From contig NZ_BJLR01000030.1 in the NCBI RefSeq assembly GCF_006538745.1, positions 62,001-126,000 of the forward strand: DNA of 64,000 bases. Direction: 5' to 3'. Source of the DNA: Cellulomonas cellasea (GTDB taxonomy: Bacteria > Actinomycetota > Actinomycetes > Actinomycetales > Cellulomonadaceae). The position numbers were made by a program, and so were the translations under genes. Positions within the stretch are counted from its first letter, which is position 1; each line of letters begins with the position of its first letter. This document shows positions 1 to 64,000 of this stretch, piece by piece. Below the pieces are notes generated by a model. It had not been told where the DNA came from, ran no database searches, and saw only the letters and a list, made by a program, of their open reading frames with translations.

Positions 1-2
1 AG

Positions 3-1067
3 CACCGGCTCAAGCGCGGGCTCGCGACGGGGCTCGTCATGATCGGCTCGATCGTCGCGGTCGTCGTCGTCCTGGCCCTGTTCGGCGGGCTGTTCGTCGC
101 CCAGCTGGTCGACCTCGTCCAGGACGTCCCGCGGCTCTACGCGGACCTCACGGCGATGCTCGACGAGAGCTTCGGGATCGCGCTGCCCGGGACCGACGAG
201 GTGCTCGAGCGGCTCGCGAACGACTGGGGCGACGACGTCGCGTTCGGCATCCTCGGCGTCGGCGGCTCGATCGTCGGGTTCTTCTTCGTCGCGTCCGCGG
301 TGCTCCTGGTCGTCTACTACATGGTCGCGGCCGGGCCGCGGTTCCGCGCCGCCATCTGCCGGCTGCTCGCGCCGCGCCGCCAGCGCGAGGTGCTGAACAT
401 CTGGGAGGTCTCGCAGGCGAAGGTCGCGGACTTCATCAACTCCCGGCTCGTCCTCGCGGCGCTGTCGACGGCGTTCACGTTCGTGTTCCTCACGATCGTG
501 GACGTGCCGTACGCGCTGCCCCTCGCGGCGTTCACCGGGGTCGTCTCGCAGTTCGTCCCGACGATCGGCACGTACCTCGGCGGCATCCTCCCGGTCGCCG
601 TCGCGTTCGCGGTCAGCCCGCTCACGGCCGTCGGGGTGCTCATCTTCATCCTCGCCTACCAGCAGGTCGAGAACCTGATCTTCGCGCCGAAGGTCTCGGC
701 GCGGTCGCTCGAGCTCAACCCCGCGATGTCGTTCCTCGCGGTGCTGGCGTTCGGTGCGGTGTTCGGGGCGCTCGGGGCGTTCCTCGCGCTGCCGGTCGCC
801 GCGACGATCCAGGCCGTCTCGGGGACGTACGTGCGCCGGCACGAGCTCGTCGACTCCGAGCTCCTGCGCGCCGAGCCCGGCCAGACGCTCGAGCCGAAGG
901 ACCCCGAGGCGACGCGGGCCCCGGACGACGCCGGGCACGTGGGCGCGGGTCACGCGGACGCGGCACACGGCACCGCCTCCGACCCGGGTGCCGGCCTCAC
1001 GCCGGCGGAGGCCCCGGGCAGCGAGCGGACGCGCACCGAGCCGACGCGCAGCGAGCCTCAGGCGTAG
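3..1067 (+). CDS. AI-2E/PerM family transporter, 5' end outside window
   Basis: Integral membrane protein of the AI-2E transporter (PerM/YdiK) family, probably an exporter or permease of unknown substrate. The frame is open to the window edge, so the N-terminus is missing; the first in-window ATG (position 39) lies inside the protein. Several hydrophobic helices are visible, with the family's conserved C-terminal block (FTGVVSQFVPTIGTYLGG, then a QQVENLIFAPKV segment). The last 55-60 residues are a hydrophilic Asp/Ala/Gly/His-rich tail that is probably cytoplasmic and disordered. Its stop overlaps the convergent glnE stop by 10 bp, so no terminator separates them. Family assignment is firm; the substrate is not inferable. 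Confidence 0.85.
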   Translation, partial: HRLKRGLATGLVMIGSIVAVVVVLALFGGLFVAQLVDLVQDVPRLYADLTAMLDESFGIALPGTDEVLERLANDWGDDVAFGILGVGGSIVGFFFVASAVLLVVYYMVAAGPRFRAAICRLLAPRRQREVLNIWEVSQAKVADFINSRLVLAALSTAFTFVFLTIVDVPYALPLAAFTGVVSQFVPTIGTYLGGILPVAVAFAVSPLTAVGVLIFILAYQQVENLIFAPKVSARSLELNPAMSFLAVLAFGAVFGALGAFLALPVAATIQAVSGTYVRRHELVDSELLRAEPGQTLEPKDPEATRAPDDAGHVGAGHADAAHGTASDPGAGLTPAEAPGSERTRTEPTRSEPQA

Positions 1068-4000
1068 AAGACCCGCTCGACGACGGCCCGGGCCCGGCGC
1101 GCGGTGCGCAGGTAGACCTCCTCGAGCTCGCCGCCGGACCCCGGCGGGAAGCCCAGGACGCGCGCGAGCCCCGCGAGGGCCTGGCGGTCGTGCGGCAGGA
1201 CGTCGGCGTGCGCTCCCCCGGTGCGCCCGCTCCACAGCACGAGCGCGTCGCGCAGGCGGGAGGCGAGCTCCCAGGCGTCGGTCAGCTCACGACAGTCCGC
1301 GGGGTCGAGCAGGCCCGCGCCGGCCGCGGCGTCGAGCGCCTCGAGCGTCGCGGTCGTGCGCAGGCCCGGGACGTGGTGGGCGTGCTCGAGCTGGAGGAGC
1401 TGCGCGGTCCACTCCACGTCGGAGATCCCGCCGCGGCCGAGCTTGAGGTGCCGCGCCGGGTCGACCCCGCGCGGCAGGCGCTCGGCCTCGACGCGCGCCT
1501 TGACGCGCCGGACCTCGCGCACCGTCGCGGCGTCGAGCCCGCCGTCCGGGTAGCGCAGGGGCGCGACGAGGTCGACGAAGCGCCGCCCGAGCTCCTCGTC
1601 CCCCGCGACGGGTCGCGCGCGCAGCAGGGCCTGGCTCTCCCACGGCGAGGACCAGCGGCCGTAGTACTCCGCGTACGCGTCGAACGAGCGCGTCAGCGGC
1701 CCGTTGCGGCCCTCGGGGCGCAGGTCGGCGTCGACCTCGAGCGCGGGCTCGGGACCGACCTCGCCGAGCATCTGCCGGATGCGGGTCGCGACCGTGAGCG
1801 CGAACTGCTGCGCGCCCGTGGGGTCCGCGCCGGGCACGGGGTCGTGCACGAACAGCACGTCGGCGTCCGAGGAGTACCCCATCTCGCGCCCGCCGAGCCG
1901 GCCCATCGCGACCACGAGGAGCCGCGTCGGGTCGACGTCGAGACCGTGCTCCCGGCGCGCCTCCGCCAGCGCGACGCGCAGCGCGCCCGCGAGCACGACG
2001 TCGGCCGCCGTCGTCAGGCTCTGGGACGCGCGCGTGCTGATCACGACGCCGAGCACGTCGGCCGCGGCGGTGCGCGCGAGCTCGCGCCGGCGCAGGGCCC
2101 GCAGCGCCGTCGCCGCGGGTGCCGGCTCGTGCGCGCGCGTGAGCACCGCGTCCGCCTCGGCGGTCAGGCGCTCGTGCGTGCGGGGCTCGAGCTCGGCGTC
2201 GCCCGCGAGCCACGTCACCGACTCGGGCGAGCGCGAGAGCGCGTCGGCGACGTACCGGGACGTCGACAGCACGCGCGCGAGCCGCTGCGCCGCCGTCCCG
2301 GAGTCCCGCAGGAGCTTGAGGTACCAGTGCGTGGTGCCGAGCTCGTCGGACAGCCGGCGGAACGCGAGCAGCCCGGCGTCGGGGTCGGCGCCGTCCGCGA
2401 ACCACCCGATCATGACCGGCAGCAGCTGGCGCTGGATCGCCGCGCGGCGCGAGATGCCCTCCGTCAGCGCGGCGATGTGCCGCAGCGCGCCCGCGGGGTC
2501 CTTGTAGCCGATCGCGGCGAGCCGGGCGCGCGCGGCCTCGGGGGCCAGCCGGGCCTCCTCGGTCGAGAGCTGCGCGGTCGCCGGCAGCAGCGGACGGTAG
2601 AAGAGCTCCTCGTGCAGGCGCCGGACCTCGCGGCGCACCGTCCGCCACCGCTCGTCGAGCCCCGCGGCGCCCTCCGTGCGCATCCCCACGGACCGCGCGA
2701 GGCGGCGCAGGTCGGCCTCGGCGGTGGGCATGAGGTGCGTGCGCTGGAGCCGGTGCAGCTGGATGCGGTGCTCGAGCGCGCGCAGCAGCCGGTAGCAGAC
2801 CGCGAGCTGCGCGGCGTGCTCGCGCCCGACGTACCCGCCGGCGGCCAGCGCGGCGAGCGCCGTGAGGGTGTTGGGGCTGCGGATCGTCTCGTCGGCCCGC
2901 CCGTGCACGAGCTGCAGGAGCTGCACGGTGAACTCGACGTCGCGTAGCCCGCCGACCCCGAGTTTGAGCTGCCGGTCCGCCTCGGCCGCGGGCACGTGGT
3001 GCTCGACCCGGCGGCGCATGGCCTGCGAGTCCTCGACGAAGTTCTCGCGCTGCACGGCCGACCACACGAGCGGGTTGACGAGCTCGACGTACTCCCGGCC
3101 GAGCTCGGGGTCCCCGGCGAGCGGCCGGGCCTTGAGCAGCGCCTGGAACTCCCAGGTCTTGGCCCAGCGCTCGTAGTACGCGCGGTGGCTCGCGACCGTG
3201 CGGACCAGCGGCCCGTTCTTGCCCTCGGGGCGCAGGGCCGCGTCGACGGGCCAGAGCGCGGGCTCGGCCGACGCCGTCGAGCACGCGCGCGCGAGCCCGG
3301 TCGCGAGCCGCGCACCGACCGCGAGCGCCTCGTCCTCGCTGACCCCGTCGACCGGCTCGGCGACGTAGATGACGTCGACGTCGCTCACGTAGTTGAGCTC
3401 CCGTCCCCCGGCCTTGCCCATCCCGACGACCGCGAGGCGCACGCCCCGGCCGTGGTCGTCGAGGTCGGCGCGCGCGATGGCGAGCGACGCCTCGAGCGCG
3501 GCCGCGGCGAGGTCGGCGAGCGCGGCGGCGACGCCGGGGAGCCGGCTGAGCGGGTCGGTCGCGGTGAGGTCCGTCGCGGCGATCCGCAGCAGCCGGGCGC
3601 GGTAGGCGCGGCGCATCGCGTCCACGCCGGGCGAGCCGACGACGCCGGCGACCGGCACGTCCGCGGCCGGGTCGGCCCCGACGGCGTCGAGCAGCTCGGC
3701 GCGCACCTCCGCGGCGCTCACGCCCGTCCCCGGGGCGTCCTCCACGAGGAGCGCGAGGTTCCCCGGGTGCGCCGCGAGGTTGTCCGCGAGGGCCACCGAC
3801 GACCCGACGACGGCGAGCAGCCGGTCCCGGCCGTCGCTGGGCGACCCGAGCAGCCCGCGCAGCACCGCGGCGTGCGCCGGGTCGGCCGACGAGACGCACG
3901 CGCCCGCGATCTTGGCGAGCGCGAGCAGCGCGTGGTCGGGGTCGGCGACCTCGGACAGCGGGCCCAGGAGCGCCTCGGGCTCGTCCGCGACGGCCGCGAG

Positions 4001-4108
4001 CGCGCCGTCGGCGAGCAGCCGCTCCGCGCGCGCGGCGTCGGCGAACCCGGACCGGGTCAGCCGTCCGGCCAGGGTGCTGCCGCGCCCGCCGGCGCCCAGG
4101 GTGCTCAC
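1058..4108 (-). CDS. glnE: Bifunctional glutamine synthetase adenylyltransferase/adenylyl-removing enzyme
   Basis: GlnE covalently regulates glutamine synthetase by adding or removing AMP in response to nitrogen status. Its 1,016 residues match the family's usual length. Two nucleotidyltransferase modules are visible: one near residues 225-245 (MGKAGGRELNYVSDVDVIYV) and one near 735-755 (MGRLGGREMGYSSDADVLFV), each with the paired-Asp metal site. This is the expected deadenylase/adenylylase duplication with helical domains between. It lies 105 bp downstream of glnA2 on the same strand, the arrangement known in mycobacteria. The ATG start gives MSTLGAGG; no better start lies upstream. The neighbouring synthetase lacks the modifiable tyrosine, so GlnE's target must be another synthetase outside the window. 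Confidence 0.96.
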   Translation of the reverse strand: MSTLGAGGRGSTLAGRLTRSGFADAARAERLLADGALAAVADEPEALLGPLSEVADPDHALLALAKIAGACVSSADPAHAAVLRGLLGSPSDGRDRLLAVVGSSVALADNLAAHPGNLALLVEDAPGTGVSAAEVRAELLDAVGADPAADVPVAGVVGSPGVDAMRRAYRARLLRIAATDLTATDPLSRLPGVAAALADLAAAALEASLAIARADLDDHGRGVRLAVVGMGKAGGRELNYVSDVDVIYVAEPVDGVSEDEALAVGARLATGLARACSTASAEPALWPVDAALRPEGKNGPLVRTVASHRAYYERWAKTWEFQALLKARPLAGDPELGREYVELVNPLVWSAVQRENFVEDSQAMRRRVEHHVPAAEADRQLKLGVGGLRDVEFTVQLLQLVHGRADETIRSPNTLTALAALAAGGYVGREHAAQLAVCYRLLRALEHRIQLHRLQRTHLMPTAEADLRRLARSVGMRTEGAAGLDERWRTVRREVRRLHEELFYRPLLPATAQLSTEEARLAPEAARARLAAIGYKDPAGALRHIAALTEGISRRAAIQRQLLPVMIGWFADGADPDAGLLAFRRLSDELGTTHWYLKLLRDSGTAAQRLARVLSTSRYVADALSRSPESVTWLAGDAELEPRTHERLTAEADAVLTRAHEPAPAATALRALRRRELARTAAADVLGVVISTRASQSLTTAADVVLAGALRVALAEARREHGLDVDPTRLLVVAMGRLGGREMGYSSDADVLFVHDPVPGADPTGAQQFALTVATRIRQMLGEVGPEPALEVDADLRPEGRNGPLTRSFDAYAEYYGRWSSPWESQALLRARPVAGDEELGRRFVDLVAPLRYPDGGLDAATVREVRRVKARVEAERLPRGVDPARHLKLGRGGISDVEWTAQLLQLEHAHHVPGLRTTATLEALDAAAGAGLLDPADCRELTDAWELASRLRDALVLWSGRTGGAHADVLPHDRQALAGLARVLGFPPGSGGELEEVYLRTARRARAVVERVFYA

Positions 4109-4213
4109 GCCGTCACGCTACCCACGCTGCGCGCGGGACCGCGCACCGGGTCCGGCGGCTGACCCGGGCCGGGACGGGCGGCGACGCGGGGGCAGCCGTC
4201 GTGCACGAGGACC

Positions 4214-5551
4214 TCAGAGGACCGGCAGGAACCGCTGCAGCTCGTACGGCGTGACCTGCGAGCGGTACTCCTCCCACTCGCGGCGCTTGTTGCGCAGCAC
4301 GTAGTCGAAGACGTGCTCGCCGAGGGTCTCCGCGACGAGCTCGGACTTCTCCATGACCGCGATCGCGTCGACGAGCGACGTCGGCAGCGGCTCGATGCCG
4401 AGCGCGCGGCGCTCCGCGTCGGTGAGCTCCCACACGTCGTCCTCGGCGCCCTCGGGCAGCTCGTAGCCCTCCTCGATGCCCTTGAGGCCGGCCGCGAGCA
4501 TGACGGCGAACGCGAGGTACGGGTTCGTGGCGGCGTCGACCGCGCGGTACTCGATGCGGCTCGAGTTGCCCTTGCCGGGCTTGTACATCGGCACGCGCAC
4601 GAGCGCCGAGCGGTTGTTGTGGCCCCAGCAGATGAAGCTCGGGGCCTCGGAGCCGCCCCAGAGCCGCTTGTAGGAGTTGACGAACTGGTTCGTCACCGCG
4701 GTGATCTCGGCGGCGTGGCGCAGCAGGCCCGCGATGAAGCTGCGGGCGACCTTCGACAGCTCGAGGTGCGCGCCGGGCTCGTGGAACGCGTTGCGGTCGC
4801 CCTCGAACAGCGACAGGTGCGTGTGCATACCCGAGCCGGGCTGGTCGGCGAGCGGCTTCGGCATGAACGACGCGAAGACGCCCTGCTCGAGCGCGACCTC
4901 CTTGACGACCGTGCGGAACGTCATGATGTTGTCGGCCGTCGTGAGCGCGTCCGCGTAGCGCAGGTCGATCTCGTTCTGGCCCGGGCCGGCCTCGTGGTGG
5001 GAGAACTCGACCGAGATGCCCATCGACTCGAGCATCGTGATCGCCGCGCGCCGGAAGTCGTGCGCCGTGCCGCGCGGGACGTGGTCGAAGTAGCCGCCCG
5101 AGTCGACGGGCACGAGCGGGACCAGCGGGTCCGCGGGCGCCTCGAACAGGTAGAACTCGACCTCGGGGTGCGTGTAGAAGGTGAACCCCTGCGCGCTGCC
5201 CTTCGCGAGCGCGCGCTTGAGGACGTTGCGCGAGTCCGCGAGCGAGGGCTCGCCGTCGGGCGTGAGGATGTCGCAGAACATGCGCGCGGTGCCGTGCCGC
5301 TCGCCGCGCCACGGGAGCACCTGGAACGTGCTCGGGTCCGGCTTGGCGATCATGTCGGCCTCGTACACGCGCGTGAGCCCCTGGATCGAGCTCCCGTCGA
5401 AGCCGATGCCCTCCGCGAAGGCGGCCTCGAGCTCGGCCGGCGCGATCGCGACCGACTTGAGGATCCCGAGCACGTCGGTGAACCAGAGTCGGATGAAGCG
5501 GATGTCCCGTTCCTCGACCGTGCGGAGCACGAACTCCTGCTGCCTGTCCAT
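4214..5551 (-). CDS. glnA2: Type I glutamine synthetase, GlnA2-like
   Basis: ATP-dependent ligation of ammonia to glutamate, or a related gamma-glutamyl ligation. The 445-residue protein starts MDRQQEFVLRTVEERDIRF, closely resembling what I recall of mycobacterial GlnA2. FDGSSIQG occurs at about residues 51-58, and the Glu/His metal and ATP residues are in the catalytic half (EFSHHEAGPGQNEIDLRYAD). The start at 5551 was chosen by family length; an ATG nine bases upstream (MYRMDRQ) is also possible. At the loop that carries the adenylylated tyrosine in GlnA1-type enzymes, this protein has Trp (about W374, in DDVWELTDAE), so it should be insensitive to GlnE. GlnA2-type enzymes in actinomycetes can have non-glutamine roles, so physiological function is uncertain. 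Confidence 0.93.
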   Translation of the reverse strand: MDRQQEFVLRTVEERDIRFIRLWFTDVLGILKSVAIAPAELEAAFAEGIGFDGSSIQGLTRVYEADMIAKPDPSTFQVLPWRGERHGTARMFCDILTPDGEPSLADSRNVLKRALAKGSAQGFTFYTHPEVEFYLFEAPADPLVPLVPVDSGGYFDHVPRGTAHDFRRAAITMLESMGISVEFSHHEAGPGQNEIDLRYADALTTADNIMTFRTVVKEVALEQGVFASFMPKPLADQPGSGMHTHLSLFEGDRNAFHEPGAHLELSKVARSFIAGLLRHAAEITAVTNQFVNSYKRLWGGSEAPSFICWGHNNRSALVRVPMYKPGKGNSSRIEYRAVDAATNPYLAFAVMLAAGLKGIEEGYELPEGAEDDVWELTDAERRALGIEPLPTSLVDAIAVMEKSELVAETLGEHVFDYVLRNKRREWEEYRSQVTPYELQRFLPVL

Positions 5552-5680
5552 GCGGTACATCCTGCCTGATGGACGAGGCGTTCCGGCGACAGACCGCGCC
5601 GGGTGCACCCGATCGACGCGGCGCGTCCCCGGCCCGGGGTCGGCGCCGTGCACCGCGGCGGCACCCTCTAGGCTCGGCGC

Positions 5681-7339
5681 ATGGCCCACCTGCGCATCGC
5701 CCTGGCCCAGATCGACACCTGTGTCGGCGACCTCGACGCGAACAGCGGTGCGGTGCTCGACCGGTCCCGCGAGGCCGCGGAGGCGGGCGCCGACCTCGTG
5801 GTCTTCCCCGAGATGACGATCACGGGCTACCCCATCGAGGACCTCGCGCTGCGGGCGTCGTTCCGGCGCGGCGCCGAGGCGGCGCTGCACCGGGTCGCGC
5901 GCGAGCTCGACGCCGCGGGCCTGGGGCACCTCGCGGTGCTGGTCGGCTCGGTCGGCGAGAAGACGACGCGTGAGCACGACGGCGCCCCGGCGCGCCCGAC
6001 GAACCAGGCGGTGCTCCTGCAGCACGGCGCCGTGCAGACGCGCTACGACAAGCACCACCTGCCGAACTACGGCGTGTTCGACGAGTTCCGGATCTTCGCC
6101 CCCGGCGACGGCGTGTGCGTGCTCGACGTGCGCGGGCGGCGCGTCGGCGTCGTGATCTGCGAGGACATCTGGCAGGACGGCGGCCCCGTCTCGCAGATGG
6201 ACGAGAACGAGGTGTCCCTGCTCGTCGTGCTCAACGGCTCGCCGTTCGAGGAGGGCAAGGGGCACGTGCGCACCGAGCTCGCCGCGCGCCGGGCCCGCGA
6301 GGTCCAGGCCCCGGTGGCGTACTGCAACATGGTCGGCGGGCAGGACGACCTCGTGTTCGACGGCGGGTCGTTCGTCGTCGGCGCGGACGGGCGGCTGCTC
6401 GCGCGGGCGCCGCAGTTCCACGAGCACCTGCTGGTGTGGGACCTCGTCGAGGACGACGAGGAGCCCGCGACCGGCGAGATCGCTCCGCCGCTGCACCCCG
6501 ACCAGGAGATCTACCAGGCGCTCGTCGCCGGACTGGTCGGCTACGTCCGCAAGAACGGCTTCCGCTCGGTCGTGCTCGGGCTGTCCGGCGGCATCGACTC
6601 GGCGCTCGTCGCGGCGCTCAGCGCGGACGCGGTCGGCGGCGGGAACGTCGTCGGCGTCTCGATGCCCTCGCGGCACTCCTCCGAGCACTCGAAGGACGAC
6701 GCGGCCGACCTCGCGAAGCGCATCGGCGCCGACTACCGCGTGCAGCCGATCGGCCCGATGGTCGACGCGTTCGAGGGGCAGATGCACCTCGAAGGGATCG
6801 CCGCGGAGAACCTGCAGGCGCGCGTGCGCGGCGTGATCCTCATGGGACTGTCGAACGCCGAGGGTCACCTCGTGCTCGCGACGGGCAACAAGTCCGAGCT
6901 CGCGGTGGGCTACTCGACGATCTACGGCGACGCCGTCGGCGGCTACGCCCCGCTCAAGGACGTCGACAAGTCGCGCGTCTGGGCGCTCGCGCGGTGGCGC
7001 AACGACGCCGCGATCGACGCCGGGTCGATCCCGCCGATCCCCGAGAGCTCGATCACCAAGCCGCCGTCGGCCGAGCTGCGACCGGGCCAGGTCGACCAGG
7101 ACTCGCTGCCGCCGTACGACCTGCTCGACGAGGTGCTCGACGCGTACGTCGAGCACGCCGAGGGCCGCGCCGAGCTGCTCGCGCGCGGGTTCGACCCCGA
7201 GGTCGTCGACAAGGTGCTGCAGCTCGTCGACCGCGCCGAGTGGAAGCGGCGGCAGTACCCCCTCGGCCCCAAGGTCACGGCGCTCGCGTTCGGCCGCGAC
7301 CGCCGGCTGCCCATCACGACGCGGTGGCGCGAGCCCTGA
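5681..7339 (+). CDS. nadE: Glutamine-dependent NAD+ synthetase
   Basis: Catalyses the last step of NAD+ synthesis, amidating nicotinic acid adenine dinucleotide with ammonia from glutamine. Domains in order: an N-terminal nitrilase-type glutaminase (about 1-270) with Glu44 (FPEMTITGYP), Lys124 (RYDKHHLPNYGVFDE) and catalytic Cys160 (VVICEDIW); then an ATP-PPase synthetase domain with the SGGIDSALVAAL P-loop near residue 300. At 552 residues it is the short actinobacterial/proteobacterial form rather than the long eukaryote-like one. It is divergent from glnA2 with about 130 bp between starts, so the two promoters share this gap. Next to glutamine metabolism genes it makes sense as a glutamine consumer, but co-regulation is not shown. 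Confidence 0.95.
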   Translation: MAHLRIALAQIDTCVGDLDANSGAVLDRSREAAEAGADLVVFPEMTITGYPIEDLALRASFRRGAEAALHRVARELDAAGLGHLAVLVGSVGEKTTREHDGAPARPTNQAVLLQHGAVQTRYDKHHLPNYGVFDEFRIFAPGDGVCVLDVRGRRVGVVICEDIWQDGGPVSQMDENEVSLLVVLNGSPFEEGKGHVRTELAARRAREVQAPVAYCNMVGGQDDLVFDGGSFVVGADGRLLARAPQFHEHLLVWDLVEDDEEPATGEIAPPLHPDQEIYQALVAGLVGYVRKNGFRSVVLGLSGGIDSALVAALSADAVGGGNVVGVSMPSRHSSEHSKDDAADLAKRIGADYRVQPIGPMVDAFEGQMHLEGIAAENLQARVRGVILMGLSNAEGHLVLATGNKSELAVGYSTIYGDAVGGYAPLKDVDKSRVWALARWRNDAAIDAGSIPPIPESSITKPPSAELRPGQVDQDSLPPYDLLDEVLDAYVEHAEGRAELLARGFDPEVVDKVLQLVDRAEWKRRQYPLGPKVTALAFGRDRRLPITTRWREP

Positions 7340-7419
7340 CCGGCGCCCCGACCCCGCACTACCCCGGGGCGCACACCGGCGTGCGCCCGACCCACCCCGG
7401 ACGACCAGGAGCAGCGGCG

Positions 7420-8232
7420 ATGAGCGAGACCCCCAAGCGCGTGCGCGTGCACCACCTGCGCGAGGCGAAGGAGCGCGGGCAGAAGATCACGATGCTCACC
7501 GCGTACGACGCCCCGACCGCGCGCATCTTCGACGAGGCCGGCATCGACCTGCTGCTGGTGGGCGACTCGATCGGCAACACGATGCTGGGCCACGAGACGA
7601 CGATCCCGGTCACGGTCGACGAGCTCATCCCCGCCGTGCGCGCGGTCACGCGCTCGGTGCGCCGCTCGCTCGTGGTCGCCGACCTGCCGTTCGGCTCCTA
7701 CGAGGCCGGCCCGCAGCAGGCGCTCGAGACGGGCGTCCGGTTCTTCAAGGAGGCGAACGCGCACGCGGTCAAGCTCGAGGGCGGCAAGCGGTGCGCCGCG
7801 CAGATCCGGGCGCTGAGCGACGCGGGCATCCCCGTCGTCGGGCACCTGGGCTTCACGCCGCAGTCCGAGAACATGCTCGGCGGCAAGCGGGTCCAGGGCC
7901 GCGGGGACGCCGCCGCCGCGACGCTCAGCGAGGACGCGCTCGCGATCCAGGAGGCCGGCGCCGTCGCGGTCGTCCTCGAGATGGTGCCCTCGCACGTCGC
8001 GGCGCGCGTGACCGAGATCCTCGAGATCCCGACGATCGGCATCGGCGCCGGCCCCGAGTGCGACGGCCAGGTGCTCGTCTGGCTCGACATGGCCGGGATG
8101 GGCGACTGGTCGCCGCGGTTCGCCAAGCAGTACGCGCAGGTCGGCCGGCTCCTCGGGGAGGCCGCCCGCGCCTACGCCGACGACGTGCGCTCGGGCGGGT
8201 TCCCCGACGCGGCGCACTCCTTCGAGAGCTGA
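7420..8232 (+). CDS. panB: 3-methyl-2-oxobutanoate hydroxymethyltransferase
   Basis: PanB transfers a hydroxymethyl group from methylene-tetrahydrofolate to 2-oxoisovalerate, the first committed step to pantothenate and CoA. The 270-residue TIM barrel shows the family motifs LLVGDSIGNTMLGHETT (metal-binding Asp), VADLPFGSYE, AVKLEGG, and EMVPSHVA with the catalytic Glu. The ATG at 7420 follows an AGGAG-type site (around 7407-7411) and gives MSETPKRVRVHHLREAK, a normal N-terminus. No panC or panD is next to it. The following gene overlaps or abuts the stop. Cytoplasmic, decameric in known homologues. Confidence 0.95.
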   Translation: MSETPKRVRVHHLREAKERGQKITMLTAYDAPTARIFDEAGIDLLLVGDSIGNTMLGHETTIPVTVDELIPAVRAVTRSVRRSLVVADLPFGSYEAGPQQALETGVRFFKEANAHAVKLEGGKRCAAQIRALSDAGIPVVGHLGFTPQSENMLGGKRVQGRGDAAAATLSEDALAIQEAGAVAVVLEMVPSHVAARVTEILEIPTIGIGAGPECDGQVLVWLDMAGMGDWSPRFAKQYAQVGRLLGEAARAYADDVRSGGFPDAAHSFES

Positions 8233-9308
8233 CGGGCTCGACGGCCGCACCCCCGGCGGGTGCGGCACCGGCGGCCCCGGGCGGTCCGCGCCGGGCACGT
8301 GCGCGCCGGCTCGCCCCGTGGCTCGTCCCGGGAGCGCTGCTCGCGACGGTGCTGGCGCTGGCGCTCGCGCCGCCCGCGATCGCCGGGCGCGCGGTCGGCG
8401 CTCACCTCGTGGCGTTCCGGGTGCCCGTCGCGCTCGGCCTGCTCGCGGCCAGCGCCGCCGTGCTGCTCGTGCGCCGCGCGCGGCGCTCCCCCGCCGGTGC
8501 GGCCTCCGCGGCGGTGCTCGTGCTCGGGGCGGCCGCGCAGCTCGGCGTCCTGGGGGCCCGCGGCTGGGACGGGGACGTCACGGCCGAGCGGCGGGACGGC
8601 GACCTCGTCGTGCTCGCGTTCAACACGCTCGGCGTCGTCACGTCCGACGAGCTCGCGCCCCTCGTCCTGCAGCACGGCGCCGACGTGGTCGTCCTCCCGG
8701 AGACCGAGCCGGCCACGGCCCGGGCCACCGCGGCGGTCCTCGAGGACGCGGGGCGCCCGGTGTGGGTCTTCTCCCGGCGCACGGAAGACGACCCCGTGGC
8801 CTCCACCGCACTGCTCGTCTCGACCGACCTGGGGCGCTACGAGGTGACGTCCCAGCTGCCGACGATGCTCGGCGGGTTCCGCGCCGCCCCGGTCCCGCCC
8901 GACGCGGCGTCCGCCCGCGGCGCACGGGCCGCCGCGGTGCCGCCCCCGCGCGTCGTCGCCGCCCACCCGACGGCTCCCTTCTCGGTCGCCGCGATGGACG
9001 ACTGGCTGCGGGAGTCCCGCCTCGTCGCCGGGACGTGCGACGGCGGGGGCGTGGTCGTCGCCGGCGACCTCAACGCGACGCTGGACCACCCGGGGCTGCG
9101 CGACCTCGGGACGTGCGTCGACGCGGCCGAGGCCGCGGGAGCCGCGGCGCTCGGGACGTGGCCGGCGGCGCTGCCGAGCTGGCTGTCCGCGCCCATCGAC
9201 CACGTGCTCGTCGACGCGGAGGTGTGGGCGGTCGTCGGGTTCGACGTGCTCGGCGCCGTGGGCGGCAGCGACCACCGGCCCGTCGTCGCGCACCTGCGCC
9301 CGCGGTAG
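8229..9308 (+). CDS. Membrane-anchored endonuclease/exonuclease/phosphatase family protein, start unclear
   Basis: Three hydrophobic segments come first (8310-8570: LAPWLVPGALLATVLALALA, VALGLLAASAAVLLV, AAVLVLGAAAQLGVL), followed by an extracytoplasmic endonuclease/exonuclease/phosphatase fold. Landmarks are VLAFNTLG, ADVVVLPETE, VVAGDLNATLDHPG, IDHVLVD and SDHRPVVAHL, which carry the metal and catalytic Glu, Asp, Asn and His. Substrate (nucleic acid, lipid or phosphodiester) cannot be told. I found no in-frame ATG, GTG or TTG between about 7794 and 8348. The listed start is a CTG overlapping the panB stop; the alternative is GTG at 8349, which truncates the first membrane helix. Translational coupling to panB is possible. 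Confidence 0.7.
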   Translation: MTGSTAAPPAGAAPAAPGGPRRARARRLAPWLVPGALLATVLALALAPPAIAGRAVGAHLVAFRVPVALGLLAASAAVLLVRRARRSPAGAASAAVLVLGAAAQLGVLGARGWDGDVTAERRDGDLVVLAFNTLGVVTSDELAPLVLQHGADVVVLPETEPATARATAAVLEDAGRPVWVFSRRTEDDPVASTALLVSTDLGRYEVTSQLPTMLGGFRAAPVPPDAASARGARAAAVPPPRVVAAHPTAPFSVAAMDDWLRESRLVAGTCDGGGVVVAGDLNATLDHPGLRDLGTCVDAAEAAGAAALGTWPAALPSWLSAPIDHVLVDAEVWAVVGFDVLGAVGGSDHRPVVAHLRPR

Positions 9309-9404
9309 ACCCGCGCGCGCCGCGGTCCCGGTCGGCCCGCCCAGGCCGCGGCCGCGGTCGACCTCAGGTCGGCCCGCCGCGACCAGCCGGCAGGTCGGAC
9401 GTGG

Positions 9405-9587
9405 TCAGCGGTGGCGCTCGTCCTCCTCGTCCCACGCGCGCGTGCGCGCCTTCGCCTGGTCGAGCGCGTGCTCGGCGGCTTCGCGCGTCGGGTACGGGCC
9501 CATCCGCCCCGTCCAGTCGGAGACCTTGCCCTCCTCGACCTGGCCGGTCTCGGTGTTGTAGTAGAACTCGCGGTCCGTGCCGGTCAT
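9405..9587 (-). CDS. Small SPOR-like/methionine-aminopeptidase-linked protein
   Basis: A 60-residue acidic protein beginning [20 protein letters not shown], with a middle [18 protein letters not shown] block and an acidic Trp-containing tail. It resembles the short actinobacterial proteins annotated as SPOR-domain-containing. The start is supported by a strong GGAGGA ribosome site a few bases upstream. It is divergent from map, with 88 bp between the two starts. SPOR domains bind denuded peptidoglycan, but this protein has no signal peptide or membrane helix, so a septal role is doubtful and function is best left open. Confidence 0.7.
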
Positions 9588-9675
9588 GGTTCCTCCGCCG
9601 GTCTCGCGGCACCTCGGGAGTGCCTTCGTGCTGCTCAGCCGCCGTTCCGCGGCACCTCTCCGTAGACTGCCACTC

Positions 9676-10548
9676 ATGTCGACCCTGCACGCGTCGAGAC
9701 CGGCGCTGGTCCCCGGGACCGTGAGCCCGCGCCGCGACGTGCCCCCCTCGATCGCCCGGCCCGAGTACGTGGGCCGCCCCGGTCCCGCGCCGCACACGGG
9801 GAGCGACGTCGTCGAGCCCGGGACGGTCGAGCGCATCCGCGTCGCCGCCCGGATCGCCGCGCAGGCGCTCGAGGAGGTCGGACGGCACGTGGCGCCCGGC
9901 GTGACCACCGACGAGCTCGACCGCATCGGCCACGAGTTCCTGCTCGACCATCACGCCTACCCGTCGACGCTCGGCTACCGCGGCTTCCCCAAGTCGCTGT
10001 GCACGTCCGTCAACGAGGTGATCTGCCACGGCATCCCCGACTCGACGGTCCTCGTCGAGGGCGACCTCGTGAACGTCGACATCACGGCGTACGTCGGCGG
10101 CGTGCACGGCGACAACAACGCGACGTTCGGCGTCGGGGAGCTCGACGAGGAGTCGGCGCTGCTCGTCGAGCGGACGCGGGAGGCGCTCGCCCGGGCGATC
10201 AAGGCGGTCGTGCCCGGTCGCGAGATCAACGTCATCGGGCGGGTCATCGAGAAGTACGCGCAGCGCTTCGGCTACGGCGTCGTGCGCGACTACACCGGCC
10301 ACGGGGTCGGGGAGGCCTTCCACACCGGGCTCGTCGTGCCGCACTACGACGCCGCGCCCGCCTACGCGACCGTGATCGAGCCCGGCATGGTCTTCACGAT
10401 CGAGCCGATGCTCAACCTCGGGACGCCCGACTGGGTCCTGTGGGACGACGGCTGGACCGTCGTGACCGCGGACGGCCGCCGCAGTGCACAGTTCGAGCAC
10501 ACCCTGCTCGTCACCGAGACCGGGACGGAGATCCTGACGCTGCCATGA
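9676..10548 (+). CDS. map: Type I methionine aminopeptidase
   Basis: Removes the N-terminal methionine from nascent proteins after deformylation. The 290-residue sequence has all five metal ligands: Asp135 ([11 protein letters not shown]), Asp146 (HGDNNATF), His209 (GHGVGEAFH), Glu243 (FTIEPML) and Glu274 (FEHTLL), plus His118 in [10 protein letters not shown]. An N-terminal extension of about 40 residues with RPxxP-like stretches is typical of the actinobacterial MapB/MetAP1c form and may dock on the ribosome. The ATG at 9676 was chosen over the upstream in-frame ATG at 9577. Its stop overlaps the ppgK start (ATGA), so the two are translationally coupled. Confidence 0.95.
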
Positions 10549-11384
10549 GCAAGCACCATGACAAGTCGCACGACAAGGACCACGACAAGCACCGCACGGC
10601 CGGCGACGCCGGGGCCACGGCGCCGCGCGGCCAGGCCGGGACGGCGTTCGGCATCGACATCGGCGGCAGCGGCATCAAGGGCGCGCCCGTCGACCTGAGC
10701 ACCGGCGAGTTCAGCGCCGACCGCGTCCGGATCCCGACGCCGCAGCCCGCGACGCCCGACGCGGTCGCACGGACGGTCGCCGAGGTCGTCGACGCGTTCC
10801 AGCTCCCGCCCGAGCTCCCCGTCGGCGTGACGTTCCCCGCGGTGATCCTGCACGGCGTCGCGCAGTCCGCCGCCAACGTCGACAAGTCGTGGATCGGCAC
10901 GAACGTCGAGGAGGTCGTCGCTCAGGCGACCGGCCGCCGCGTCGTCGCGGTCAACGACGCCGACGCCGCCGGGTACGCCGAGACCGTCTACGGCGCGGCG
11001 CACGGCCAGAAGGGCGTCGTGCTCGTCGTGACGCTCGGCACCGGTATCGGCTCGGCGCTCATCGTCGACGGGCACCTCGTGCCGAACACCGAGCTCGGGC
11101 ACCTCGAGATCGACGGGCACGACGCCGAGTTACGTGCGGCGGACAGCGCGCGCGAGCGCGAGGACCTCGACTACGCGCAGTGGTCGGCGCGCCTGCAGCG
11201 CTACTTCCGCGTCGTCGAGGACCTGTTCTGGCCCGACCTGATCGTGGTCGGCGGCGGCGTGAGCAAGCACCACGCGAAGTTCCTGCCGCTGCTCGACCTG
11301 CGCACCCGCATCGTGCCGGCCGAGCTGCGCAACGCCGCCGGGATCGTCGGCGCGGCGGCCCTCGCGGCCCAGGCCCAGCGCTGA
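10545..11384 (+). CDS. ppgK: Polyphosphate glucokinase
   Basis: ROK-fold kinase that phosphorylates glucose with polyphosphate and/or ATP, feeding glycolysis. Motifs: phosphate-binding [16 protein letters not shown], catalytic [10 protein letters not shown], a second nucleotide motif [10 protein letters not shown], and [15 protein letters not shown], which is typical of PpgK. The 279-residue protein starts by ATGA overlap with map. The first ~13 residues after Met are unusual: a His/Asp/Lys-rich run ([13 protein letters not shown]) outside the fold. A map-ppgK pair is not an obvious pathway unit, so the link is probably only translational coupling. Polyphosphate use is inferred from family resemblance. 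Confidence 0.9.
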
Positions 11385-11392
11385 CGACGGCG

Positions 11393-12190
11393 GTGACACC
11401 CCCGGCGCGGCTCACGCGGGTCGCGCCGGGCGTGCACATCGCCACCGCGGAGATCTGGACGACGCTCAGCACGGTCGTCGACGGGCCCGACGGGACGTGC
11501 CTCGTCGTCGACCCCGCGATCACGCCGGCCGAGGTCGACGCGCTCGCCGACGCGCTCGACGCGACGGGCCGGAGCGTCGTCGCGGGGTTCTCGACGCACC
11601 CGCACTGGGACCACGTCCTGTGGTCCCCCCGCTGGCCCGGCGCGCCGCGGTGGGCGACCCGGACGGCGGTCGACGCGCTGCACCGCACGCGGGCGTCGGA
11701 CCTCGTGAAGGCCGACGACGCCGCGCCGGGCCACGACCCCGACCTGTTCGGGGTGCTGACCGCGCTCGACGCGGACGCGCCGACCGTCCCCTGGAACGGC
11801 CCACCCGTGCGGGTGCTTCCCCACCGCGCACACTGCCCGGGGCACGCGGCGCTCGTGCTGCCCGACGCCGGCGTGCTGCTCGCGGGCGACATGCTCTCCG
11901 ACCTCGAGATCCCGCTGCTCGACGTCGACGCCACGGACCCCGTCGGGGACTACGTCGCGGCGCTCGACCTGCTCGAGGAGGCCGCCGAGGCCGACGGCGT
12001 CCGGGTGCTCGTCCCGGGCCACGGGCACATCGGGGACCGCGCCGAGCTCGCACGCCGGCTGGCCGCGGACCGGGCGTACCTCGACGCGCTGGTCCGCGGG
12101 CGCGAGCCCGACGACGCCCGGCTCGGCACGCCGTGGCTCGCGCAGGAGCACGAGCGGCACGTCGAGCGGCTGCGCCGCGGGGGCGGCTGA
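11393..12190 (+). CDS. MBL-fold metallo-hydrolase
   Basis: Metallo-beta-lactamase-fold hydrolase of unknown substrate. Visible zinc-site motifs: THPHWDH (HxHxDH) near residue 70, [17 protein letters not shown] with the bridging Asp, and VPGHGHIGD. The fold is complete at 265 residues with no extra domain. The GTG start lies 8 bp after the ppgK stop, so it is probably the third gene of map-ppgK. The family includes glyoxalase II-like, lactonase and RNA-processing enzymes; nothing in the sequence selects one. Cytoplasmic, as there is no signal peptide. Confidence 0.85.
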
Positions 12191-12313
12191 GGAGGGCGCC
12201 AACCGCCCAGGGCCGGGTGTCGTCGGCGTGGTCGCCACCCCGGACCGGCCGAGCGTGCGCCGACGCCCGGTGGTCGTGTCGCCACGCAGGCTCGCGCGGT
12301 CTAGCGTCGGCCC

Positions 12314-12724
12314 ATGGGACTGGTCGTCGACACCCTGTCGGTGGACTGCGCGGCGCCGCGCAGGCTCGCGGAGTGGTGGGCTCAGGTGCTGGGGTGGCAG
12401 GTGCTCCAGGACGAGGACCCGGACGACGACGAAGTCGCGATCGGCGACCCGTCGGCGTCGCCGCTGACGCTCCTGTTCCTCCAGGTCCCCGAGGCGAAGA
12501 CGACCAAGAACCGCCTGCACCTCGACCTACGCCCGCCGGACGGCTCCGACCAGCAGACGGAGCTCGGTCGCCTGCTCGGGCTCGGTGCCCGGCGGGTCGA
12601 CGTCGGGCAGGAGGCGAGCGTGAGCTGGCTCGTGCTCGCCGACCCCGAGGGCAACGAGTTCTGTCTCCTGCAGTCCACACCGAGCGAGCTCGCTGCGGAG
12701 GCGGCCGGGCGGAGCGCCGGCTGA
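12314..12724 (+). CDS. VOC-family (glyoxalase-like) protein
   Basis: A 136-residue vicinal-oxygen-chelate fold protein of the glyoxalase-like domain type common in actinomycetes. It shows the start strand [43 protein letters not shown] and the closing [13 protein letters not shown] strand. Substrate and metal are unknown. It has its own start 124 bp after the preceding gene and ends just before the 3' end of the oppositely oriented RNase P RNA gene. Could be a small-molecule binding or resistance protein; no evidence chooses. Confidence 0.82.
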
Positions 12725-12737
12725 CGCGACCGGAGCG

Positions 12738-13122
12738 GATGAGCTGGCCGGTACGCCGGGTTCTGTGCCCGCGCGCGGTTGCCCCCGCGCGGGTGACGGC
12801 CATCCATCTACGACGTACGTTGCCGCACGCCTCCAGCGGCCTACCCGGGAGCTCGGGCGGGCAGCCCTCGGACGCTCCCTGTCTGGCCTTGCTCCGGGTG
12901 GGGTTTACCTAGCCGCACCGGTCACCCGGCACGCTGGTGGTCTCTTACACCACCCTTTCACCCTTACCCCGCCTGCCCCGGAGGGCGGGCGTGGCGGTCT
13001 TCTCTCTGTGGCACTGTCCCGCGGGTCGCCCCGGGTGGGTGTTACCCACCACCCTGCCCTGTGGAGCCCGGACGTTCCTCGGCGAGCCCGAGGGCTCGAC
13101 GCGGCCGTCTGGCCAGCTCATC
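12738..13122 (-). ncRNA. rnpB: RNase P RNA component, bacterial class A
   Basis: Catalytic RNA of RNase P, which matures tRNA 5' ends. Reading the minus strand from 13122, the terminal helix GATGAGCTGGCC... closes with GGCCAGCTCATC at the other end. Conserved blocks lie in the expected order: GAGGAACGTCCGGGCTCCAC near 13070-13090, GTGGTGGGTAACACCCACC, GACAGTGCCACAGAGA, and the 3' ACAGAACCCGGCGTACCGGCC. The length of about 385 nt fits class A. End points are set from the terminal helix and may be off by a few bases. Short frames called across it are not genes. Confidence 0.95.
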
Positions 13123-13253
13123 CGGGACCAGCCTAGTGCGCCGCCGGGCCGCTCGGGGCACCGCGGTGGCGACCCGTACGCCGTGGACGGAGACGCCGGG
13201 CTCCGGGCTCCCGCGCGCCGCCGTGTCGCGGGTCCGCGGACCCGTCGCCCGGG

Positions 13254-13637
13254 TCAGACGTCGACGCGGTACCCGAGCGTGAGCTCGTCGCCCGCCACAC
13301 CGCGGATGCCCCAGCTCGCCGGCGGGCTCTCGAGGATCACGACCTCGAGGTCCTCGGCCGCGAGGCCCAGCGCGGGCGCGACGTCCTCGAAGAACGCGGC
13401 GATGAGCGCGCGGCGGGCGGCAGGGCTGCGCCCGGTGAAGCACACGATCTCGATCACGAGGTACTCCGGCGAGCGTGGGGCGACCAGGTCCTCGGCGTCG
13501 AGCAGCAGGAACCGGTGGAAGCGCTTGTCCTCGGGCAGCTGCCACGCCCCGACGAGCGCCGCGTGCACCGCGTCGGACAGCTCGCGCCGCCGGGGAGCCC
13601 AGACATCCCGCCGTCCGTAGATCTTGACCTGCGCCAT
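13254..13637 (-). CDS. Tautomerase-family protein without N-terminal Pro
   Basis: A 127-residue protein of the tautomerase superfamily (long 4-oxalocrotonate tautomerase-like group), with the pattern AQVKIYGRRDVW, LPEDKRFHRFLLLD, YLVIEIVCFTGRS, ALIAAFFEDVAPALGL and SWGIRGVAGDELTLGYRVDV. The start is fixed by a good GGAGG site (CCGGAGGTGGGC). The residue after Met is Ala, not the Pro that acts as general base in classical tautomerases, so activity by that mechanism is unlikely; this seems normal for the subgroup as I recall it. Divergent from yaaA; no partner suggests a pathway. Confidence 0.8.
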   Translation of the reverse strand: MAQVKIYGRRDVWAPRRRELSDAVHAALVGAWQLPEDKRFHRFLLLDAEDLVAPRSPEYLVIEIVCFTGRSPAARRALIAAFFEDVAPALGLAAEDLEVVILESPPASWGIRGVAGDELTLGYRVDV

Positions 13638-13700
13638 GCCCACCTCCGGGTCGCGGCCGCGGCGTCGTCGACCGCGGTGCGGGCAGCCTAGAGTCTTCGG

Positions 13701-14483
13701 GTGCTCGTGCTCCTGCCGCCCTCGGAGGGCAAGACCGCGCCGGCGCGCGGCCCCGCCCTCGACCTCGACGCCCTGACGTCGCCCGACCTCGGGCCGGTGC
13801 GCCGCACGGTGCTCGACGCGCTCGTCGAGGCGAGCGCCCGCCCGGACGCGGTGGCCGTCCTCGGCGCCGGCGCCTCGCTCGCCGGAGAGGTCGCACGCAA
13901 CACGACGCTGCGCGAGGCGCCGACCGCGCGCGCCTCCCGCGTCTACACCGGCGTCCTGTACGCCGCCGCAGGGCTCGACGACCTGCCGCGCCGCGCCCGC
14001 GAGCGGTCGGCGCGGGCCGTCCGCACCGTCTCCGCGCTCTGGGGGCTGGTGTCCCCCGCCGACCGGATCCCGGCGTACCGCCTCTCGATGGGCACGGACC
14101 TCCCGGGCGTCGGCCCGCTCGCCTCGGCGTGGCGGGACCCGCTCGCCGCCGCGCTCGACGACACCGCCCGCGGGGAGCTCGTCGTGGACTGCCGATCGGC
14201 GGCGTACCTCGCGGCGTGGCGCCCGCCCACCGGCGCCGACTGGGTCCAGGTACGCGTGCTGCGCGAGCTCGACGGCGTGCGCTCCGTGGTGTCCCACAAC
14301 GCGAAGCACACGCGCGGCGTGCTCACCCGCCACCTGCTCGTGCGCCCCGGGCGTGAGCCGCGCACCGCCGAGCAGCTCACCGCGGCGGCCGCCGAGCTCC
14401 TGGCCGACGGGACGCTGCTCGACGTGGAGCTCGGCGCGCGCCCGCGCACCGGCGCCCGGGTGCTCTCGCTCGTCGTGCGCTGA
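13701..14483 (+). CDS. yaaA: YaaA family peroxide-stress protein
   Basis: YaaA (DUF328) proteins limit intracellular iron or protect DNA during peroxide stress in E. coli. The 260-residue sequence opens VLVLLPPSEGKTAP, the family hallmark, and contains RVYTGVLYAAAGL, LWGLVSPADRIPAYRLSMGT, VDCRSAAYLAAW and SHNAKHTRGVLTRHLL. The GTG start lies 63 bp from the divergent tautomerase start. Convergent with the RNase H gene, 49 bp between stops. Function beyond the family name is not shown. Confidence 0.88.
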   Translation: MLVLLPPSEGKTAPARGPALDLDALTSPDLGPVRRTVLDALVEASARPDAVAVLGAGASLAGEVARNTTLREAPTARASRVYTGVLYAAAGLDDLPRRARERSARAVRTVSALWGLVSPADRIPAYRLSMGTDLPGVGPLASAWRDPLAAALDDTARGELVVDCRSAAYLAAWRPPTGADWVQVRVLRELDGVRSVVSHNAKHTRGVLTRHLLVRPGREPRTAEQLTAAAAELLADGTLLDVELGARPRTGARVLSLVVR

Positions 14484-14532
14484 CCGCACCTCCGCCCGAA
14501 CGCCCGCACCCGGCGCGCCGCTGCGTCCCCGC

Positions 14533-15756
14533 TCAGCGCGCCGGTGCCCAGCCCTCGCTCGGCGCGCCGGCGACCGCGACCTCGGTCCGCCCGTCCTCGA
14601 ACAGCCGGACGATGCTCACGGACGCGGGCGCGACCCGCAGCTGGCTCCACGCCGACGGCTGCGCGCGCATCGCCACGCCGAGCGCCGCGCGGATCGCGAC
14701 CGCGTGGCTGACCACCACGACCGTCCGGTCCACGCCGCCCGCGAGCAGCGCGTCGAGACCGCCCCGGATGCGCCGGCCGACGTCCTCGATCGACTCGCCG
14801 CCGGGCGGGCGGACGTCCGCCTCGGTGTGCCACGGCACGAGCATCCCGGGCCAGCGCTCCTCGATCTGCTCGGCGGTGAGCCCCTGCCACGCGCCGAAGT
14901 CGGCCTCCCGGAACGCCGGCTCGGTGCCCACGGGCAGCCCGAGCCGTCGCGCCACGACCGCCGCCGTCTCCTGCGTGCGCACCATCGGCGACGCGAGCAG
15001 CTCGGTCGGGTACGGGATGTCGCCCCACAGGTCGCGGCCCACGCGCCGCACGAGCTCCGCGGCCGCGGCCGCCTGCGCGCGCCCGTGGTCGTTCAGGGAC
15101 GGCCCCGGCTCCGAGGAGCCGGAGTAGCCGCGCGAGACGGTCATCGTCGTCTCGCCGTGGCGCACGAGCACGACGGTCACGGGCTGCTCGTCGTCGAACC
15201 GGACCGCCGCGCCGGACGGGCGCGGGAGCCGCGCGCGTGCACCCTCGCCGACGGGCGCCGGCGCGGGCGGCAGGCCCGGCGACGGCGCGTCGGGCGTCGG
15301 CCCGGGGTCGCGCGACACCGGGCCGCGCGTGTCCATCGCCTCGTTCGCGAGCGCGTCGGCCGCGGAGTTCTCCGCGCGCGGCACCCACGTGTACGTCACC
15401 TGCGCGCGCGGGAGCACCTCGGCGGCGCGCCGGGCGAGCCGGCGCATGTCCTCGTGCTTGATCTGCCACCGGCCGGACATCTGCTCGACGACGAGCCGCG
15501 AGTCCATCCGCACCTCGACGAGCGCCGCGGGGTCGATCTGCGCGGCCGCCTCGAGCCCGGCGACGAGCCCCGAGTACTCGGCGACGTTGTTCGTCGTGAC
15601 CCCGAGGTGGTCGGCGCGCTCGGCGAGGACCTGCCCGGTGGCCGCGTCACGGACGAGGGCGCCGTAACCGGCGGGCCCCGGGTTCCCGCGCGAGCCACCG
15701 TCGGCCTCGACGACGAGCCGGCGCGGCGAGCCCGCGGCGCCGCCCGTCGACGTCAT
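14533..15756 (-). CDS. Bifunctional RNase H / acid phosphatase (CobC-like)
   Basis: Two-domain protein of the Rv2228c type. The N-terminal RNase HI domain (about 12-145) cleaves RNA in RNA:DNA hybrids and retains the four acidic residues Asp19 (EADGGSRGNPG), Glu60 (NNVAEYSGL), Asp85 (VRMDSRLVV) and Asp134 (ENSAADAL). After a Pro-rich linker comes a histidine phosphatase domain (VTVVLVRHGETTMT near residue 200, later VVVVSHAVAIRAAL), related to alpha-ribazole phosphatase. The 407-residue length matches the known fusion. Its ATG overlaps the stop of the upstream coiled-coil gene by one base, making a NIF3 - coiled coil - RNase H operon. Confidence 0.93.
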   Translation of the reverse strand: MTSTGGAAGSPRRLVVEADGGSRGNPGPAGYGALVRDAATGQVLAERADHLGVTTNNVAEYSGLVAGLEAAAQIDPAALVEVRMDSRLVVEQMSGRWQIKHEDMRRLARRAAEVLPRAQVTYTWVPRAENSAADALANEAMDTRGPVSRDPGPTPDAPSPGLPPAPAPVGEGARARLPRPSGAAVRFDDEQPVTVVLVRHGETTMTVSRGYSGSSEPGPSLNDHGRAQAAAAAELVRRVGRDLWGDIPYPTELLASPMVRTQETAAVVARRLGLPVGTEPAFREADFGAWQGLTAEQIEERWPGMLVPWHTEADVRPPGGESIEDVGRRIRGGLDALLAGGVDRTVVVVSHAVAIRAALGVAMRAQPSAWSQLRVAPASVSIVRLFEDGRTEVAVAGAPSEGWAPAR

Positions 15757-16496
15757 CAGAAGGCGTCCTCACCGCGCACGAGGATGCGCCCGGAGTCCTC
15801 GCAGTACACGACCTCCTCGGGCGGGAGCGCCTTGATGCGCGCGAGCTCGGTGCCGGGCACCTGCAGCCCGCTGCCCTCGGACCGGCCCCTGCGCAGCGCA
15901 GCGACGGCGACGCCGCCGAGCCGCCCGCGCAGGCGCTCGTAGAGCGCGAGGAGCTTCTCGTCGAGCGGGGCCGCGAGCTCGGCCCGCTGGCCGGCGACCT
16001 TCTCGGCCTCGGCGTCGAGCTCGGCGAACGCCGCGTCGCGCTCCGCGACGAGCTCGGACTTCTGCGCGAGGACCTCGGCGTGCGCCGACGTCAGCCCGGC
16101 GAGGGCGGACTCGTGCGCCTCGAGCCGCTCCATGACCTCGAGCTCGACCTCCTCGAGCTCGTCCTGCCGCCGCGCGAGCGACGCGAGCTCGCTCTGCAGC
16201 GCCTGCAGGTCCTTGGGGCTGCCGGACCCGGAGTCAAGGCGGGCCTGGTCGCGCGCCGCGCGGGTGCGGACCTGCTCGACGTCGGTCTCGGCCTTGGTGA
16301 CCTCGCGGCGCAGGTCGTTCGCGGCGGTGCGGGACGCGACGAGCGCGGTGTCGAGGTCGGCGAGGCGGCCGTCGACCTCCGCGAGCCGCGCGAGCACCGG
16401 GTGGGTGCGCTTGCGGTGGGCGATCTGGTCGAGCCGGGTGTCGAGCTGCTGCAGGTCGAGGAGCCTGCGCTGGTCCTCGGGGGGTGCGGTGGTCAC
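15756..16496 (-). CDS. Coiled-coil protein with degenerate C-terminal zinc ribbon
   Basis: A 246-residue protein: a long antiparallel coiled coil (about 20-180, rich in Glu/Ala/Arg heptads) followed by the zinc-ribbon region common to this actinobacterial family (C4-type, DUF164-like). Family members normally have two CxxC pairs around the helix ending ELARIRAAPPDEVV; here the first pair reads RGRSEGSGLQV and the second CEDSGRILV, leaving one cysteine of four. Zinc binding is therefore probably lost. The GTG start overlaps the NIF3 stop (GTGA). Family function is unknown; the coupled neighbours point to a housekeeping role. Confidence 0.85.
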   Translation of the reverse strand: MTTAPPEDQRRLLDLQQLDTRLDQIAHRKRTHPVLARLAEVDGRLADLDTALVASRTAANDLRREVTKAETDVEQVRTRAARDQARLDSGSGSPKDLQALQSELASLARRQDELEEVELEVMERLEAHESALAGLTSAHAEVLAQKSELVAERDAAFAELDAEAEKVAGQRAELAAPLDEKLLALYERLRGRLGGVAVAALRRGRSEGSGLQVPGTELARIKALPPEEVVYCEDSGRILVRGEDAF

Positions 16497-17707
16497 GGGG
16501 CGGTTCCTTCCGACGACGGGGGGCGGTCCGGGCTCGGGACCCGGCCGGACCACGGATCGGTGCGCAGCGTGCTGACCCTGGTCTCCACCGTAGCGCCGGC
16601 GGCGAGGGCGTCCGCGCGCAGGTCGGCGGCGGCGTGCTCGAGCCACGGCCACTCGGAGGCGAAGTGCGCGACGTCGACGAGGTACGGCGTCGCGGGCGTG
16701 CCCGGCGCGGCCTCGAACTCCGCCCGCTCGCGCAGCTCGGACGCGGGGTGGTGACGCAGGTCGGCGGTGAGGTAGGCGTCGACCCCGGCCGCGCGCACGG
16801 CGTCGAACAGGGAGTCGCCCGAGCCCCCGAGCACCGCGACGCGCTCGACGCGACCGTCGGGGTCGCCCGCGAACCGCACGCCCTGCGCGGTCGCCGGCAG
16901 CACCTGCGCCACGAGCTCCGCGAGGCCCCGCAGCGTCGTCGGGGCCGGCAGGCGCCCGACCCGCCCGAGGCCGGTCGGCCCGTCCTCCCGCGCGAGCTCG
17001 AGGACGTCGAACGCGACCTCCTCGTACGGGTGGGCGGCACGCATCGCCGCGGTCACGGCGCGGCGCAGGCGGCGCGGCGCGACCATCTCGACGCGCGCCT
17101 CGACGACCGTCGTGACCTCGCCGCGGCGGCCGATCGCGGGATCGGCATGCTCGGACGGCGTGAACGTGCCCTCCCCCGTCGTCCGCCACGCGCAGCGGCT
17201 GTACTCCCCGATCGCCCCGGCCCCCGCGGCGGCCAGCGCGTCGACGAGCCGCTCGGCGTCGGCGACGGGGACGAACACGACGTGCTTGTCGAGCGCCTCG
17301 ACGGGCTGGGCGACGAGCGGCACCTGGTCGACGAGCCCGACGGCGCCGGCGAGCGCCTCGGCGACCCCGCCGGGCGCGGCGTCGGCGTTGGTGTGCGCGA
17401 CGTGCAGCGCGACCCCGGACCGCACGAGCCGGTGGACCAGCGCCCCCTTGAAGGTCGTCGCGGCGACGGAGGTCACGGGGCGCAGCAGCAGCGGGTGGTG
17501 CACGAGCACGAGGTCGGCGCCCCACGCGACCGCCTCGTCGACCACCGCGGCGACCGGGTCGACGGCCAGCAGGACCTTGCGGACGGGCTGGCGCGGGTCG
17601 CCCGTGACGAGCCCGACGGCGTCCCACGACTCGGCGGTCGCGGGCGGGTAGCGGCGCTCCAGGAGCCGCACGACCTCGGCGAGGGGCAGGGCGTCGTCGC
17701 GGGTCAC
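16493..17707 (-). CDS. NIF3-like dinuclear metal centre protein
   Basis: DUF34/NIF3 family, hexameric proteins with a two-metal site, implicated in GTP cyclohydrolase-like or metal-related chemistry but without a settled role. Metal ligands are visible: His-His in LVLVHHPLLL near residue 80, His in LHVAHTNADA, Asp and His later, and Glu in HFASEWPWLEHAAADL near the C-terminus. The sequence has the inserted PII-like middle domain (DKHVVFVPVADAERLVDAL, then YSRCAW), giving about 404 residues. The GTG at 17707 (VTRDDALPLAEVV) was chosen; an in-frame start at 17740 would overlap the upstream MOSC gene by 23 bp. Confidence 0.9.
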   Translation of the reverse strand: MTRDDALPLAEVVRLLERRYPPATAESWDAVGLVTGDPRQPVRKVLLAVDPVAAVVDEAVAWGADLVLVHHPLLLRPVTSVAATTFKGALVHRLVRSGVALHVAHTNADAAPGGVAEALAGAVGLVDQVPLVAQPVEALDKHVVFVPVADAERLVDALAAAGAGAIGEYSRCAWRTTGEGTFTPSEHADPAIGRRGEVTTVVEARVEMVAPRRLRRAVTAAMRAAHPYEEVAFDVLELAREDGPTGLGRVGRLPAPTTLRGLAELVAQVLPATAQGVRFAGDPDGRVERVAVLGGSGDSLFDAVRAAGVDAYLTADLRHHPASELRERAEFEAAPGTPATPYLVDVAHFASEWPWLEHAAADLRADALAAGATVETRVSTLRTDPWSGRVPSPDRPPSSEGTAP

Positions 17708-17717
17708 GGACGGAACG

Positions 17718-18626
17718 CTACCCGCCGGGACGCCCGCCACCGAGCACCGTGACGGGGTCGCCCACCGCGACCCGGCCCGTGGTCACGGGGACCATCCGCA
17801 CGCCGAACCACACCTTGCCGTCCCAGCGCCGGTGCTTCGCGAGCGTGCGCAGCGGCTCCTGCCCGCGCGCCAGGGTCACCGGGTCGACCGTCGTCATGGC
17901 GCAGCGGTCGCAGTGCTCGGCGAACCGCAGCTCGACCTCGCCGACCCGGATGCCCGGCCACGCGTCCTCGGCGAACGGCTCGACGTCGCCGTCGACGACG
18001 AGGTTGGGCCGGAACCGCTCCATCGCGAGCGGCGCGGGGCGCGCACCGGCCGCACCGGCCGCACCGGCGACGCCGCCGAGCCCCGCTTCCCCGCGGTCCG
18101 CGCGCCCGGGCAACGTCCGCGCGGGAGCCGCCGCGACCCACTCGTCGAGCCGGCGCAGCGACGCCACCACGGTCACGAGCACCGGGCCGTCGTCCGCGAG
18201 GCTGAGCGGGTCGCCCGGCCGGCCGCCGTGGGCCTCGTCGACCGGACGGCGCGCCGGGTCGTCCTGCCACACGAGACGCACGTCGAGCCCGAGCACCGCG
18301 CGCAGCCACGCGTCCGCCGCAGGCCCGGCGGCCAGCGCCCGGTCGACGCGCGAGAGCGTCACGGCGACGGGCGGCCCGTCCACCGGCGGCTCGACGCGGA
18401 GGTCGTCGTGGCCAGGGTGGCTGAGCACGACACCGCCCCCGGCGGTCGTGCGGGCGCCCACCCCGAGCAGGCCGGGGTTGCGTCGCGCCGTCACGGCCGC
18501 GCCGTCGGGACCGACGAGCATCCACCGACGGTCCCCGCGCAGCCCCGCACGCTCGAGCTCCGCCGCGGCGACGGGCTCGCCGCGCAAGGACTTCACCGGG
18601 TGGATCGTCAGGGCCGCGAGGTGCAC
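17718..18626 (-). CDS. MOSC domain-containing protein
   Basis: Sulfurase-type domain protein, probably a molybdenum-cofactor-binding reductase component like YcbX/mARC. The N-terminal beta-barrel domain (HLAALTIHPVKSLRGEPV, GLRGDRRWMLV) is followed by the MOSC domain from about residue 120. The key cysteine lies in AEHCDRCAMTTVDP, and the domain ends with VRMVPVTTGRVAVGD. A short Gly/Ala-rich insertion (around GGVAGAAGAAGARP) is unusual but in a loop. 302 residues, GTG start, 11 bp upstream of the NIF3 gene, so it likely heads that operon. Confidence 0.9.
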   Translation of the reverse strand: MHLAALTIHPVKSLRGEPVAAAELERAGLRGDRRWMLVGPDGAAVTARRNPGLLGVGARTTAGGGVVLSHPGHDDLRVEPPVDGPPVAVTLSRVDRALAAGPAADAWLRAVLGLDVRLVWQDDPARRPVDEAHGGRPGDPLSLADDGPVLVTVVASLRRLDEWVAAAPARTLPGRADRGEAGLGGVAGAAGAAGARPAPLAMERFRPNLVVDGDVEPFAEDAWPGIRVGEVELRFAEHCDRCAMTTVDPVTLARGQEPLRTLAKHRRWDGKVWFGVRMVPVTTGRVAVGDPVTVLGGGRPGG

Positions 18627-18704
18627 CGCGCGACGCTAGCAGGCAGCCCGCGCGGCGGACCGCCCCGCAGACCGGGCGGGCGCCGGGACCGGCGTGCACA
18701 TGGG

Positions 18705-18778
18705 TGGGCCCGGCCGGTTTCGAACCGGCGACCTCCGCGGTGTAAGCGCGGCGCTCTGACCAGCTGAGCTACAGGCCC
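18705..18778 (-). tRNA. tRNA-Val (anticodon TAC)
   Basis: Complete cloverleaf on the minus strand: acceptor GGGCCTG/CGGGCCC (one G-U), D-arm GCTC...GAGC, anticodon stem CCGCG/CGCGG with loop CTTACAC (anticodon TAC, valine), and T-arm GCCGG TTCGAAA CCGGC. The discriminator is A. The following bases are CCCA, so a 3' CCA is not encoded in register. Confidence 0.96.
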
Positions 18779-18813
18779 CTGCGACGGGGGCACAGCCTAC
18801 CCGCCGGAGGACC

Positions 18814-19305
18814 TCAGGCGGGGGCTCCGGGGAGCGCGGCGACGGCCGCCCGGTAGTCCGCGAGGTCGCGCACGACGCCGCGCGGGTTGCGCACGCACCA
18901 CCGGACCACGCCCTCGGCGTCGACCAGGAAGCTGCACCGCAGCGCGAGCCCGTGCACCTCGTCGAACACGCCGTACGCGCGCGCGACCTCGCCGTGCGGC
19001 CAGAAGTCGGAGAGGAGCGCGAAGGTGTAGCCCTCCTGCTCCGCCCACGCGCGCAGCGAGAAGGTCGCGTCGCACGACACCACGAGGAGCCGCGCGCCGG
19101 AGTCCTCGAGCTCGCCGAGGTTGTCGCGGAGCTCGCACAGCTCCTGCGTGCACCGGCCCGAGAACGCGAACGGCACGAAGACGACGAGCACGGGTGCCCC
19201 GCGCAGCGCGCCGAGGCGAACCGGGGTCCCGTGGGTGTCGTCGAGCGTGAAGTCCGGCGCCGGGTCACCGACGCCGACCGGGGCGCCGGGGACCGACGGG
19301 TTCAC
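18814..19305 (-). CDS. ahpE: Peroxiredoxin, AhpE-like
   Basis: Thiol peroxidase reducing peroxides and peroxynitrite. The 163-residue thioredoxin fold contains the active-site region FVPFAFSGRCTQELCELRD with peroxidatic Cys52, and LLSDFWPHGEVARAYGVFDE, which matches mycobacterial AhpE closely. A second cysteine at position 57 could act as resolving residue; others follow (CSFLVD, CVRNP). The GTG start overlaps the upstream DUF3052 stop (GTGA). Position next to DUF3052 and aceE repeats the mycobacterial gene order. Reductant (mycothiol/mycoredoxin in relatives) is not visible here. Confidence 0.92.
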   Translation of the reverse strand: MNPSVPGAPVGVGDPAPDFTLDDTHGTPVRLGALRGAPVLVVFVPFAFSGRCTQELCELRDNLGELEDSGARLLVVSCDATFSLRAWAEQEGYTFALLSDFWPHGEVARAYGVFDEVHGLALRCSFLVDAEGVVRWCVRNPRGVVRDLADYRAAVAALPGAPA

Positions 19306-19724
19306 TTGCCGCGGCCGCGCGTCCCGAGCCGCGTCGCGGACCAGTCCGAGGCGATCGCGAAGGTGCTCGTCGCGTGGAGGCCCGCGGTGGTCGCGGCCTC
19401 CTCGATGTCGCCGTGGTCGACGTGGCCGGTGCGGCCGGGCTTGGGCGTGAACACCCAGATCGAGCCCCCGTCGTCCAGCACGGTCTGCGCGTCGACGAGC
19501 GAGTCCGTGAGGTCGCCGTCCTCCTCGCGCCACCAGATCACGACGGCGTCCGTGACGTCGTCGTAGTCCTCGTCGACGAGCTCGGTGCCGGTGGCAGCCT
19601 CGATCGCTGCGCGCAGGTCGTCGTCGACGTCGTCGTCGTACCCGAACTCCTGGATCACCTGACCGGAGGTGAAGCCCAGACGAACCGCTGCCTGCGTGGC
19701 CGCGTCGCCCGCGGTGCTTGCCAC
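19302..19724 (-). CDS. DUF3052 family protein
   Basis: A 140-residue actinobacterial protein of unknown function. Conserved pattern: RLGFTSGQVIQEFGYDDDVDDDLRAAIE, AVVIWWREEDGDLTDSLVDA, GGSIWVFTPKPGRTGHV and the C-terminal SDWSATRLGTRGRG. Very acidic in the middle and basic at the end. GTG start at 19724; coupled to ahpE by a 4-bp overlap and divergent from aceE across 305 bp. Its persistent pairing with AhpE and AceE suggests a role in redox or central carbon metabolism, but no catalytic motif is visible. Confidence 0.88.
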   Translation of the reverse strand: MASTAGDAATQAAVRLGFTSGQVIQEFGYDDDVDDDLRAAIEAATGTELVDEDYDDVTDAVVIWWREEDGDLTDSLVDAQTVLDDGGSIWVFTPKPGRTGHVDHGDIEEAATTAGLHATSTFAIASDWSATRLGTRGRGK

Positions 19725-20029
19725 GTGCTGACCGTTCCCTTCCGTCGAGGCCGCCCAGAGGTGGCGACCTTTCGATTCCGCAAACCGTAGCCCACCGCAC
19801 CGGGTGACGCCGTGGCAAGGCCCCGGGGAGAACCGGCGTGGCGCGGGTGTCGCGAGCGTCACGTCCGCCCGGGGACCCTCGGTGTGACTTTCCGGGCTGC
19901 AGGGCAGGACAATGGGTGAACTACCCCGCGCCCGACGGCGCGCACTGCCGCGCACGAACGTCGGGACCGGGCCCAGGTGCGCGCAGGGGCCGACCAGGCG
20001 CCGCCGCGAACGAGAGGCGAGGAGCGCTG
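19725..20029. promoter_or_regulatory. Divergent promoter region between DUF3052-ahpE and aceE
   Basis: A 305-bp gap with no supportable gene. It must hold promoters for both directions. I see no confident -35/-10 pair, riboswitch or strong palindrome; the stretch nearest DUF3052 (19755-19800) is relatively less GC-rich. The aceE ribosome site (GAGGAGCG) sits at its right end. Confidence 0.4.
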
Positions 20030-22774
20030 GTGGCTTCGACCGACGAGAGAGGGCCGCTCATCAACGGCCTGCTGAGCCAGGTACCCGACTTCGACCCGGA
20101 GGAGACCGGTGAGTGGGTCGAGTCGCTCGACGGCCTGATCGACGACCGCGGCGGGCCGCGGGCACGCTACGTCCTGCTGAGCCTGCTCAAGCGGGCACGT
20201 GAGCGGAACATCGCGGTGCCCACGTCCGTGAACACGCCGTACGTCAACACGATCGGCGTGCACGAGGAGCCGTACTTCCCCGGCGACGAGGTCATGGAGC
20301 GGCGCTACCGCTCGTGGATCCGCTGGAACGCGGCCGTCATGGTCACGCGCGCCCAGCGACCCGGCGTCGCGGTCGGCGGGCACATCTCGTCGTACGCGTC
20401 CGTCGCGACGCTGTACGAGGTGGGGCTCAACCACTTCTTCCGCGGCAAGGACCACGAGGGCGGCGGCGACCAGGTCTACTTCCAGGGCCACGCCTCCCCC
20501 GGCGTCTACGCGCGCGGGTTCCTCGAGGGTCGCCTGTCCGAGCACCAGCTCGACGGGTTCCGCCAGGAGCTCTCGCACCCCGGCGGCGGCCTGCCGTCCT
20601 ACCCGCACCCGCGGCTCGCGCCGACGCTGTGGGAGTTCCCGACCGTCTCGATGGGCCTCGGCCCGGCGTCGGCGATCTACCAGGCGTGGACCAACCGGTA
20701 CCTGCACCTGCGCGGCATCAAGGACACGAGTCAGCAGGACGTCTGGGCGTTCCTCGGCGACGGCGAGATGGACGAGCCCGAGAGCCGCGGCATGCTGCAG
20801 CTCGCGGCGCAGCAGGGTCTCGACAACCTGACGTTCGTCGTCAACTGCAACCTGCAGCGCCTCGACGGCCCGGTCCGCGGCAACGGCAAGATCATCCAGG
20901 AGCTCGAGGCGCAGTTCCGCGGCGCCGGCTGGAACGTCATCAAGGTCATCTGGGGCCGCGAGTGGGACGTCCTGCTCAACGCCGACAAGGACCGCGCGCT
21001 CGTCAACCTCATGAACGAGACGCGCGACGGCGACTACCAGACCTACAAGGCCAACGACGGCGCGTTCGTCCGCGAGCACTTCTTCGGCCGTGACCCCCGC
21101 ACCAAGCAGCTCGTCGAGAAGATGACCGACGACGAGATCTGGGCGCTCAAGCGTGGCGGGCACGACTACCGCAAGCTCTACGCGGCCTACTCGGCGGCGC
21201 GCGCCCACACGGGGCAGCCGACCGTGATCCTCGCGCACACCATCAAGGGCTACGGCCTGGGCTCGGGCTTCGCGGGACGCAACGCGACGCACCAGATGAA
21301 GAAGCTCAAGGGCGACGACCTCAAGGCGCTGCGCGACTCGCTGCACATCCCGATCACGGACGAGCAGATCGACGCGGACCCGTACCTGCCGCCGTACTTC
21401 CACCCCGGCGCGGACGACCCGGCGATCCAGTACATGCTCGACCGGCGCCGCCAGCTCGGCGGGTTCGTGCCCGAGCGCCGGGAGAAGCACGTCCCGGTGC
21501 AGGTCCCGGGCGACAAGGTCTACGAGGGGCTCGCCAAGGGCTCGGGGACGCAGGAGGTCGCCACGACGATGGCGCTCGTGCGCCTGTTCAAGGACCTCGT
21601 CCGCGACAAGGAGTTCGGCCACCGGATCGTCCCGATCATCCCGGACGAGGCCCGCACCTTCGGTCTCGACGCGATCTTCCCGAGCGCCAAGATCTTCAAC
21701 ACGCAGGGCCAGCACTACCTCGCGGTCGACCGCGACCTCATGCTCTCCTACAAGGAGTCCGAGGCCGGCCAGATCATGCACACCGGCATCAACGAGGCGG
21801 GCTCCGCGGCGGCGTTCCAGGCGGTCGGCACGTCCTACGCGACGCACGGCGAGCCGCTCGTGCCGTTCTACTTCTACTACTCGATGTTCGGGTTCCAGCG
21901 CACCGGCGACCAGTTCTGGGCGGCCGGCGACCAGATGACCCGCGGCTTCCTCATCGGGGCGACCGCGGGCCGGACCACGCTGACCGGCGAGGGCCTGCAG
22001 CACGCCGACGGGCACTCGCCCGTGATCGCGGCGACCATGCCGCACGTCGTGCACTACGACCCGGCGTACGGGTACGAGATCCGGCACATCGTGCGCGACG
22101 GCATCGACCGCATGTACGGCCCCGACTCGGGCCGCGACCGGGACGTCATGTACTACCTCACGGTGTACAACGAGCCGATGCTCCAGCCGGCCGAGCCCGA
22201 GGGCGTCGACGTCGAGGGCATCCTGCGCGGCATCCACCGCGTGGCCGAGGCCGAGGGCGACGGGCCGCGCGCCCAGCTCCTCGCGTCCGGCGTCGCGGTG
22301 CCGTGGGCGCTCGAGGCGCGGGAGCTGCTCGCGAACGACTGGGGCGTGCGCGCCGCGGTGTGGTCGGTCACGAGCTGGAACGAGCTGCGGCGCGACGGCC
22401 TGCGGGCCGACGAGCGGGCGTTCCTGCACCCCGGCGAGGAGCAGCACGAGGCGTACGTGACGACGAAGCTGCGCGGGTCCGAGGGTCCGTTCGTCGCGGT
22501 CAGCGACTTCGACCACCTGGTGCCCGACCAGATCCGCCAGTGGGTCCCCGGCACCTACGCGACGCTGGGCGCCGACGGCTTCGGCTTCTCGGACACCCGG
22601 CCGGCGACGCGGCGGCACTTCAAGATCGACGGCCCCTCGGTCGTCGTCCGGGTGCTGCAGCAGCTCGCCCGCGAGGGGCACGTGGCGCACGACGCCCCGG
22701 CCCAGGCGATCGAGCGGTACCGGCTGCACGACGTCACGGCCGGGACCTCGGGCAACGCGGGCGGGGAGTCCTGA
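20030..22774 (+). CDS. aceE: Pyruvate dehydrogenase E1 component, homodimeric
   Basis: Thiamine-diphosphate-dependent decarboxylation of pyruvate in the pyruvate dehydrogenase complex, feeding acetyl-CoA to the TCA cycle and to the fatty-acid operon downstream. The 914-residue single-chain E1 has the conserved N-terminus ([21 protein letters not shown]), the ThDP/Mg site ([14 protein letters not shown] ... [17 protein letters not shown]) near residues 240-285, and the pyrimidine-binding half ([35 protein letters not shown]). The GTG start follows GAGGAG; longer in-frame extensions to 19838 are non-coding. A perfect hairpin terminator follows, so it is probably monocistronic; E2/E3 are not in the window. 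Confidence 0.97.
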
Positions 22775-22799
22775 CGCGCGTGCCGTGAGGCGCTGACTG

Positions 22800-22845
22800 G
22801 TACGACGAGGGGCCCGGCGGTGATCCGCCGGGCCCCTCGTCGTAC
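22800..22845. terminator. Bidirectional hairpin terminator
   Basis: A perfect 21-bp inverted repeat (arms 22800-22820 and 22825-22845) around the 4-nt loop TGAT, between the convergent aceE and the coiled-helix gene at 22902. There is no long T-run, as usual in this GC range. Confidence 0.9.
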
Positions 22846-22901
22846 GTCCTGCTGCGTGCGGCGCGCCGAGCGTGTCGCGACGGGACCGCCCTGCCGGCGC
22901 G

Positions 22902-23588
22902 TCAGGCGCCGGGCGTGTGCTGCTGGGCCTGCGTGATGGCCCGGCCCAGCTCGGCGCGCAGGTCCGCGACCGCACGCGCGTCCGGGTAGAGGTCGAGCGA
23001 CGCGAGGTGCTGCTTCGCCTCGAACGGGCGGTCGGCCTCGAGCGCGGCGAGCACGAGCTGCCGGGCGATCTCGGGGTCGTGCTCGCGGGGACGCCAGTGA
23101 CCGACCCCGAGCGACAGCGCGTCGACGGGCAGCCCGGCGTCGCGCAGGACACCGAGGCCAGCGGCGAGCGCCTGGCCGCTCGGGTCGCGCTCCGCGGCGG
23201 TCGTGAGCCGGCGCAGCGTCCCCTCGTGGTCGTCGCGCACGGACAGCCGGGCGACCTCGATCAGCGGGTACCAGGCGCGGGGGTTGCCGGCGAGCTCCTC
23301 GCCGAGCGACCACACCGCGAGGTCGGCGGCGCGCTGGCGCTCGCTCTCGTCGGTCGGCGCGCTCAGCGGGTCGCCGTCGTGCGAGGTCTCGGCGGCGCGG
23401 CGGCGGACGATCTCCGCGAGCGCGCTGAAGGCCCGCTCGTTGTTCGGGTCGTCGCTCAGCATCGAGCGGAGGGCGTCCTCGTGCAGGGTGTCCCCGCGGC
23501 GCGTGGCCGTGGTCGGGCGCCGTGCGCCCACTCTCGATGCCGACGTCGGTCGTCGCATGAGCTGGCGGAGCCGGGGCAGAAGGGCCAT
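22902..23588 (-). CDS. Uncharacterised helical, TPR-like protein
   Basis: I do not recognise a named family. The 228-residue product opens with a basic stretch (MALLPRLRQLMRRPTSASRVGARRPTTATRRGD), then alternates helix pairs: DPNNERAFSALAEIVRRRAAET, RAADLAVWSLGEELAGNPRAWYPLIEVARLS, GTLRRLTTAAERDPSGQALAAGLGVLR and ALEADRPFEAKQHLASLDLYPDARAV. Spacing and the small/large residue pattern resemble tetratricopeptide repeats, so it may be a protein-protein adaptor. ATG start at 23588, 115 bp from the divergent FasR-like regulator. No signal peptide. Confidence 0.65.
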   Translation of the reverse strand: MALLPRLRQLMRRPTSASRVGARRPTTATRRGDTLHEDALRSMLSDDPNNERAFSALAEIVRRRAAETSHDGDPLSAPTDESERQRAADLAVWSLGEELAGNPRAWYPLIEVARLSVRDDHEGTLRRLTTAAERDPSGQALAAGLGVLRDAGLPVDALSLGVGHWRPREHDPEIARQLVLAALEADRPFEAKQHLASLDLYPDARAVADLRAELGRAITQAQQHTPGA

Positions 23589-23702
23589 GAGGCGACAATA
23601 TCCGCTGGCACGCCCGCGCACCCGGGCGGAGGGCCGGATCGGGGGTCGTGACGGCCCGGGTCTTTGTCGACTTCCCACAACGGCGGACCGTATGCTCGCC
23701 GG

Positions 23703-24989
23703 ATGGCCCCGCCCCGCACCCGCACCGCCGCGAGCGAGCCCGGGACGTCGACCCGCACGGCACCGGCCCTCGCGCCGTCGCCGGCGCCCGCGTCGACCGG
23801 GGCTGGAGCCGGGGCCGGCGACGCACCGTGCCCCACCGGCACGGAGACGCTGCGCCGCGTCCGGGACGGCAACGGGCTGCTCGCGGCCGCCGCGATGCGC
23901 CGCCTCGACGAGGACCTGGACTGGTACCGCACGCTGCCCGCCGAGGACCGCTCGTGGGTCGGCCTCGTCGCGCAGGCGGGCATCACCGCGTTCGTCACGT
24001 GGTTCGGCGACCGGTCGACTCCGCCGCACGGCGTCGGCGAGATCTTCGCCGCCGCTCCCCCGGAGCTGACCCGCTCCATCTCCCTGCAGCACACGCTGCA
24101 GCTCGTGCGGGTCGTCGTCGACGTCGTCGAGACGCACAGCGACGAGCTCGCGGCGCCCGGCGGCGAGCGGGACCTGCGCGAGGCCGTGCTCCGGTACTCG
24201 CGCGAGGTCGCCTTCTCGGCCGCCGAGGTCTACGCGCGGGCCGCCGAGGTGCGCGGCGCGTGGGACGCCCGCCTCGAGGCGCTCGTGGTGGACGCCCTGG
24301 TCCGCGGCGAGGTCGACGACGCGCTCCGCTCGCGGCTCGCCGCGCTGGGCTGGAGCGGCCGCGGGTCGACGCTGGTCATGGTCGGCACGACGTCCTCGGT
24401 GCTCGACGACGTGCGCGCCGCGGACCTGCGCCGCCAGACCCGCCGCGCCGCGGACGACGCCCTGGTCGGGATCCAGGGCGACCGCCTCGTGGTGATCCTG
24501 GGCGGCGAGCGCGACCTGCGCGCCGCCGCCACCTCGCTGCTCCCGCGCTTCGGGCCCGGTCCGGTCGTGATCGGCCCGCTCGTGCGGGACCTCGCCGACG
24601 CGGCCCGCTCGGCGCGCGCGGCGCTCGCGGGTCTCGTCGCGGCACCCGCGTGGGAGCAGGCCCCGCGGCCGGTGCCGGCCGACGACCTGCTGCCCGAGCG
24701 GGTGCTCACCGGGGACGTGATCGCGCGGCGCACGCTCGTCGCGCAGGCCTACGACCCGCTCGTCGCCGCGACGGGCTCGCTGCTCGAGACGCTCTCGGCC
24801 TACCTGGGCGCGGGCCGGTCGCTCGAGGCCGCCGCACGGGTGCTGTACGTGCACCCCAACACCGTGCGCTACCGCCTGCGCCGGGTCGCGGACGTCACGG
24901 GCTGGGACCCGCTGAACCCGCGCGAGGCGTACGTGCTGCAGACCGCGCTCGCGCTCGGCCGTCTGGGTGAGTCCGCCGCCGGCACCTGA
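23703..24989 (+). CDS. fasR: PucR-family regulator, FasR-like, of fatty-acid synthesis
   Basis: Transcriptional regulator directly ahead of fabDHPF. In Streptomyces the regulator at the same position (FasR) activates this operon, so the same role is inferred. The 428-residue sequence has an acidic, Pro/Ala-rich N-terminus, a central CdaR/GGDEF-like region (about 200-310), and a C-terminal PucR helix-turn-helix: SLEAAARVLYVHPNTVRYRL followed by RRVADVTGWDP. The ATG at 23703 was taken; a TTG at 23664 could extend it by 13 residues. The 88-bp gap to fabD contains a dyad that may be its operator. Confidence 0.88.
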   Translation: MAPPRTRTAASEPGTSTRTAPALAPSPAPASTGAGAGAGDAPCPTGTETLRRVRDGNGLLAAAAMRRLDEDLDWYRTLPAEDRSWVGLVAQAGITAFVTWFGDRSTPPHGVGEIFAAAPPELTRSISLQHTLQLVRVVVDVVETHSDELAAPGGERDLREAVLRYSREVAFSAAEVYARAAEVRGAWDARLEALVVDALVRGEVDDALRSRLAALGWSGRGSTLVMVGTTSSVLDDVRAADLRRQTRRAADDALVGIQGDRLVVILGGERDLRAAATSLLPRFGPGPVVIGPLVRDLADAARSARAALAGLVAAPAWEQAPRPVPADDLLPERVLTGDVIARRTLVAQAYDPLVAATGSLLETLSAYLGAGRSLEAAARVLYVHPNTVRYRLRRVADVTGWDPLNPREAYVLQTALALGRLGESAAGT

Positions 24990-25007
24990 GCCTTTGTAGG
25001 ATCAGCA

Positions 25008-25028
25008 CAACGTCGTTCGACGAGGTTG
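25008..25028. promoter_or_regulatory. Dyad-symmetric operator candidate and -10 element ahead of fabD
   Basis: The arms CAAC-N-TCGT and ACGA-N-GTTG are perfectly complementary around a 3-bp centre at 25018. A -10-like TAGGAT occurs at 24997-25002 (in CTTTGTAGGATC), so the dyad covers the expected transcription start. It lies 50 bp before the fabD GTG, and FasR is the obvious candidate ligand; this is inference. Confidence 0.55.
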
Positions 25029-25077
25029 GTGCGCGTCGTGTGCCGTGCCCGCGGGACAAGCAGGGCACAGTGGACAG

Positions 25078-26094
25078 GTGCTCGCCATCGTCTGCCCTGG
25101 CCAGGGCTCCCAGTCCCCCGGAATGCTCGGCCCGTGGCTCGAGCTCGACGGGGCCGCTGCGCGCCTCGACGGGTTCTCGCGTGCCGCCGGGCTCGACCTC
25201 GCCGCGCACGGCACGACCTCGGACGCCGACACGATCCGGGACACCGCCGTCGCGCAGCCCCTGATCGTCTCGACGTCGCTGCTCGCGGTGCACGCGGTGG
25301 TCGACGGCCTCGGCGGGCATACCCCCGCCGAGATCGCGGACGTCACCGCAGGCCACTCCGTGGGCGAGTTCGCGGCCGCCGCCGTCGCGGGGGTGCTCGA
25401 CGACGCCGACGCGGTCGGTCTCGTGGCGCAGCGCGCGACCGCGATGGCCCGCGCCGCCGCCGCGACCCCGACGGGCATGAGCGCGGTCGTCGGCGGCGAC
25501 CCCGCGGAGGTCCTCGCCGCGATCGCCGCCGCCGGCCTCACGCCCGCCAACGTCAACGGGGGCGGCCAGGTCGTCGCCGCCGGCGACCTCGATGCCCTCG
25601 CGGCGCTCGCGGCGAACCCGCCGGCGAAAGCGCGCGTCATCCCGCTCCAGGTGGCCGGCGCGTTCCACACCGAGTTCATGCGCCCCGCGCTCGACGCGTT
25701 CGCGCCCGCCGCCGCGGCCCAGGCGGCGCACGACCCGCGCACGGTGCTGCTGTCCAACGCCGACGGCCGCGCGTATGGCGACCTGCCCGGTGCGACCGGC
25801 CCGCGCGGCTCGGGGACCGAGGTGCTGGCCCGCCTCGCGCAGCAGATCGTCGCCCCGGTGCGCTGGGACCTGTGTCAGGAGACGCTCGTCGGGCTCGGCG
25901 TGACGGGGCTCCTCGAGCTCGCGCCCGGTGGTGTGCTCACCGGGCTCGCGCGACGTACGCTGCCCGGGGTCGAGACGGTCGCGGTGAAGTCCCCGGCCGA
26001 CCTGGACGCGGCGCGCGAGCTCGTCCGGCGCCACACCTCCTCTCCCGCGAGCAGCGCGGCTGAGTCCCCGAGCACCCAGGAGAACGCCTCGTGA
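25078..26094 (+). CDS. fabD: Malonyl-CoA:ACP transacylase
   Basis: Loads malonyl groups from CoA onto AcpP for type II fatty-acid synthesis. The 338-residue protein opens VLAIVCPGQGSQSPGML, has the nucleophile elbow GHSVGEFAAAA (Ser near residue 94) and the catalytic His in VAGAFHTEFM, with NVNGGGQVVAAG between. The GTG at 25078 begins right at the first strand of the fold; an in-frame ATG at 25045 would add 11 residues across the presumed leader. Stop and fabH start overlap (GTGA). First enzyme of the fab operon. Confidence 0.95.
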   Translation: MLAIVCPGQGSQSPGMLGPWLELDGAAARLDGFSRAAGLDLAAHGTTSDADTIRDTAVAQPLIVSTSLLAVHAVVDGLGGHTPAEIADVTAGHSVGEFAAAAVAGVLDDADAVGLVAQRATAMARAAAATPTGMSAVVGGDPAEVLAAIAAAGLTPANVNGGGQVVAAGDLDALAALAANPPAKARVIPLQVAGAFHTEFMRPALDAFAPAAAAQAAHDPRTVLLSNADGRAYGDLPGATGPRGSGTEVLARLAQQIVAPVRWDLCQETLVGLGVTGLLELAPGGVLTGLARRTLPGVETVAVKSPADLDAARELVRRHTSSPASSAAESPSTQENAS

Positions 26095-27089
26095 CCCGTC
26101 CGACCCTCACGCAGGCGACCGGCCCCGCGCACACGCGGATCCTCGGGCTGGGCGCCGCGCGCGGCTCGAAGGTCGTGCCGAACGACGACATCGTCGGCCC
26201 CATCGAGTCCTCGGACGAGTGGATCCGGCAGCGGACCGGCATCGTCACGCGCCGCCGCGCCGAGGCGGACACCGACGTGCTCGACCTCGCCGAGGAGGCG
26301 GCCCGCGAGGCGATCAAGAACGCCGGGCTGACGGGCGCGGACATCGACGCGGTCATCCTGTCGACCGTCACCTACTTCCACCAGACGCCCGCGGGCGCCG
26401 CGATCGTCGCCGACCGGGTCGGGGCGACGCCCGCCGCCGCCTACGACATCTCGGCCGCGTGCGCCGGCTACTGCTACGGCGTGGGCCAGGCCGACGCGCT
26501 CGTGCGCTCAGGTGCGGCGCGCAACGTGCTCGTGATCGGCGCCGAGAAGATGAGCGACTTCATCGACCCGACCGACCGGAGCATCTCGTTCCTGCTCGGC
26601 GACGGCGCGGGCGCGGTCGTCATCGGCCCGTCCGACACCCCGGGGATCGGCCCCACGGTCTGGGGCTCGGACGGCGGCCAGGCGCAGCTCATCCGCCAGA
26701 CGCACTCGTGGCAGGAGGCCGGCGAGCAGGGTTGGCCCACGCTCCGCCAGGAGGGTGCGAGCGTCTTCAAGTGGGCCGTCTGGCAGATGGCGCCCGTCGC
26801 GCAGAAGGCCGTCGCGGCCGCGGGGCTGACGATCGACGACCTCGACGCCTTCATCCCGCACCAGGCGAACATGCGGATCATCGACCAGATGATCAAGCAG
26901 CTCAAGCTCCCCGACACGGTCGCGGTCGGCCGCGACATCGCCGACATGGGCAACACGTCGGCGGCGTCGATCCCGCTCGCCACCGAGCGCCTGCTCCGCG
27001 AGGGCCAGGCGAAGAGCGGGGACATCGCGCTGCAGATCGGCTTCGGCGCGGGCCTCGTGTACGCCGCGCAGGTCGTCGTCCTGCCCTGA
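26091..27089 (+). CDS. fabH: 3-oxoacyl-ACP synthase III
   Basis: Initiating condensing enzyme: joins an acyl-CoA starter (branched in most actinomycetes) with malonyl-ACP. The catalytic triad is intact: Cys124 (DISAACAGYCYG), His near residue 256 (FIPHQANMRIID) and Asn near 286 (MGNTSAASIPLA). Other landmarks are SDEWIRQRTGI and GDGAGAVVIG. 332 residues, GTG start overlapping fabD. It sets starter-unit choice, hence the iso/anteiso fatty-acid profile. Confidence 0.96.
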   Translation: MTRPTLTQATGPAHTRILGLGAARGSKVVPNDDIVGPIESSDEWIRQRTGIVTRRRAEADTDVLDLAEEAAREAIKNAGLTGADIDAVILSTVTYFHQTPAGAAIVADRVGATPAAAYDISAACAGYCYGVGQADALVRSGAARNVLVIGAEKMSDFIDPTDRSISFLLGDGAGAVVIGPSDTPGIGPTVWGSDGGQAQLIRQTHSWQEAGEQGWPTLRQEGASVFKWAVWQMAPVAQKAVAAAGLTIDDLDAFIPHQANMRIIDQMIKQLKLPDTVAVGRDIADMGNTSAASIPLATERLLREGQAKSGDIALQIGFGAGLVYAAQVVVLP

Positions 27090-27212
27090 CCCCGACGGGG
27101 CCGGCGCCGGACCTCCCGACACGCGACCGGCCCGACCGCTCGTCCGCCACCCGGCGGTACCGTGCACGTCCCAGCAGCACGTCCCAGCAGCACCCCAACC
27201 AAGGAGATACCG

Positions 27213-27461
27213 ATGGCGCACAGCGAGCAGGAGATCCTGGCCGGACTGGCCGAGATCGTCAGCGAGGAGACGGGCCTTCCCACCGACTCCGTCCTGCCCG
27301 AGAAGTCCTTCACCGACGACCTCGACATCGACTCGCTGTCGATGATGACGATCGTCACCCTCGCCGAGGAGAAGTTCGACGTGCGCATCCCCGACGACGA
27401 GGTCAAGAACCTCGTCACGGTCGGCGACGCTGTCTCGTTCATCTCGGGCGCCCAGGCCTGA
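27213..27461 (+). CDS. acpP: Acyl carrier protein
   Basis: Carrier of growing acyl chains, modified with 4'-phosphopantetheine on Ser41 in DDLDIDSLSMM. At 82 residues, strongly acidic, with the EEKFDVRIPDDEVKNLVTVGDAV helix III region, it is a normal AcpP. The start is supported by AAGGAGATACC. It is separated from fabH by 123 bp and from fabF by 249 bp, unlike the tight fabD-fabH junction, and is followed by two strong tandem hairpins, consistent with separately boosted expression. Confidence 0.96.
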   Translation: MAHSEQEILAGLAEIVSEETGLPTDSVLPEKSFTDDLDIDSLSMMTIVTLAEEKFDVRIPDDEVKNLVTVGDAVSFISGAQA

Positions 27462-27468
27462 GGACACC

Positions 27469-27524
27469 GCTCGGCCGTACCCCGGCCGAGCACGCCGCTC
27501 GGCCGGGACGCTTCCCGGCCGAGC
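27469..27524 (+). promoter_or_regulatory. Two tandem hairpins after acpP
   Basis: Hairpin 1: GCTCGGCCG / CGGCCGAGC, 27469-27477 with 27483-27491. Hairpin 2: GCTCGGCCGGG / CCCGGCCGAGC, 27497-27507 with 27514-27524. Both stems share the CCGGCCGAGC sequence. They begin 8 bp after the acpP stop and may act as partial terminators or 3' mRNA stabilisers. The remaining bases to fabF (27525-27710) hold nothing recognisable apart from the ribosome site. Confidence 0.65.
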
Positions 27525-27710
27525 ACCGCTCGATCAGCACCACCGGACCGAGCACAGCCCGACCGGACCCGCTCAAGTGAGCGCCTCCGGTCCGCGCTCC
27601 CCCGAGGACGCAGCACGACGCAGCCGGCCGCCCGGCCCGCCCACGGCGCACCACACGCCCGGGCCGGGCGCCCGGACGCCCTCCCGCCACCGCCCCGAAC
27701 TGGAGCACCC

Positions 27711-28958
27711 ATGAGCCCCGTCACCGACGTCGTCGTCACCGGCCTCGGCGCCACCACGCCCCTCGGTGGTGACGTCCCGAGCACCTGGCAGGCCGCCCTC
27801 GCGGGCGAGTCCGGCGCCCGCCCGCTCCCCAACGACTGGGCCGAGCGGTACGAGATCGCCGTGAGCTTCGCCGCGCAGCTCAAGGTCGGCCCCGACGAGG
27901 TGCTCACGCGCCCCGAGATCAAGCGGATGGACCCCTCGGCGCAGTACGCGATCATCGCCTCGCGCGAGGCGTGGGCCGACGCCGGCAGCCCCGAGGTCGA
28001 CCCCGAGCGCCTCGGCGCGGTCGTCTCGTCGGGCATCGGCGGGATCTGGACGACGCTCGACGCGTGGGACACGCTGCGCGAGAAGGGCGGGCGCCGCGTC
28101 CTGCCCATGACCGTCCCGATGCTCATGCCCAACTCGCCCGCGGCCTACGTCGAGCTCGAGCTGGGGGCGCGCGCCGGTGCGCACGCGCTGGTCTCGGCGT
28201 GCGCGTCCGGCGCGGAGGCGATCGGGTACGCGGTCGAGATGATCCGCTCCGGCCGCGCCGACGTGGTCGTCGCCGGCGGCACCGAGGCGGCGATCCACCC
28301 CATGCCGCTCGCGGCGTTCGCGGCGTCGCGCACGCTGTCGACCCGCAACGACGACCCCGCCGCGGCGTCGCGCCCGTACGACACCGGGCGCGACGGCTTC
28401 GTGCTGGGCGAGGGCGCCGGCATCGTGGTCCTCGAGAGCGCCGAGCACGCCGCCGCCCGCGGCGCACGCGTGTACGCGAGGATCGCCGGCGTCGGCCTGT
28501 CCGCCGACGGCTACCACCTGACGTCCCCCGAGCCGTCGGGCCGCGGTCAGATCTCGGCGATGCGCGCGGCTCTCGCGGACGCCGGCGTCGACGCGGGCGA
28601 CGTGCGGCACGTCAACGCGCACGCCACGTCGACGGTCGTCGGGGACCTCATCGAGGCGCGCGGCGTCCGGGACGTGCTCGGCGCCGCCGCCGACCAGGTC
28701 GCGCTGTCCGCGACGAAGTCGATGACGGGTCACCTGCTCGGCGGCGCCGGGGCGCTCGAGACGATCTTCACGGTGCTCGCGCTGCACGAGCGCACGGCTC
28801 CCCCGACGATCAACGTCTCCGACCCGGACCCCGAGCTCGTGCTCGACCTGGTCCGCGACACCCCCCGCGCGCTGCCGGCCGACGGTCAGCTCGCGGCCAT
28901 CAACAACTCGTTCGGCTTCGGCGGGCACAACGTGGCCCTGGTGGTCACGACGGCCTGA
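27711..28958 (+). CDS. fabF: 3-oxoacyl-ACP synthase II
   Basis: Elongating condensing enzyme of type II fatty-acid synthesis. The Cys-His-His triad is visible: Cys near residue 164 (VSACASGAEAI), His near 303 (NAHATSTVVGD) and His near 340 (KSMTGHLLGGAGALE). 415 residues, ATG start after CTGGAGCACCC. N-terminus VTDVVVTGLGATTPLGGDV is typical. Last gene of the fab cluster, ending 21 bp before a hairpin terminator. fabG/fabI/fabZ are not nearby. Confidence 0.96.
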   Translation: MSPVTDVVVTGLGATTPLGGDVPSTWQAALAGESGARPLPNDWAERYEIAVSFAAQLKVGPDEVLTRPEIKRMDPSAQYAIIASREAWADAGSPEVDPERLGAVVSSGIGGIWTTLDAWDTLREKGGRRVLPMTVPMLMPNSPAAYVELELGARAGAHALVSACASGAEAIGYAVEMIRSGRADVVVAGGTEAAIHPMPLAAFAASRTLSTRNDDPAAASRPYDTGRDGFVLGEGAGIVVLESAEHAAARGARVYARIAGVGLSADGYHLTSPEPSGRGQISAMRAALADAGVDAGDVRHVNAHATSTVVGDLIEARGVRDVLGAAADQVALSATKSMTGHLLGGAGALETIFTVLALHERTAPPTINVSDPDPELVLDLVRDTPRALPADGQLAAINNSFGFGGHNVALVVTTA

Positions 28959-28979
28959 GGCACCCTCGAGCACGGCCGA

Positions 28980-29042
28980 GCACGACGACGCCCGGCCGCC
29001 GCGACCCGTGAGGGTGTGCGGTGGCCGGGCGTCGTCGTGTGC
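28980..29042. terminator. Bidirectional hairpin terminator after fabF
   Basis: The long complementary arms GCACGACGACGCCCGGCC... (28980-29002) and GGCCGGGCGTCGTCGTG... (29018-29042) form a stem of over 20 bp with one mismatch and a small bulge. It lies between the convergent fabF and DUF3145 genes and can serve both. Confidence 0.85.
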
Positions 29043-29106
29043 GGTGCGGTCGGCGTCGTGCCTGGCGGGCGTCGTGCCCGGCGGGCGTCCTGCCTGGCCG
29101 GCGGCG

Positions 29107-29607
29107 TCAGCCGACCCGGTGCAGCCAGCGCACGGGTGCCCCGGCGCCGGCGTAGCGGAACGGCTCGAGCTCGTCGTCCCACGCCTGACCCAGCGCGAGG
29201 TCGAGCTCGGCGCGCAGGCGTGCCGGGTCGGCGGCGTGCACGAGCGCCGCGCGGATGCGGTCCTCGGGGACGACGACGTTGCCGTGCACGTCCGTCTGCG
29301 CGTGGAAGATGCCGAGCTCGGGCGTGTGGCTCCACCGCGAGCCGTCGGTCCCGTGGCTCGACTCCTCGGTGACCTCGTAGCGCAGGTGGGTCCACCCGCG
29401 CAGGGCCGAGGCCAGGCGGGCGCCCGTCCCCTGGGCACCCTGCCACGACAGCTCTGCCCGGTACATCCCCGGGGCCGCGGGCTGCGGCGTCCAGTCCAGG
29501 GACACGCGTGTGCCCAGCACGTTGCCTGCCGCCCACTCCATGTGGGGGCAGAGCGCACGTGGCGCTGAGTGCACGAAAAGTACACCGCGGGTGATCGCAC
29601 CTGCCAT
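29107..29607 (-). CDS. DUF3145 family protein
   Basis: A 166-residue actinobacterial protein of unknown function. Recognisable sequence: GVLFVHSAPRALCPHMEWA, MYRAELSWQGAQGTGARLAS, LRYEVTEESSHGTDGSRWSHTP and AWDDELEPFRYAGAGAPVRWLH. The start is fixed by a strong AGGAGGG site. It sits convergent to fabF; I recall the same family beside the fab operon in other actinomycetes, suggesting a tie to fatty-acid or membrane metabolism, but no catalytic motif is evident. Confidence 0.85.
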   Translation of the reverse strand: MAGAITRGVLFVHSAPRALCPHMEWAAGNVLGTRVSLDWTPQPAAPGMYRAELSWQGAQGTGARLASALRGWTHLRYEVTEESSHGTDGSRWSHTPELGIFHAQTDVHGNVVVPEDRIRAALVHAADPARLRAELDLALGQAWDDELEPFRYAGAGAPVRWLHRVG

Positions 29608-29841
29608 GTCGCCCTCCTGACGGCTCGAGGTTCGTCTTCCCCAACGACCTCGTCCCGCAGACGGGAGTGCACCACGGCCTCGCGGCGTGCTGGTGACAGC
29701 ATGCACGATGCCCGGGGCCGGACGCCAGCGAATCCGGTTCCGCCACCCGGACGTGCACGGGTTCGGCACCCGGCCGCGCCGGTCTCGCCCCGATCCGTCC
29801 CGGTCCGTCCCGGTCAGGGTTCCGACGCGGCGGACGACCGC

Positions 29842-30327
29842 TCAGAGCTGGTCGCGGATCGCGCGCATCGCCTTCTTGCGGACCGAGCGCTCGAGCCGGT
29901 CGAGGTAGAGGTACCCGTCGAGGTGGTCGACCTCGTGCTGGAGGCACCGCGCCATGAGCTCGGTGCCCTCGACGACGACCTCGTGACCGTCGAGGTCCTC
30001 CCCCACGACGCGCGCGTACCAGGCCCGCTTGGTCGGGTACCAGAGGCCGGGCACCGAGAGGCAGCCCTCGTCGCCGTCCTGGTAGTCCTCGGACAGCTCG
30101 ACGATGCGCGGGTTCAGCACGTAGCCGATCTCGTCGTCGATGTTCCACGAGAAGGCGCGCAGCCCGACGCCGATCTGGTTGGCGGCGAGGCCGGCCCGGC
30201 CCTCGTGGTCGACGGTCTCGAGCAGGTCCGTCACCAGGGAGCGGACCCGGTCGTCCACGGTCGTGATCGGGTCGCAGGGGGTGCGCAGGACCGGGTCGCC
30301 GACCGTGCGGATCTCTCTCATCGCCAT
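29842..30327 (-). CDS. def: Peptide deformylase
   Basis: Metal-dependent removal of the N-formyl group from nascent peptides, acting before methionine aminopeptidase. All three motifs are intact: GLAANQIGV (residues 46-54), EGCLSVPG with Cys89, and QHEVDHLDG with His131, Glu132 and His135. 161 residues from [18 protein letters not shown] six bases later is an alternative. No clear Shine-Dalgarno precedes it, so a leaderless transcript is possible. The C-terminal [17 protein letters not shown] tail is normal for actinobacteria. Confidence 0.94.
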
Positions 30328-30600
30328 GCCCACGATTGTTTCATGCGGCGCTGTCCGGCTCGGGCACTCCGGAGGTCGAGGGCGTGAACCGCGAGGCCGG
30401 GCACCGCACGACGCCGCCCTCCGGGGCTCGGCGCCCGCGGGTGCGGCGCACGAGCGGCTCGTCCCACGCCGGCCTTCGAGAGCGCGACGCCGTCGGCCAC
30501 CTCGTCCCCTGCGCGCAGGGTCGCGCACGTCCCCGCGGCGAGCCAAGAACGCACGGCCATTCGGGTGACCCAGGTCACGTGAATTGGACGCGTGCACGAC
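30328..30600. other. Intergenic stretch, nothing recognised
   Basis: About 270 bp between the def start and the bldC terminator. Frames present here lack a ribosome site and family resemblance. It should contain the def promoter near 30330-30400, but no convincing element was identified. Confidence 0.4.
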
Positions 30601-30631
30601 AAAAGGCCCGGGGAATGTCCCCGGGCCTTTT
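30601..30631 (-). terminator. Intrinsic terminator downstream of bldC
   Basis: A perfect stem AAAAGGCCCGGGGA / TCCCCGGGCCTTTT (30601-30614 and 30618-30631) with a 3-nt loop. It lies 16 bp after the bldC stop; on the minus strand the stem ends in TTTT, making it the most classical terminator in the window. Confidence 0.93.
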
Positions 30632-30646
30632 GGTGAGCTGCTGTGC

Positions 30647-30874
30647 TCAGACGTCCGAACGCTGCTGCGGGACGCCCGTGAGGAGCTGACGCACCTCGTT
30701 CTCGTGGAAGCGGCGGTGCCCGCCGAGCGTGCGGACCGCCGAGAGCTTGCCCGCCTGCGCCCAGCGCGTGACGGTCTTCGGGTCGACGCGGAACATCGCT
30801 GCGACCTCACCCGGCGTGAGCAGAGCGCCCGGCATCGAGGTGGACTCGGAACGGTTGGGGGTGGTGATGGCCAT
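30647..30874 (-). CDS. bldC: BldC-type MerR-like DNA-binding regulator
   Basis: A 75-residue winged-helix protein almost entirely made of a MerR-like domain: [39 protein letters not shown], then HENEVRQLL. It strongly resembles Streptomyces BldC, a developmental repressor that binds direct repeats cooperatively. The ATG at 30874 follows AGGAGAG. The mRNA leader carries a c-di-GMP-I riboswitch ending just before this ribosome site, so translation or transcription is expected to respond to c-di-GMP. It is divergent from a GGDEF-EAL protein. In a non-sporulating relative its targets are unknown. Confidence 0.93.
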
Positions 30875-30890
30875 GATGGCAACTCTCCTG

Positions 30891-30975
30891 TCGTTCGGTA
30901 GCTCGGCTGACCCCTGAGGCCCCGTGGCTTTGCGTCCCCACCTTGCGGCGGGTTTGCCGTTTCTCGCTGACGTCC
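30891..30975 (-). promoter_or_regulatory. c-di-GMP-I (GEMM) riboswitch in the bldC leader
   Basis: Read on the minus strand, the leader contains GGCAAACC, then CGCC-GCAA-GGTG (a GNRA-capped hairpin), GGGACGCAAAGCC, ACGGGGCCTCAGGGGTC and AGCCGAGCTACCG. These are, in order, the conserved joining segments, tetraloop, tetraloop receptor and P3 elements of the c-di-GMP-I aptamer as known from Vibrio Vc2. The aptamer ends about 2 nt before the bldC AGGAG site (30884-30889), favouring translational control. Its exact 5' boundary is estimated from the predicted start of transcription. Confidence 0.9.
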
Positions 30976-30978
30976 TCA

Positions 30979-31007
30979 ACTATGCATGAACCCGGACAAC
31001 TTCGCAA
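30979..31007 (-). promoter_or_regulatory. Predicted sigma70-type promoter for bldC riboswitch transcript
   Basis: Minus-strand -35 TTGCGA (31002-31007), a 17-bp spacer and -10 CATAGT (30979-30984). The expected start near 30972 falls exactly at the 5' edge of the riboswitch. Confidence 0.65.
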
Positions 31008-31487
31008 CAACCCCCCGAGGGTGAAACGTCCGGACCAGGGGGCCGTTCGGGTGAATCGATGCGCTTCGACGCCGTACATAACACGGCTTCCGCGACCGCG
31101 CATCCTGACCGCCGCGGGAGGCGCGGATGGGCCGGAGCAGACGTGCCCATGACGATCTCTCGCCCTCCGGCGCGATTCGTCCTACCCTTGGCCCAACGCC
31201 CAGGCGCGAGCGGGGCGGGTCGCCAGGTGACCACGGCGGGTGACGGGCGCCTCATCTTGTGCGGGTGAGGCGCCCGAACGCTGTCCGCGGCACCCTCCTT
31301 CCGCCCGATCGAGACCTGCGCCACACCGGCGCCACGTCCGGTCCGCCGCAGACCCGGCCAGGACCCGCGCACGGAGCGGTGCACCGGCGGCCGGCACCGG
31401 ACCGGGGCCACCTCCAGGGCACCTGACCTGCACCTCTCCCTCAAGAAGATCGCGCGCGTGCCGATGGTGCCACGGAGGAGCCCACAC
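31008..31487 (+). promoter_or_regulatory. Upstream/leader region of the GGDEF-EAL gene
   Basis: A 480-bp stretch with no supportable gene. A hairpin GGGCGCCTCA / TGAGGCGCCC (31245-31254 with 31266-31275, 11-nt loop) lies about 210 bp before the start and may be a leader structure. It does not match a riboswitch I can name. Two GGAGGAG ribosome sites (31474 and 31501) decide between neighbouring starts. Confidence 0.4.
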
Positions 31488-34400
31488 GTGGCTCGCAGCT
31501 GGAGGAGTCACGTGCCGCACACCTGGACCGTCCTCGCGCTCGCGCGCCACATCGGCGGGTTCTACCACGGTGAGCTGCTGGCGGGGCTGGTGCGGGAGGT
31601 CACCGCTCAGGGGGGCCGCGTCGTCGTCGCGCAGACCGCACCCGAGGCGCCCGAGCTCGACGAGACGGTCGTCGGCGAGACCGCCCTGTCGGTCGCCTGG
31701 GACCAGGCCGACGCCGTCGTCACGATCGCGCTGAGCGCGAGCGCGCCGTTCCTCGCGCGGATGCTCGAGCTCGGCAAGCCCGTCGTGCTCACGAGCCAGC
31801 AGGTCGACGGGGTCGAGGCGCCGGTCGCGCTCCCCGACAACCACGGCGGGACCCGCGCCGCCGTCGACCACCTGCGCGCGCACGGGCACACCCGCATCGG
31901 CTTCGTGGGCGACCTGCGCCAGTACGACTACCGCGAGCGCCACGCGGCGTACCGTGACGCGCTCGCCGCGCACGGACTGACCCCGCGCGACGAGCTCCTG
32001 GTCGTGGCCCGTGACTGGTCGGAGGCCGCGGGCGAGGACGCCGCCCGGGAGCTGCTCGCCCGCCCCGAGCGGCCCGACGCGGTCGTCACCGCGTCCGGGC
32101 ACAACGCCATCGGCCTCATCCGCACGCTCACCGCCGCCGGCGTGCGCGTGCCCGAGGACGTCGCGGTCGTCGCGTTCGACAACGTCGAGCACGGTGCCTA
32201 CGCGACGCCGAGCCTGTCGAGCGTGCACCAGCGGTTCGACGAGGTCGGCGCGCTCGCCGGCTCGCTCGTGATGCGGGCGCTGCGCGGCGAGCACGTGCCG
32301 ACCGGCGGCCACGTGGCCGCCGCCACCGTCGTCGTGCCGCGCGGCTCGTGCGGGTGCCGCGACGACCTGCTCACCGCTCGCTCGACCCCGGCGTCGCGCG
32401 TCGCCGGGGTGCCCGTGCAGCCCGAGGACCTCCACCGCACCCTGTCGACCCTGCTGGCCGGGCGGCACCCCGGCACCGTCGCCCCCGACGCGACCGCCGC
32501 GCTCGCGACGGAGCTCGACCGCCTCCTGCAGCTCGGCGACGGCCTGACCGAGGCGGACCTCGACGGCCTGCTGTCCCGCATGCACGAGGCGGCGCTGGAC
32601 GCCGACGCGCTGCACCGGGTCACCTCCGTGCTCACCGAGCACGTGCAGCGCCTCATGAGCGCGGGCACGTCGACGGGCGCGAGCCCGCACGCCGCCGCGC
32701 TGAGCCGCGTGGCCGCAGCGCTCTGGCGGCTGCAGAACCACGGCTCCGTGCAGCGCTCGCACGCCCTCGCGCACCATGTGCTCGAGGGCTCGGACGTCGC
32801 GGCGGCGCTGCTGCGCGCGGACGCGGACGCCGCGCGCGGTCTCGGCTGGCTCACGCACACGCACTCCCGCGCGGGGCTGCTCGCGCTGTGGGACGACGCC
32901 GCACCCGGCGCGCCGCTGCGGCTCGCGGGCGTGCACGACCCCGCCGGACTGCTCGACCACCACGTCGGCGAGGATCTCGACCGGCGCCGGTTCCCGCCGT
33001 CCGACCTCGTGGGGGCGGCCGACGGCGCGCAGGGCGAGGTGTGCCTCGTCGTGCCGGTCCGGACCGCGACCCGGCGCTGGGGGCTGCTCGCCGTGCTCGG
33101 CGTCGTGAACTCCCGGTCGAGCCACGAGGCGTACCACCACTGGGCGACGCTGCTGGCCTCGGTGCTCGAGGGCGAGGAGCTCGCGCTGAGCGCGCGCGCG
33201 AGCGAGGCCCGCTACGCGCACGCGGCACGAGCCGCGAACGACGGCCTCTGGGAGCTCGACGTCGCGACGCGCGCCATGCACGTGTCGCCGCGCGGCCGCG
33301 AGATCCTCGGCCTGGACCCCGACGCGCCCGCCCGCATGGAGCGCTGGACGGAGGTGACCCACCCCGACGACCAGGGGCGGGTGCGCGCCGCCTTCGCCCA
33401 GGCGCTCGCCGACCCGGAGGTCCCCGTCGAGGTCGAGTACCGGCTGCGCAGGCCCGACGGGGACTACCGGTGGGTGCTCAGCCGCGGGCTCGGCGTCGCC
33501 ACCGGCCCGTCGGGGCAGGCGGCGCGGCTCGTCGGCTCGCTCAGCGACATCCACCCGCGCAAGGAGCTCGAGGAGCAGCTGCGCGCGGCGGCGCTCTACG
33601 ACCACCTGACCGGCCTGCCGAACCGCCGGCTGTTCCTCGAGCGGCTCACGGCCGCGGTCGAGCAGCACCGCCGCGAGCCCGGGTCGCGGTTCGCGGTCCT
33701 GTTCTTCGACCTCGACGGCTTCAAGCTGGTCAACGACTCGCTCGGGCACCTCATGGGCGACCAGCTGCTGCTCGCCGTCGCCGAGCGCCTGCGCGCCCAG
33801 GTCCGCGGCGTCGACACGGCCGCGCGCTTCGGCGGCGACGAGTTCGCGGTCCTGCTGTCCGAGCCGGAGCCCGACGAGCTGCTCGCGATCGCCCAGCGCA
33901 TCCAGGAGCGGATCTCCGCACCCGTCGAGCTCGCCGGGCACGAGGTCGAGGTCACGGCGAGCGTCGGGGTCGCGACGTCGTCCGGGGAGTACACCGACCC
34001 CGAGGACGTGCTGCGCGACGCCGACATCGCGATGTACGACGCCAAGGGCAGCGAGCGCGGCTCCGCGTCCGTGTTCGACCCGACGATGCACGTGCGCGCG
34101 ACGGTGCGGCTGCGGGCCCGCGGCGAGCTGCGCACGGCGCTCGCGCGCAGCGAGTTCGTCGTGCACTACCAGCCCATCGTGGCGCTCGACGGCTCGGGGC
34201 TCGAGCACTTCGAGGCGCTCGTGCGCTGGGAGCACCCCGAGCGCGGGCTGCTCCTGCCCGGGGACTTCCTGCCCGCGATGGAGGACAACGCGACGATCGT
34301 GACGCTCGGGAGCTGGGTCGTCGACGAGGTGTGTCGGCAGATCGCCGCCTGGTCGCTGGACTACCCGGGGGCGGTCGCGGTGTCCGTCAACCTCTCCCAC

Positions 34401-34910
34401 CGCGAGTTCTGGGCGCCCGCGCTGCTGCGGACCGTGACCGACTCGCTCGCGCGCCACGGCGTGCCCGCGCGCAGCCTGATCCTCGAGATCACCGAGTCGG
34501 TGATCATGGCCGACCCGACCGTCGCGCGGAAGGTCATGGCCGACCTGCGGGAGCTCGGCGTGCGGCTGCACATCGACGACTTCGGGACCGGGCAGTCCTC
34601 GCTGAACGCGCTGCGGACGTTCCCGGTCGACGCGCTGAAGATCGACGGCGCGTTCATCCGCGAGCTCGAGGTCGTCGAGCAGACCACCGAGCTCGTGCGG
34701 ATCATCGTCGAGATGGGCCGGGTGCTCGGCATCGAGGTCGTCGCCGAGTGCGTCGAGACGCCGTCGCAGGCGGACCGCCTCCGGTCCATGGGCTGCGCGA
34801 ACGCGCAGGGCTGGCTCTACGCACGCGCGCTGCCCGGCGCGGAGGCCGGTGCGCTGCTCGGGCACTCCCTCGCGTCGGAGGCCGTCGAGGCCGCGGGCCC
34901 GGGGCGCTGA
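31488..34910 (+). CDS. Sensor GGDEF-EAL protein with LacI-type ligand-binding domain
   Basis: Cytoplasmic c-di-GMP turnover protein of about 1,140 residues. Domains: a periplasmic-binding-protein/LacI-type sensor without its HTH (about 10-290: TWTVLALARHIGGFYHGEL, VAVVAFDNVEHGAYATPSLS, HVPTGGHV); a helical/GAF-like stretch (300-565); PAS (570-690, ending LVGSLSDIHPRKELEEQL); GGDEF (700-865) with intact RFGGDEF at 781-786 and an RxxD inhibitory site (RGVD) five residues before it; and EAL (885-1130) with intact EAL at 909, EITES, DDFGTG and KIDGAF. Both catalytic activities look possible. GTG at 31488 (GGAGGAG, 7-nt spacing) was chosen; GTG 31512 and 31458 are alternatives. A small-molecule ligand, perhaps a sugar, may set the synthase/phosphodiesterase balance. 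Confidence 0.9.
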   Translation: MARSWRSHVPHTWTVLALARHIGGFYHGELLAGLVREVTAQGGRVVVAQTAPEAPELDETVVGETALSVAWDQADAVVTIALSASAPFLARMLELGKPVVLTSQQVDGVEAPVALPDNHGGTRAAVDHLRAHGHTRIGFVGDLRQYDYRERHAAYRDALAAHGLTPRDELLVVARDWSEAAGEDAARELLARPERPDAVVTASGHNAIGLIRTLTAAGVRVPEDVAVVAFDNVEHGAYATPSLSSVHQRFDEVGALAGSLVMRALRGEHVPTGGHVAAATVVVPRGSCGCRDDLLTARSTPASRVAGVPVQPEDLHRTLSTLLAGRHPGTVAPDATAALATELDRLLQLGDGLTEADLDGLLSRMHEAALDADALHRVTSVLTEHVQRLMSAGTSTGASPHAAALSRVAAALWRLQNHGSVQRSHALAHHVLEGSDVAAALLRADADAARGLGWLTHTHSRAGLLALWDDAAPGAPLRLAGVHDPAGLLDHHVGEDLDRRRFPPSDLVGAADGAQGEVCLVVPVRTATRRWGLLAVLGVVNSRSSHEAYHHWATLLASVLEGEELALSARASEARYAHAARAANDGLWELDVATRAMHVSPRGREILGLDPDAPARMERWTEVTHPDDQGRVRAAFAQALADPEVPVEVEYRLRRPDGDYRWVLSRGLGVATGPSGQAARLVGSLSDIHPRKELEEQLRAAALYDHLTGLPNRRLFLERLTAAVEQHRREPGSRFAVLFFDLDGFKLVNDSLGHLMGDQLLLAVAERLRAQVRGVDTAARFGGDEFAVLLSEPEPDELLAIAQRIQERISAPVELAGHEVEVTASVGVATSSGEYTDPEDVLRDADIAMYDAKGSERGSASVFDPTMHVRATVRLRARGELRTALARSEFVVHYQPIVALDGSGLEHFEALVRWEHPERGLLLPGDFLPAMEDNATIVTLGSWVVDEVCRQIAAWSLDYPGAVAVSVNLSHREFWAPALLRTVTDSLARHGVPARSLILEITESVIMADPTVARKVMADLRELGVRLHIDDFGTGQSSLNALRTFPVDALKIDGAFIRELEVVEQTTELVRIIVEMGRVLGIEVVAECVETPSQADRLRSMGCANAQGWLYARALPGAEAGALLGHSLASEAVEAAGPGR

Positions 34911-34971
34911 CCGCGGCCCGCAGACGTCGGCGCCGACCCGTCGTGTCGGTGCACCGTCCTACCGTGGCGGG

Positions 34972-35376
34972 ATGTCGGACGCGCGCGAGTGGACGGTCGA
35001 GGACCACCTGACGGGCGCAGCGCCGGAGCACGTCGCGCTGTGCCGCCGGGTCGAGGAGCTCCTCCTCGGGATGGGCGACGTGCACCGCAGCGTCTCGCGG
35101 ACCACGATCACGTTCGTCGGGACGCGGCGTGGGTTCGCCGGTGCGCGACCCACCTCGCGCGGGGTCCGCGGCTACCTGGACCTCACGCGCACGCTGCCCG
35201 ACGACCCGCGCGTCACGAACGTGAGCCCGTACACCGCCCGGCTGTTCGTGCACCAGTACCTCCTGCGCGACGAGACCGACCTCGACGACACGTTCGTCGG
35301 GTGGCTGCGCGAGGCGCACGCCGTCGGGCAGGGCGCGCACCTGCGCCGCCCGGCGGACCCGGGTGCGCGGCCCTGA
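34972..35376 (+). CDS. DUF5655 domain protein
   Basis: A 134-residue protein with the DUF5655 pattern: WTVEDHLTGAAPEHVALCRRVEELL, HRSVSRTTITFVGTRRGFAGARP, GYLDLTRTLPDDPRV and HQYLLRDETDLDDTFVGWLREA. The family is small, alpha/beta and of unknown function, sometimes linked to DNA methylase-like contexts elsewhere. ATG start 61 bp after the GGDEF-EAL gene; possible read-through but no overlap. Confidence 0.75.
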   Translation: MSDAREWTVEDHLTGAAPEHVALCRRVEELLLGMGDVHRSVSRTTITFVGTRRGFAGARPTSRGVRGYLDLTRTLPDDPRVTNVSPYTARLFVHQYLLRDETDLDDTFVGWLREAHAVGQGAHLRRPADPGARP

Positions 35377-35465
35377 CCTGCCGCGACGCCGCCGCTCCCC
35401 CTGCGGTCCGCGTCCCCCCGGGCGATACTCGGCGTGACGCACACCGGGACCCGAAGGAGACGCTC

Positions 35466-35987
35466 GTGACGACCAGCTCGCCCTCCCGCGCCAAGCACCC
35501 GCGCAACGCCGTCGCCGGGCCGTACGGCCACCCGTTCCACCCGATCCTCATCACCGTGCCGATCGGCTCCTGGGTCGCGAGCCTCGTGTTCGACCTCGTC
35601 TCGCGCATCACGACCGACGGCTCGGCGTTCGTCACCGGCGCGACGTGGCTGATCGGCATCGGGATCGTCGGCGCGCTGCTCGCCGCCGTGTTCGGGTTCC
35701 TCGACCTCATGACGATCCCGCAGCGGACCAAGGCGTACCGCACCGCGCTCACGCACATGACGCTCAACCTCGTCGTCGTCGTGCTCTACGCCGTGAACCT
35801 CGGGCTGCGCCAGGGCGAGGAGGGCGACGCGATCAGCACCGTGCCGCTCGTCCTGTCGCTCGTCGCGCTGGGCGTGCTCGGTGCGTCGGGCTGGCTCGGC
35901 GGCAAGCTGTCCTACCGGTACGGGGTCCGCGTCGCCGACGAGGGCACGCAGGCCGAGGGCTTCCACGTGCAGGCGCCGAAGAGCTGA
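35466..35987 (+). CDS. DUF2231 membrane protein
   Basis: A 173-residue membrane protein with four hydrophobic helices (about 28-45, 55-80, 95-112, 120-140). The conserved N-terminal PYGHPFHPILITVPIGSWVASLVFDL carries two His near the first helix, the DUF2231 signature; these may bind metal or haem. Another His follows in TALTHMTLNLVVVVLY. GTG start after GAAGGAGACGCTC. It ends 18 bp before a hairpin terminator. Function unknown. Confidence 0.85.
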   Translation: MTTSSPSRAKHPRNAVAGPYGHPFHPILITVPIGSWVASLVFDLVSRITTDGSAFVTGATWLIGIGIVGALLAAVFGFLDLMTIPQRTKAYRTALTHMTLNLVVVVLYAVNLGLRQGEEGDAISTVPLVLSLVALGVLGASGWLGGKLSYRYGVRVADEGTQAEGFHVQAPKS

Positions 35988-36005
35988 CGCCGCTGACGCC
36001 GAACC

Positions 36006-36037
36006 GGGCGGCACCGGCCCGCGTGCCGGTGCTGCCC
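36006..36037 (+). terminator. Hairpin terminator after DUF2231 gene
   Basis: Stem GGGCGGCACCGGC / GCCGGTGCTGCCC (36006-36018 and 36025-36037), 13 bp with one G-U, 6-nt loop. It separates the DUF2231 gene from the LPMO gene. The remaining 200 bp to the LPMO start hold no element I can name. Confidence 0.75.
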
Positions 36038-36239
36038 GCTTCCGGCTCCGTTGCATAAACGCTTCGGACGCTTCCCCTCCCCCGGGCTGCGTGTGACGGT
36101 CGAGCACGAACCGGCCCCGTAGCCCGGGAAGCGCCTGTCGCGACGGTCACGTCCGCACATCGTCGTGCGACGTCCCGCGCGAGGCGCGACACCCTCGTCG
36201 TCCCGGCTCCGGTCCGCTCGTCGAGCACCTGGAGGATGC

Positions 36240-37268
36240 ATGTCCGTTCGCCCCCGTCTGCGCAGGCTCGCCCTCGCACTCCCCCTCGCCCTGGTCGCGC
36301 CGTTCGTCGCGGTCGCGGTCCTGGCCCCGCCCGCCGCGGCCCACGGCTCCGTGACGGACCCGCCCACCCGCAACTACAGCTGTCTCGAGCGCTGGGGCGA
36401 CAACCACCTCGACCCGACGATGCAGCAGAAGGACCCGATGTGCTGGGGCGCGTGGCAGCACGACCCCAACGCGATGTGGAACTGGAACGGCCTCTACCGT
36501 GAGGGCGTCGGCGGCCGCCACGAGGCGACGATCCCCGACGGCCAGCTCTGCAGCGGCGGCCGGACCTTCTCGCCGCGGTACGACTACATGGACACGCCGG
36601 GCAAGTGGGTCGCCAAGGGCGTCCCGCAGAGCTTCACGCTCACGCTGACCGACGGCGCGCAGCACGGCGCCGACTACCTGCGCATCTACGTCTCCAAGGC
36701 GGGCTTCGACCCGACGACGGAGCGCCTCGGCTGGGACGACCTCGACCTCGTCACGCAGACCGGTCGGTACGCGCCGGCGGGCAAGTACCAGGCGGACGTG
36801 AACCTCGGGAACCACACCGGCCGCGCGGTGCTGTTCACGGTCTGGCAGGCCAGCCACCTCGACCAGCCGTACTACCTGTGCAGCGACATCAACATCGGCG
36901 GCGGCACCACGACGCCGACGCCCAACCCGACGCCCACGCCGACGCCGACGGTCACCCCGGGCCCGACGCCGCAGCCCACGCAGCAGCCCACGGGCGCCTG
37001 CACGGCCACGGTCTCGGTCGCGAGCAGCTGGGGCAACGGCTACCAGGGCACGATCACGATCAAGGCCGGCTCGGCCGCGGTCAACGGCTGGAAGGCCACC
37101 GTGAGCGGCGCGACGATCACGCAGGCCTGGAACGGCAAGCTGTCGGGCAGCACGGTCACCAGCGAGGCCTACAACGGCAAGCTCGCTGCGGGCGCCACGA
37201 CCACCGCCGGGTTCCTCGGCAGCGGCCCGGCACCGACCAACGCCACCGCCACCTGCACGGCGTCCTGA
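36240..37268 (+). CDS. Secreted AA10 lytic polysaccharide monooxygenase with CBM2
   Basis: Copper enzyme that oxidatively cleaves crystalline cellulose and/or chitin outside the cell. Residues 1-34 are a Sec/Tat-like signal ending PPAAAHGSV, which exposes His35, the first histidine-brace ligand. The second is His206 (WQASHLDQPYYLCSD). The catalytic domain (35-220) contains NYSCLERWGDNH, DPMCWGAWQHDPNAMWNWNG and PDGQLCSGGRT, closely resembling what I recall of Streptomyces LPMO10B. A Thr/Pro linker (222-258) leads to a family 2 cellulose-binding module (262-342: CTATVSVASSWGNGYQGTIT, W at NGWKATVSG). ATG follows GGAGG; an out-of-frame ATG 4 bp upstream is ignored. Confidence 0.95.
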   Translation: MSVRPRLRRLALALPLALVAPFVAVAVLAPPAAAHGSVTDPPTRNYSCLERWGDNHLDPTMQQKDPMCWGAWQHDPNAMWNWNGLYREGVGGRHEATIPDGQLCSGGRTFSPRYDYMDTPGKWVAKGVPQSFTLTLTDGAQHGADYLRIYVSKAGFDPTTERLGWDDLDLVTQTGRYAPAGKYQADVNLGNHTGRAVLFTVWQASHLDQPYYLCSDINIGGGTTTPTPNPTPTPTPTVTPGPTPQPTQQPTGACTATVSVASSWGNGYQGTITIKAGSAAVNGWKATVSGATITQAWNGKLSGSTVTSEAYNGKLAAGATTTAGFLGSGPAPTNATATCTAS

Positions 37269-37315
37269 GGGCCCCGGGACGCACCCGCACGACGTCGGGC
37301 GACGAGTCCTGACGG

Positions 37316-37363
37316 CACGGCCACGGCCCCGTCCCTCTGCCGAGGGGCGGGGCCGCGCCCGTG
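37316..37363 (+). terminator. Terminator after the LPMO gene
   Basis: Arms CACGGCCACGGCCCCGTCCCTC (37316-37337, given here as two adjoining halves CACGGCCACGG and CCCCGTCCCTC) and its near-complement 37342-37363 around the loop TGCC. Small internal mismatches. It ends about 60 bp before the 3' end of the opposite-strand tRNA. Confidence 0.75.
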
Positions 37364-37420
37364 TCCGCAGTCGATCCCCGGTGAGGCGGTGCGTGGGCCG
37401 CGCACGAGCGGGGAGAGCGG

Positions 37421-37494
37421 TGGGCCAGGTGGGGCTTGAACCCACGACCGACGGATTATGAGTCCGCTGCTCTGACCGGCTGAGCTACTGGCCC
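37421..37494 (-). tRNA. tRNA with anticodon CAT (Met elongator or Ile2)
   Basis: Cloverleaf on the minus strand: acceptor GGGCCAG/CTGGCCC, D-arm GCTC...GAGC, anticodon stem CGGA(C) with loop CTCATAA (anticodon CAT), T-arm GTGGG TTCAAGC CCCAC and discriminator A. The loop alone does not separate elongator methionine from lysidine-modified Ile2; an initiator is excluded because the acceptor 1-72 pair is G-C and the anticodon stem lacks three consecutive G-C pairs. Confidence 0.93.
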
Positions 37495-37563
37495 GCGTGC
37501 GCCAGGCTACCGGGCGGTCGCGCCCGGCCGGCCGCAGCGTGCGGACCGGCCGGGCGCCGCCGG

Positions 37564-39456
37564 TCAGGGGTAGCTGACCACGAAGCTCGGCACGCCGATC
37601 GCGTCGCCGTTGACGGGCGCGCCGGTGTCGTTGACGACGTGGTCGATCGTCCCCGCCCCGAGCTGCACGCTCATGATGTTGTGCAGGCGCACCCCCGGAC
37701 GGTCGGGCACCTCGAAGCCACGGGTCGCGTGGATCGTCGGGTCGACGTTCGTGTAGACGTACGCCCCGCCGCCCCACAGCTCGTGCTCCCGCACGCGGTC
37801 GGACACCTTGTAGGCCGCCCAGCCGAGGACGCCGTCGTGCTGCCACGCCGCCTGGTTCGGCGGGTCGTAGGGCAGCTCGTTCTGGAACATGATCGTGCGG
37901 CCGCGCTCGCCGTTCCAGATGACGCTGTACTTCTGGTAGTGCTCGACGAACAGCGCGGTCGCCGTGACGTCGTCGCCGTTGACGACCACGCCGGTCGCCC
38001 CGGTGTTGAGGTCCCAGCCGACGCCCTCGCCGTGGTCGGCGCGCCACGCCCAGATGTTGTCGAGCACGACGTCGTCGCTGTTGACCTCGAGGCTGACCTC
38101 GGCGCGGCCGACGTGGGGTCCGCCGATGCGGAAGAACACGTCGTGCAGCGTGGTGGGGTTCGACCGGCGGTCGGCGTAGCCGTGGCCGCCGCGGTGCGAG
38201 CCGTTCTTCGGCCCGACCTGGAGCAGGACCGGGGAGCTGACCTCGCCCGCGTCGATCATGATGCCCGCGACATCGACGCCGCGGACGTCCGCGACCCGCA
38301 CGGGGACGACGCCGTTCATCGCCGTGAGCGTCGCGATGCCCAGGCCCAGCACGACGGTGTTCGCGCGCCTGATCTCGAGCGTCCGGTCGATCGCGTAGAC
38401 GCCGGGCGTGAGCAGCAGGTGCTTGCCGCGGGCGAGCTGGGCGTTGATCGTGCGGGCGCTGTCCGCGGGCGTGGCGACGTAGAAGTCACGCAGCGGGATC
38501 GCGCGGCCCGGCGTCGGGCCGTCCTCCCACGTGGTGCCCGAGGACTCGGTGCGCGCCTTCGGGACGAACACCTGGTAGCCCTTGCGGGCGTCGAGGTACA
38601 GGTACGGCTTCTCGACGCTGACCGGGTTGGTCGCGAGCGTCGTGTACGGCGGGTCGGGGAACGTCTGCTCCGGTGCGCCCTCGACGCCCGCGAACACCTG
38701 GTTCCAAACCGCGTTCGACCACTCGCCGATCGCGCTGTCGCGCACGAGGAACTGCTGCTGCGAGCCGTTGGTCACCGGACCGGTCTTCGAGTCGGCGATG
38801 AACCCGCCGCTCGCGTACTGCGGCCCGGCGGTGCAGAAGTCCATCAGCGTGAGGCTGCCGCCCGTGATGTTGACGCGGCGCATCGGGGACGCCTGCGAGA
38901 CGGCCCAGAAGTTGCCCGCGGCGCGGCAGTCCTTCCCGCCCGCGACGTTGATCGTGAGGTTGGACATCGACCGCCAGAAGTTGACGAGCGCGATGCAGTT
39001 GTCGGCCGTGAGGCAGCGGTTGTAGACGTCGACGTGCCCGTTGATCGTGACGTCGGTGGGTGACTGGCCGAGCCCTGCGACCTCGGTGTAGTAGCCGACC
39101 TGGAAGACGAGCGGCTCCTCCGGGGTGCCGTACGTGCCGGGCTTGAACAGCAGCGCGTAGCGCCCGTCGCCCATCTCGTCGTCGACCTGCTGGGCGGCGA
39201 TGGCGTCGACGGTCGCCTGGATCTCGCTCGTCGGCATGCTCGGGTCGAAGACCTTGACGTTGACGCCGAGGTCCGGGAGCCCGGACCCGCCACCGCGGTG
39301 GGCGGGCAGCGGGCCGGCGGCGGCACCTCCCGCGACACCGACCGCGGACGCGAGGGTCGCGAGGGTGACGATCCCGACGGCGAGCCGCGTGCGGAGCCGT
39401 CGACGATCGGGCCGTCGGGAGGACGAGAGAGCGCTCTCTGACCGAGGCAGCGTCAT
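37564..39456 (-). CDS. Secreted beta-helix protein, GH55-like (often mis-named adenylyl cyclase)
   Basis: A 630-residue exported protein. A basic, Arg-rich N-terminus (SSRRPDRRRLRTRLAVGI) and a hydrophobic core ending near residue 48 form the signal. The rest resembles pectate-lyase/GH55-type double beta-helix proteins: NVKVFDPSMPTSEIQATVDAI, ALLFKPGTYGTPEEPL, HLLLTPGVYAIDRTLEI, LHDVFFRIGG, WRADHGEGVGWDLNTG and HYQKYSVIWNGERGRTIMFQ. The paired xxKPGTY/LTPGVY strands are the GH55 hallmark for exo-beta-1,3-glucanases. Actinobacterial homologues are commonly labelled adenylyl cyclase or factor 5/8-like without basis. Placed beside the LPMO, a glycan-active role is likely; catalytic residues were not identified. 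Confidence 0.75.
   Translation of the reverse strand: MTLPRSESALSSSRRPDRRRLRTRLAVGIVTLATLASAVGVAGGAAAGPLPAHRGGGSGLPDLGVNVKVFDPSMPTSEIQATVDAIAAQQVDDEMGDGRYALLFKPGTYGTPEEPLVFQVGYYTEVAGLGQSPTDVTINGHVDVYNRCLTADNCIALVNFWRSMSNLTINVAGGKDCRAAGNFWAVSQASPMRRVNITGGSLTLMDFCTAGPQYASGGFIADSKTGPVTNGSQQQFLVRDSAIGEWSNAVWNQVFAGVEGAPEQTFPDPPYTTLATNPVSVEKPYLYLDARKGYQVFVPKARTESSGTTWEDGPTPGRAIPLRDFYVATPADSARTINAQLARGKHLLLTPGVYAIDRTLEIRRANTVVLGLGIATLTAMNGVVPVRVADVRGVDVAGIMIDAGEVSSPVLLQVGPKNGSHRGGHGYADRRSNPTTLHDVFFRIGGPHVGRAEVSLEVNSDDVVLDNIWAWRADHGEGVGWDLNTGATGVVVNGDDVTATALFVEHYQKYSVIWNGERGRTIMFQNELPYDPPNQAAWQHDGVLGWAAYKVSDRVREHELWGGGAYVYTNVDPTIHATRGFEVPDRPGVRLHNIMSVQLGAGTIDHVVNDTGAPVNGDAIGVPSFVVSYP
39426..39439. 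promoter_or_regulatory. Perfect 14-bp palindrome inside the 5' end of the GH55-like gene
   Basis: AGAGAGCGCTCTCT has perfect dyad symmetry centred on GCGC, resembling LacI-family operators with a central GCGC. It covers codons 6-10 (Ser/Glu/Ser/Ala/Leu), 17-30 bp inside the gene, a workable repressor position. No LacI-type repressor gene is in the window. Confidence 0.4.
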
Positions 39457-39642
39457 GGAGGGACCTGCTTTCTGAGGACGGGTCGGCGGTCCACGGCGCG
39501 TCCTTGGCCGCTCGACGATGAGCAGCAGGGGCTGGACGCGTGACCGAGATGTCCGACCCGCGGACGCTAGCGGCACGTGTCACCCCAGGTCAAGGGATCG
39601 CGGGGGCGGCGGGCGGGCCCTCGGCTGGATAGCGTTCAGCCC

Positions 39643-40539
39643 GTGCCCCACGTCCTCGTCAACGGCCCCGCGAGCTGGAACACGCTCGTCCGGGTCGCCG
39701 CCCTGCCCGACGCCCGCCCCCAGACGCTCTTCGCCTCCGGGCACCGCGACGCGCTCGGCGGGACGTCCGCCGGCAAGGCGCTGACCCTTGCCCGGCTCGG
39801 CGTCGACGTCACGCTGCGCACCGCGCTCGGCGACGACGACGCCGGCGACCGCATCCGCGCCGCGCTGTCGCAGCCGGGGCTCGACCTGGTCGCCGACCCT
39901 CTGCCCGGCGCGAGCGAGCGGCACCTCAACCTCATGGCGGACGACGGCGGCCGCCTCTCGGTCTACCTCGACCTGCCGCCCGAGCCCGGACCCGCCCCGG
40001 CGAGCGTGCAGGCCGCGCTCGCCCGCGCCGACGCCGTCGTCCTCGACCTCGCCGGGCACAGCCGCGAGCTGCTCCCGGTCGTGCGCGCCGCGGGCGTCCC
40101 GCTGTGGTGCGACGTGCACGACGACGACGGCCGCGCGCCCTTCCAACGGGAGTTCGCCGAGGCCGCCGACGTTCTCGTCGTGAGCGCCGACCGGCTCGAC
40201 GACGTCGAGGGCTACCTCGACCGGCACGTGGCGCGGGGCGCCCGCTGGGCCGTCTGCACGCGCGGGCGCGACGGCGCTCTCGCGCTCGGCCGCGACGAGG
40301 GCTGGTGGACGGTCTCCGCGGTGCCCGTGACCGCCGTCGACTCCAACGGCGCGGGCGACGGGTTCACCGCGGGGCTGCTCGCGGCGGCGCTGCGCGGGCT
40401 CCCCCTGCCCGACGCCCTGCGCCACGCCGCCGCCGCCGGAGCCCTCACCGTCGCGAGCGCCGAGCTCTCCGCGCCGGGGATCTCGCTCGGGGCGGTCGAA
40501 GAGCTCGCGCGCGCGGCTGTGGTGACGCAGCGGGTCTGA
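39643..40539 (+). CDS. PfkB-family carbohydrate kinase
   Basis: Ribokinase-fold sugar or nucleoside kinase of 298 residues. It opens VPHVLVNGPASWNTLVRVAALP, has the PfkB substrate motif ALGGTSAGKALTLARLGVDVTL and the catalytic/anion-hole motif VDSNGAGDGFTAGLLAAAL with the catalytic Asp near residue 240. The Gly-Gly-Thr version of the first motif (GGTSAGKA rather than GGxxxN) argues against classical ribokinase or fructokinase. GTG start; divergent from the GH55-like gene by about 190 bp. Substrate not predictable. Confidence 0.85.
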   Translation: MPHVLVNGPASWNTLVRVAALPDARPQTLFASGHRDALGGTSAGKALTLARLGVDVTLRTALGDDDAGDRIRAALSQPGLDLVADPLPGASERHLNLMADDGGRLSVYLDLPPEPGPAPASVQAALARADAVVLDLAGHSRELLPVVRAAGVPLWCDVHDDDGRAPFQREFAEAADVLVVSADRLDDVEGYLDRHVARGARWAVCTRGRDGALALGRDEGWWTVSAVPVTAVDSNGAGDGFTAGLLAAALRGLPLPDALRHAAAAGALTVASAELSAPGISLGAVEELARAAVVTQRV

Positions 40540-40702
40540 CCTGCGCCTCGTGGTCGCGGCGGTGGCCGGACGGCGCGGCGCCGCGCTCGTGGGTGTCCGC
40601 GTCGGCCGACGGCGCCGCGCTGCCCCCGTCGTGCCGGGTCGTGGCGCCCCGGCAGGAACGGTGTCGCGGTCCTGCCCGCCCGCCCGCCACTACGGTGGAG
40701 GG

Positions 40703-41209
40703 GTGCCCCTGTTCTCGCGTCGACCGTCCCTGCCCGCACCGATCCGGGAGCAGCTCGCGCTGCCGCCACGCGACCGCGTGCTCGTCGCGACGGAGCTGAC
40801 CGGGGGCGGCTGGGCCGCCGCGACCCGACGCGCGCTGTACGTCGTCGACCCGACGGTCGACCGGCGCCCCTGGGCCGACGTCGACCGGGCGACGCTCGAC
40901 GCCGACACGTCCGTGCTCACCGTCCACTGGGTCACGGGGACGTCCCAGGAGCTCGCGCTGACGGGCAGCGGCGCGCCGGCGTTCGCGCAGGTGCTCCGCG
41001 AGCGCGTGCAGTCGTCGGTCGTGCACAGCGAGAAGGTGCCGGTGAAGGGCGCCGGCACCGTCCGGGTCGCGCTGCGCCGCGACGAGGACGGCGAGCTGAT
41101 GTCCCAGGTCATCGGCGACGGCACCGTCGACCTGACGGACCCGACGGTCGCCGCGCTCGTCGACGCCGCCGAGCGACGCGTCCGGGCGGCGGCGGGCCTC
41201 GCCGGGTGA
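40703..41209 (+). CDS. Uncharacterised actinobacterial protein
   Basis: I do not recognise a named domain. The 168-residue product begins VPLFSRRPSLPAPIREQLALPPRDRVLVA and continues as alternating strands (AAATRRALYVVD, SVLTVHWVTGTSQELAL, TVRVALRRDEDGELMSQVIGDG) with a final helix (VAALVDAAERRVRAAAGLAG). The beginning resembles PH-like barrels that read a residue-by-residue property, but this is weak. The GTG was chosen because GTGGAGGGG precedes it. It ends 69 bp before tRNA-Asn. Confidence 0.65.
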   Translation: MPLFSRRPSLPAPIREQLALPPRDRVLVATELTGGGWAAATRRALYVVDPTVDRRPWADVDRATLDADTSVLTVHWVTGTSQELALTGSGAPAFAQVLRERVQSSVVHSEKVPVKGAGTVRVALRRDEDGELMSQVIGDGTVDLTDPTVAALVDAAERRVRAAAGLAG

Positions 41210-41278
41210 GGTCGCCCGTGACGTCGGCGGGGTGCGACGGAGCACTCCCGGAGGGCTGCTAGAGTTTTCCCCGCGCGA

Positions 41279-41351
<73 letters not shown>

Positions 41352-41360
41352 CAACCACGA

Positions 41361-41398
41361 AAGGCCCCTGACCGGCGGAGACGCCGGGCGGGGGCCTT
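41361..41398. terminator. Hairpin terminator after tRNA-Asn
   Basis: Outer stem AAGGCCCC/GGGGCCTT (41361-41368, 41391-41398) and inner stem CCGGCG/CGCCGG. It lies between tRNA-Asn and the convergent isomerase gene. Confidence 0.75.
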
Positions 41399-41416
41399 CG
41401 CTCTGCCCCGTGAGCG

Positions 41417-42244
41417 TCACCTGTACGGGATGCCCTCCGCGTCGAGGATCGCGGTGAACGCCCGGGTGGCCCGGACGAAGTTGGCGGGGCCAGACAGCGC
41501 TCCCCACTCGTTGTACGCGCCGAGGTGCGGCTCCATCGAGAAGAAGCCGTCGAAGCCGTCGGCGGCGAGCGCGCGGACCGTCTCCCGGAGCTGTCCGTCG
41601 CCCTCGCCGGCCGGCACCACGTCACCGGTCGCGAGCACCGCGTCCTTGATCTGGACATAGTCGGTGTACGGGCGCAGCCGCGCGTACCCGTCGGTGAACG
41701 GGGTGACACCGACCTGGACGTAGTTGGCGGCGTCCCACGCCAGCCGGAGCGCGGGTGAGCCCACCGACTCCACGATGTCGAGGACGCGGTCCGGGACGTC
41801 GCCGTAGATGTCCTTCTCGTTCTCGTGCAGCAGCACGATCCCGGTCGGCGCGGCCCGCTCGGTGAGCGCCGTCATCCGCCGCAGCACCTCGTCGCGGTGG
41901 TCGGCCGGCGCCTGGTCCGGGCGGAGGAAGAACGAGAAGATCCGCACGTAGGGGGCGCCGAGGCGCTGCGCGACGGCGAGCGCCCGGTCGGCCCGCACCA
42001 GGTGGGCGTCGAAGTCGTCCTCGATGTTGATCTTGCCGATCGGTGAGCCGATCGACGAGACCGCGATCCCGTGCGCCGCCAGGATCCCGGCGACCTCCTC
42101 CACCTGCTCGTCGCTCAGGTCCAGCACGTTGGTGTCCCAGGCGCTGCGGAGCTCGATGTGCGTGATGCCGAGCTCGTCGAGCGTGGCGCACTGGGTCTCG
42201 AGGTCGGGGTCGATCTCGTCGGCGAAGCCGGACAGGGTCCACAT
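41417..42244 (-). CDS. Sugar phosphate isomerase/epimerase family protein
   Basis: A 275-residue TIM barrel of the xylose-isomerase-like (AP endonuclease 2) family. Metal-site candidates: Glu in VLLHENEKDIYG, Asp in LAWDAANY, His/Gln region YVQIKDAV and Glu in FFSMEPHLG. N-terminus MWTLSGFADEIDPDLETQC is typical. RBS AAGGAGACG precedes the start. It is 31 bp downstream of a GPH-type sugar symporter on the same strand, so the two form a likely uptake-and-conversion unit for a sugar, inositol-like compound or glycoside. No regulator is adjacent; substrate unknown. Confidence 0.88.
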   Translation of the reverse strand: MWTLSGFADEIDPDLETQCATLDELGITHIELRSAWDTNVLDLSDEQVEEVAGILAAHGIAVSSIGSPIGKINIEDDFDAHLVRADRALAVAQRLGAPYVRIFSFFLRPDQAPADHRDEVLRRMTALTERAAPTGIVLLHENEKDIYGDVPDRVLDIVESVGSPALRLAWDAANYVQVGVTPFTDGYARLRPYTDYVQIKDAVLATGDVVPAGEGDGQLRETVRALAADGFDGFFSMEPHLGAYNEWGALSGPANFVRATRAFTAILDAEGIPYR

Positions 42245-42275
42245 GGTGTGTCGTCTCCTTCTTCGGGGTGCGGGG

Positions 42276-43736
42276 TCAGACCGCGCCGCGGTCGCCGAGC
42301 ACGGCGTGGTCGAGCGCCGCCTTGCGGGCCTCGGACTCGTCGCGGACCTCGCGGAAGCGCTCGTCGGTGAGCGGGTAGGTGACGAACACGATCATGGCGA
42401 GCACCGCCGCCACGGCGGGCACGAGACCGAAGACCACCTTGATCGCCAGGAGGGCCGACCCCGGCTGGTCCGGGGTGGCGACCTCGGCCGTCGCCGAGAC
42501 GTAGCCGCCCAGCGCCAGCGCCCACGCCGTCGCGGCCCCACCGATCGACTGGGTGACCTTGCGCGTGAAGGAGAAGATCGCGTACGTCGCGCCCTCCGAC
42601 CGCACCCCGGTCTTCCACTCGCCGTACTCGACGGTGTCGGGCTCGAGGGCGAACATCATGGTGTTGATCAGGGAGAACCCGACGCCCTTGATGCCGAGGC
42701 AGACCAGCGCGAACCAGACCATGCCGTCGGGGGTCAGGAAGAGCCCGACACCGCCGATCACGGTCAGGACGCCCGCGTACTGGAACAGCGTCTTCTTGCC
42801 GAACCGGGCGATCAGCTTCGGGCAGAACGGCGTGATGAGGATCTGCACGCCGGTGCTGAGCAGGGCGACCTGGAACGCGAGGCCGGGGTCGCCGAGGATG
42901 TACGTCGCGTAGTAGAGCGTGGCGCCCGTGACCGTGTAGTAGCCCAGCAGGTAGAAGAAGCTCGCGCCGCACAGGATGGCGAGCGGGCGGTTCTGGCGCA
43001 GCGTCGCGAACGTCTCCTTCACGGTCACGGTGGCCGAGCGGCGGACGACCGTCTCGTGGCACCACAGGAACGTCAGGCCGAACGCGATCGAGCCGAGCAG
43101 CAGGAACAGCAGCGTGATGTTCGTGAAGATCGCCTGCGCCTGCTCGAGGTAGACGTCCGGGGGCAGGGTGTCCTTCTGCGCGCGCAGGTCCGAGATCTGC
43201 GGGGCGATGATGTAGCTGATCAGCACGCCGCCCGCCGCTGCCCCGAGGGTGCGGCTCGCGACGAGCTTCGCGCGCTGGTGGACCGACTGCGTCATGGCCG
43301 AGGCGAGCGAGCCGTACGGGATGTTCACGAGCGAGTACAGCAGCCCGAGGACGGCGTACGAGACGTACACGTACAGCAGCGTGGCGGCGTCCCCCAGTCC
43401 GGTCGGCACCCGGAACGTCAGGAAGCTCATGAACAGCAGCGGCACGGCGAAGAAGAGGATGAACGGGCGGAACTTGCCCCAGCGCGTCATCGTCCGGTCG
43501 ACCGCGCGGCCGGCGAGCACGTCCGCGAAGGCGTCCCAGAGCCGGACGACGAAGAACATCGTCCCGACGGACGCCGCGGTCAGGCCGGCGACGTCGGTGT
43601 AGTAGTAGAGCAGGAACGTCGAACCGAGGGAGAACGCCAGGTTGCAGCCGAAGTCGCCGAGGCTGTAGCCGACCAACGCCCTCCATCTCAGCGGACGGCG
43701 GGCCGCCTCCTGCTGCTGGGCGATTGCTGTGGTCAT
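42276..43736 (-). CDS. MFS sugar:cation symporter, GPH (MelB-like) family
   Basis: Twelve-helix transporter of the glycoside-pentoside-hexuronide family, importing a sugar or glycoside with H+ or Na+. Signature after helix 2: RLWDAFADVLAGRAVDRT followed by MTRWGKFRPFIL. N-terminal WRALVGYSLGDFGCNLAFSLG is also typical. About 486 residues. The start is ATG at 43736 or the adjoining GTG at 43739; AGGAGAG precedes both. It leads the operon with the isomerase gene. Confidence 0.9.
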   Translation of the reverse strand: MTTAIAQQQEAARRPLRWRALVGYSLGDFGCNLAFSLGSTFLLYYYTDVAGLTAASVGTMFFVVRLWDAFADVLAGRAVDRTMTRWGKFRPFILFFAVPLLFMSFLTFRVPTGLGDAATLLYVYVSYAVLGLLYSLVNIPYGSLASAMTQSVHQRAKLVASRTLGAAAGGVLISYIIAPQISDLRAQKDTLPPDVYLEQAQAIFTNITLLFLLLGSIAFGLTFLWCHETVVRRSATVTVKETFATLRQNRPLAILCGASFFYLLGYYTVTGATLYYATYILGDPGLAFQVALLSTGVQILITPFCPKLIARFGKKTLFQYAGVLTVIGGVGLFLTPDGMVWFALVCLGIKGVGFSLINTMMFALEPDTVEYGEWKTGVRSEGATYAIFSFTRKVTQSIGGAATAWALALGGYVSATAEVATPDQPGSALLAIKVVFGLVPAVAAVLAMIVFVTYPLTDERFREVRDESEARKAALDHAVLGDRGAV

Positions 43737-43865
43737 CACTTTCTCTCCTCGTCGAAGGGACGCGCGGCCCGCACATCAGATCCTGGGGCGAGGGGGCGGG
43801 CAATCAGTTGCCGGTAGTTGCCGCCACGGTGCGGTCGGTACGGGTCCCTGGCTAGGTTGGCTCCC

Positions 43866-44441
43866 GTGGCAGAGAAGGTGGTCGTGCTCACCGGTCCGCC
43901 CGGCGCCGGCAAGTCGACGGTCGCGGCGCAGCTCGCACGGCGCTTCACCCGTGCGGTCCACCTGCACACCGACGACTTCTGGTCGGCGATCGTCAGCGGC
44001 GGCGTTCCGCCCTACGAGCCGTCGGCCCGCGCCCAGAACGAGACGGTGGTCGACGTCCTCGCGGGCGCGGCCTTCACCTACGCCGGCGGCGGCTTCGTGA
44101 CCGTGGTCGACGGGGTCGTCGGGCCGTGGATGCTCGACCGCTTCCTGGCGGCGGCCCCGCCCGGACGGGACGTCCCGGTGGACTATGTCGTGCTCCGCCC
44201 GCAGCGGGAGGTCACGCTCGCGCGCGCGACCGCCCGGGGCCCGGGCGCGCTCGTGGAGGAGGGCCCGGTGCGGCAGATGTGGGACGCGTTCGCGGACCTC
44301 GGCGCGTTCGAGGCCCACGTGCTCGACACGTCCGGCGAGGACGCCGCGACGACGACGGAGCGCGTGGCCCGCGCAGTGGCGTCCGGGCGCTGCACGGTCC
44401 CGCGCCCGCGCGGCGCCCGACCGACGCCGCCGGTCGGATGA
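43866..44441 (+). CDS. P-loop nucleotide kinase-like protein
   Basis: A 191-residue AAA-type or shikimate/chloramphenicol-kinase-like P-loop protein. Walker A is VVVLTGPPGAGKSTVAA at residues 7-16, then LHTDDFWSAI, which resembles the acidic substrate site of small-molecule kinases. The second half has a lid-like Arg stretch (RPQREVTLARATAR) and VLDTSGEDAATTTERVARAV. GTG start at 43866. It could be a zeta-toxin or antibiotic phosphotransferase relative; no antitoxin or resistance context is visible. Confidence 0.75.
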   Translation: MAEKVVVLTGPPGAGKSTVAAQLARRFTRAVHLHTDDFWSAIVSGGVPPYEPSARAQNETVVDVLAGAAFTYAGGGFVTVVDGVVGPWMLDRFLAAAPPGRDVPVDYVVLRPQREVTLARATARGPGALVEEGPVRQMWDAFADLGAFEAHVLDTSGEDAATTTERVARAVASGRCTVPRPRGARPTPPVG

Positions 44442-44459
44442 CACGGTCCCCCGGCGCTC

Positions 44460-44885
44460 GTGGCGCCGGTGCAGCAGGTGGCAGGATCGAGCGCCGCCCG
44501 GGCAGGACCGGGCCCCGCCGGCCCGCGCCTGACCATCGCGATCCTGCTGTGGCAGCTCGCCGGCTACGGGCAGCGCGGCACGGCCCGCGGGATCTGGAAG
44601 AACAACTCGATGTTCCGCCTCCCGGTCGAGGCGCACGTCGCACCCGGCCACGGGATCACGACGACGTCGCCGGGGATGTCCTCCTGGTACGACTGGTCGC
44701 GGATCGCGCGCGTCCAGGAGACGCCGCGGGTCTTCGTGCTCCAGATCGACGAGAACCGCGGCGGCCCGTTCTTCGTGCTGGCCAAGCGCGGGCTCCCCTC
44801 GCCCCACGACCTCGCCGTGCTGCGCACCGTGCTGTCGGTCGAGGTCGGCTCGCGGTCGGGGACCGTCCTGCTGCTGACGTCCTGA
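44460..44885 (+). CDS. YcxB-like C-terminal domain protein, apparently short
   Basis: A 141-residue product. From about residue 25 it looks like the C-terminal half of YcxB-type proteins: VAPGHGITTTSPGMSSWYDWSRIARVQETPRVFVLQID and FVLAKRGLPSPHDLAVLRTVL. One hydrophobic stretch (LTIAILLWQLAGYG) lies before it. The usual N-terminal two-helix membrane part is missing, and only 18 bp separate it from the preceding gene, so it looks N-terminally reduced. GTG start at 44460 is uncertain. Function unknown. Confidence 0.55.
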   Translation: MAPVQQVAGSSAARAGPGPAGPRLTIAILLWQLAGYGQRGTARGIWKNNSMFRLPVEAHVAPGHGITTTSPGMSSWYDWSRIARVQETPRVFVLQIDENRGGPFFVLAKRGLPSPHDLAVLRTVLSVEVGSRSGTVLLLTS

Positions 44886-44925
44886 CCGACGGCTCGGCCC
44901 GAGGCTCCCCCGCTACCGTGGGCCG

Positions 44926-45549
44926 GTGATCATCTGGCTCAACGGCGGTTTCGGTGCCGGCAAGACGACGCTCGCCGCCGAGCTGCACGGACGGCTCCCG
45001 GGCTCGCTGGTGTACGACCCCGAGGACGTCGGCCTGATGCTGTGGAAGTGGCTGCCGCCCGGCGGCGACTTCCAGCACCTGCCGAGCTGGCGCGAGCTCG
45101 TCGTGGCGACGGCCGTGTCGCTGCGCCGGCACCACACGTCGACGCTCGTCGTCCCGATGTCGCTCGTCCGTGACGCCTACCGCGACGAGGTCCTGGGCGG
45201 CCTCGCGGACGCAGGCGAGGACGTGCTGCACGTCTTCCTCGAGGCCGACGCCGCGGTGCTGCGCGAGCGGCTCGACGCGCGGGCCCGTGCGCTGCACCCT
45301 GACAGCCCCGGGTGGGAGGAGGGGGCCGTCGCGCTCGGGCTGCCCCCGCTCGCGGAGGCCGTCGCCGCCGCGGGCCGCCAGCCGGCCGGGACGCTGCTGC
45401 TGCGCTCGGACCGGCTTACACCGGCGGAGCTGGCGGACGCGGTGCTGGCCCGGGTCGACGTGCGGGGGTCGCACGGAGCCGGGCCGGCGGCAGGGCGGCC
45501 CGGCCCACCGGCCGAGCGGCTCGGCGCACCGCCCGCCGGACGTGCCTGA
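44926..45549 (+). CDS. TmrB-like P-loop protein
   Basis: ATP-binding protein similar to Bacillus TmrB, which confers tunicamycin resistance. Matching features: IIWLNGGFGAGKTTLAAEL (Walker A at residues 7-15), VYDPEDVGLMLWKWLPPGGDFQHLPSWR and TLVVPMSLVRDAYRDEVLG. GTG start at 44926; 207 residues, close to the TmrB length, with a disordered Gly/Pro/Ala tail (about 180-207). It is followed 1 bp later by a DUF1990 gene. Resistance is a possible but unproven role; TmrB-like proteins are widespread in actinomycetes. Confidence 0.75.
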   Translation: MIIWLNGGFGAGKTTLAAELHGRLPGSLVYDPEDVGLMLWKWLPPGGDFQHLPSWRELVVATAVSLRRHHTSTLVVPMSLVRDAYRDEVLGGLADAGEDVLHVFLEADAAVLRERLDARARALHPDSPGWEEGAVALGLPPLAEAVAAAGRQPAGTLLLRSDRLTPAELADAVLARVDVRGSHGAGPAAGRPGPPAERLGAPPAGRA

Positions 45550-45550
45550 C

Positions 45551-46090
45551 GTGCGTCGCGCACCGGGTCGCAGCGGTCGTGCACTGACCTATCCCGAGGT
45601 CGGCGCCTCCCTCACGGGGGAGCTGCCCCCGGGGTACCGGCACCAGCGTCATCGCGTGCGGCTCGGGACCGGGCGCGCGCTGTTCGAGCGCTCGGCGGCC
45701 GCCGTGACGGGGTGGGAGCTGCACCGGCGCGCCGGCGTCCGACCGGCCCTCGGCACCCCGCCCGCGGTGGCCGGCTCGGACGTGGACCTCACGGCGGCGC
45801 TCGGCCCGCTCGCCCTGCGTATGTCCTGCCGGGTGGTCGCGGTCGTCGACGAGCCGGACCGCCGGGGGTTCGCCTACGGCACGCTGACCGGGCACCCTGA
45901 GCGCGGCGAGGAGGCGTTCGTCGTCCACCGCGACGCGGACGACGCCGTCTGGCTCGAGGTCGTCGCGTTCTCCCGCCCCGGGCGCTGGTACACCCGGCTC
46001 GGCGGACCGCTCGCCCGCGACGCGCAGCGCGCCGCGACCCGCCGCTACCTGCGTGCGCTCGTCGAGCTTCCCGCGGCGCCGCTCCCCTGA
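45551..46090 (+). CDS. DUF1990 (UPF0548) family protein
   Basis: A 179-residue protein with the DUF1990 pattern: LTYPEVGASLTGELPPGYRHQRHRVRLGTGRALFERSA, VVAVVDEPDRRGFAYGTLTGHPERGEEAF and WYTRLGGPLARDAQRAATRRYLRAL. Fold similar to START/SRPBCC lipid-binding proteins as I recall; function unknown. GTG start 1 bp after the TmrB-like stop, so probably translated with it. Convergent with the AraC regulator gene, 16 bp between stops. Confidence 0.82.
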   Translation: MRRAPGRSGRALTYPEVGASLTGELPPGYRHQRHRVRLGTGRALFERSAAAVTGWELHRRAGVRPALGTPPAVAGSDVDLTAALGPLALRMSCRVVAVVDEPDRRGFAYGTLTGHPERGEEAFVVHRDADDAVWLEVVAFSRPGRWYTRLGGPLARDAQRAATRRYLRALVELPAAPLP

Positions 46091-46106
46091 CGTCGTCCGC
46101 GGCCCG

Positions 46107-47087
46107 TCACCCCGGTCGCCGCTCCTGGGCCCCGCTCCGTCCCGAGCGCCGCCACGCGTCCGGGGACATCCCGTGTGCCCGGCGGAAGACCCGGGCGAAG
46201 TACGCCGGGTCCGGGTAGCCGACCCGCGCCCCGACCGTGCCGACGAGCAGGTCGCTGCCCTCGAGCAGCCGCCGGGCCTCGGCCATCCGGTGCTCGACGA
46301 GCCACTGCTGGACCGTGCGACCGGTGCGCCGGCGGACCGCGGTCGTGACGTGCCCCGGGGTCAGCCCGACCTCGGCGGCGACGTCGCGCAGCGCGAGGGG
46401 CTCGGCGTAGCGGCGCGCGAGCACCTCGAAGACCGCCGCGAGCATCGGATCGTCCCAGCCGGCGCGGCCCGACGGGTCGTCGGCGAGGCGGGCGACGTCG
46501 ACCAGCAGGAGCGTCAGGAGCGCGAGCGCCGCCTCCGTGGCCCCCTGCCGTCGCGCACCCGGCTCGTCGCGCAGCTCGGCCTCGAGGTCGGTGAACCGCC
46601 GGGCGAAGCGCGACCGGTCGGCCGGCGGCACGGTGAGCCGGCGGACCGTGGGCGACCCGGGACCGACGAACGGCAGCAGCAGCGGGTGGCTGCGCCACGA
46701 GCTCAGGGCGCCCGGGCTGCGGCCCTCGACCGCGTCGGGCGTGAAGAAGACGGCCCACGCCGCTGCGTCGCGGAAACCCTCGCGCCCCGCGCCGAGGACG
46801 AGGCCCGGCGGCACGACGAGCACCTCGCCCGCCCGCACCTCGTGCTCCGTCTCGCCGAGCCGCAGGCGGCCGCCGCCCTCCTCGACGTACGCGAGCACGA
46901 GGAAGTCGTGCGCGTGCTGGTGCACGCGGGTGGACGGGGCGACGTCGGCGCCCTGGAGGCGGAGCGTGCCGATCGGGGGACGACCCGGCCGGGTCACCCA
47001 GGAGTACACCGGGACACCGTCGGGCCGGTGCCGTCGCAGGCGCGTCGAGGCAACCTCGGAGGACGCGACGCCGTGCTGAGGAGACAT
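46107..47087 (-). CDS. AraC-family transcriptional regulator
   Basis: A 326-residue regulator. The N-terminal cupin (about 30-130: STRVHQHAHDFLVLAYVEEG, HEVRAGEVLVVPPG) probably binds a small ligand. The C-terminal pair of helix-turn-helices (about 225-320) comprises ALRDVAAEVGLTPGHVTTAVRRRTGRTVQQWL, then VGTVGARVGYPDPAYFARVFRRAHGMSPDAWRRS. ATG start with AGGAG-type site. Divergent from the methyltransferase gene with about 130 bp between, so that gene is its most likely target along with itself. Ligand unknown. Confidence 0.9.
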   Translation of the reverse strand: MSPQHGVASSEVASTRLRRHRPDGVPVYSWVTRPGRPPIGTLRLQGADVAPSTRVHQHAHDFLVLAYVEEGGGRLRLGETEHEVRAGEVLVVPPGLVLGAGREGFRDAAAWAVFFTPDAVEGRSPGALSSWRSHPLLLPFVGPGSPTVRRLTVPPADRSRFARRFTDLEAELRDEPGARRQGATEAALALLTLLLVDVARLADDPSGRAGWDDPMLAAVFEVLARRYAEPLALRDVAAEVGLTPGHVTTAVRRRTGRTVQQWLVEHRMAEARRLLEGSDLLVGTVGARVGYPDPAYFARVFRRAHGMSPDAWRRSGRSGAQERRPG

Positions 47088-47219
47088 CCGAACATCGTCC
47101 TACTCGAGCGTCCCGGAGTCACTGGCCCGGCCCTCGCGCGCGGTCCACGCTCGAGGTGCGGGCAGGTGCGCGGGCCCGCGGCGCCACCCCTCGACCCGCG
47201 CCGACCGGAGGAGACAGCG

Positions 47220-47888
47220 ATGTCCGCACGAAGCACGACGGCCGAGCCGGGGCGCCCCGCGCCGCGCGCGTACCTCCCGCCGATGGGCCGGACGTGGCTG
47301 CTGCCCGTCTACGACCCGATGACCCGGCTCATGGGGGTCGAGCGGCTGCACCGGAGGCTGCTCGACCGGGCCGCCCTGCGTCCCGGCACGCGGGTGCTGG
47401 AGATCGGCTGCGGGACCGGCAACCTGCTGCTGCTCGCGCACCGGGTCACCCCGGGGGTCGTCACCTCAGGGATCGACCCGGACCGGGCCGCTCTCGCCCG
47501 GGCCGGGCGCAAGGCCCGCCGCCGCGGGGTCGACGTCCGGCTCGACCTCGGGTACGCCGACGCCCTGCCGCACCCGGACGCGAGCCTCGACGTCGTGCTC
47601 TCGTCGCTCATGCTCCACCACCTCCCGGAGGAGCAGAAGGCGCCGGCGTTCCGCGAGGTGCGCCGCGTGCTCCGCCCGGGCGGGCGGCTGCACCTGCTCG
47701 ACATCGGCGGCGACCAGCACGGTCACGGGCTCCTCGGTCGTCGCGCGCACCGCGACGAGCACCTGCAGGGCAACCTCGACCCCGACGCGGTTCCGGCCCT
47801 GGTGCGCGGGTGCGGCTTCGACGTGGCACCGCCGACGCGGGTCGAGACCCGGCTGGGGTCGTTCCTGCTGGTGGACGCGGTGCGCTGA
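47220..47888 (+). CDS. Class I SAM-dependent methyltransferase
   Basis: A 222-residue Rossmann-fold methyltransferase. SAM motif I is VLEIGCGTGNLLLLAHR (about residues 60-75), followed by GIDPDRAALARAGRKA, LGYADALPHPDASLDVVLSSLMLHHLPEEQK and VLRPGGRLHLLDIGG. The last 50 residues are short for ubiE-like enzymes. The start is strongly supported by GGAGGAG. The substrate is not predictable; such enzymes often act on quinones or small metabolites. Likely controlled by the divergent AraC protein. Confidence 0.88.
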   Translation: MSARSTTAEPGRPAPRAYLPPMGRTWLLPVYDPMTRLMGVERLHRRLLDRAALRPGTRVLEIGCGTGNLLLLAHRVTPGVVTSGIDPDRAALARAGRKARRRGVDVRLDLGYADALPHPDASLDVVLSSLMLHHLPEEQKAPAFREVRRVLRPGGRLHLLDIGGDQHGHGLLGRRAHRDEHLQGNLDPDAVPALVRGCGFDVAPPTRVETRLGSFLLVDAVR

Positions 47889-47965
47889 CGCGGCCGCGCG
47901 GCGCACCGCCGCGTGGCGCACTGCGGCGCGGCGCGCCGCTGAGCCGCGCACTGCCGGGCGGCGCG

Positions 47966-48685
47966 CTACCCGGCGGCGGCCGGCTCCACGAGGTGCGGGC
48001 CGTCGTTGCGGACGTTGCCCACGGCCTTGCCGACCTCGCGCGGTTCGAGGTGCGGCTCGGGCAGCGCGGCGAGGATCGCGGCGACGTCGTCGAGGTCGGT
48101 CAGGTGCGGGTCGAGCCACGCGTCGACCTGGTCCGGGGTCACGAGGACCGGGCAGCGCTCGTGGATCTCCCCGAGCGTGTCGGTCGCGGCGCGGGTCGCG
48201 ACGGTGGCGGTCCACAACCACTCGCCCTCGCGCTCGGGGTCCGGCCGCAGCTCGTAGAGGCCGGCGGCGGCGATCAGGTCACCGCCGGCGTGCAGGAAGA
48301 ACGGGGTCTTGGTCCCGTCGGCGTTCTTGCGCCACTCGTAGAACCCGTCCATCGGGATCAGGCACCGCCGCTTCGCCGCGGCCCGCTTGAACGCGGGCTT
48401 CTCGGTGAGCGACTCGGAGCGCGCGTTGATCATGCGCGCCCCGACCTTGGTCACCTCGTCGTCCTTCGCCCACGCCGGCACCAGGCCCCACCGCACCCGC
48501 CGCAGCTGGCGGACGGGCTCGGCGTCCTCGGGGGCACCACGCGGGGTGCGCTCGAGCACGACGCGGATGTCCTGCTGCGGTGCGACGTTCCACGACGGCG
48601 GGGTCTCCTCGTCGACGATCTCCTGCACCGCGAGGGCGCCCGCGATGTCGGCGTCCCGGCGTGCGCTCGCATACCTCCCACACAT
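47966..48685 (-). CDS. SOS response-associated peptidase (HMCES/YedK family)
   Basis: SRAP protein that forms a stable thiazolidine cross-link with abasic sites in single-stranded DNA. Catalytic residues are all present: Cys2 (mature N-terminus after Met removal, MCGRYASARR), Asn33 (SWNVAPQQ), Glu117 (GFYEW) and His175 (EIHERCPVL). 239 residues; the start is set by the requirement for Cys2. It lacks a recognisable LexA box nearby. Orientation opposite to the methyltransferase, sharing a 77-bp GC repeat region between stops. Confidence 0.93.
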   Translation of the reverse strand: MCGRYASARRDADIAGALAVQEIVDEETPPSWNVAPQQDIRVVLERTPRGAPEDAEPVRQLRRVRWGLVPAWAKDDEVTKVGARMINARSESLTEKPAFKRAAAKRRCLIPMDGFYEWRKNADGTKTPFFLHAGGDLIAAAGLYELRPDPEREGEWLWTATVATRAATDTLGEIHERCPVLVTPDQVDAWLDPHLTDLDDVAAILAALPEPHLEPREVGKAVGNVRNDGPHLVEPAAAG

Positions 48686-48757
48686 GAAGCCCACCCTCCC
48701 GCAGCCTCGCCGCACCTGCGCGCCGAGGACGCCCGCACGCCACCGCGTGACGGACGC

Positions 48758-48795
48758 ACGCGTGACCGGGGGCACCGTGGCCCCCGGTCACGCGT
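48758..48795. terminator. Terminator at the end of the dipeptide-type ABC operon
   Basis: Perfect 16-bp arms ACGCGTGACCGGGGGC / GCCCCCGGTCACGCGT (48758-48773, 48780-48795) with a 6-nt loop. The distal arm ends 3 bp from the binding-protein stop; on the minus strand it terminates that operon. Confidence 0.9.
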
Positions 48796-48798
48796 CCC

Positions 48799-50436
48799 TC
48801 AGCGGTCGAGCCAGGCCGACGTGAGCTGGTCGAGCCGGGAGTCCGCGCCGAGCTCCACGCCGTGCACGTCCGTGAGCGTCCCGACGACCGTCGTCAGCTC
48901 GTGGACCGGCACCTGCGCGTGGGTCGCGAGCAGCCGCTCCTGGACCTGCGCGACGACCTCGGTGCGGGCCGCCGGGTCGGCCACGGTGAGCTGCTCCTGC
49001 AGGAGCGCCTCGAGCTCGGGGTCGTCGACGCGGTAGTAGTTCGTCGCCGCCGAGGAGTACTGCGTCCGCAGCACGTCGCCGTCCGCGCGGCTGAGGTTGC
49101 CCCACGCCGCGTCGAACTGCCCGGCCTTGAGGCGTTCGGTGAACTCCGGCACCGTGCCGCTCCACAGGTTCACGCCGATGCCGACGTCCTTGAGCTGCTG
49201 CTGGATCAGCTCGAGCGACGTCTGGTTGGGCCCGAAGTTGGAGATCCAGACGACCTCGAGCTCGAGCGGCGCGCCGTCCTTCGCGAAGAGCCCGTCGCCC
49301 TCGCGCGCCCAGCCGGCGTCCTCGAGCACCTCGACGGCCGCGTCCGCATCCGTGGTGATGTCCTCGCTCAGGTCGACCGCGCCGGGCGTGGTGTGCGAGA
49401 GCACGCTCGTCGCGACGGCGAAGTCCTCGGTGAGCGCGGTGTCGCGCACCACGTCACGGTCGATCGCGAGCGAGACCGCCTCGCGCACCGCCGGGTCGGC
49501 GCCCAGCGTGCTCGCGCCGTTGAAGGACAGCCCGAAGACGATCCCCGGGTTGGCGCGCGTGACGAGCCCGAGCCCGGCGTCCCGCACCCCGGGGACGTCC
49601 GACGGCGCGATGCCGCCCGCCACGTCGACCTGCTCCGAGGTGAGGCTGCCCGTGCGGACGCCGGCCTCGGGCAGGACCTGGAACGTCACGCCCTCGAGGT
49701 GGGCCGCGCCGGTGTTCTCCCGGCCGTCCGGGCCCCACGCGTAGTCCTCGCGCGCGGTCAGCACCGTCTCGACGTCCTTGGCGTAGTGGTCGAGCACGAA
49801 CGGCCCGGACGCGACGACGGCCTCGCCCGACGCGCGGTCGGCGAACGGCACCGCGAACGTCGCCTCCCCGAGGATGCCGAGCGTGACCGACGACGCGGCC
49901 TGCGGGAACGCCGCGTTGGGGCGGCTGAAGCGCACCTCCACGGTGTGCTCGTCGACCGCGACGGACTGGTCGTAGCCGGCGAGCAGCGGTGCGGCCTGGC
50001 TCAGCGCGCCCGCCGCGATCGCGTCGTCGAACGTGCTCTTGACGCTCTGGGCCGTCAGCGGGGTGCCGTCGGAGAACGTCACGTCGTCGCGCAACGTGAA
50101 CGTGAACGACGTCGCGTCGGCGTTCGCGGTCCACCCCGTCGCGAGCCACGGGTGCAGCGTGCCGTCCGCGGGGTCCTGCCAGAGCAGCGAGTCGACGAGC
50201 TGACGCGTGACGTACCAGGTGTCGTTGCCCGAGCCGGTGCCGGACGGGTTGAGGGAGATGGGGTCGTTGCCGATCGCGAAGGTCAGCTCGCCGCCCGCGA
50301 CGGGCTCACCGGACGAGCTCGGGGTCGTGGCCGGGTCGGCGGCCTGCGAGCCGCACGCCGCGAGCGCGAGGGCGAGCGCGGGGACGGCAAAGGCGGCGAG
50401 CACCCGGGGGCGGGTAGAGAAGGACGGTGCGTGCAT
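48799..50436 (-). CDS. Family 5 ABC transporter substrate-binding lipoprotein
   Basis: Extracellular solute-binding protein of the dipeptide/oligopeptide/nickel family. A lipoprotein signal (LALALAACGS lipobox near residue 28) anchors it. SBP_bac_5 features: GGELTFAIGNDPISLNPSGT, WLATGWTANADATSFTFTLRDDVTFSDGTPLTAQSV and VREAVSLAIDRDVV. 545 residues. Last gene of the operon: permease B, permease C, dual ATPase, then this gene after 97 bp. Its leader is under SAM-riboswitch control, so the ligand is probably a sulfur source such as a thioether-containing peptide or glutathione; inference. Confidence 0.9.
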   Translation of the reverse strand: MHAPSFSTRPRVLAAFAVPALALALAACGSQAADPATTPSSSGEPVAGGELTFAIGNDPISLNPSGTGSGNDTWYVTRQLVDSLLWQDPADGTLHPWLATGWTANADATSFTFTLRDDVTFSDGTPLTAQSVKSTFDDAIAAGALSQAAPLLAGYDQSVAVDEHTVEVRFSRPNAAFPQAASSVTLGILGEATFAVPFADRASGEAVVASGPFVLDHYAKDVETVLTAREDYAWGPDGRENTGAAHLEGVTFQVLPEAGVRTGSLTSEQVDVAGGIAPSDVPGVRDAGLGLVTRANPGIVFGLSFNGASTLGADPAVREAVSLAIDRDVVRDTALTEDFAVATSVLSHTTPGAVDLSEDITTDADAAVEVLEDAGWAREGDGLFAKDGAPLELEVVWISNFGPNQTSLELIQQQLKDVGIGVNLWSGTVPEFTERLKAGQFDAAWGNLSRADGDVLRTQYSSAATNYYRVDDPELEALLQEQLTVADPAARTEVVAQVQERLLATHAQVPVHELTTVVGTLTDVHGVELGADSRLDQLTSAWLDR

Positions 50437-50533
50437 CAGGGGGCTCCAACGGTGCGAGGGGTGGGGGTGGGGGTGGGGGTTCGGAGTTCGGGTCAGCGGC
50501 CCAACGCGGGGGGCACCGGGCCGCACGGACACG

Positions 50534-52330
50534 TCACGGGGCGCTCCCCACGGAGGCCGAGGCGGCGGCGGCCGCGGCGAGCGCGCGCCGGCCCGGGACC
50601 GCACCGAGCAGCTCGGCCGTGTACGGGTGCTCGGGTGCGGTGAGCACCCGCTCGACCGGCCCCTGCTCGACGGCCACGCCGCGCCGCATCACCACGACGT
50701 CGTGCGCGACCTGCCGCACGACCGCGAGGTCGTGGGAGATGAACAGGTAGCTGACCCCGAGCCGGGTCTGGAGGTCGGTCAGCAGGTCGAGGACCTGGGC
50801 CTGCACCGAGACGTCGAGCGCCGAGACGGGCTCGTCGAGCACCATCGCGGCGGGCTCGAGCGCGAGCGCCCGGGCGATCGCCACGCGCTGGCGCTGGCCG
50901 CCCGAGAGCTCCGCGGCGCGGCGGCCGAGGGCGGACGCGGGCAGCGCGACGAGGTCGAGCAGCTCGGCGGCGCGGTCCCGCCGGGTGCGCCGCGTGCCCT
51001 CGCGCGCGACCCGCAGCGGGTCCGTGACGAGCTGCTCGACCGACCAGCCCGGGTTCAGCGACGCGTACGGGTTCTGGTAGACGACCTGGACCCGGCGCCG
51101 GGCCTCGCGCAGCGCGCGGCCCCGGGCGCGCGTCACGTCGGCGCCGTCCACGAGCACCTGGCCGGACGTGGGATCGGCGAGGCGCACGGCGAGGCGCGCG
51201 GTCGTCGACTTCCCGGACCCTGACTCGCCGACGAGCGCGACGGTCTGGCCCGGCAGCACGCGGAAGCCGAGGCCGTCGACCGCCCGCAGCGTCCCGCCGC
51301 CCGCGGCGCGGGAGAGGGCGAAGTCCTTGACGAGGTCGCGGACCTCGAGGACCGGGACGGAGGCGGAGGTGGCGGTGTCCGACGCGGCCCGGGCCGGTCG
51401 GGCGTCGGTGCGGGACGACCCGACCGGCGGACCGTCGGCGGACGACGCGTCAGCGAGGCGCGCGTCGGCCGGTGCGGCCTCGCCCGGGGCGGGTCGCAGC
51501 GCGTGCGCGCGCGACGTCCGCAGGCTCGGCGCCGCGGCGAGCAGCGCCTGCGTGTACGGGTGCCGCGGCCGGCCCAGCACCTCGTCGGGCGTCCCCGCCT
51601 CGACGACGACCCCCTGCGACATCACGACGATCTGCTGGGCACGGTCGGCCGCGACGCCGAGGTCGTGCGTGACGAGCAGCACGCCGGTCCCCGTCTCGGT
51701 CGTGACGTGCTCGAGGTGGTCGAGGATCTGGCGCTGCACGGTCACGTCGAGCGCGCTCGTCGGCTCGTCGGCGACGAGGAGACCGGGGCCGGCGACCATC
51801 GCGATCGCGATGAGCACCCGCTGCCGCATCCCGCCCGAGAGCTCGTGCGGGTACTGCTGCGCGCGCACCTCGGGGTCCGGAAGGCCGGCGCGGCGCAGGG
51901 CCTCGACCGCCTCGACGCGCGCGGTGCGGCGGTCGGCGAGCCCGTGCACGCGCAGCACCTCGGCGACCTGCTCGCCCACGCGCACGACCGGGTTGAGCGA
52001 GACCGTCGGGTCCTGCGGGACGAAGCCCACGCGGAGCCCCCGCAGCGCACGCAGCTCGCGGCGCGGTGCCGTGAGCAGGTCCCGGCCGTCGAGCTCGACA
52101 CGGCCCGCGGTGACGTGCGCCGCAGGTGCGAGCAGCCCCACGACCGCGTGCGCGGTGGTCGACTTCCCCGAGCCGGACTCGCCGACGAGCGCGACGGTCT
52201 GGCCCGCCTCGACCGTGAGCGAGACGCCCCGGACGGCGTGCACGGGGCCCCGGCGCGTCCGGTACTCGACCGCGAGGTCGACGACGCGCAGCAGCGGCGG
52301 GCTCACCGGGGCGGACGCCTGGCCGCTCAC
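50534..52330 (-). CDS. Dipeptide-type ABC transporter, fused double ATPase
   Basis: Both ATPase subunits fused in one 598-residue protein. First domain (about 10-270): Walker A GESGSGKSTTAHAVVG, signature LSGGMRQRVLIA, Walker B LLVADEPTSALD. Second domain (about 320-590): Walker A GESGSGKSTTARLA, QNPYASLNPGWS Q-loop, signature LSGGQRQRVAIARAL, Walker B MVLDEPVSALDVS. A Pro/Ala/Asp-rich linker of about 45 residues (near 275-320) joins them. In E. coli the equivalents are separate DppD and DppF. The GTG start overlaps the upstream permease stop (GTGA). Confidence 0.95.
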   Translation of the reverse strand: MSGQASAPVSPPLLRVVDLAVEYRTRRGPVHAVRGVSLTVEAGQTVALVGESGSGKSTTAHAVVGLLAPAAHVTAGRVELDGRDLLTAPRRELRALRGLRVGFVPQDPTVSLNPVVRVGEQVAEVLRVHGLADRRTARVEAVEALRRAGLPDPEVRAQQYPHELSGGMRQRVLIAIAMVAGPGLLVADEPTSALDVTVQRQILDHLEHVTTETGTGVLLVTHDLGVAADRAQQIVVMSQGVVVEAGTPDEVLGRPRHPYTQALLAAAPSLRTSRAHALRPAPGEAAPADARLADASSADGPPVGSSRTDARPARAASDTATSASVPVLEVRDLVKDFALSRAAGGGTLRAVDGLGFRVLPGQTVALVGESGSGKSTTARLAVRLADPTSGQVLVDGADVTRARGRALREARRRVQVVYQNPYASLNPGWSVEQLVTDPLRVAREGTRRTRRDRAAELLDLVALPASALGRRAAELSGGQRQRVAIARALALEPAAMVLDEPVSALDVSVQAQVLDLLTDLQTRLGVSYLFISHDLAVVRQVAHDVVVMRRGVAVEQGPVERVLTAPEHPYTAELLGAVPGRRALAAAAAASASVGSAP

Positions 52331-53385
52331 CGGTGCGCCCCGAACCGTGCGTCGAGCGCGCGCGAGAGCGTGTTCGCCGACAGGACGCTGAGCGCGATCG
52401 TCAGGCCCGGGAGCGTCGTCAGCCACCACGCGGTGCGCAGGTAGTCGCGCCCGCCCGCGACGAGCGCACCCCACTCGGGCGCCGGCGGCGGCTCCCCGAA
52501 GCCGAGGAAGCTGAGCGCGGAGATCGCGAGCACCGCTCCCCCGAGCTCGAGCGCCGCGAGCGCGACGACCGGTCCGGACGCGTTCGGCAGCACGTGCCGC
52601 AGCAGCACCCCGGCCGGGCGCGCGCCGTAGGAGTACGCCGCCTCGACGTACGCGGAGCCGCGCACGCGCAGCACCTCGGAGCGCATCACCCGGGCGATCG
52701 ACGCGACGCTCGCGAGCCCGACGGCGATCGCGACGTTGACCGTCCCGAACCCGAGCGCCGCGACGACCGAGAGCGACAGCAGCAGGCTCGGGATCGCGAG
52801 CAGGACGTCGACCCCGCGCATGAGCACGTCGTCGACGACGCGGCCGGCGGTCCCCGCGACGAGCCCGAGCAGCGAGCCGAGCACGAGCGCCAGCGCGACG
52901 GCGACGACCGCGCCGCGCAGCGTCAGCCCGGTGCCGTGCACGACGCGGGTGAACAGGTCGCGGCCGAGCTGGTCGGTGCCGAACCAGTGCGCGCCGGACG
53001 GGCCCGTGAGCTTCTCGGCCGGGACGCCGTCGAGCGGGTCCCCCGGGGCGAGCACCGCGGGAGCGAACGCCGCGACGGCGAGGACGACGAGCCAGAGCAC
53101 CGCGAGCACGAGGCCCGGGCGGCGCAGGGGCGCCAGCGACGCTGCGCCCAGGGGCACGACGAGCGCGCGGAGCGCCCGGCGGGCGCGGGTGGCTGCGGTC
53201 TGGGTGGACTCGGTCCGGTCGGACGCGGACTGGCCGGGCACGGCGGCACCGGACGCTGTCGGGTCGGACGCGGCGAGGCCCGGCACTCTCGGGTCCGCCG
53301 GGCTCGGGTCGGCGGCGGCGGCCGTCGCGTCGGCGGCGACGGGTGCCCCCGGCGGGCGGGTCTGGGTCCAGGTCATGGCGGTCAC
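52327..53385 (-). CDS. ABC transporter permease, DppC-like
   Basis: Inner-membrane subunit of about 352 residues. The first 70 residues are hydrophilic and Ala/Pro/Asp-rich (unusually long); then six helices. The EAA loop is AYVEAAYSYGARPAGVLLRHVLPN, and DPLDGVPAEKLTGPSGAHWFGTDQLGRDLFTRVVHG is the conserved periplasmic loop of this permease class. The GTG start at 53385 overlaps the upstream stop; ATG at 53376 is an alternative. Pairs with the DppB-like gene. Confidence 0.92.
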   Translation of the reverse strand: MTAMTWTQTRPPGAPVAADATAAAADPSPADPRVPGLAASDPTASGAAVPGQSASDRTESTQTAATRARRALRALVVPLGAASLAPLRRPGLVLAVLWLVVLAVAAFAPAVLAPGDPLDGVPAEKLTGPSGAHWFGTDQLGRDLFTRVVHGTGLTLRGAVVAVALALVLGSLLGLVAGTAGRVVDDVLMRGVDVLLAIPSLLLSLSVVAALGFGTVNVAIAVGLASVASIARVMRSEVLRVRGSAYVEAAYSYGARPAGVLLRHVLPNASGPVVALAALELGGAVLAISALSFLGFGEPPPAPEWGALVAGGRDYLRTAWWLTTLPGLTIALSVLSANTLSRALDARFGAHR

Positions 53386-54383
53386 GCTCCTGCGGGTGCG
53401 GCGGAGAGGAGCTCGGCCGGTCGGTCGGGGGCGGGCACGCGGGCCGCGCGGCGCGCGGTCGTAGGCAGCCGGGGGTCGAGGACCGGGTGGACGAGGTCGA
53501 CGACGAGGTTGACGGCGACGAAGACGACCGCGGCGAGCAGCACGATGCCCTGCACCACGGGGAGGTCCTGCGCACCGACCGACGTCGCGGTGAGCCGCCC
53601 GAGCCCGGCGCGCGAGAACACGGTCTCGGTCACGACGGCGCCCGAGAGCAGCCCGCCGACGACGAGCCCGGTCATGGTCAGCGCGGGCAGCGCGGCGTTG
53701 CGCAGCACGTGCCCGAGGTGCACGCGCGTCGGTCCGGCGCCCTTGGCCCACGCGGTGTCGACGAACGGCTCGCGCAGCGTCCGGCGCAGGCTCGCGGACA
53801 GCACCTGGGCGACGACGGCACCGGTCGGTAGCGCGAGCGTCAGCGCCGGCAGCACGAGCGAGGCCGGTCCCTTCTGCCCCACGGCCGGGAACAGGGGGAA
53901 CGTGAACGAGAAGAGCTGCACGAGCGCGAGCCCGAACCAGAACGACGGGACCGCGACGCCGAGGGGCGGCAGGGCGAGCAGCAGACCCGCGAGCACGCGG
54001 TGGCGGGTCGCGTGCGCCCCGACGGCCAGCCCGCCGCCGACGACGAGCGCGACGAGGAGCCCCGCGGCGGCGATCTGGACGGTCGGCCCGACGGCCTCGC
54101 CGAGCAGCTCGGTGACCGGCCGCCCGGTCGCGACCGACCGCCCGAGGTCGCCGGTCAGCACCTGCCCGAGGCGGTGCACGTACTGGGCGGGCAGCGGTCG
54201 GTCGAAGCCGTACTCGGCGCGCACCGCGTCGAGCTGCTCCGGTGTGACGTCCGAGCTGTCGCCGCCGACGAGCGCCGAGACGGGGTCGCCCGGCAGCGCG
54301 AAGAGCACGAGGAACGACACGGTGTAGGCGGCCCACAGCACGCCGAGCGCCTGCGCGACGCGCACGGCGAGGTACCGCGTCAC
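53382..54383 (-). CDS. ABC transporter permease, DppB-like
   Basis: First gene of the operon, 333 residues, six helices. It opens VTRYLAVRVAQALGVLWAAYTVSFLVLFALPGDPV, the hallmark of DppB-type permeases. Later: GLGRLTATSVGAQDLPVVQGIVL and a C-terminal NLVVDLVHPVLDPRL. GTG at 54383 starts exactly at the family N-terminus, although the frame is open further to 54605. The 284-bp leader between the riboswitch and this start holds a short Cys-Cys leader ORF. GTGA overlap couples it to the next permease. Confidence 0.92.
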   Translation of the reverse strand: MTRYLAVRVAQALGVLWAAYTVSFLVLFALPGDPVSALVGGDSSDVTPEQLDAVRAEYGFDRPLPAQYVHRLGQVLTGDLGRSVATGRPVTELLGEAVGPTVQIAAAGLLVALVVGGGLAVGAHATRHRVLAGLLLALPPLGVAVPSFWFGLALVQLFSFTFPLFPAVGQKGPASLVLPALTLALPTGAVVAQVLSASLRRTLREPFVDTAWAKGAGPTRVHLGHVLRNAALPALTMTGLVVGGLLSGAVVTETVFSRAGLGRLTATSVGAQDLPVVQGIVLLAAVVFVAVNLVVDLVHPVLDPRLPTTARRAARVPAPDRPAELLSAAPAGA

Positions 54384-54534
54384 CGGTCGGCCCGGGGGAC
54401 GCGGGCGCCCGAGGTCGGGCGCGGGTGGGCAGGACGCGAGGACATGAGGGCTCCCTGGGTGCAGGCGGGGACGGCCGGGCCGGGTGCGCGCGAGCGGCGC
54501 GGGGCGCGCGGGGTCGCGCGCCGACGTCAGGACG

Positions 54535-54600
54535 TCAGCGACAACAGGGGGCGGCGTGGTGGACGACGGGTCGACGCGTCGCGTCGTGCAGTGCCCGCAT
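54535..54600 (-). CDS. Cys-Cys leader peptide of the dipeptide-type ABC operon
   Basis: A 21-residue ORF: MRALHDATRRPVVHHAAP followed by CCR and a TGA stop. It has an excellent GGGAGG ribosome site with 6-nt spacing. Its shape (short, Arg-rich, ending in consecutive cysteines) matches actinobacterial leader peptides that I know upstream of cysteine/sulfur genes, where ribosome pausing at Cys codons controls downstream expression. It lies between the SAM riboswitch and permease B, 150 bp before the latter. Too short for similarity alone to prove; the role is inferred from position and codons. Confidence 0.6.
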   Translation of the reverse strand: MRALHDATRRPVVHHAAPCCR

Positions 54601-54637
54601 GCCACGCCTCCCGCTCGTGCCCGGCCGCAGCCGGGGA

Positions 54638-54734
54638 CCGTGCTTGCGCCGGAGGGACCGGCGCCGGGTCGTCACCTGGAGCACCCCGCCGCACGGAGGG
54701 TTGCTGTCCGGCAAGCCAGGGCTCGTGAACCGGA
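54638..54734 (-). promoter_or_regulatory. SAM riboswitch (SAM-IV / SAM-I-like), minus strand
   Basis: Read on the minus strand: GGTTCACGAGCCC, TGGCTTGCCGGACAGCAACCC, TCCGTGCGGCGGGGTGCTCC, AGGTGACGACC, then a hairpin GCGCCGG/CCGGCGC and AAGCACGG. GAG...CAGCAACCC...GGGGTGC is the conserved core of the SAM-I/SAM-IV aptamers, and the trailing hairpin plus AAGC suits SAM-IV, known in actinobacteria. It precedes the dipeptide-type ABC operon, which would be repressed at high SAM. Boundaries approximate. Confidence 0.82.
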
Positions 54735-54795
54735 TCTCGTGACCGGGGAGAGAAATACCAGGCCGGCGCCCCGGCGCTATGGCTTCGGCCGAACT

Positions 54796-54810
54796 TCTCA
54801 CCCAATGAGA
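54796..54810. promoter_or_regulatory. Palindromic operator 1 (TCTCA-N5-TGAGA)
   Basis: TCTCACCCAATGAGA, preceded by AACT and followed by CG. It shares 16 of 18 positions or so, in reverse orientation, with operator 2 at 54859, including outer flanks. It lies about 60 bp upstream of the minus-strand riboswitch, in the common promoter zone. The cognate regulator is not in the window. Confidence 0.7.
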
Positions 54811-54838
54811 CGCGGCACGCGCCATCTCGCGTGCCGCG
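54811..54838. repeat. Perfect 11-bp inverted repeat between two operators
   Basis: CGCGGCACGCG (54811-54821) and CGCGTGCCGCG (54828-54838) around a 6-nt loop CCATCT. It lies immediately next to operator 1 and 20 bp from operator 2. Possible roles are a DNA-binding site or a terminator/insulator between divergent promoters. Confidence 0.65.
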
Positions 54839-54858
54839 ACGGCGCGCCGCGCCGCTCG

Positions 54859-54873
54859 TCTCACTCAGTGAGA
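54859..54873. promoter_or_regulatory. Palindromic operator 2 (TCTCAC-TCA-GTGAGA)
   Basis: Perfect dyad TCTCACTCAGTGAGA with flanks CG...ACTT, the mirror image of operator 1's flanks. Centre-to-centre distance to operator 1 is about 63 bp (six helical turns), which suits cooperative binding. It lies about 55 bp upstream of the plus-strand riboswitch. Confidence 0.75.
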
Positions 54874-54924
54874 ACTTCCGCACGACCCGCTGGCTTGCCG
54901 CGAACGGGTTGCTATACCTCCGCC

Positions 54925-55036
54925 GAGGTCACGAGCACCAGCACGCAGGCCCGGCTCGCTGGTCGGCAACCCCCAGTCACGGCGGGGTGCCCCGGGACAG
55001 ACCTGGCTCACCCCGCGGGGCAGAGCAAGCGTGATC
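54925..55036 (+). promoter_or_regulatory. SAM riboswitch (SAM-IV / SAM-I-like), plus strand
   Basis: Sequence blocks in order: AGGTCACGAGCACCAGC, CCCGGCTCGCTGGTCGGCAACCC, CACGGCGGGGTGCCCCGGG, ACAGACCTGG, a hairpin GCTC..CCCGCGGGG..GAGC, then AAGCGTGATCC. GAG..CCAGC...GCTGG.CGGCAACCC...GGGGTGCCCCGGG is the actinobacterial SAM-IV core. It ends 21 bp before a short ORF overlapping the flavin reductase gene, so translation or transcription of the reductase should drop when SAM is plentiful. Confidence 0.87.
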
Positions 55037-55056
55037 CACCGAACGAGGAGCCCCCG

Positions 55057-55116
55057 ATGTGCCTGACGTCCCCGACCCCGCCGGCCGCTCACCCGCTCGT
55101 GGCGGTCGCTCCGTGA
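55057..55116 (+). CDS. Short ORF coupled to the flavin reductase gene
   Basis: Nineteen residues, MCLTSPTPPAAHPLVAVAP, with Cys as the second codon. It has a strong GAGGAG ribosome site at 55045-55050 (6-nt spacing), whereas the reductase GTG that overlaps its stop (GTGA, 55113-55116) lacks one. This suggests that ribosomes reach the reductase by termination-reinitiation after translating this ORF. An alternative is that the reductase starts upstream at GTG 55059 in another frame; then this ORF would not exist. Confidence 0.5.
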   Translation: MCLTSPTPPAAHPLVAVAP

Positions 55117-55655
55117 GCGGGCGCTCGCTCGACCAGCTCGAGCGCCTGCTCGTGCAGCAGGACGAGCCGCAGCTCTCGCCCGAGCAGTACAAGGCCGTGT
55201 TCCGCCGGCACCCCGCCGGCGTCGCCGTGATCGCCTTCCAGGGCCCCGCCGGGCCGGTGGGCTTCACCGCGACGTCGGTGATCTCGGTCTCGGCCGCGCC
55301 GCCGCTGCTCGCGTTCTCCCTCGCCTCGACGTCGTCCTCGTGGCCCGCCCTGCGCGACGCCACGACTCTCGCCGTGAGCTTCCTCTCGGACGCCCAGGAC
55401 GACGTGTCCGCGCGGTTCGCGACGAGCGGGGTCGACCGGTTCGCCGACGGCGGCTGGCGCGCGCTCGCGACCGGCGAGCCGGTGATCGACGGCGCGGTCT
55501 CCTGGGTCCGTGGGCGCGTGCTCCAGCGGACCCCGGTCGGCGACAGCTACCTCGTCGCGCTGCGGGCGCTCGAGCACGGGACGGACGCCGACGCGTCGGC
55601 GCTCGTCTACCACGACCGCGCGTACCACCGGCTCGGGGACCACACCGCGATCTGA
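55113..55655 (+). CDS. Flavin reductase family protein
   Basis: FMN/FAD reductase-like protein of 180 residues (DIM6/NTAB family), which supplies reduced flavin to two-component monooxygenases. Motifs: YKAVFRRHPAGVAVIAFQGPAGPVGFTATSVISVSAAPPLLAFSL, VSFLSDAQDDVSARFA, and a C-terminal VYHDRAYHRLGDH. GTG at 55113 overlaps the upstream short ORF. It is under a SAM riboswitch, and the three luciferase-like monooxygenases on the other strand are the likely recipients of its FMNH2. Confidence 0.9.
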   Translation: MSGRSLDQLERLLVQQDEPQLSPEQYKAVFRRHPAGVAVIAFQGPAGPVGFTATSVISVSAAPPLLAFSLASTSSSWPALRDATTLAVSFLSDAQDDVSARFATSGVDRFADGGWRALATGEPVIDGAVSWVRGRVLQRTPVGDSYLVALRALEHGTDADASALVYHDRAYHRLGDHTAI

Positions 55656-55755
55656 GCCCCGCACCGGCCCTGCCCGCGTTTCCCGTCCGGGACGAGGGCA
55701 GGGCCGACGCGTGCGCCCGCGCCCCGGCCGGCCCGGCTCTCGCGCTGGCGGGGAC

Positions 55756-55797
55756 GACGACGCCGGGTGCCGCCCGAGGACGGCACCCGGCGTCGTC
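55756..55797. terminator. Bidirectional terminator between reductase and LLM operon
   Basis: Perfect 17-bp stem: GACGACGCCGGGTGCCG (55756-55772) and CGGCACCCGGCGTCGTC (55781-55797), loop of 8. It lies between the convergent reductase and LLM genes. Confidence 0.9.
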
Positions 55798-55816
55798 GAC
55801 GTGCCGGCCGCCCGCC

Positions 55817-56938
55817 TCAGGCGGCCCCGACGGGCGTGCGGGTCACGGCGGTGAAGCCCGCCGCGCGCCGGTCGTCGCGCTCGGTCCACAGGTCGGTCGA
55901 CACCTCGGCCTGCACGACCGGGACGACCTCCTCGGCGAAGCGCCGCAGGACGTCCTCCTGGTGGTGGGGCTCCAGGAGGTGGTTGATCGACACCGACTGC
56001 AGGTCGTGCCCGAAGCTCGCGTGGTAGTCGAGGATCTTCTCGACGACGCGCTCGGGCGACCCGACGAGCGCGGGCCCCCGCTCGACGGCCTCCTCGATCG
56101 TGCGGAAGCTCGTGACCTTCCCGACGGCCCCGGGCTCGTGCCGGCGCAGGTCGGCACGCGCGACCATGCCCTCGTAGATCGGGCGGAACTGCTCGATGGC
56201 CTGCTCGGTCGTGTCGGCGAGGAACAGCCCGCCCGAGCCCGAGCCGACGTACGCGTGCGCGGGGTCGTGGCCGCGCGCGGCGTACTGCTCGCGGTACCGG
56301 TCGATGAGCACGCCGTAGTTCTCGCGCGGCTGGAGGGCGTTCGCGCTCACGATCGGGTCGCCCCACCGCGCCGCGAGGTCCACGGCGAACTGCGACGTCG
56401 CCGAGCCGTGCCAGATCCGGAACGGACCGGCGAACGGCCGCGGGAGCGTCGTCGCGCGCTCGAGGTCGGGGCGGTGGCGCCCGGACCAGCTGACCTCCTC
56501 CTGGCTCAGCAGCAGGCGCAGGAGCTCGTAGTTCTCCTCGAGGTACTCGTACTGCTTGGTGATGTCGAGGCCGAGCAACGGGTACTGGAGCGTCTCGTTG
56601 CCCTTGCCGATGACGATCTCGAGGCGTCCCCGGCTGAGCTGGTCGACGGTCGCGAGGTCCTCCGCGACGCGCACGGGGTCGAGGAGCGAGAGCACCGTGA
56701 CGCCGGTGCTGAGCAGGATCCGCGACGTCCGGGCGGCGATCGCGCCGAGGATCACGGTCGGCGCCGAGGACAGCACGTCGCCCGCGTGCCGCTCGCCGAC
56801 GGCGAACGAGTCGAGCCCGACCTCCTCGGCGAGCACGGCGGTCTCGACGACGCGCGCGAGGCGGTCCGCGGGCGGCACCGCCTCGCCGGTCACGGGGTGC
56901 GGGGGGTTGAAGACGATGTCGAGCAGCTGGAAACGCAC
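55817..56938 (-). CDS. LLM-class flavin-dependent monooxygenase
   Basis: Luciferase-like TIM-barrel oxygenase, 373 residues, using FMNH2 and O2. Features: VVETAVLAEEVGLDSFAVGERHAG, TSRILLSTGVTVLSLLDPVRVAEDLATVDQLSRGRLEIVIGKG, FRIWHGSATSQFAVDLAARWGDPI and VGSPERVVEKILDYHASFGHD. GTG start. Last gene of the long minus-strand operon (24 bp after the SsuD-like gene). Substrate unknown; S- or N-containing organics are likely from the neighbours. Confidence 0.88.
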   Translation of the reverse strand: MRFQLLDIVFNPPHPVTGEAVPPADRLARVVETAVLAEEVGLDSFAVGERHAGDVLSSAPTVILGAIAARTSRILLSTGVTVLSLLDPVRVAEDLATVDQLSRGRLEIVIGKGNETLQYPLLGLDITKQYEYLEENYELLRLLLSQEEVSWSGRHRPDLERATTLPRPFAGPFRIWHGSATSQFAVDLAARWGDPIVSANALQPRENYGVLIDRYREQYAARGHDPAHAYVGSGSGGLFLADTTEQAIEQFRPIYEGMVARADLRRHEPGAVGKVTSFRTIEEAVERGPALVGSPERVVEKILDYHASFGHDLQSVSINHLLEPHHQEDVLRRFAEEVVPVVQAEVSTDLWTERDDRRAAGFTAVTRTPVGAA

Positions 56939-56963
56939 GGGGCCTCCTTCGCCGGCGGCCGGG

Positions 56964-58175
56964 TCAGCGGGTCGCCGACGCGAGCACGCCGTCGTCGGAC
57001 CCGTCGGTGCGGCCGGCGGGCTCGCCGTCGGCGTCGCCGGCAGCGCCGTCGTCGGAGGTCCGCGGGTCCGGGGTGGCCGCGGCCGCGGCGGCGTCCCGGG
57101 CGGCGACCCCCTCGCGCACGAGCGGGATGACGTGCGCGCCGAAGTCGGCGGCGTCGTCGAGCAGGTCGTAGCCGCGCGCCGAGATCACGCGCACGCCCAG
57201 GTCGTAGTAGGCGAGCAGCGCCTGCGCGACGGTCTCGGGCGTCCCGACGAGCGCGTTGGAGTTGCCGGCTCCCCCGGTGACCCGCGCGGTCGCCGTCCAC
57301 AGCGCGGTGTCGAACCGGTCGCCCTGCGCGGCGATCTCGAGGAGCCGCTGCGACCCGGCGTTCTCGGGCGCGGCGCCGGGCGTCCGCCGGCCGGGCAGAC
57401 CGCCGCTGTCGAGGCGCGCCTCGATGCGGCCGAGGATCTGCTCCGCCTTCTCCCACGCCTGCTCCTCGGTCGGCGCGATGATCGGCCGGAACGCCGCGTG
57501 GATGCGCGGCGGGGTCGCGCGGCCCGCGGCGGCGGACTCCCGGTGGATGCGCGCGATCTGCTCAGCCGTGCGGTCGAGCGGCTCGCCCCAGACCGCGAAG
57601 ATGTCCGCCTCCGCGGCGCCGACCCGGTAGGCCGCGTCCGACGATCCGCCGAACGAGATCGTCGGCGTGCGGCCATCGAACGGGGTGACGTCGAGCGCGA
57701 AGTCGCGGAACGTGTAGAACTCGCCGTCGTGGTCGAACGGCTCGCGGCTCGCCCACGCCTTCTTCACGACCCGGATGTACTCGCGGGTGCGGGCGTACCG
57801 CTCGTCCTTGGTGAGCGTGTCGCCCTCGCGCTGCTGCTCGTGGTCGGAGCCGCCGGTGATGAAGTGCACCGAGAACCGGCCGTGCGAGAGCTGGTCGAGC
57901 GTCGCGAACGACTTGGCGGCGTACGTGGGGTAGGAGACGTTCGGGCGGTGCGCGAGCAGCAGCTCGATCGACTCGGTCCGGGCCGCGACGTAGGCCGCGA
58001 GCGCGGCGGGCTCCGGTCCGCTGGACCCGTAGGCGAAGAGCACGCGGGTCCAGCCGTTGTCCTCGTGCGCGCGCACGAGGCGCTCGAGGTAGTCGGTGTC
58101 GAAGGGTGCGGTCGTGCGGGCGGCGGCCTCGGAGGCGTCGCTGGTCGTGGCGATGCCGAGGAACTCGACGGGCAT
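56964..58175 (-). CDS. LLM monooxygenase, alkanesulfonate monooxygenase (SsuD)-like
   Basis: A 403-residue LLM oxygenase resembling SsuD/MsuD, which desulfonate alkanesulfonates to aldehyde and sulfite. Visible: PVEFLGIATTSDASEA, TRVLFAYGSSGPEPAALAAYVAARTESIELLLAHRPNVSYPTYAAKSFATLDQLSHGRFSVHFITGGSD and FGGSSDAAYRVGAAEADIFAVWGEPLDRTAEQI (each part of one continuous chain). The ATG follows AGGAGACCCCC. The last 35 residues are an Asp/Gly-rich extension not typical of the family. Second-to-last in the operon. Confidence 0.88.
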   Translation of the reverse strand: MPVEFLGIATTSDASEAAARTTAPFDTDYLERLVRAHEDNGWTRVLFAYGSSGPEPAALAAYVAARTESIELLLAHRPNVSYPTYAAKSFATLDQLSHGRFSVHFITGGSDHEQQREGDTLTKDERYARTREYIRVVKKAWASREPFDHDGEFYTFRDFALDVTPFDGRTPTISFGGSSDAAYRVGAAEADIFAVWGEPLDRTAEQIARIHRESAAAGRATPPRIHAAFRPIIAPTEEQAWEKAEQILGRIEARLDSGGLPGRRTPGAAPENAGSQRLLEIAAQGDRFDTALWTATARVTGGAGNSNALVGTPETVAQALLAYYDLGVRVISARGYDLLDDAADFGAHVIPLVREGVAARDAAAAAATPDPRTSDDGAAGDADGEPAGRTDGSDDGVLASATR

Positions 58176-58261
58176 GGGGGTCTCCTGACGGGTCGGGCGG
58201 GGACGGGCGGGGATGCGGGCTGGAGGGTTGGGGCGTGGGGGGTGTGCGGGACGGTCGGGGC

Positions 58262-59533
58262 TCAGCGCGCGAACGCGTCCGCGACCGCGGGCGCACCGGC
58301 CGAGAGCCCCCACGCACCCGCGAGCAGCTCGAAGGACCGCACGGTGTCGCGCTTGTCGTGCGTGACGGTGGTGACGAGCAGCTCGTCGGCGCCGGTGACG
58401 CGCTGGAGCGTGTCGAGCCGCTCGACGACGGTGTCCGGGCCGCCGACGACGCGCGTGTCGACCCGGTCCCGCACGAGCGCGCGCGTCGCGTCGTCGAGCT
58501 CGTGCCACGGCGCCGTCGTGCCCGGGCGCGGGTAGGCGACCGCCCCGGAGCCGCTCGTGCGGATCGAGCGCACCCAGGCCGGGAACGGCTCCGCGAGCCG
58601 CTGCGCGTGCGCGTCGTCGGCCGCCACGAGCACGTCGGCGGAGACGAGGACGTACGGCGCGGGGAGCACCCCGGGCCGGAACGCCGCCCGGTACGCCGCG
58701 ACGGTCTCGAGCGTCGAGGACGGGCTCACGTGGTAGTTGGCGGCGAGCGGCAGCCCGAGCTCGCCCGCGACGCGCGCGCTCTCCCCGGGGCTCGATGCGA
58801 GGACCCACAGGTCGAACGCGGCACCCTCGGCGGGCGGGCTCACGTAGGGGGTGCCGTCGGCGTCGCGGTACGTCCCGGCGCGCAGCCCGAGCACGAGCTC
58901 GAGCTCGTCGCGCAGCGAGGCGGGCGCCCGGCTCGCGCCGATCACGCGCTTCTGCGCGAGGAGGCGCTCGCGGAACGCGGAGTCGTTCAGGTCGACCGGC
59001 GGCGGCGCGGGGACGGGCAGGCCGTCGACGACGCGCGCCTCGACGGGCGGACGCGGCGGCGGGGGCGGCGCGGTGCCGTCCGCGGGCGGCGGGCTGAACG
59101 CGCGCCCGACGCCGAGGTCGACCCGTCCCGGGTGCAGCGCGGCGACGGAGCCGAACTGCTCGGCCGCGACGAGCGGGCTGGTGGTGCTGAGCAGGATGGC
59201 GCCCGAGCCGACGCGCAGCCGACGTGTGCGGTCCGCGGCGAGCGCGGCCAGCACCGCGGGGGCGGCGGACGCGACGCCCGGCGCCAGGTGGTGCTCGGCG
59301 AACCAGAGCCGGTGGTAGCCGAGCGCGTCCGCGGCGACCGCGAGGTCGATGCTCGCGCGGATCGCGTGCTGGCCGGTCGAGCCCTCGCTCACGGTCGCGA
59401 GGTCGAGGATCGACAGCGGCACCCGCCGCGCGCCGGACGACGTGCGGGTGCCCCCCGGTGCACCGGCGGGTGCGGCCGTGGGTGCCGTCGGGGTGGCCGT
59501 GGGTGCCGTCGGGGCGGCGGTCGTGCTGGTCAT
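58262..59533 (-). CDS. LLM-class oxidoreductase, MsnO8-like
   Basis: A 423-residue luciferase-like protein of the MsnO8 type: VPLSILDLATVSEGSTGQHAIRASIDLAVAADALGYHRLWFAEHHL, RTRRLRVGSGAILLSTTSPLVAAEQFGSVAALHPGRVDLGVGRAF. The first ~38 residues are an unusual low-complexity Thr/Ala/Pro run with repeated PTAPTATPTAP-like units, so the natural start may be further in (near ARRVPLSILD). Substrate unknown; third LLM in the operon. Confidence 0.85.
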   Translation of the reverse strand: MTSTTAAPTAPTATPTAPTAAPAGAPGGTRTSSGARRVPLSILDLATVSEGSTGQHAIRASIDLAVAADALGYHRLWFAEHHLAPGVASAAPAVLAALAADRTRRLRVGSGAILLSTTSPLVAAEQFGSVAALHPGRVDLGVGRAFSPPPADGTAPPPPPRPPVEARVVDGLPVPAPPPVDLNDSAFRERLLAQKRVIGASRAPASLRDELELVLGLRAGTYRDADGTPYVSPPAEGAAFDLWVLASSPGESARVAGELGLPLAANYHVSPSSTLETVAAYRAAFRPGVLPAPYVLVSADVLVAADDAHAQRLAEPFPAWVRSIRTSGSGAVAYPRPGTTAPWHELDDATRALVRDRVDTRVVGGPDTVVERLDTLQRVTGADELLVTTVTHDKRDTVRSFELLAGAWGLSAGAPAVADAFAR

Positions 59534-59627
59534 CGGTGGTCCTGTCGTCGCTGGTGCAGGGGTGCGCGGGCCGCGGCGCGCGGGCGCCGGCCGCTGGGGG
59601 GTGCGCCGCGGGCACCCGGTGGGCGGG

Positions 59628-60812
59628 TCACGTGCGCGCCGCCGCTGCGGGCTGCCCGGCCGGTGCGGGTCCCGCGGCGAGCCGCCCGAGCGCGAAGCGG
59701 GCCGGCGCTGCTCCGGGTGCCGAGCCCGGGTCCTCGCTCGCGAGGTCGGCGAGGACGCGGCCGACCGCGGGTGCGAACTTGAACCCGTGCCCCGAGAACC
59801 CCGCGGCGACCACGACGCGCCCGCGGCGGTCGAGCACGAAGTCGTGGTCCGGGGTCGTGGTGTACGTGCAGGAGATCGGGTCGAGCCGCTCGGGGTCGGC
59901 CCCGGGGACCCACCGCCGCACGTACTCCTGCAGCTGCGCGAGCTGCCGCGGCTCGGGGGTGAACGTCCGTCGGTCGGGGTCGGTCACCGGGCCGACGCCG
60001 TGGAAGCCGACCTTGACGCCGTCCTGCGGGCTGACGAGCCCGTAGGTCCCGCTCGGCCACGCGTGCGGGAGGGCGGGCTGGTGCGTGAACACCGGCCACG
60101 ACGCGGCGTCGGCCGCGTCGGGTCGCAGCCCGAAGTGCGCGGGCTGCTCCTGCGTGACGACGAGCGGCGGCAGCCCGCCCGTGACGGCACCGGGCGCGAG
60201 CGCGGACGTCCACGCCCCGGCCGCGAGGACCACCGACCGGGCCCGCAGCACCCCGTCGGCGGTGTGCACGTCGACGCCGTCCCCGTGCTCCTCGACGCGG
60301 TGCACCGGGGTGCGGTGGCGGGCCACCGCACCCCGGGCCGTCGCCGCGCCGAGGAGCGCCGCGACGGCCCGGTCGGCGTGCAGCCGGCCGGCGGTCGCGG
60401 GCTCGTGCAGCACGTCGCCCTCGAACCGCAGGCCCGGCCAGCGCTCGGCCGCCTCGGCCGCGGGGACCCACGCGTGCGGCACGCCGCGGGCGGTGAACGC
60501 GTCGGCCACCGCCCGCAGCTCCGGTCCGCCCTGGCTCACGCCGCCCGTGAGAGTCAGCACCTCGCCGGGGACGCCGGCCTCGTCCTCGAGCTCGCGCCAG
60601 AGGCCGAGAGCCTCCCGCGCGAGGTCGAGGTACTCGGCGGCCGCGTACGTCGTGCGGTAGATGCGCGACGTGCCGTGCGACGCCCCGCGGGCGTGGCCCG
60701 GCTCGAAGCGCTCGACGAGCACGACCTCGCGACCGCGGCGGGCGAGCTGCCACGCGGCCGCGGCGCCCATCACGCCGCCGCCGACGACCACGTGGTCGAC
60801 GCGGGTCGTCAT
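59628..60812 (-). CDS. Sarcosine oxidase / N-methyltryptophan oxidase-like flavoenzyme
   Basis: FAD-dependent amine oxidase of the monomeric sarcosine oxidase family, 394 residues. ADP-binding motif HVVVGGGVMGAAAAWQLARRG at 6-26 (GxGxxG variant), GASHGTSRIYRTTY, then ISCTYTTTPDHDFVLDRRG with the Cys near residue 300 to which FAD is covalently attached in family members, and the C-terminal AAGFSGHGFKFAPAVG. It likely oxidises an N-methyl amine or secondary amine. The context with amino-acid-type ABC and sulfur-linked oxygenases makes an S- or N-alkylated amino acid plausible. ATG start; 89 bp after the binding protein. Confidence 0.9.
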   Translation of the reverse strand: MTTRVDHVVVGGGVMGAAAAWQLARRGREVVLVERFEPGHARGASHGTSRIYRTTYAAAEYLDLAREALGLWRELEDEAGVPGEVLTLTGGVSQGGPELRAVADAFTARGVPHAWVPAAEAAERWPGLRFEGDVLHEPATAGRLHADRAVAALLGAATARGAVARHRTPVHRVEEHGDGVDVHTADGVLRARSVVLAAGAWTSALAPGAVTGGLPPLVVTQEQPAHFGLRPDAADAASWPVFTHQPALPHAWPSGTYGLVSPQDGVKVGFHGVGPVTDPDRRTFTPEPRQLAQLQEYVRRWVPGADPERLDPISCTYTTTPDHDFVLDRRGRVVVAAGFSGHGFKFAPAVGRVLADLASEDPGSAPGAAPARFALGRLAAGPAPAGQPAAAART

Positions 60813-60900
60813 CGCGCCGCCCGTCCGCTGAGGCCGGCGCCGGAGCCCGCGCCCGCGGCGAGGACCGCCGCACCCCGCCGCGAGGTCGCGCCCGCCCGGG

Positions 60901-61905
60901 TCATGACGTCTTCGGCAGGCCGGCCGGGTTGGTCTCCGACGTCGCGATGGCCTCGCCCTCGAGACCCCAGCGCTCGAGGACCTCGGTGTAGGTGCCGTCC
61001 TCGATCGCGTGGTTGAGCGCCGCGGTGAACGCGGGCGCCAGGTCGTTGCCCTTGAGCGTCGCGGCGGCGATCTGCGCGGTCGCGGGCCAGCCGCCGTTGA
61101 GCGTGCCGACCACCGTGAAGTCCTGCGGCGAGACCTTCGCCTTGTACGCCGCGGTGGCGTTCGGGCCGAACGACACGTCGATGCGCCCGCTCTGCAGCGC
61201 GAGGATCGTGTCGCCGTCGTTCTCGAAGTACTCGATCGTCGCCGGGTCGAGGCCCGCGGCCTGGTTCTCCTCGTCCCACGCGAGCAGGATCTTCTCCTGG
61301 TTGGTGCCCGAGCCGACGGCGACCGTCAGGCCGGCGACGTCCGCCGGCTCGTCGATCTCGGTGATCTCCTCGTTGCCGGTCTTGACGAGCCAGCCGAGCT
61401 CGTCGGTGCGGTAGGACGAGAAGTCGTACAGCTCCTTGCGCTCCTCGGTCACGGTCACGTTGGAGATGACCGCGTCGACGTCGCCCGACTGCAGGGCGAG
61501 CGGCCAGTCGGCCCACGCCTTGACCTCGAGCTCGAGCTCCTTGCCGAGCGCGTCCGCGACGAGCTGGGCGATGTCGGTCTCGTTGCCGATCGGCGTCTTC
61601 TCGTCGTCGGCGAGGAACGCGAGCGGCGCGACGTACGCACTGACCGCGACCGTGAGGGTCTCGGTGTCGCGGTACGCCGCGGGCAGCAGCGCGGTCGCCT
61701 CGGCGGACTCGGTCGTGCGGATGCGGTCCTGCTCGGGGCTCGTGTCGACCTCGAGGCCTGCCGCCTCGGCCGCGGCCTCCAGGTCGCTGCCTGCCTCGGC
61801 GTCGGCCTCGGCGCCCGACGCGCACGCCGCGAGCAGGGCGACGAGCGGGAGCGTGAGCGCGGCGGCGGCGAGCCGCGTGCGGCGGGCCGGGGTGGTGCGG
61901 GTCAT
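60901..61905 (-). CDS. Amino-acid-type ABC substrate-binding lipoprotein
   Basis: Family 3 solute-binding protein of 334 residues with a lipobox (LVALLAACASG). Recognisable: LTVAVSAYVAPLAFLADDEKTPIGNETDIAQLVADALG, ALQSGDVDAVISNVTVTEERKELYDFSSYRTDELGWLV and VAVGSGTNQEKILLAWDEENQ, where the binding residues of amino-acid receptors lie. The region between residues 30 and 75 is an acidic linker. It belongs with the permease and ATPase immediately upstream. Ligand unknown; sulfur-containing amino acids or S-substituted cysteines fit the neighbourhood. Confidence 0.92.
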   Translation of the reverse strand: MTRTTPARRTRLAAAALTLPLVALLAACASGAEADAEAGSDLEAAAEAAGLEVDTSPEQDRIRTTESAEATALLPAAYRDTETLTVAVSAYVAPLAFLADDEKTPIGNETDIAQLVADALGKELELEVKAWADWPLALQSGDVDAVISNVTVTEERKELYDFSSYRTDELGWLVKTGNEEITEIDEPADVAGLTVAVGSGTNQEKILLAWDEENQAAGLDPATIEYFENDGDTILALQSGRIDVSFGPNATAAYKAKVSPQDFTVVGTLNGGWPATAQIAAATLKGNDLAPAFTAALNHAIEDGTYTEVLERWGLEGEAIATSETNPAGLPKTS

Positions 61906-61982
61906 GGCAGTGCCTTCCGTGGGGGTGGGGTGACGCGGGGGGTGCGTCGGGCGGTGCGGGGGTGGAGTGTCGGCGGCGCGGG

Positions 61983-62780
61983 TCAGAGGACCTTGTCGAG
62001 GAACGCGCGCGTACGGGGGTGCGTCGGGGCGTCGAGCACCTGCGCGGGCGGGCCCTGCTCGACGACGCGGCCGGCGTCCATGAACACGACGTGGTCGGCG
62101 ATCCCGCGCGCGAAGCCGATCTCGTGCGTGACGACGAGCATCGTCGTGCCGGTGCGCGCGAGGTCCGCGATGACGTCGAGGACCTCGCCGACGAGCTCGG
62201 GGTCCAGCGCGGAGGTCGGTTCGTCGAAGAGCAGCACGCGGGGCCGGGTCGCGAGCGCCCGGGCGATCGCGACGCGCTGCTGCTGACCGCCCGAGAGCTG
62301 GCGCGGGCGGGCGTCGGCCTTGTCGGCGAGCCCGACGCGGGCGAGCAGGGCGCGCGCCTCGACCTCGACCTCGGCGCGCGGGCGGCCCTGCGCGGAGACG
62401 GGCGCCTCGACGAGGTTCTCGAGCACCGTGAGGTGCGGGAAGAGGTTGAACGACTGGAACACGAAGCCGATGCCCGTGCGCTGGCGCAGGACGTCCTTCT
62501 CCTTGAGCTCGCGCAGCGCGTCGCCCCGGCGCCGGTAGCCGATGATGTCGCCGTCGATCGCCACGAACCCGCGGTCGACGCGCTCGAGGTGGTTGATCAC
62601 GCGCAGCAGGGTCGACTTGCCTGAGCCCGACGGGCCCAGGACGACGGTCACGGTGCCCGGCGCGAGGTCGAGGTCGATGCCCGCGAGCACCTCGAGCGTG
62701 CCGTAGCTCTTGTGCACGTCGTGGACCTCGATGCGCCCGACGCCGGTGCGGGTCGCGGGCAGGGCGGGTGCGGCGGTCAT
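61983..62780 (-). CDS. Amino-acid-type ABC transporter ATPase
   Basis: A 265-residue ATPase of the polar amino-acid class: Walker A VVLGPSGSGKSTLLRVINHLE, FVFQSFNLFPHLTVLEN Q-loop, signature LSGGQQQRVAIARALA, Walker B VLLFDEPTSALDPELVGEVLDVI and VTHEIGFARGIADHVVFMD, all typical of the GlnQ/HisP group. ATG start overlaps the permease stop (ATGA). Powers the uptake system upstream of the oxygenases. Confidence 0.95.
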   Translation of the reverse strand: MTAAPALPATRTGVGRIEVHDVHKSYGTLEVLAGIDLDLAPGTVTVVLGPSGSGKSTLLRVINHLERVDRGFVAIDGDIIGYRRRGDALRELKEKDVLRQRTGIGFVFQSFNLFPHLTVLENLVEAPVSAQGRPRAEVEVEARALLARVGLADKADARPRQLSGGQQQRVAIARALATRPRVLLFDEPTSALDPELVGEVLDVIADLARTGTTMLVVTHEIGFARGIADHVVFMDAGRVVEQGPPAQVLDAPTHPRTRAFLDKVL

Positions 62781-63934
62781 CCGTGGTCTCCGTGCGTCGG
62801 TGCGGTCGGGGTGGTGCGCGTGAGGTGGCCACGGGTGCCGGTGCCCCGGGCGAACCCGGGCGGGACGCTCGCCGGCACCGGGCGGCCGGTCGCGCGGGCG
62901 CCGAGCACCGCGAACGTCCAGCGCACGCGCTGCAGCGGCGTCGGGGGCAGGGTCCGCAGCGCGCCGCGGGCGTAGTACCGCTCGAGGTAGAACTGCGCGA
63001 CCGTCAGCACCGTCGTGAGCACGAGGTACCAGATCGCCGCGACGAGCAGCAGCGGGACGACGCGCTGGTTGCGGCCGTAGATGACGCCGACGGTGTAGAA
63101 CAGCTCCCCGTACGCGAGCACGTAGACCACCGAGGTGCCCTTGACCAGGCCGATGATCTCGTTGATCGAGGTCGGCACCACCGTGCGCATGGCCTGCGGG
63201 AGCACGATGCGCCACTGCTGGCGCGCCCGCGGGATGCCGAGCGACGCCGCGGCCTCGTGCTGGCCCTGGTCGACGCCGAGGATCCCCGCGCGGACGATCT
63301 CGGCCGAGTACGCCGCCTGGGAGAGCCCGAGCCCGAGCACCGCAGCGCCGAACTTGTCGATCACGTCGAGCGTCCCGACCTCGGCGAACGCCGGCCCGAA
63401 CGGGATGCCGAACGACAGCGTCGGGTACAGGTAGGCCAGGTTGTACCAGAGCAGCAGCTGCAGGATCAGCGGCACCGAGCGGAACACCCAGACGTAGGAC
63501 CACGCGACCGACTGCAGGAGCGGCGAGCGCGAGAGCCGCATGAGGGCGAGGACCGTGCCGAGCCCGAAGCCGACGACCGCCGCGGCGGCCGTGAGGCGCA
63601 CGGTCCCCCACAGCCCGCCGAGCACCGACGGCCACGTGAGGTACTGCGCGACGACGTCCCACTCCCAGTGCTCGTTCGTCACGAGCGAGCTCACGACCAT
63701 CGCGACGAGCACGGCGACGACGGCGGTGGCGACCCACCGCGCGGGGTGCCGGGCGGGCACGACGCGCAGGTCCGCGAACGACGTCGCCCCCGGTGCGGCC
63801 GCGCGCGCCCGACCGACGGCCGCGCCGCCCGTCGGGGGCGCGGCGTCGCCTGCCTGCGCCGGTCCGTCGGGGCGCAGCGGGGGCGGCGGCGCGAGCTGGC
63901 GCGACTCGTCCTGGGGCAGCGAGACGGTGCTCAT
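62777..63934 (-). CDS. Amino-acid-type ABC transporter permease
   Basis: HisM/GlnP-type inner-membrane protein, about 385 residues with a long hydrophilic, Pro/Ala-rich N-terminus (about 1-65). Core: LTWPSVLGGLWGTVRLTAAAAVVGFGLGTVLALMRLS, WVFRSVPLILQLLLWYN and the EAA loop HEAAASLGIPRARQQWRIVLPQAMRTVVPTSINEIIGLVKGTSV. The start ATG overlaps the upstream gene's stop (ATGA); an in-frame ATG at 63952 is less likely because of that coupling. The C-terminal 40 residues form a hydrophilic tail. Confidence 0.93.
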   Translation of the reverse strand: MSTVSLPQDESRQLAPPPPLRPDGPAQAGDAAPPTGGAAVGRARAAAPGATSFADLRVVPARHPARWVATAVVAVLVAMVVSSLVTNEHWEWDVVAQYLTWPSVLGGLWGTVRLTAAAAVVGFGLGTVLALMRLSRSPLLQSVAWSYVWVFRSVPLILQLLLWYNLAYLYPTLSFGIPFGPAFAEVGTLDVIDKFGAAVLGLGLSQAAYSAEIVRAGILGVDQGQHEAAASLGIPRARQQWRIVLPQAMRTVVPTSINEIIGLVKGTSVVYVLAYGELFYTVGVIYGRNQRVVPLLLVAAIWYLVLTTVLTVAQFYLERYYARGALRTLPPTPLQRVRWTFAVLGARATGRPVPASVPPGFARGTGTRGHLTRTTPTAPTHGDHG

Positions 63935-64000
63935 GAGGTGACTCCCAGCCACTTCTCGAAGGGCAACGGTCCGGCCGGCTGGACGGCCGGGTCGAACAGG
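63931..64000 (-). CDS. C-terminal fragment of an upstream gene (window edge)
   Basis: The last 22 residues, LFDPAVQPAGPLPFEKWLG plus VTS, then a stop overlapping the permease start. The gene continues beyond the window. It belongs to the same operon by ATGA coupling, but the fragment is too short to name. Confidence 0.6.
   Translation of the reverse strand, partial: LFDPAVQPAGPLPFEKWLGVTS

Follow-up and report, generated by a model that had tools for sequence, protein, structure and literature searches.

The 5' leader of a BldC-family gene in Cellulomonas cellasea, which we name bldC2, is probably a c-di-GMP-I riboswitch over nearly its whole length, with bound c-di-GMP blocking translation initiation. 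An Rfam search of the whole window (the 64,000-nucleotide stretch of DNA analyzed) placed a c-di-GMP-I aptamer (RF01051) at 30894 to 30968 on the minus strand, with a score of 61.4 bits (E value, 1.5e-9) against a gathering score of 35. After the match, 4 nt lead to the Shine-Dalgarno sequence AGGAG (30885 to 30889, minus strand, read from the sequence), and a further 10 nt separate this from the ATG at 30874, which puts the start codon 19 nt past the aptamer end. A scan for the combined aptamer-to-bldC pattern gave a single hit in the window and no hit in any of 100 shuffles. Across 58 distinct leaders, the columns of the RF01051 core (GGCAAA ... GACGCAAAGC ... CCGAA) are invariant or conserved to at least 90%, and stems P2 and P3 are paired in 99.7% and 92.8% of cells, respectively. 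A sequence-only reading of this DNA had described a bldC leader that carries the c-di-GMP-I landmarks and reaches the ribosome site, and had named a GEMM-I search in Rfam as a check; both points were borne out. The core, the fold, and the placement in a 5' leader are those of known c-di-GMP-I (GEMM-I) riboswitches, and binding of c-di-GMP by the bldC2 leader of C. cellasea is predicted from sequence. The leader differs from known members in that its target is a BldC-family regulator and in that it is almost all aptamer, with stem P1 reaching the Shine-Dalgarno sequence.

bldC2 (30647 to 30874, minus strand) encodes a 75-amino-acid protein that matches the NCBIfam model HTH_BldC (NF033787) with 103.1 bits (cut-off, 77). 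It also matches the solved Streptomyces BldC chains 6ama and 6amk, with which it has the DNA-binding core in common. Two BldC-family genes are encoded by the C. cellasea genome. The other copy, at G000:C17, sits beside purF-purM and has no aptamer, and the neighborhood of bldC2 is def-DUF3145-fabF. Core identity to Streptomyces BldC is 86% for the purM-linked copy and 77% for BldC2, so that the purF-purM linkage and the highest identity, which together mark the Streptomyces bldC orthologue, belong to the former. The riboswitch-bearing gene is a second copy and not the Streptomyces-type bldC; the earlier naming of the gene as bldC stands for its family but not for its type. BldC2 retains the stretch VDPKTVTRW, which by our count of positions would contain the residues called Lys26 and Arg30 in the Streptomyces BldC study (PMC5859096); that study describes cooperative binding of BldC to AATTNNNN(C) direct repeats. 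The two putative BldC classes rest on gene neighborhood, the aptamer, and residues that mostly differ (Lys/Gln, Ser/Ala, Ile/Val, and Tyr/Phe). A tree of 92 BldC cores, which offers little resolution at 59 columns, needs 4 changes of label, though a single one may be compatible with it, and in genera g6 and g9 the copies with an aptamer group among the Streptomyces-type ones. The tree therefore does not show that BldC2 arose just once. Past bldC2, a GC-rich inverted repeat with A/T ends (30601 to 30632, neither strand assigned) was noted in the sequence as a possible two-way terminator; it is absent from the terminator scan.

The pairing of aptamer and bldC2 extends well beyond C. cellasea. 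When public species genomes were scanned by pattern, the aptamer and bldC turned up together in 52 stretches, 48 of them titled Cellulomonas. In other genomes of the family, with linkage checked, the aptamer lay just upstream of all 17 scanned bldC copies that are not purM linked, and it was found on none of the 29 scanned Streptomyces-type copies. Under the genus grouping used by the genome search, and with the window counted, the pairing spans six genera, which answers the suggestion in the sequence-only reading to look for the aptamer before bldC in related genera. Flagella were considered as an explanation of where the riboswitch occurs and were rejected, since the genera with FlhA (13 of 25; 61 genomes) and those with RF01051 (7 of 25; 200 genomes) overlap only in part.

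In the window, P1 adds only three pairs to the aptamer core. Its 5' strand (GUC, 30969 to 30971, minus strand, pairs counted) falls within the expected transcription start region (30969 to 30973), which is predicted from the spacing to the -10 element. Its 3' strand (30890 to 30893, minus strand) comprises GAC at 30890 to 30892, directly before the Shine-Dalgarno sequence, and C30893, which pairs inside. Among the 57 readable leaders, 168 of 171 P1 cells are paired, with one pair broken in three leaders of genus g14. All 58 leaders have a Shine-Dalgarno-like string that begins 0 to 2 nt past P1. Of the three outer P1 pairs, two vary on both sides in 11 leaders, all of one type, which may reflect few events. 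Over 24 pairs in the 58 leaders, 96.6% of cells are paired (91.7% when shuffled), 7 pairs show changes on both sides (4.0 when shuffled), and the covariation score is 0.181, compared with 0.087 for shuffled and at most 0.046 for slid alignments, the slid control being biased toward the tested structure, which is the window's own Rfam fold. No terminator-like site was found between 30560 and 31500 by the terminator scan, a range that includes the stretch from the aptamer to the start codon.

A promoter with a 17-bp spacer had been proposed at the 5' edge of the aptamer. The sequence TTGCGA-17-CATAGT is present there (31007 to 30979, minus strand), with a predicted -10 element, CATAGT (30979 to 30984), and a weak, possible -35 element, TTGCGA (31002 to 31007), read from the sequence; the permissive scan took spacers of 16 to 18 nt only. 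That scan, in which gaps of 4 to 10 nt were allowed, found the best -10-like hexamer ending 6 to 8 nt before P1 in 57 of the 58 related leaders and picked CATAGT or TATAGT in 44 of them. A generic consensus scanner reported no promoter in the bldC2 region of the window at its thresholds. An upstream pyrimidine run is present in many leaders. A longer P1, in which this run would pair with the whole Shine-Dalgarno sequence, was rejected because, judged by the -10 spacing, most of the run would precede the expected transcription start.

We propose that transcription begins with the first base of P1 or one adjacent to it and that bound c-di-GMP would keep the aptamer and P1 closed. With P1 ending 0 to 2 nt from the Shine-Dalgarno sequence and the element inside the ribosome landing zone, initiation would then be blocked; when c-di-GMP drops, P1 would open and BldC2 would be made. 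Control is likely exerted at the level of translation, and because P1 ends 0 to 2 nt before the Shine-Dalgarno sequence, bound c-di-GMP probably turns BldC2 off. ON-type c-di-GMP-I riboswitches exist, and the opposite direction, in which the bound form frees a Shine-Dalgarno sequence that the unbound RNA hides, has perhaps one chance in a handful of being correct. Two of the five Shine-Dalgarno bases of the window leader have unpaired probabilities of 0.05 to 0.06 in the unbound ensemble, and its unbound minimum-energy fold pairs part of the Shine-Dalgarno sequence with the coding sequence. However, inspection by eye of the 58 leaders revealed no conserved pyrimidine-rich partner for the Shine-Dalgarno sequence; the feature that is conserved is P1 closing against it. 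A changed ligand is improbable. It is suggested by the variant family c-di-GMP-I-GGC (RF03167), which is the top-scoring Rfam model, above its cut-off, for 9 of 17 scanned relatives' loci, in place of RF01051. In contrast, the window aptamer itself scores 58.3 bits with this model, just under the cut-off of 59, and all 58 leaders carry GACGCAAA, as does RF01051, and lack the G of GACGCGAA, the RF03167 model consensus.

The gene next door had been proposed to form a local loop with the riboswitch. The divergent protein (31458 to 34910, plus strand) combines a LacI-type ligand-binding domain with PAS, GGDEF, and EAL domains (Pfam Peripla_BP_3, PAS_3, GGDEF, and EAL). As had been claimed, its GGDEF and EAL domains are intact, with Pfam matches and motifs readable in the translation, where an RxxD-like site was also noted by eye ahead of GGDEF. 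These features, and the adjacency of the two genes both in the window and in the near relative G016 (91% identity over 308 amino acids), would suit local feedback. Against it, these were the only loci examined with the GGDEF-EAL gene beside bldC2: two other genomes of the genus, G038 and G055, lack it within the 1.5 kb of upstream sequence covered, and it is missing from all 52 named loci, for 43 of which the upstream sequence extended to 1.5 kb or more. The two start codons are also about 580 bp apart, and the C. cellasea genome has 35 GGDEF matches, so that the c-di-GMP level sensed by the riboswitch cannot simply be ascribed to any single neighbor. We consider the loop quite unlikely; the GGDEF-EAL gene is a neighbor outside the conserved riboswitch-bldC2 unit.

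Development in Streptomyces is connected to c-di-GMP through the BldD protein. PMC4255298 lists bldC among the regulatory genes repressed by BldD and does not contain the word riboswitch; our searches of open-access papers found no report of a c-di-GMP riboswitch on bldC. In both settings c-di-GMP acts, or is predicted to act, on a bldC-type gene, but the receptor in Streptomyces is a protein at the promoter, whereas here it would be an RNA in the message of a second copy. With the predicted sensor at the start of the message, c-di-GMP probably acts on BldC2 directly via RNA. A BldD-like c-di-GMP-binding domain (BldD-like_C) was found in 0 of 21 genomes of the family; the same search was positive for 10 of 11 actinobacterial genomes from outside it. 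The RNA may therefore stand in for BldD in this family. The earlier suggestion of RNA-level wiring unlike that of Streptomyces finds support in the 52 stretches, nearly all Cellulomonas, and in the six genera, within a family where that domain was not found, with the amendment that the copy concerned differs in type from the Streptomyces bldC. We tentatively raise the notion of convergent rewiring: c-di-GMP acting through BldD holds bldC down in Streptomyces, the riboswitch would hold the second bldC down in Cellulomonas and its allies, and BldC2 would relay the signal to predicted targets in a regulon beyond the aptamer-bearing genes. If this is true, the same logic has been kept with an RNA receptor replacing a protein receptor. 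Since the leader is short and self-contained, binding and reporter assays should be straightforward. The bldC2 riboswitch would make it possible to ask whether a given regulatory logic can be re-established around another kind of receptor, and its retention on a second BldC across Cellulomonas may offer a genetically simple entry to the roles of c-di-GMP in non-sporulating, cellulose-degrading actinobacteria.

In an Rfam search of the whole window, minus-strand positions 30894-30968 scored 61.4 bits as a c-di-GMP-I aptamer (cut-off, 35). This aptamer lies upstream of the ATG (30874, minus strand) of a gene for a 75-residue BldC-family protein, which we designate bldC2. On this strand the order is TTGCGA, 17 nt, CATAGT, 7 nt, GUC, the aptamer, C, GAC, AGGAG, 10 nt and ATG. 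The aptamer-to-bldC pattern was matched once in the window and in none of 100 shuffles. The sequence-only reading had proposed such an aptamer on bldC, in a leader that ends at the ribosome site, and both points are confirmed. Its promoter with a 17-bp spacer was borne out in part: TTGCGA and CATAGT are present, but a consensus promoter scan reported no promoter at bldC2, and the promoter thus rests on the recurrence of the -10-like hexamer. We judge the riboswitch to be real and conserved and to lie on a real regulator gene; its response to c-di-GMP is predicted. The RNA class is already known. We found no report of bldC2 as a riboswitch target, or of the conservation of this arrangement, in the literature searched.

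The BldC2 protein scored 103.1 bits against NCBIfam HTH_BldC (cut-off, 77) and matched the solved BldC chains 6ama and 6amk. The genome encodes two BldC-family proteins (search at E up to 1e-5). The other copy, on contig C17 of the window's own genome, stands in a purF-purM-bldC series, some 0.9 kb past purM, and is 86% identical to the Streptomyces BldC query; the window copy is 77% identical and has def, DUF3145 and fabF as neighbors. Two genomes that encode a BldC 100% identical to the query showed the same purF-purM order, there with about 3.5 kb separating purM from the bldC that follows it. Because neighborhood and identity differ from those of the purM-linked copy, the window gene was named BldC2, a name for copies that carry the aptamer and are not purM-linked. 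The name implies no single origin, and none is claimed, since the aptamer-linked copies of genera g6 and g9 were placed among Streptomyces-type ones in a tree of 92 BldC cores and def was absent from the 1.5-kb flanks of 8 of 17 BldC2 copies of other genomes. Among 52 named relatives, def lay within the available stretch in 29 and purF or purM in none. The motif VDPKTVTRW is kept in both BldC copies of the window's genome; by a residue count along the Streptomyces protein, we take Lys26 and Arg30 to fall within it. These are named in PMC5859096 as DNA-reading residues.

To follow the unit across Cellulomonadaceae, the c-di-GMP-I family (RF01051) was searched in 200 genomes and found in 96, from 7 of 25 genera. 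In a draw of 61 of the 200 genomes, BldC was present in all and BldC2 in 18, from six genera. All 18 fall among the 19 genomes with RF01051; the other, G022 (200 contigs), showed only a purM-linked copy. At all 17 BldC2 loci scanned outside the window, the aptamer was directly upstream, which extends the arrangement to related genera, and purM was in the flanks of none of them. No aptamer was found at 29 Streptomyces-type copies (28 purM-linked copies from the family and one from a Streptomyces-like genome) or at two divergent third BldC copies (L183 and L184). Outside this scanned set, extra BldC copies are present in G023 and G043 and, in G053, at a contig end. These counts ignore kinship, and shared descent may explain much of the co-occurrence. 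Genome G008, which already has the BldC2 locus L107, carries a further non-purM-linked BldC with an aptamer (L177; 3257-3331, minus strand, contig C1). This locus is not independent, as it was classed as BldC2 on account of its aptamer; the riboswitch-BldC unit in G008 looks as if it had been duplicated. In G008 and G050, both of genus g9, a c-di-GMP-I riboswitch is found some 11 and 25 kb, respectively, from flhA.

In public species genomes, 52 stretches contained the aptamer-to-bldC pattern, an exact pattern that misses variants (g2 loci have an altered base; the g2, g6 and g9 loci came from the locus scan of family genomes). Forty-seven are titled Cellulomonas and one has that name misspelled; the other four are Micrococcales, Actinomycetes and Proteobacteria MAGs and Cellulosimicrobium cellulans DE0111. 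Among these, three share their exact leader sequences with family genomes, and the Micrococcales MAG copy groups with Cellulomonas sequences in the BldC core tree. The contig titled Proteobacteria MAG (L068, JAKBFW010000046.1) is probably misassigned, since its bldC2 leader is the same as that of G036 of the family. At the level of the order, 26 of 248 genomes had RF01051, including six from the family; at the level of the phylum, 155 of 396 genomes had it, including the window's. Of these matches, 44 loci were opened; at the 39 outside the family no BldC was found at the aptamer (best stray match, E 0.12, elsewhere in the locus), and the genes seen by eye were mostly secreted-looking, plus response regulators and a pilin-like protein.

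Within the family, bldC2 is not the sole target. The window genome's three other c-di-GMP-I aptamers (L001, L003 and L004) each precede a secreted-looking protein; a PKD domain was above cut-off in two of these, and Fn3-like and beta-helix matches were below theirs. Among the 34 best-scoring loci (L001-L034, from the window-genome and family-genome searches), the aptamer is followed by an orphan protein of 43-54 residues in 17 and by BldC in 9. The orphan (L005, L006 and 15 further loci) has a W-A core and, close to its end, a Pro-x-Gln, and the L006 copy had no Pfam match. It is a second recurrent c-di-GMP-I target in Cellulomonas and relatives. BldC2 is therefore one of several c-di-GMP outputs here, and the only recognized transcription regulator among them. 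The window also holds two SAM-IV riboswitches, back to back and pointing apart (54635-54744, minus strand; 54927-55037, plus strand).

When 58 distinct leaders of BldC2 genes are aligned, GACGCAAAGC is invariant; the consensus of the c-di-GMP-I-GGC variant, RF03167, is GACGCGAA. RF03167 was assigned by score to 9 of the 17 scanned BldC2 loci, which, given this invariance, still match the common family at this base. With a 24-pair structure that adds the closing stem P1, read by hand, to the window's Rfam fold, 96.6% of cells pair (shuffled, 91.7) and seven pairs show changes on both sides (shuffled, 4.0). The covariation score was 0.181, against 0.087 for shuffled alignments and 0.046 for the best slid version, a control that favors the structure because it was drawn from the window's fold. 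Seventeen further pair types were seen, a number reached in 11 of 500 shuffles; columns 51-77 form a standard pair in only 18 of 58 leaders.

The leaders also suggest how the switch may work. P1 reads GUC/GAC in 42 of 57 leaders (L177, whose P1 is not readable, is left out), UUG/CGA in 11, GUC/GAU in 1 and GUC/GUC, with one pair broken, in 3. In 57 of 58 leaders, 6-8 nt separate P1 from the end of a -10-like hexamer upstream (scan allowing 4-10), a spacing from which the bldC2 message should begin at P1. A Shine-Dalgarno-like string begins 0-2 nt past P1 in all 58, and no terminator-like site was found in a scan between aptamer and bldC2. This geometry and the lack of such a site favor translational control in which the bound aptamer would be the closed form. 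An ON switch is improbable but is retained because, when the window leader is folded without ligand, part of its Shine-Dalgarno is predicted to be masked in another way.

The sequence-only reading had also suggested a local loop with the divergent protein at 31458-34910 (plus strand), which has LacI-type ligand-binding, PAS, GGDEF and EAL domain matches and aligns with the solved GGDEF-EAL protein 4rnh across both catalytic domains. This was not upheld. The gene adjoins bldC2 in the window and, at 91% identity, in G016. G038 and G055, from the same genus, lack it beside bldC2, as do all 52 named loci (of which 43 extend 1.5 kb or more, and 23 extend 4.5 kb or more, upstream of bldC2), and 35 GGDEF matches, some of them partial, were found in the window's genome. 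The riboswitch is the conserved part, and the neighbor looks like a local addition.

In Streptomyces, BldD requires c-di-GMP for dimerizing and DNA binding (PMC5859096) and represses a set of regulatory genes that includes bldC (PMC4255298). The BldD-like C-terminal domain PF21179 was found in none of 21 family genomes from 20 genera and in 10 of 12 chosen control genomes (10 of 11 without the window's own). Six of these ten belong to one genus, taken to be Streptomyces because two of its genomes have BldC identical to the query. The proposed RNA-level link to BldC is supported for BldC2 but not for the Streptomyces-type copy. Whereas in Streptomyces the c-di-GMP receptor is the protein BldD, in the BldC2 leader it is predicted to be RNA. 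On the boldest reading, which takes the riboswitch to be an OFF switch, the direction predicted here, the link from c-di-GMP to BldC would have the same sign as in Streptomyces through another receptor.
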